Shown here: piece by piece, positions 1 to 14,642 of the stretch
How positions within the stretch are numbered: position 1 is the first letter of the stretch
How the letters are laid out: the number at the start of each line of letters is the position of its first letter
Source of the DNA: Kiritimatiellota bacterium
GTDB lineage: Bacteria; Verrucomicrobiota; Kiritimatiellia; JAAZAB01
Length of the DNA stretch: 14,642 nucleotides
Assembly: GCA_008636095.1 (NCBI GenBank)
Contig: VSJD01000267.1
Coordinates: 1 to 14,642 of the forward strand
Direction of reading: 5' to 3'
Notes under the pieces: generated by a model
Databases searched by the model: none
Told to the model about the DNA's origin: nothing
What the model saw: only the letters and a program-made list of their open reading frames with translations
Position numbers and translations under genes: made by a program

Positions 1-35
1 CCACGGGCTCACGTCAGCGGCTACATGAAACAGTC

Positions 36-63
36 GCCCCGATCGCGCTTCGCGCATCGGGGC
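36..63 (+). terminator. GC-rich hairpin just before the first secreted-protein gene
   Basis: GCCCCGAT at 36-43 pairs with ATCGGGGC at 56-63. After a bulged C44, an inner GCGC/GCGC stem closes on a three-base loop. The hairpin sits 12 bases before the AGGAG ribosome binding site of the next gene. It is followed by CCAATTAAAATC rather than a T-run, so it is not a classic intrinsic terminator. It could end an upstream transcript, protect the 5' end of the downstream mRNA, or act as an attenuator. Nothing equivalent precedes the paralogous gene at 6619. Bases 1-35 show no recognisable feature. Confidence 0.4.
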
Positions 64-70
64 CCAATTA

Positions 71-3000
71 AAATCAGGAGTGAATATGAAAAAAACATGC
101 ATTATTGCCGGTATTCTGCTTTCCATAAATTTCTGCGGCGGCTTTTCGGTTTATGGGGAACAGGCGCCAAATAAAGAAATAAAAAACGGGAAGATACCGG
201 AAGCATTGCCGCTGATTACGATAAGTCCCTCGGGAAAACCCGTAATTGACGGAAAACTGGATGACGCCTGCTGGCAAAATTCCGTTGAAATCTCAACCCT
301 GCCGAACCGGACCGGCGATAAACTTACCGAAGCCACGCTTTTTTTTATAACTTACGACAAGGCAAACCTGTATATCGGCGCCGAGGTCCAGCAGTCATAT
401 CTTGACCCGGTTTATAACCTGCTTGATAAAATAAAACCCTCCGCCGGCAAGCGCGATGACCCCGTTTATTGCGATGATTCCATAGAGGTTTTCCTGATGC
501 CCGGCGATTTTTATTATCAGCTGGTCGTCAACATGGATGGAACCGTCTATGACGCGAAAGGGACGGGCCCGGAATGGAATTCGTCCCTGAAAGCCGTTGC
601 CGCGAAAAAAGGAAAAAGCTGGACGGTTGAAATCGCGATTCCCCTTTCCGATTTGGGCGTGAAAGACCCGGAAGGGCAAACCTGGCGGGCTAATTTCTAT
701 CGCAACAACCCGGCCAAGAAAGAATCGGGTGCCTGGAGTCCTACGGAAAAATCGTTCCATACAACGGCGTCATTCGGGCGTGTGAATTTTTCGTCCCGCG
801 CGCCGGTTATCCGGTGTAAAAATATCAGTCTTAAATCCGGTTCCGCCGAGGTTGGACTTTCCGCCATTACAAGGGAGGCTTTGAAAATTTCGGGCTCGTC
901 GGATGCATTATCAATTGCCCCGGGAACCAATCAGAACATCAATGTTCGCGTAAAGCCCGATAGTGATGGAAACGGACAACTTGCAGTTCTGGCCGGCAAA
1001 AAGGAAATATTCCGCACCCCGCTGTTGTCAATCAAATCGAAGACGTCTGAAATGCTGGCCGAGATAGCCTGCCCCGGAAATACAATTGATATTTTTATCA
1101 ACGGGAAACCGGTTGCTTCGGGCAGGGATTCGGTCAAGGCACCGTTATTACTGGAAGATGACAAAAACGCGGTGGCGTTGAAAATTTCGGGCGAAGCCGA
1201 TTCAATCCCCTCTGGGAAATTTACAATTGCCGGCATTTCGTTTTCCCTGGATGAATGGCTCTGTTCCGACAAGCAGGAAAACAATTGGAATTCGGATTCT
1301 TTTGATGATTCAAAATGGGAGTTGTATAAAGGCAGGAAAGTTCAGACCGGCTTGTTTTTCAGGCATACTTTAATACAAAATCACACTCTTTTCGCGCCCC
1401 AGCTGGAAAAAAACACGCTCTACGTTGCGAATAAAGCGCCGATGTGCACCGCGATCAGGATTGGTTCGCCGTTTAAAAAGCCGTTGGCGGATTATACCTG
1501 CCATCTTGCACTGCCGGAAGGATTGAACATCCCTTTTTATGATCCGGAAAACAGGAGTTGGTACATTTATAAACACAAGCTGTCCAGGAACAGAAAAAAC
1601 GGGAGGACTGAATATACATTCAATTTTGAAAAACCAGTGCCAAAACTGATATATAATTTCGGAGGCCACGTTATAGTTCTTGTTATTTCGCCGGATTTTC
1701 CGGAAGAGCAGGAAAAGAAAACACTAAAAGGGGTTTGCTATATTTCAGGCCGGGGGATGCACGAAATTCCCAGGGAATTTAATATCGCCGTGCTTTCGCC
1801 TTTAAAAGGAATTCAGCCTGAAAATATCGGGATAGGAACGTGGGCCGAAGGTCGCCGTATCAGTCATGCCGAAACAGAAAACATGTTTAAAACTTTCGAA
1901 TCAATGGGTTTGAATCGGCTTGGTTTGTACTTTAGGGCAGGCAGCAACAGCACAACATGCGCAAGCGCATATACAAACATTACGGATGCCGCTAAAAAGG
2001 CGAAGGGAAACAACCTTAAACCCATTTTGTGTCATTACGGAAATCACGACTCGTCGTTTTTTGCGGATATCTTGGCGCAACATCCTGAATATCAGTTAGT
2101 CAATAATACCAACAAACCGCCGGCATGGCATAAGTCCATGTGTCCCGAAGCTTATATGTCTTCTCCGGAGATAAAGAAGCGGGTCGAAGACATGGCTATG
2201 CTTCACGACCGGATAATATACGATCTGGAAGCAGGAATTAAATTTTCCTGCCTGTGTGAAAAATGCCGGGATAATATTGCCAGGGAATTTAAGCACAATG
2301 CAACCCCTTCGGAAAAAGAAGTTTATGAAAAGTATAAGGACCAATTGATCCGGCATCAAGTAAAGGTAAATTACAGGATTTATAATTTTATAAGGGATAC
2401 CGCGAAAAAAGCAAATCCTGATATAAAATGCGGCGTATACAGCGGCTACTCGGACACTCCCCCCGAAGTCTACGGCATGGATTGGACACTTTATAGAGAT
2501 ATTGTTGATATGCCGTCGGCGGGATATAGCGAGTCTCCGGCCATAATTAAAGAAACGCGAAAATTAATCGGCAACCATCCCCTGTACACCGGACTGATCC
2601 TTAACAGCAATCTGTATGAATATCAGTATGCCGACCAGAATATAAAGGCCCGGCTGTTCAGTCAGATGATTCAGGGCGGATTTGGCGGCGTGCATTTTTA
2701 TTCCTGGGAGGAACTGAACGGCATCGGCATGACCGCGGTTGCTGAATTCGCGCGCGGCGTTGCGGCTTATGAGCGCTTTCTAAAAGAACAATATGAGATT
2801 CCAAACGATGGATTCGTTACCGGAACCGCTGGTGAAAACATACATGTTTATAAAAAGGGCAACGAATATCTTTATATTGTCATGAACCCATCGCCAAAGG
2901 CGAAGGAGATAACGGTCAAAGCGCCCCCAGGTATCCCGGATGCGGAAATTTATGATTTCTATGCCGCCAAAAAACATGAACAAAGTGGAGCATATAAAAT

Positions 3001-3102
3001 CCAAGTGCCATCTTATGACGCGGCGCTCTTGCACATAAGCAAGCCGGGGACATTTAACCTCCCTTTTCTTCCAAATAAACACAAATAATTCTTGCATATT
3101 AA
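71..3102 (+). repeat. Direct repeat, copy A of the duplicated secreted-protein gene
   Basis: Similarity to 6604-9641 starts at AAATCAGGAG, just before the start codon. It runs through the whole coding sequence and continues past the stop through AATTCTTGCATATTAA. Upstream of the ribosome binding site the two copies are unrelated. The copies are in the same orientation and enclose the lacI cassette. By eye most stretches are about nine-tenths identical in sequence, with clear divergent patches near 1830-2060 and 2690-2710. Confidence 0.85.
86..3088 (+). CDS. Secreted protein with CBM9-like domain and glycosidase-like TIM barrel (paralog A)
   Basis: The start is the ATG at 86, five bases after AGGAG (76-80); the GTG at 80 overlaps that site and is unlikely. 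The 1000-residue protein opens with a signal peptide (MKKT, then a hydrophobic run to about residue 22, cleavage probably after Gly24). Residues ~50-236 match the family 9-like carbohydrate-binding fold (PDGKLDDACW-type opening as VIDGKLDDACW, then DDSIEVFLMPG and WTVEIAIPLSDLG). Beta-sandwich regions follow; one contains FDDSKWE, typical of galactose-binding-like folds. From ~580 a TIM-barrel, glycosidase-like region runs to ~895, with DLEAG (Glu715), CLCEKC (Cys722/724/727) and YSWEELNG (Glu875/876). A C-terminal beta domain ends the protein. Glu715 and Glu875 are candidate catalytic acids, which is inference. I cannot name a GH family. It probably acts outside the cytoplasm on a glycan. A near-copy lies at 6619-9627. 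Confidence 0.85.
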   Translation: MKKTCIIAGILLSINFCGGFSVYGEQAPNKEIKNGKIPEALPLITISPSGKPVIDGKLDDACWQNSVEISTLPNRTGDKLTEATLFFITYDKANLYIGAEVQQSYLDPVYNLLDKIKPSAGKRDDPVYCDDSIEVFLMPGDFYYQLVVNMDGTVYDAKGTGPEWNSSLKAVAAKKGKSWTVEIAIPLSDLGVKDPEGQTWRANFYRNNPAKKESGAWSPTEKSFHTTASFGRVNFSSRAPVIRCKNISLKSGSAEVGLSAITREALKISGSSDALSIAPGTNQNINVRVKPDSDGNGQLAVLAGKKEIFRTPLLSIKSKTSEMLAEIACPGNTIDIFINGKPVASGRDSVKAPLLLEDDKNAVALKISGEADSIPSGKFTIAGISFSLDEWLCSDKQENNWNSDSFDDSKWELYKGRKVQTGLFFRHTLIQNHTLFAPQLEKNTLYVANKAPMCTAIRIGSPFKKPLADYTCHLALPEGLNIPFYDPENRSWYIYKHKLSRNRKNGRTEYTFNFEKPVPKLIYNFGGHVIVLVISPDFPEEQEKKTLKGVCYISGRGMHEIPREFNIAVLSPLKGIQPENIGIGTWAEGRRISHAETENMFKTFESMGLNRLGLYFRAGSNSTTCASAYTNITDAAKKAKGNNLKPILCHYGNHDSSFFADILAQHPEYQLVNNTNKPPAWHKSMCPEAYMSSPEIKKRVEDMAMLHDRIIYDLEAGIKFSCLCEKCRDNIAREFKHNATPSEKEVYEKYKDQLIRHQVKVNYRIYNFIRDTAKKANPDIKCGVYSGYSDTPPEVYGMDWTLYRDIVDMPSAGYSESPAIIKETRKLIGNHPLYTGLILNSNLYEYQYADQNIKARLFSQMIQGGFGGVHFYSWEELNGIGMTAVAEFARGVAAYERFLKEQYEIPNDGFVTGTAGENIHVYKKGNEYLYIVMNPSPKAKEITVKAPPGIPDAEIYDFYAAKKHEQSGAYKIQVPSYDAALLHISKPGTFNLPFLPNKHK

Positions 3103-3137
3103 CCTGATCTATTCATGCAAAGCCAAGAATAGATCAC

Positions 3138-3232
3138 CCTGCCCTTCGACTTAGCTCAGGGCAGGCGGGCTTCGACTACGGCCTGAAGACAGGCCTTGCT
3201 CAGAGTTAACCTTGAGCAAGGCGCAGAGCGCC
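3138..3232. repeat. Cluster of consecutive hairpins inside the miniature element
   Basis: Four inverted repeats follow each other: CCTGCCCT/AGGGCAGG (3138-3145 and 3158-3165), GGCCTG-AAGA-CAGGCC (3180-3195), CCTTGCTCA/TGAGCAAGG (3194-3202 and 3213-3221) and GGCGC-AGA-GCGCC (3220-3232). The second and third share bases, so only one can form at a time. TTCGAC at 3145-3150 and GTCGAA at 3235-3240 could close the set as a branched structure. Strings like TTCGACTTAGCTCAGGGCAG resemble intergenic repeats I recall from varied environmental genomes; that is memory and was not searched. Confidence 0.6.
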
Positions 3233-3240
3233 GCGTCGAA

Positions 3241-3283
3241 ACTTGCGAATTATGCAATTGGTATAATTGCATGATTCGCAAGT
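3241..3283. repeat. 43-base near-perfect palindrome
   Basis: ACTTGCGAAT (3241-3250) pairs with ATTCGCAAGT (3274-3283), and ATGCAATT (3252-3259) with AATTGCAT (3265-3272). One T-G pair interrupts the stem and a five-base GGTAT forms the loop. It lies in the right half of the miniature element. A second perfect hairpin, ATGAAAAC-GAA-GTTTTCAT (3292-3310), follows and merges into the right terminal repeat. Confidence 0.75.
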
Positions 3284-3407
3284 GACTATGAATGAAAACG
3301 AAGTTTTCATGAATAAGTCAGGTTAATGGCTCAATATTCTTTTCCGGCCCGGAGAATGCTTGCGCGCGCCCGCCTTGCCGTGCATCAATTTAATCGCATG
3401 TTTCCGG

Positions 3408-3590
3408 TTATGCCCAGTCAGATCGCAGGATTCGTTTAAGATACTGCGCTTGTACCGTCGGCCAGCCCGCTGGTATTTCGTCCGCCAGTTTATTCCTAAT
3501 TCGTTTTTTTGCCCGTTGACTCATGGATTTTATCACTTCATTCGTGGTGTCATCGATTATGGAGTCAATTCGGTGGTCCCTGATTTTTAA
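3408..3590 (-). pseudogene. Possible small gene or gene remnant of unknown function
   Basis: The stretch between the miniature element and the lacI promoter (3328-3599) has no recognised gene. Its minus strand carries an open frame with a plausible charged composition. From about 3590 it reads FLKIRDHRIDSIIDD and continues to a C-terminus ending ILRSDWA at 3408. The Met at 3524 would give 38 residues rich in Lys and Arg. No ribosome binding site precedes it. The frame stays open into the lacI start on the other strand, so its true 5' end is missing or absent. It may be the tail of a decayed gene, a small unannotated protein, or chance. I recognise no family. Confidence 0.22.
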
Positions 3591-3599
3591 AAATATCGC

Positions 3600-3628
3600 T
3601 TGACATGCACATACGTATGCGCTATATT
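3600..3628 (+). promoter_or_regulatory. Sigma70 promoter of the lacI cassette
   Basis: A perfect TTGACA (3600-3605) is followed by exactly 17 bases and TATATT (3623-3628), one mismatch from the consensus TATAAT. Transcription would be expected to start six to eight bases on, near 3634-3636, only about five bases before the lacI ATG at 3640. It is well placed to drive lacI, the isomerase-like gene, the dehydrogenase and perhaps the second secreted protein. Confidence 0.75.
3607..3622. promoter_or_regulatory. Probable LacI-family operator in the promoter spacer
   Basis: GCACATACGTATGCGC is a 16-base palindrome with one mismatched pair (A3609/C3620) and a perfect CATACGTATG core. The central CpG is the hallmark of LacI-family operators. 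It occupies the spacer between -35 and -10, so a bound dimer would block RNA polymerase. The adjacent lacI gene is the obvious binder, which implies autorepression. No second matching copy was noticed elsewhere in the window. Confidence 0.65.
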
Positions 3629-3639
3629 GCCCTAAAAGC

Positions 3640-4641
3640 ATGAAAATCTCCGCGTCTATAGCGACGACCCGCGATATCGCCGTGATGGCGGGCGTCAATC
3701 AAAGTACCGTCTCGCGGGCCTTGGCAGGCTCCTCGCGCATCGGCGCCCGAACCACGAAGAAAATCTGGAAGGCCTGCCGCACATTGAACTTCGTCCCCAA
3801 CGCCATCGCAAGGGGGCTGCGCGAGCGGCGCAGTCGAACCCTGGCCGTGCATATCCCCTTCGGCGCCGAAACCGTCCTGGCCGACCCTTTCATCCCCGAA
3901 TTTCTCGCAGGTGTCAGCCAGGAGGCCGGCCGCCGGGGGTATGCCGTGATACTCTCGTATCCCGACCCGGAGCGATGCGGCAACGAGTTTGTCAACCTGG
4001 TCAAAAGCCGGCGGGCGGATGGTATCATTATCACTACCTCCCTGCGCCAGGATCCCCGGTTTGCACTGTTGGCCCGCGAGCGCATTCCCTGCGTGGTGGC
4101 GCGCCAGGATGTCCGGCTGGGTGCCATGATGGCGTGTGTGGATATCGATAACCGGGAAATTGGCTGTGATGCGGTGCGCTATCTGCTGACACAGGGTCAT
4201 CAGCGGCTGGGGATCATCACCGGAAAAGTTGATAGTTTGGCGGCGTATGACTTCCTTGCCGGATGCCGCGACGCGCTGAGAGAACGTGGCTTGCGGGTCA
4301 GGGACGCGCGGATCAAGCAGGCGCCAGTGACCTTTCAAGCCGCCTATGAGGCCACCCGTAAAATCATGGCGGAACGGCCGGCACCGGACGCCATCCTCGC
4401 AAATACGGCGCTGACAATTTTCGGCGTTCTGGCCGCGATCCGGGACGCCGGCAAGACCATCACGGCAATGGGAATAGATTCGCCGCTCCTGCGCGGACTG
4501 TATCCTGAATTGCCGCGGATTCAATCCCCGATTTTGGAGCTGGGCAAAACGATGACCGCCACGCTGATTGAAATGCTGACGACCGGACGTCGGCCTGAGT
4601 CGGAAACAATGTTGCGCGCCCGCATAGTGCCACGCGCATAG
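3640..4641 (+). CDS. LacI-family transcriptional regulator
   Basis: This 333-residue protein has the usual family length. Residues ~9-28 (TTRDIAVMAGVNQSTVSRAL) form the helix-turn-helix. The hinge FVPNAIARGLRERRS (51-65) matches the LacI pattern of Pro-Asn and Ala-Arg contacts in the minor groove. The rest is a periplasmic-binding-protein-like effector domain that would bind a sugar or sugar derivative. ATG 3640 is the only start that keeps the whole DNA-binding domain. It lacks a Shine-Dalgarno sequence and sits just 11 bases past the -10 box, so translation from a nearly leaderless message is likely. It probably represses its own promoter and the genes behind it; the inducer is unknown. Base composition is visibly richer in G+C than in the secreted-protein genes on either side. 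Confidence 0.93.
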   Translation: MKISASIATTRDIAVMAGVNQSTVSRALAGSSRIGARTTKKIWKACRTLNFVPNAIARGLRERRSRTLAVHIPFGAETVLADPFIPEFLAGVSQEAGRRGYAVILSYPDPERCGNEFVNLVKSRRADGIIITTSLRQDPRFALLARERIPCVVARQDVRLGAMMACVDIDNREIGCDAVRYLLTQGHQRLGIITGKVDSLAAYDFLAGCRDALRERGLRVRDARIKQAPVTFQAAYEATRKIMAERPAPDAILANTALTIFGVLAAIRDAGKTITAMGIDSPLLRGLYPELPRIQSPILELGKTMTATLIEMLTTGRRPESETMLRARIVPRA

Positions 4642-4654
4642 AAAGGAAGTTACC

Positions 4655-5455
4655 ATGGATACGTTTGTACGTTTCACAAGTTCGCCCTGGGGTTACCGGA
4701 TGATGAGTTTTGAGGAGCGCTGCCGCCATCATCGCGAACTGGGTCTGAAGCATATTTGCGGCTATTTCGGGCCGCATCCCGGCGCGTTTCCCGCCGATAG
4801 CGCGCCGCGGGATCGCACGGCCTTGCGTGGCTTGGCGGACAAATACGGATTGCGCTTTGCCAGTATGAATGCCGACGGCGACTTTACGGTCACCCTGGGC
4901 GTGGAGGACCAGATCGCCCTGTGCAAACGGCAGATTGATCTGGCCGCCGAGTTCCAGCCGGAAGTAATCATTGTGTTTGCCGGCTGGCAGCCGCGGGAGG
5001 ATAACGCGGTGTACAAACAGGTGGCGGAAGCGCTCAAGTCCGTGAGCCGGCATGCCGCCCAGCACCATCTGACTGTTGCGCTGGAAAATCACGGTGGCCT
5101 TACCGCAACCGCCACCCAGCTCAACCGCATCATGGCGGCCGTGAACGAGCCGAACATCGGAATCAACTGCGATCCGGCTAATTTCGCCATGTATGGGACC
5201 GATCCGCTGAGCGAGTTGCAGGCGCTGGAATATCCCGTGGTGTTCACGCACCTGAAAAGTTTAAAACATATCAACGGAAAGAAAGTCTATTGCCGCCTCT
5301 CTCAGGGCGAGATCAGCTATCTCCCCATCCTGCAGTGGCTCCGGGATCATTACGCTGGTTTCTATGCGCTGGAATACGAGGAGCCGGCCGACGTCCTGGC
5401 AGGTACCGAGGACGATTTCCGGACCCTGAGCGATTGGCTGAGGAATGTCCAATAA
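4655..5455 (+). CDS. Sugar phosphate isomerase/epimerase-like TIM barrel
   Basis: This 266-residue protein belongs to the xylose isomerase-like/AP endonuclease 2 superfamily. The metal-site residues of that fold are visible: Glu144 in VALENHGG, Asp173 in GINCDPANF, His199 in VFTHLKSLK and Glu240 in YALEYEEP. Members isomerise or epimerise sugars or keto-inositols, or dehydrate related compounds, in the cytoplasm with a divalent metal. The exact substrate cannot be read from sequence. The start has a good ribosome binding site (AAAGGAAG, 4642-4649) and lies 13 bases after the lacI stop, so the genes are co-transcribed. Partnering with the next-door dehydrogenase suggests an oxidation/isomerisation pair acting on one sugar. 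Confidence 0.88.
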   Translation: MDTFVRFTSSPWGYRMMSFEERCRHHRELGLKHICGYFGPHPGAFPADSAPRDRTALRGLADKYGLRFASMNADGDFTVTLGVEDQIALCKRQIDLAAEFQPEVIIVFAGWQPREDNAVYKQVAEALKSVSRHAAQHHLTVALENHGGLTATATQLNRIMAAVNEPNIGINCDPANFAMYGTDPLSELQALEYPVVFTHLKSLKHINGKKVYCRLSQGEISYLPILQWLRDHYAGFYALEYEEPADVLAGTEDDFRTLSDWLRNVQ

Positions 5456-5505
5456 TCTAAAGATTATCTCTCGCAAAGGCACTAAGACAAGAAAAGGAGA
5501 ACCGC

Positions 5506-6567
5506 ATGCAAACACAAGCTAAAGCCGTCATCATTGAGCGTCCGCGCCAAGCCGTAGTGAAGACCATCCGTCTGCCTGAGAGCGATGATGCCAGCATCAT
5601 CATTCGCACGGTCTATAGCGCCATCAGCACCGGGACGGAGATCAAGGTATGGAACGGTCGTACCGGCAAGCTGGGCGGAGCGCTCTGGTATCCGCTGGTG
5701 CCCGGTTACGAGCAGGTGGGCGTGGTGGAATATGTGGGACCAAAAGCCTATAAGACCGCCACGGGTGAAACCCTCAAGGAAGGCGATCGTGTCATGGCCA
5801 ACGAGGTGCGTTGTTATCCGGATTATTGCGCGGCCTGGGGCGGGCAGGTCGGGATGTCTGTGAAAAATCCGAAGACCGCTGGATCACCATTCGACATGCC
5901 GGCCAAAATCCCTGACGGCGTCAGCTTTCAGGACGCCGTGGCGGCCTACTTGGCGGCGGTGGCGCACAAGGGCATCGTCAAGGTGGGTATTCGAACGGGC
6001 GAGACGGTGGTCGTCATCGGCGTCGGCGCGGTGGGTCTCTCCGCCGCGCAGTTGGCTAAGCTGGCGGGCGGCAAGGTGATCGTGGTCGAGGAGAGTCCGT
6101 GGCGGGCCGAGCGCGCCAAGCCCTGTTGCGACCACATGATTTGCGACAACGCCGGCCACGCCTCCGCCATCGCAGCCGTCAGCGATATCACCGACGGCCG
6201 CATGGCGGACGTGGTCATCGAATGTAGCGGGGACTCCAACGTGGTCAATTTCGCCTGCCAGTATATCCGCGAGGGTGGCTGGGAACGGGACGATGACGGC
6301 GGACGAATTCATCTGCAGGGGGATTATCCGGATCCGATCGCCATCACGCAGTACATGCACTGGTTCAACCGGAACCTGCGCATCTCCACGAGTTGCGCGG
6401 TGCGGCCCGGCAGTAAGGAGCACATTCTGAATCTCATGCGCGAAAAACGATTCAATGCGGCTGTGCTCTGGGATAAGGAAATTGCGCTGGACGCCGTGCC
6501 GGCCGAGTATCCGGAGCTGGAAGCGCATCGGGCCACGCGCATGAAAACGCTGATACGCTGGGAGTGA
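5506..6567 (+). CDS. MDR-superfamily (alcohol dehydrogenase-like) dehydrogenase
   Basis: The 353-residue protein has the medium-chain dehydrogenase/reductase layout: a GroES-like N-terminal domain with STGTE (41-45), GYEQVG (67-72) and GDRV (93-96), then a Rossmann domain with GVGAVG (172-177). Glu195/196 at the end of the second strand suggests NAD rather than NADP. The usual catalytic Cys-His-Glu set is altered: the GHE position is GYE, and the four-Cys structural zinc lobe is absent. Zinc dependence is therefore uncertain. It probably oxidises a hydroxyl of a sugar or polyol, or reduces the reverse substrate. AAAGGAG (5493-5499) precedes the ATG. The gap to the upstream gene is 50 bases and to the next gene 51, consistent with one operon. 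Confidence 0.85.
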   Translation: MQTQAKAVIIERPRQAVVKTIRLPESDDASIIIRTVYSAISTGTEIKVWNGRTGKLGGALWYPLVPGYEQVGVVEYVGPKAYKTATGETLKEGDRVMANEVRCYPDYCAAWGGQVGMSVKNPKTAGSPFDMPAKIPDGVSFQDAVAAYLAAVAHKGIVKVGIRTGETVVVIGVGAVGLSAAQLAKLAGGKVIVVEESPWRAERAKPCCDHMICDNAGHASAIAAVSDITDGRMADVVIECSGDSNVVNFACQYIREGGWERDDDGGRIHLQGDYPDPIAITQYMHWFNRNLRISTSCAVRPGSKEHILNLMREKRFNAAVLWDKEIALDAVPAEYPELEAHRATRMKTLIRWE

Positions 6568-6603
6568 TGATCAAACATGCATACTGGACGGCTAAATAGA
6601 TTC

Positions 6604-9600
6604 AAATCAGGAGGGAATATGAAAAAAACATGCATAATTGCCGGTATTCTGCTTTCAATAAATTTCTACTGCGGATTTTCAGTTTGTGGGGAACAGGCAC
6701 CAAACAAAGAAATAAAAAACGGAAAGATGCCGGAAGCATTGCCGTTGATTACGGCAAGTCCCTCGGGAAAACCTGTAATTGACGGGAAGCTGGATGACGC
6801 CTGCTGGCAAAATTCCGTTGAAATCTCAACCCTGCCGAACTGGACCGGCGCCAAACTCACCGAAGCCACGCTTTTTTTTATAACTTACGACAAGGAAAAC
6901 CTGTATATCGGCGCCGAGGTCCAGCAATCATATCTTGACCCGGTTTACAACCTGCTTGATAAAATAAAACCCTCCGCCGGCAAGCGCGATGACCCAGTTT
7001 TTTGCGATGATTCCATAGAGGTTTTCCTGATGCCCGGCGATTTTTATTATCAGCTGGTCATCAACATGGATGGAACCGTCTATGATGCGAAAGGGACGGG
7101 CCCGGAATGGAATTCATCCCTGAAAGCCGTTGCCGCGAAAAAAGCGAAAAGCTGGACGGTTGAAATCGCGATTCCGCTTTCCGATTTGGGCGTGAAAGAC
7201 CCGGAAGGGCAAACCTGGCGGGCTAATTTCTATCGCAACAACCCGGCCAAGAAAGAATCGGGTGCCTGGAGTCCTACGGAAAAATCTTTCCATACAACGG
7301 CGGCATTCGGGCGCGTGAATTTTTCGCCCCGCGCGCCGGTTATCCGGTGTAATAATATCAGTCTTAAATCCGGTTCCGCCGAGGTCGGACTTTCCGTCAT
7401 TACAAGGGAGGCTCTGAAAATTTCGGGCTCGTCGGATGAATTATCAATTGCCCCGGGAACCAATCAGAACGTCAATGTTCGCTTAAAGCCCGATAGCGAT
7501 GGAAACGGACAACTTGCTGTTCTGGCCGGCAAAAAGGAAATATTCCGCACCCCGCTGTTGTCAATAAAATCAAAGACATCTGAAATGCTGGCCGAGATAG
7601 CCTGCCCCGGAAATACAATTGAGATTTTTATCAACGGAAAATCGATTGCTTCGGGCAGGGATTCGGTCAAGGCACCGTTATTACTAGAAGATGATAAAAA
7701 CGCGGTGGCGTTGAAAATTTCGGGTGAAGCCGCTTCCATCCCCGCCGGGAAATTTACAATTGCCGGCATTTCGTTTTCCCTGGATGAATGGCTCTGTTCA
7801 GACAAGCAGGAAAGCAACTGGAATTCGGTTTCGTTTGATGATTCAAAATGGGATCTGTACAAAGGCGGAAAAGTTCAGACCGGCTTGTTTTTCAGGCATA
7901 CTTTAATAAAAAACCACACTCTTTTCGCTCCCCAGCTGGTAAACAACACGCTCTACGTTGCGAATAAAGCTCCGATGTGCACCGCGATCAGGATTGGTTC
8001 GCCGTTTGAAAAGCCGTTGGCGGATTATACCTGCCATCTTATTCTGCCGGAAGGATTGAACATCCCGCTTTATGATCCGGAGAACAGGGCTTGGTACAGT
8101 TACAAACATAAGCTGTCCCAAAACAGGAAAAACGGGACGAATGAATATACATTCCATTTTGAAAAACCGATGCCAAAACTGAAATATAATTTCGGAGGCC
8201 ACGTTATAGTTCTTATTATTTCTCCGGAATTTCCGGAAGAACAGGAAAAGAAAACACTAAAAGGGGTATGCTATATTTCAGGCCGGGGGATGCACGAAGT
8301 TCCCGGGGATTTTAATATCGCCGTGCTTCCATCTTTAAAAGGAATTCAGCCTGAAAATATCGGGATATCGGCATGGATCGGGTTTCGTGACAAGCGCAAC
8401 AGCACTGCTGAAACGGAAAGCATGTTTAAATCTTTCAAGTCAACGGGCTTTAATTGGCTTGGGATTGATTTTAGGGCAGGCCACGACGGCACAACATGCG
8501 CAAACGAATATAAAAAAATTAAGGACGTTGTTAAAAAGGCAAAGGAAACCAACCTCAAACCCATTTTGTCTCTTTACGGAAATCACAGCTCGTCGTTTTT
8601 TTCAGATATCGTAGCACAGCATCCCGAATATCAGCTCGTCAATAATGCCAACAAACCGCCGGCATGGCATAAGTCCATGTGCCCCGAAGCTTATATGTCT
8701 GCTCCGGAGATAAAGAAGCGGATCGAAGACATGGCTATGCTTCACGACCGGATAATATATGATCTGGAAGCAGGAATTAAATCTTCCTGCCTGTGTGAAA
8801 AATGCCGGGGCAATTTCGCCCGGGAATTTAAGCTCAACAAGACTCCTTCGGAAAAGGAAGTTTATGAAAAGTATAAGAATGAATTGACCCGGCACCAGGT
8901 GAACATAAATTTCAGGCTTTATAATTTTATGAGGGATACCGCGAAAAAAGCAAATCCTGATATAAAATGCGACGTGTACAGCGGCTACGCTAATAATCCC
9001 CCCGAAGTCTACGGTATGGATTGGACGCTTTATAGAGATATTGTTGATATGCCGTCGGCGGGATATAGCGAGTCTCCGGCCATAATTAAGGAAACGAGAA
9101 AATTAATCGGCAACCATCCGCTGTGTACCGGACTTATCCTTAACAGCAATCTGTATGAATATCAGTATGCCGATCAGAACATAAAGGCCAGGCTGTTCAG
9201 CCAGATGATTCAGGGCGGATATGGCGGCGTGATCCTGTGGTCCTGGGACGAACTGAACGGCATCGGCATGACCGCGGTTGCTGAATTCGCGCGCGGCATC
9301 GCAGCTTATGAGAGTTTTCTAAAAGAACAATACGAGATTCCAAACGATGGATTTGTTACGGGAACCGCTGAGGAAAACATACATGTTTATAAAAAGGGCA
9401 ACGAATATCTTTGTATTGTCCTGAACCCATCGCCCGAGGTGAAGGAAATAACGGTCAAAACGCCGCCCAGTATTCCGGATGCGGAAATTTATGATTTCTA
9501 TGCTGACCGAAAACATGGACAAAGCGGAGCATATAAAATCCGGGTGCCATCTTATGACGCGGCGCTCTTGCACATAAGCAAGCCGGGGATATTTGACTTC

Positions 9601-9641
9601 CTTTTTCTTCCGAAAAAACACAAATAATTCTTGCATATTAA
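6604..9641 (+). repeat. Direct repeat, copy B of the duplicated secreted-protein gene
   Basis: This is the counterpart of 71-3102 in the same orientation, starting at AAATCAGGAG and extending about a dozen bases past the stop codon to the single TTAA at 9638-9641. Similarity continues weakly through GGCT and ATA just after that TTAA. The other copy is interrupted at this point by the miniature element. Confidence 0.85.
6619..9627 (+). CDS. Secreted protein with CBM9-like domain and glycosidase-like TIM barrel (paralog B)
   Basis: The start is ATG 6619, three bases after a strong AGGAGGG (6609-6615). The frame stays open upstream to 6577, but those 14 codons precede the ribosome binding site and have no match in paralog A. 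The protein has 1002 residues with the same order as paralog A: signal peptide, CBM9-like domain, beta sandwiches, TIM barrel with DLEAG and CLCEKC, and a C-terminal beta domain. It is two residues longer because of the patch after ENIGI, where AWIGFRDKRNSTAETE replaces TWAEGRRISHAETE. A second change is GVHFYSWEE to GVILWSWDE, near the presumed end of the barrel. These patches may line the active site, so specificity may differ. It ends the LacI-controlled operon and probably supplies its substrate from outside the cell. Confidence 0.87.
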   Translation: MKKTCIIAGILLSINFYCGFSVCGEQAPNKEIKNGKMPEALPLITASPSGKPVIDGKLDDACWQNSVEISTLPNWTGAKLTEATLFFITYDKENLYIGAEVQQSYLDPVYNLLDKIKPSAGKRDDPVFCDDSIEVFLMPGDFYYQLVINMDGTVYDAKGTGPEWNSSLKAVAAKKAKSWTVEIAIPLSDLGVKDPEGQTWRANFYRNNPAKKESGAWSPTEKSFHTTAAFGRVNFSPRAPVIRCNNISLKSGSAEVGLSVITREALKISGSSDELSIAPGTNQNVNVRLKPDSDGNGQLAVLAGKKEIFRTPLLSIKSKTSEMLAEIACPGNTIEIFINGKSIASGRDSVKAPLLLEDDKNAVALKISGEAASIPAGKFTIAGISFSLDEWLCSDKQESNWNSVSFDDSKWDLYKGGKVQTGLFFRHTLIKNHTLFAPQLVNNTLYVANKAPMCTAIRIGSPFEKPLADYTCHLILPEGLNIPLYDPENRAWYSYKHKLSQNRKNGTNEYTFHFEKPMPKLKYNFGGHVIVLIISPEFPEEQEKKTLKGVCYISGRGMHEVPGDFNIAVLPSLKGIQPENIGISAWIGFRDKRNSTAETESMFKSFKSTGFNWLGIDFRAGHDGTTCANEYKKIKDVVKKAKETNLKPILSLYGNHSSSFFSDIVAQHPEYQLVNNANKPPAWHKSMCPEAYMSAPEIKKRIEDMAMLHDRIIYDLEAGIKSSCLCEKCRGNFAREFKLNKTPSEKEVYEKYKNELTRHQVNINFRLYNFMRDTAKKANPDIKCDVYSGYANNPPEVYGMDWTLYRDIVDMPSAGYSESPAIIKETRKLIGNHPLCTGLILNSNLYEYQYADQNIKARLFSQMIQGGYGGVILWSWDELNGIGMTAVAEFARGIAAYESFLKEQYEIPNDGFVTGTAEENIHVYKKGNEYLCIVLNPSPEVKEITVKTPPSIPDAEIYDFYADRKHGQSGAYKIRVPSYDAALLHISKPGIFDFLFLPKKHK

Positions 9642-9661
9642 CGGCTTCATAATTGCAAGAA
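9628..9661. terminator. Hairpin between convergent genes, possible terminator
   Basis: TTCTTGCA (9628-9635) plus ATTA (9637-9640) pairs with TAAT (9650-9653) plus TGCAAGAA (9654-9661). That makes a 12-pair stem with one bulged T and a nine-base loop. It lies between the plus-strand gene ending at 9627 and the minus-strand gene ending at 9667. Neither side has a strong T-run directly after the stem: the minus-strand transcript continues AATTATTTG and the plus-strand one AAAAAAG. It is plausibly a weak two-way terminator or a 3'-end stabiliser. Confidence 0.4.
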
Positions 9662-9666
9662 AAAAG

Positions 9667-10557
9667 TCAGTTGAATTCAACCGGAACGGCACATTGCCTG
9701 GCAACTATTTGTTTGAAATATTCCATGGACGCTTTGTCTGGAATTTTATTCGACATCAATGAAGCGGAACGCCCGATGCGTATCAATTTTTCATTGCCCA
9801 GCGGGTGATACGGCATCAAATTGACGCATTGAAGATTGATCAGCTTTTCCGCTATTTTTGCTATGCCGTCGGCATGATCATTACGTTGATTCAGATCGGG
9901 GATGATCGGACAGCGTAACATTATTTTTGCGCCGGATGTATCCAGTTTTTGCAGATTGTCGAGAATCGGCGTCAGTGGCACACCTGTATATTTAAGATGG
10001 CGTTCCGGATCGGTTTCCTTGAGATCGAAAAGGAAGATGTCAACCAATGCTAATGTCTTTTCTAATGATTCCCATGCGCAAAACCCGCATGTATCAAGAC
10101 AGTTGTGCAATCCGCAGGATTTAGATTTGCGAAGCAATGCGGTTGTGAATACAGGCTGAAACATCGGTTCTCCGCCTGAAATGGTCAATCCGCCACCTGA
10201 GTTGTCGTAAAAAATCTTATCTTTCATAACTTCCATTATTATCTCATCCACGCTCATGGATTTGCCGATCAGCTCGCGGGCCCCGGCGTAGCATGTCTCC
10301 ACGCATTTTCCGCAGCGGACACAGCACGAACGATCAAAAATCCCATCATGGACGGCATGGGAAGTGCAAGCCATTGTGCACTTGCCGCATCCGATGCATT
10401 TCTCCGGAACGAACGATATTTCCGGCTTGGCCTCCTGCGATTCCGGATTGTGGCACCAAAAACATCGCAGCGGACAGCCCTTTAAAAACACCGCCGTACG
10501 GATGCCAGGGCCATCGTGAATCGCAAATTTCTCGATGTCGAATACCAGGCCGTTCAT
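9667..10557 (-). CDS. Glycyl radical enzyme activase (radical SAM)
   Basis: This 296-residue enzyme would use S-adenosylmethionine and a [4Fe-4S] cluster to abstract a hydrogen from the radical glycine of the enzyme encoded next to it. The radical SAM motif is CPLRCFWC (Cys28, Cys32, Cys35), preceded by the activase signature IHDGPGIRT. A ferredoxin-like insert carries two more four-cysteine sets: Cys54/57/60/64 and Cys79/82/85/89. SGGEP, the SAM-contact motif, follows. This is the architecture of activases of the glycerol/diol dehydratase and decarboxylase class, not of the shorter PflA that lacks the insert. The ATG at 10557 overlaps the stop of the upstream gene by four bases (ATGA), which implies translational coupling. 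An in-frame extension to 10641 lies wholly inside that gene and is unlikely. Confidence 0.95.
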   Translation of the reverse strand: MNGLVFDIEKFAIHDGPGIRTAVFLKGCPLRCFWCHNPESQEAKPEISFVPEKCIGCGKCTMACTSHAVHDGIFDRSCCVRCGKCVETCYAGARELIGKSMSVDEIIMEVMKDKIFYDNSGGGLTISGGEPMFQPVFTTALLRKSKSCGLHNCLDTCGFCAWESLEKTLALVDIFLFDLKETDPERHLKYTGVPLTPILDNLQKLDTSGAKIMLRCPIIPDLNQRNDHADGIAKIAEKLINLQCVNLMPYHPLGNEKLIRIGRSASLMSNKIPDKASMEYFKQIVARQCAVPVEFN

Positions 10558-13298
10558 GATGTCTTCCCGTAGATGTTGCGACTGATGAATTCGTCCTGCC
10601 ATTCGGGCGATAAAGCCACGAACTTGGCCGAGAAACCGCAAACCCTGACAACCAGATCCTGGTGCTTTTCAGGATGCTTGCGTGCGTCAAGCAACTCCGC
10701 CTTGCTGACGCAATTGAGCTGGAGCAGTTGGAGTTTCGCGTCTGCAAACGCACGCTCGAACTGGGCAAGCAGATGTGGACTGACTCCGTTACCAGGCAAG
10801 ATGATGTTCAAAAGTGAATTGCCGGCGCATTTCGTCAGGTCGAGCGCCGCAACGCTGTTGATTGTGGAAGTGATATCGTTGATGCGTCGGACTCGCGATG
10901 GGGTTATGCCGTGCGCGAGCACATCCCCGGTATGACGCCCATCCGGCGTGGCTAACATTTTCTCACCCCAGAACTTGAACTCGCGATAGACCCAATAGCC
11001 AAGGTCGAAGGTTCCACCGCGTTCATTCACCAGATCTCTGGTGTGTTCGTAGAGATCGTCATGAAACCGCCGCGCCAGTGCGTTGGACTCTGGGGTGTTG
11101 TCGCCGAAATGTGGCATAGACAAGACTTCGGCCCAGAGGGGTTCATATCCTTTCCAGTTGGCCCTGACTGCCGCCAGAAGCTCCGTAAGAGTATGGTGTT
11201 TTGTCTCGAAGCAGAGCTTGCGAATCACCAGCAGTGAATCGATGATATTGGCAAAGCCAAACATTGGGAGTGCATGCGGATTGTAGCGTCCGCCGCCTGC
11301 CGTGAAATCCTTGCGTTTCTCCAGGCAGTCCGACATGCAGGCTGAGAAAAATGGCGATGGGTTGACTTTAGGCCAAACAACACCGTTGCGCCCTTTCATC
11401 GCGCACATCTGCCGAACAACCTTGATGATGTTACCGAACAACCGCTGATAGACCTCTTCGAAGTTTTCCGCTTCGTCAAGTTTATCGCAGATGATGTCAA
11501 CCTTTAACATCTCAGGGCAATCGTGGATCGACGCTTCCAGAATGCGCATCAGGCTGAAATAGTCGCCCGTGGCCATGTTCTCATAGCTTTCAAGGACGAC
11601 ATCCCAACATCCTGAACACACATAGTTGCGGGCATTCTCCAGTCGTTTGCCTGCCCGGACTTGCGCGGGAATCACACAGTCGTCGTTTACAAGGTTGATT
11701 ACGCTGCGTCCGCTGAGGATATCACAATTTATCATTTCGAGATATTCAGGGGTTGTATCCTTCCCGAAACGGCAATGCAGTTTGGGATAGATCAATTTCA
11801 GTTCGTGATGGGCTTTCAGGAACATGCGCGTGATGTCATTGAACACTTCATTGCCGTGTTCATCGCAACCGCCAAGCGTGAAGGTTATTTCCAACTCGTG
11901 GGCAGCGATGCCGCCGCCACCCGCCACTACTTGCTTGTCCTTGTCGTATAGGCAATCGGCTGGGAGCAGGAAGCGGCAGATGAGATCGTAGGCCTCTTCC
12001 TTGGTCAAGCACCCACTTCCGATGTCTTGGCGGTAAAGCTCTGACAGCATCATGTCGGGACGTCCCAGGGAATTCGTCGCGAGCCCCTCAATTGAACCGC
12101 AGACTTCGCGCAGGAACCACAGTGTGTTCAAGCCTTCATAAAAAGTTTCCGGTTTGTGCCACGGCACTTTGCGGGCGCTTTGCGCAATCATCCCCAGAAA
12201 ACGCTGTTGTGTTTCATCAGTGGTGTCTTTCAGCAACTTCTCGGCGGCATCCGCAAATCTCCCGGCAATTGCCTTAACCGCAAGCAGTCCGCGCATTGCA
12301 CATTCAATGAACTCGGATTCATCCTTGGAAGTGCACAGTTTCAAGGCCGCTTCCGCCTGCGCATAGATATTTTCCAATCCGTTTTTCAGGACATTGGAGA
12401 ACGAGGGACAATGGTGCATCAGATCCACATAAGGGCCGCAGCAAAGGAAAACTCTCTGATTTATCCGCTCCATGAAAAGATCGTAGTCTTCCGGATTGAA
12501 ATCGCGAAAGAGATGATAGTTGCGATTGAGAAGCCAGCGGCCGGGGCTGCGTACGTTCCAGCCGCCATTCGTCCCCATCTCGAAATAGAAGGGAGAGTCC
12601 TTGAAGACGACCGGGCGGAAGCTATCAGCGAACACCTCATATTGGGCGGCCTTCAACTGCATGGCATTGAGACCGGGATGCTCAATGTCGTATTTGTCCA
12701 TCAGATCCCAGAATGGTTGCGACACCGTTTCGAGTTTGTGCTCGATGGCGTATTTCCAGTCTCCAGCCAGGGAAAGATGCTTGCCGGACTCGTTGTCCGC
12801 CGGGGAGACGAACATATTGTCCACCGGTCCAATCATGCCGCCGGCATAGGCGAAGGAGTATGCGCGCACGGCAATCACATTGCGTCCGGACTTCACCAGG
12901 CGGCCCGGGACAACATAGCTCCGGGGCAAGTCCCAAACGCTCCGGTCAAAGCCTTTGCCGGTGGAGCCGACCTGCTCGCCGTTGAAATAGGTGATGTCGG
13001 TCTTGTCAACTGCGCCGATACGGAGGGTCAAGTCTTTGCCAGCCCAATTTTTCGGGACATCGACATTCTTGCGGAACCAGAAAACGCCGCTGAACCGCAT
13101 GCCCTTGGAAGTCCAGCTTCCTGGCAGGCTCATAGTCTCCCAGCGGGAGTCGTCGAAGGATTCCGAGGCCCAGCCTTTGTCCAACGCACCGTTGCCAGGG
13201 TCGGCTGAAAATTGAATCTTCTCCTCTTCTTCTTTTTGGGAATAAAAAGCCCTCAACTCTTTTCTCAATTTTTCAATGCTCATTGTCAATATTTCCAT
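10554..13298 (-). CDS. Glycyl radical enzyme with N-terminal carbohydrate-binding jelly roll
   Basis: The 914-residue protein joins two parts. Residues ~38-180 form a galactose-binding-like sandwich: FDDSRWETMSLPGSW, then FRKNVDVPKNWAGKDLTLRI, YFNGEQVG, NVIAVRAYS and LAGDWKY. This is the pattern seen in GH2 N-domains and the inserted domain of sialate O-acetylesterases. From ~200 on it is a glycyl radical enzyme: SPFYFEMGTNGG, LGGCDEHGNEVFND (475-488), NDDCVIP (538-544), the thiyl-forming Cys564 in GCWD and radical Gly888 in RVCGFSAKF. Most family members end their active site in GCxE; here the acid is Asp566. That and the length set it apart from pyruvate formate-lyase, whose pair of adjacent cysteines is missing. 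The reaction is unknown; a dehydration or C-X lysis of a sugar-like substrate is inference. ATG 13298 has no clear ribosome binding site; ATG 13283, ten bases after GGAA, is an alternative. Confidence 0.93.
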   Translation of the reverse strand: MEILTMSIEKLRKELRAFYSQKEEEEKIQFSADPGNGALDKGWASESFDDSRWETMSLPGSWTSKGMRFSGVFWFRKNVDVPKNWAGKDLTLRIGAVDKTDITYFNGEQVGSTGKGFDRSVWDLPRSYVVPGRLVKSGRNVIAVRAYSFAYAGGMIGPVDNMFVSPADNESGKHLSLAGDWKYAIEHKLETVSQPFWDLMDKYDIEHPGLNAMQLKAAQYEVFADSFRPVVFKDSPFYFEMGTNGGWNVRSPGRWLLNRNYHLFRDFNPEDYDLFMERINQRVFLCCGPYVDLMHHCPSFSNVLKNGLENIYAQAEAALKLCTSKDESEFIECAMRGLLAVKAIAGRFADAAEKLLKDTTDETQQRFLGMIAQSARKVPWHKPETFYEGLNTLWFLREVCGSIEGLATNSLGRPDMMLSELYRQDIGSGCLTKEEAYDLICRFLLPADCLYDKDKQVVAGGGGIAAHELEITFTLGGCDEHGNEVFNDITRMFLKAHHELKLIYPKLHCRFGKDTTPEYLEMINCDILSGRSVINLVNDDCVIPAQVRAGKRLENARNYVCSGCWDVVLESYENMATGDYFSLMRILEASIHDCPEMLKVDIICDKLDEAENFEEVYQRLFGNIIKVVRQMCAMKGRNGVVWPKVNPSPFFSACMSDCLEKRKDFTAGGGRYNPHALPMFGFANIIDSLLVIRKLCFETKHHTLTELLAAVRANWKGYEPLWAEVLSMPHFGDNTPESNALARRFHDDLYEHTRDLVNERGGTFDLGYWVYREFKFWGEKMLATPDGRHTGDVLAHGITPSRVRRINDITSTINSVAALDLTKCAGNSLLNIILPGNGVSPHLLAQFERAFADAKLQLLQLNCVSKAELLDARKHPEKHQDLVVRVCGFSAKFVALSPEWQDEFISRNIYGKTS

Positions 13299-13428
13299 TT
13301 GTTATGTTATGTAAAACTGATTTTCAAACCCAAATAAAGCGGATAATTTCATCAAAAAATTGCCGGTCTTTTGAGTTTGCATATATTTTTTGTTTGTGTA
13401 TTTATACTACTTAAGGGACAGGTACGGA

Positions 13429-13455
13429 ATGCACAAATTTTAAAATTACATGCAC
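13429..13455. promoter_or_regulatory. Paired ATGCAC repeats around an AT palindrome before the araC-type gene
   Basis: ATGCAC occurs at 13429-13434 and again at 13450-13455, exactly 21 bases apart, about two helical turns. Between them is the perfect palindrome AATTTTAAAATT (13436-13447). Directly repeated half-sites one or two turns apart are what AraC-family proteins usually bind. The site lies just ahead of the araC-type start codon, so it could mediate autoregulation and control of the divergent glycyl radical operon. The rest of the 161-base intergenic region (13299-13459) is AT-rich. TATACT at 13403-13408 could be a -10, but its best -35 (TTGCAT, 13377-13382) is spaced too far away. Confidence 0.4.
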
Positions 13456-13459
13456 TTTT

Positions 13460-14284
13460 ATGCCTAATGGGAGCAAAACCTTGCTGCGGCAGCTTAATCC
13501 GTTTCTGGATTTGAGTTTCAGCAACGTTTCCATTGACAATTCTTATTACCGCGCCACCGCCGCCTGGCCAGTCAACATCTTAGCGCTGGGCATCAAAGAC
13601 GACGGGAAAGGCAAGGACTATTTTGAAAACAGCGCAGAGAATCAGCGCCTGCCATTTTTGGCAAACCATGTCTACTTCATCCCATGCGGCCTGAAAATTA
13701 GTTTTGAGGTGACTCCGGGGATCACCGCCATCTCGCTGCATTTCAACCTGACATTCTTCCATGGTATTGATATTTTTTCCGACGTCAAGCATTGCGAAAT
13801 GCGCCATGACCAGAAGCTTGTCGCCCGCTTTCACGCCATTTTGTCTGAGAATGATAATCTGAAGGCGATTTGCGCGCTGAAAATGGAAGTAATGCGGTTT
13901 TGCCTGTCAATTTGGCCGGGAAATTTGGAGCGGCTGACTCCCGTCATCCGGAAATACGAGCCGGTTTTCCGTTATGTGCGCGAGCATGGCGACGCAGAAT
14001 TTACTGTTGGTGGCTTGGCGAAGCTGGCCGGGCAGAGGCAAAATGTTTTTTCGCGGAACTTCAGCCGGGACATTGGCAAGTCGCCCAAAGAGTTCCTCCG
14101 GAACGACCTACTCAAAAAGATCGTTGCCCGTCTGCTTATACCTCAAATGAGCATTAAACAGACGGCCGCCGAACTGAATTTCAGCTCGGAATTTTACATG
14201 TCGCGCTTTTTCAAGAAACACACCGGACTTTCCCCGAGCGAATACCAGCGCAAATTCACCGCTAACACAGTTTGTGATCAATGA
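13460..14284 (+). CDS. AraC-family transcriptional regulator
   Basis: This 274-residue protein has an N-terminal ligand-sensing, cupin-like region of about 150 residues. Two helix-turn-helix units follow in residues ~181-268. The first spans FTVGGLAKLAGQRQNVFSRN; the second spans SIKQTAAELNFSSEFYMSRF and is followed by the family signature FKKHTGLSPSEYQ. It is transcribed divergently from the glycyl radical operon, the usual arrangement for a pathway-specific activator. The likely ligand is the substrate of that enzyme or a relative (inference). No Shine-Dalgarno sequence is seen before ATG 13460; the earlier ATG at 13450 is in another frame and stops after five codons. Confidence 0.92.
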   Translation: MPNGSKTLLRQLNPFLDLSFSNVSIDNSYYRATAAWPVNILALGIKDDGKGKDYFENSAENQRLPFLANHVYFIPCGLKISFEVTPGITAISLHFNLTFFHGIDIFSDVKHCEMRHDQKLVARFHAILSENDNLKAICALKMEVMRFCLSIWPGNLERLTPVIRKYEPVFRYVREHGDAEFTVGGLAKLAGQRQNVFSRNFSRDIGKSPKEFLRNDLLKKIVARLLIPQMSIKQTAAELNFSSEFYMSRFFKKHTGLSPSEYQRKFTANTVCDQ

Positions 14285-14306
14285 TCAGGGTCAAAATGAT
14301 CACAAA
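14271..14306. repeat. Inverted repeat with three TGATCA copies at the end of the araC-type gene
   Basis: TTTGTGATCA (14271-14280) and TGATCACAAA (14297-14306) form a perfect 10-base inverted repeat that overlaps the stop codon, with a 16-base loop. A third TGATCA (14282-14287) lies in the loop. No T-run follows on the plus strand, so terminator function is doubtful. It could be a protein-binding site or a 3'-end hairpin. Confidence 0.45.
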
Positions 14307-14343
14307 GCACAAACAAAGCATTTGGGTCACCCATTATCGCGCC

Positions 14344-14642
14344 GTGAAAAGTCCGTAGTCAAGGGAGGTGCAAAGGCAACGAAATTGACTTTATGAACCC
14401 CGTCACCTGCGAAGGTGAACCGGCCAAGGGTAGCCGCCAGCCGGAAGTGAGTGTTGCGTAGTCGGCGGTAACGTCGGCACGAAGCGTACACAGCGAGCGG
14501 GGAGGCCCTGCTATCGAATCCCGAAATGACCGCATTGTGGAAGCCCTCTCTATTAATGGAGGGGAAGGCAATACCGAGACTCTGGAAAGGCTTGGAGTGG
14601 AGGTTCCGCCGGGGTCTAAGAACAGGGCAGAGCCGCAAAGGG
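14344..14642 (+). ncRNA. 5' part of a group II intron (domain I), cut by the window end
   Basis: From about 14344 the sequence has the character of group II intron domain I. It is non-coding and G-rich, with stacked stems: CACCT-GCGA-AGGTG (14402-14415) closes on a GNRA tetraloop, GCCGCC pairs with GGCGGT across ~14433-14468, and CCCTC pairs with GAGGG around 14550-14573. An antisense frame over this stretch reads CPVLRPRRNLHSKP and ASCRRYRRLRN, strings I recall as spurious proteins commonly predicted opposite group II introns. The exact 5' boundary is uncertain; GTG at 14344 or 14368 could be the GUGYG-like end. Any encoded reverse transcriptase/maturase and the catalytic domain V would lie beyond the window. 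Confidence 0.6.

Follow-up and report, generated by a model that had tools for sequence, protein, structure and literature searches.

Glycyl radical enzymes (GREs) are oxygen-sensitive radical enzymes. In isethionate lyase, a Glu deprotonates the substrate hydroxyl group (as described in parts of PMC6453916), and YbiW and PflD cleave 1,5-anhydroglucitol-6-P and 1,5-anhydromannitol-6-P according to passages of another report (PMC12441222); the titles of PDB entries 8id7 and 8id0 agree with anhydrohexitol-6-P substrates for these two enzymes. CE20 esterases carry an ancillary (X448) domain, a loop of which lines the esterase active site (sections of PMC12313940). No published description of an esterase-type insertion domain within a GRE was found in the open-access literature, nor was a known reaction for the GRE clade that mostly bears the motif GCW(D/E).

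Here, we analyzed a window of 14,642 nucleotides (the whole stretch of DNA under study) from an assembly of 357 contigs that is 87% complete. A sequence-only reading had noticed in it a GRE joined to a sialate O-acetylesterase/GH2-type jelly roll and had cited no characterized member with this architecture; the observation is confirmed, no publication matching it was found in the open-access literature, and the interpretation is partly supported. The protein is an uncharacterized GRE from Lentisphaerota-type bacteria. We give a probability of about 0.5 to the reading that it is a GRE eliminase with a CE20-type X448 domain inserted after its first helix, the domain being an accessory for a carbohydrate-bearing substrate. 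Apparently, this is a new domain architecture, real and recurrent, in a known kind of enzyme. The features are as follows.

10554..13298, minus strand: GRE with an inserted CE20-type ancillary domain; 914-codon ORF, likely start at 13283 (residue 6)
13239..13283, minus strand: N-terminal GRE helix, residues 6-20, common to non-fused relatives in the alignment (helix 2-26 in the structure model)
12714..13229, minus strand: inserted jelly roll, CE20-type ancillary (X448) domain, residues 24-195
12915..12959, minus strand: loop residues 114-128 (W122, R126, Y128), equivalent of the CE20 loop lining the esterase active site
10917..12713, minus strand: GRE barrel, residues 196-794; Pfam PFL-like match at 295-767 (10998-12416)
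12414..12416, minus strand: His295, opposite residue 164 (also His) of the B12-independent glycerol dehydratase 1r8w in the alignment
11601..11609, minus strand: Cys564-Trp565-Asp566, the thiyl Cys and the acidic residue at C+2 (motif GCWD)
10617..10916, minus strand: glycyl radical domain, residues 795-894, with Gly888 at 10635-10637 (RVCGFSAKF)
9667..10557, minus strand: radical SAM GRE activase (TIGR02494, 328.8 bits, cut-off 174.35)
13460..14284, plus strand: AraC-family regulator, divergent from the GRE gene
3640..9627, plus strand: convergent set of a LacI regulator, a xylose-isomerase-like TIM barrel, a zinc-type dehydrogenase and a CBM9-containing protein

Domain organization of the GRE

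A single minus-strand ORF fills the GRE interval, where the plus strand is interrupted by many stops. Pfam placed GH2_N at residues 57-146, the PFL-like barrel at 295-767 (289.6 bits) and Gly_radical at 795-894 (58.7 bits), all above the curated cut-offs. In the alignment of the best 120 of 598 homologues (the query and 119 others), the thiyl-position Cys564 was found in 120/120 rows, and Gly888 was invariant in 82 aligned rows. These results place the protein in the GRE superfamily and bear out the full radical domain with Cys564 and Gly888 that had been read from the sequence. Among NCBIfam models, nothing scored above cut-off for the GRE: the best match was the PFL2-3 subfamily TIGR01774 (301.5 vs 678.2 bits), and the protein fell below every cut-off of the equivalogs for CutC, HypD, sulfopropanediol dehydratases, decarboxylases and PFL (best 255.2 vs 1000). 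Its N-terminus contains no hydrophobic stretch, in keeping with the earlier statement that a signal peptide is lacking. Selenocysteine was considered for the GRE matches and rejected: the flagged internal stop was the terminal stop in each correctly oriented row checked, and an ordinary codon specifies the catalytic Cys in those genome-match rows that were read in the right orientation. Rows L024, L027, L038, L047, L048 and L008, read from the opposite strand, were left out of this comparison.

The jelly roll had been taken for an N-terminal fusion. The 120-row alignment revealed instead that residues 6-20 are common to fused and non-fused proteins, that residues 21-180 are a gap in all 112 non-fused rows, and that homology returns by about residue 190; besides the window's protein, seven homologues among these best 120 of 598 contain the domain. 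The structure model (mean pLDDT 90.5, with some stretches of the inserted domain at <60) likewise consists of a helix at 2-26, a beta-sandwich and then the GRE fold. With high confidence, we therefore read the jelly roll from the alignment as an insertion after the first GRE helix, with the true GRE helix upstream of it.

The inserted domain corresponds in fold and sequence to the CE20 ancillary (X448) domain, keeping 56 of the 61 CE20-conserved positions. Near the active-site loop, W122 is kept in seven of the eight fused proteins, and R126 and Y128 in all eight. At the positions of Arg313 and Lys370 of Fl8CE20_II, two residues facing or binding the esterase domain, the window's protein has Ala96 and Val159. 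Pfam gave no match to the SGNH esterase domain PF03629 in the GRE ORF at E values of 0.1 or less, so that by Pfam the SGNH catalytic domain of a CE20 esterase is lacking; the host of the domain is a GRE and not an SGNH hydrolase whose cleft it would shape. Together with the GH2_N match, the kinship with CE20 ancillary domains, of which we are highly confident, upholds the esterase/GH2-type assignment of the jelly roll.

On the esterase side, the 1357-aa protein P0198, which also matches this ancillary domain, combines PF03629 with the GH2-type PF02836, PF16355 and PF18565. Since 105 of the 112 esterase matches to this domain (some of them fragments) had no hydrophobic N-terminus in a crude hydropathy test, the CE20-type esterase branch matched by the inserted domain may reside in the cytosol, with oligosaccharides taken up by the cell as its substrates.

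Catalytic residues and predicted reaction

His295, Asp415, Asp539 and Arg788 were each found in 120/120 rows of the best 120 of 598 homologues. Position C+1 is Trp in 113 of the 120; position C+2 is Glu in 65, Asp in 42, Gly in 9, Ser in 3 and Asn in 1, so that 107 carry an acid, which is not universal in the clade because the other 13 carry Gly, Ser or Asn. The nine CWG and three CWS rows of the GCW clade, having no C+2 acid, may represent members with a different radical chemistry or inactive ones. In the window's protein, Asp566 occupies the position of the eliminase acid, and GCWD stands where the solved GREs 1r8w, 9rco, 8id0, 9f3w, 5i2a, 2f3o and 8yjo have GCVE. His295 aligns with a His in 1r8w, 9rco, 5i2a, 2f3o and 8yjo, where the alignment extends that far; in glycerol dehydratase (1r8w) this is His164. 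Ala407 and Thr577 replace His281 and Asp447 of glycerol dehydratase, presumably two substrate contacts, and the pocket therefore differs from that of this enzyme. With moderate confidence, the GRE is predicted to be an eliminase with an altered pocket.

In the proposed mechanism, the activase would generate a radical at Gly888, which would pass to Cys564, and the Cys564 thiyl would abstract a hydrogen from an OH-bearing carbon. Asp566 (Glu in most relatives) would deprotonate that hydroxyl group and His295 would assist the leaving group at the neighboring carbon, giving a carbonyl product, as expected of a dehydratase or C-O lyase. Judging from the neighbors of related genes, the substrate would most likely be a small imported sugar, polyol or anhydrosugar. 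Most likely, the inserted domain would be an optional accessory helping to capture or orient a substrate that bears carbohydrate, the part it plays above the cleft of CE20 esterases; this is the weakest step of the proposal.

Gene neighborhood

The activase start was chosen by similarity to the homologue at locus L070, and its ATG overlaps the GRE stop as ATGA (10554-10557). With TIGR02494 above its cut-off and this overlapping start, the activase is the predicted cognate activation partner of the GRE. The divergent AraC regulator of the sequence-only reading was found as described. The nearby glycan genes to which it also pointed are present on the plus strand, but they converge on the GRE operon, and the LacI/TIM-barrel/dehydrogenase/CBM9 genes therefore look, from their coordinates, like a separate unit. 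The LacI/TIM-barrel/dehydrogenase genes are flanked by two closely similar CBM9-containing proteins of ~1000 residues (80-3088 and 6577-9627, both plus strand), which look like a recent duplication.

Neighbors were clustered by single linkage across the window, 20 regions around related GREs and three esterase-side loci, and the family of each cluster was verified with one or two of its proteins. The GRE cluster was recovered in 19 of the 21 GRE-bearing sets, antisense ORFs having been picked in L060 and L062. As raw counts, an AraC-type regulator occurred in at least eight loci, an activase in at least six, an SDR and an FAD-dependent oxidoreductase in at least four each, and an aldo-keto reductase in at least three. 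A non-fused same-family relative (64% identity) in genome G005 adjoins GH127, a GDSL esterase, a GH5-type protein, an FAD oxidoreductase and a Gfo/Idh-type protein. The neighbors of related GREs fit sugar or polyol breakdown but point to no particular substrate.

Occurrence and transfer of the domain

The genome searches overlap. When up to four candidates per genome were scored, a fused copy was found in one of 193 relatives' genomes and in one of 197 genomes of the class of genome G340; with two candidates per genome, it was found in 2/387 phylum-sample genomes (G000, the window's genome, and G340) and in 1/345 genomes of the class. The G340 copy is part of P0009 and so not an independent member. 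Matches without the domain were commoner (E 1e-150), occurring in 18 further genomes of the 345 and in 37 of the 197. A profile scan of genome contigs with the fused alignment yielded seven loci: the fused GRE of G340, which is truncated by its contig, and six esterase-type ORFs that bear GQSNM and lack the GCW motif; an earlier scan of the contigs gave no locus. When a profile of the eight fused proteins was scored against the 7992 candidates with the most words in common, no new fused protein appeared among the best 120 of 599 matches. The window's genome contains five GRE-family matches. The four other than the window's GRE lie on contigs C342, C330, C206 and C251, and none matches the inserted domain. 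No donor gene was found in this 87%-complete assembly, where the GRE itself is the sole domain match. The non-fused homologue P0015 is named from a Lentisphaerae bacterium, and the GCW (mostly D/E) clade, which has no name, recurs in Lentisphaerota-type genomes.

In the inserted-domain tree (122 rows; bootstrap not fully settled), the nine rows from GREs, eight of them distinct, fall into a single clade with support 100/93, nested in esterase domains. In the GRE-body tree (98 rows; the partial P0053 and P0100-P0120 left out), by comparison, the fused proteins require four changes, at least three of them forced by starred branches. Topology tests with quick trees on a 40-row subset rejected both the grouping of all eight fused proteins (p-AU 2.5e-52) and that of the seven GCWD ones (p-AU 0.0045). 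The fused protein P0009 is 71% identical to the window's protein in the inserted domain and 54% in the GRE part, and from residue 196 onward it mostly resembles non-fused GCWE relatives. Because its domain is close to the window's while its GRE part is GCWE-like, a transfer from one GRE gene to another is most likely, the breakpoint lying close to the C-terminal end of the domain. Two GRE subfamilies, GCWD and GCWE, thus host the domain, which is therefore not tied to one active site. Co-adaptation of the P0009 GRE body to the domain was not detected by counting convergent sites against 39 clade members (4 in P0009, 0-5 in 36 of the 39, and 19-24 in the other three).

P0012 and P0014, which have no domain, group with the fused GCWD proteins, being 71-75% identical to P0003-P0007 and 54-63% to five other non-fused rows compared. 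P0012 bears ADPG at the offset where the domain begins in five fused proteins, and it alone among 112 non-fused rows has this motif within its first 60 residues; the N-terminus of P0014 resembles the linker more weakly. These features are suggestive of secondary domain losses, in which excision may have left linker remnants. Across the six nearest fused relatives, identity is 68-82% for the domain and 69-78% for the GRE part; since these values are similar and the domain copies form one clade, the domain was probably kept over a long divergence as well as transferred.

The sequence-only reading had used the domain as a pointer to the substrate. This was overstated, since close relatives without the domain have GRE parts up to 70% identical to the window's and two GRE subfamilies carry it, so that it need not define the substrate.

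Discussion

The sequence shows the architecture, the relation of the domain to CE20 domains, the insertion point, the conservation of both parts and the activase with its overlapping start; the role of the domain and the identity of the substrate are proposed with low confidence. One alternative is that the inserted domain is a structural, oligomerization or docking module that binds no substrate, the GRE being an ordinary GCW-clade eliminase. The non-fused relatives at up to 70% identity, the exchange of the domain without a sign of GRE-body co-adaptation, the loss of two CE20 contact residues (Arg313 and Lys370) and the probable losses in P0012 and P0014 all favor such a module. The 56/61 conserved positions, including W122, R126 and Y128, seem more than a scaffold needs, although many may be fold residues, and we consider this explanation doubtful but quite conceivable. 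A neutral passenger, inserted in frame by chance, tolerated and now decaying, would fit the rare and patchy occurrence (fused matches in G000 and G340 only, at two to four candidates per genome) and the probable losses. It is at odds with the single clade of domain copies and with a domain about as conserved as its GRE part among the six nearest fused relatives, and is improbable.

That several homologues are automatically named 'formate C-acetyltransferase' or 'pyruvate-formate lyase' speaks for a true pyruvate formate-lyase, a reading already disfavored and very improbable. As for an artefact of assembly or reading frame that would have joined an esterase gene to a GRE gene, the window comes from 357 assembled contigs and those relatives that have names are MAGs, but the frame is open throughout, a true GRE helix lies upstream of the domain, and the same junction recurs in seven other proteins with GRE parts 54-78% identical to the window's. 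The chance of an artefact is thus negligible, and the worry, voiced at the outset, that homologs might lack the fusion has not materialized.

The locus looks like a natural domain-transplantation experiment, in which one insertion domain sits in two unrelated catalytic folds, a hydrolase and a radical barrel. Because non-fused controls, a second recipient subfamily with the same domain and probable secondary losses are at hand, the function of the CE20 ancillary domain becomes testable by deletion and swap. A bolder version of the preferred reading would make the domain a transferable substrate-capture lid, with which a GRE eliminase could act on a substrate that bears carbohydrate and is perhaps acetylated or glycosidic; the reaction would be a radical C-O cleavage on an oligosaccharide or a glycoside. 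We consider it unlikely; if true, the same lid would serve a deacetylating hydrolase in one case and a radical enzyme in the other. The locus also draws attention to the mostly GCW(D/E) clade near carbohydrate genes in several Lentisphaerota-type genomes.

Compared with known systems, the inserted domain is related to the ancillary domain of the CE20 esterases with X448 (Fl8CE20_II, 9H4U; PpCE20_II, 9EGA; XacXaeA, 7KMM), whereas its host is a radical enzyme without an SGNH domain by Pfam and it has Ala and Val at the equivalents of Arg313 and Lys370 of Fl8CE20_II. Sequence identity of the GRE body is 16-26% to the solved GREs compared and 22-26% to most eliminases, with about 22-25% for glycerol dehydratase (1r8w), propanediol dehydratase (5i2g/9rco), CutC (5fau) and HypD (6vxc); it differs from GRE eliminases in GCWD instead of GCVE, in the two presumed substrate contacts and in the inserted domain. 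In PDB entry 8iof, the molecule name 'benzylsuccinate synthase alpha subunit' stands against an entry title of N-methyl-cis-4-hydroxy-D-proline dehydratase. YbiW and PflD (8id7, 8id0, 8yjo) are likewise GREs, 22-26% identical and without the inserted domain, and 8id0 was the best phmmer PDB match to the GRE (232 bits). Since they act on a sugar-derived ring, the suggestion that a sugar-derived substrate would form a new GRE class does not hold. In a further difference from YbiW and PflD, no phosphotransferase or kinase family was found by Pfam among the eight window ORFs scanned. Klebsiella CutC (9f3w, 1150 residues) also has an additional N-terminal part and sets a precedent for GREs of larger size, but that part is itself weakly GRE-like, whereas the GRE described here has a jelly roll.
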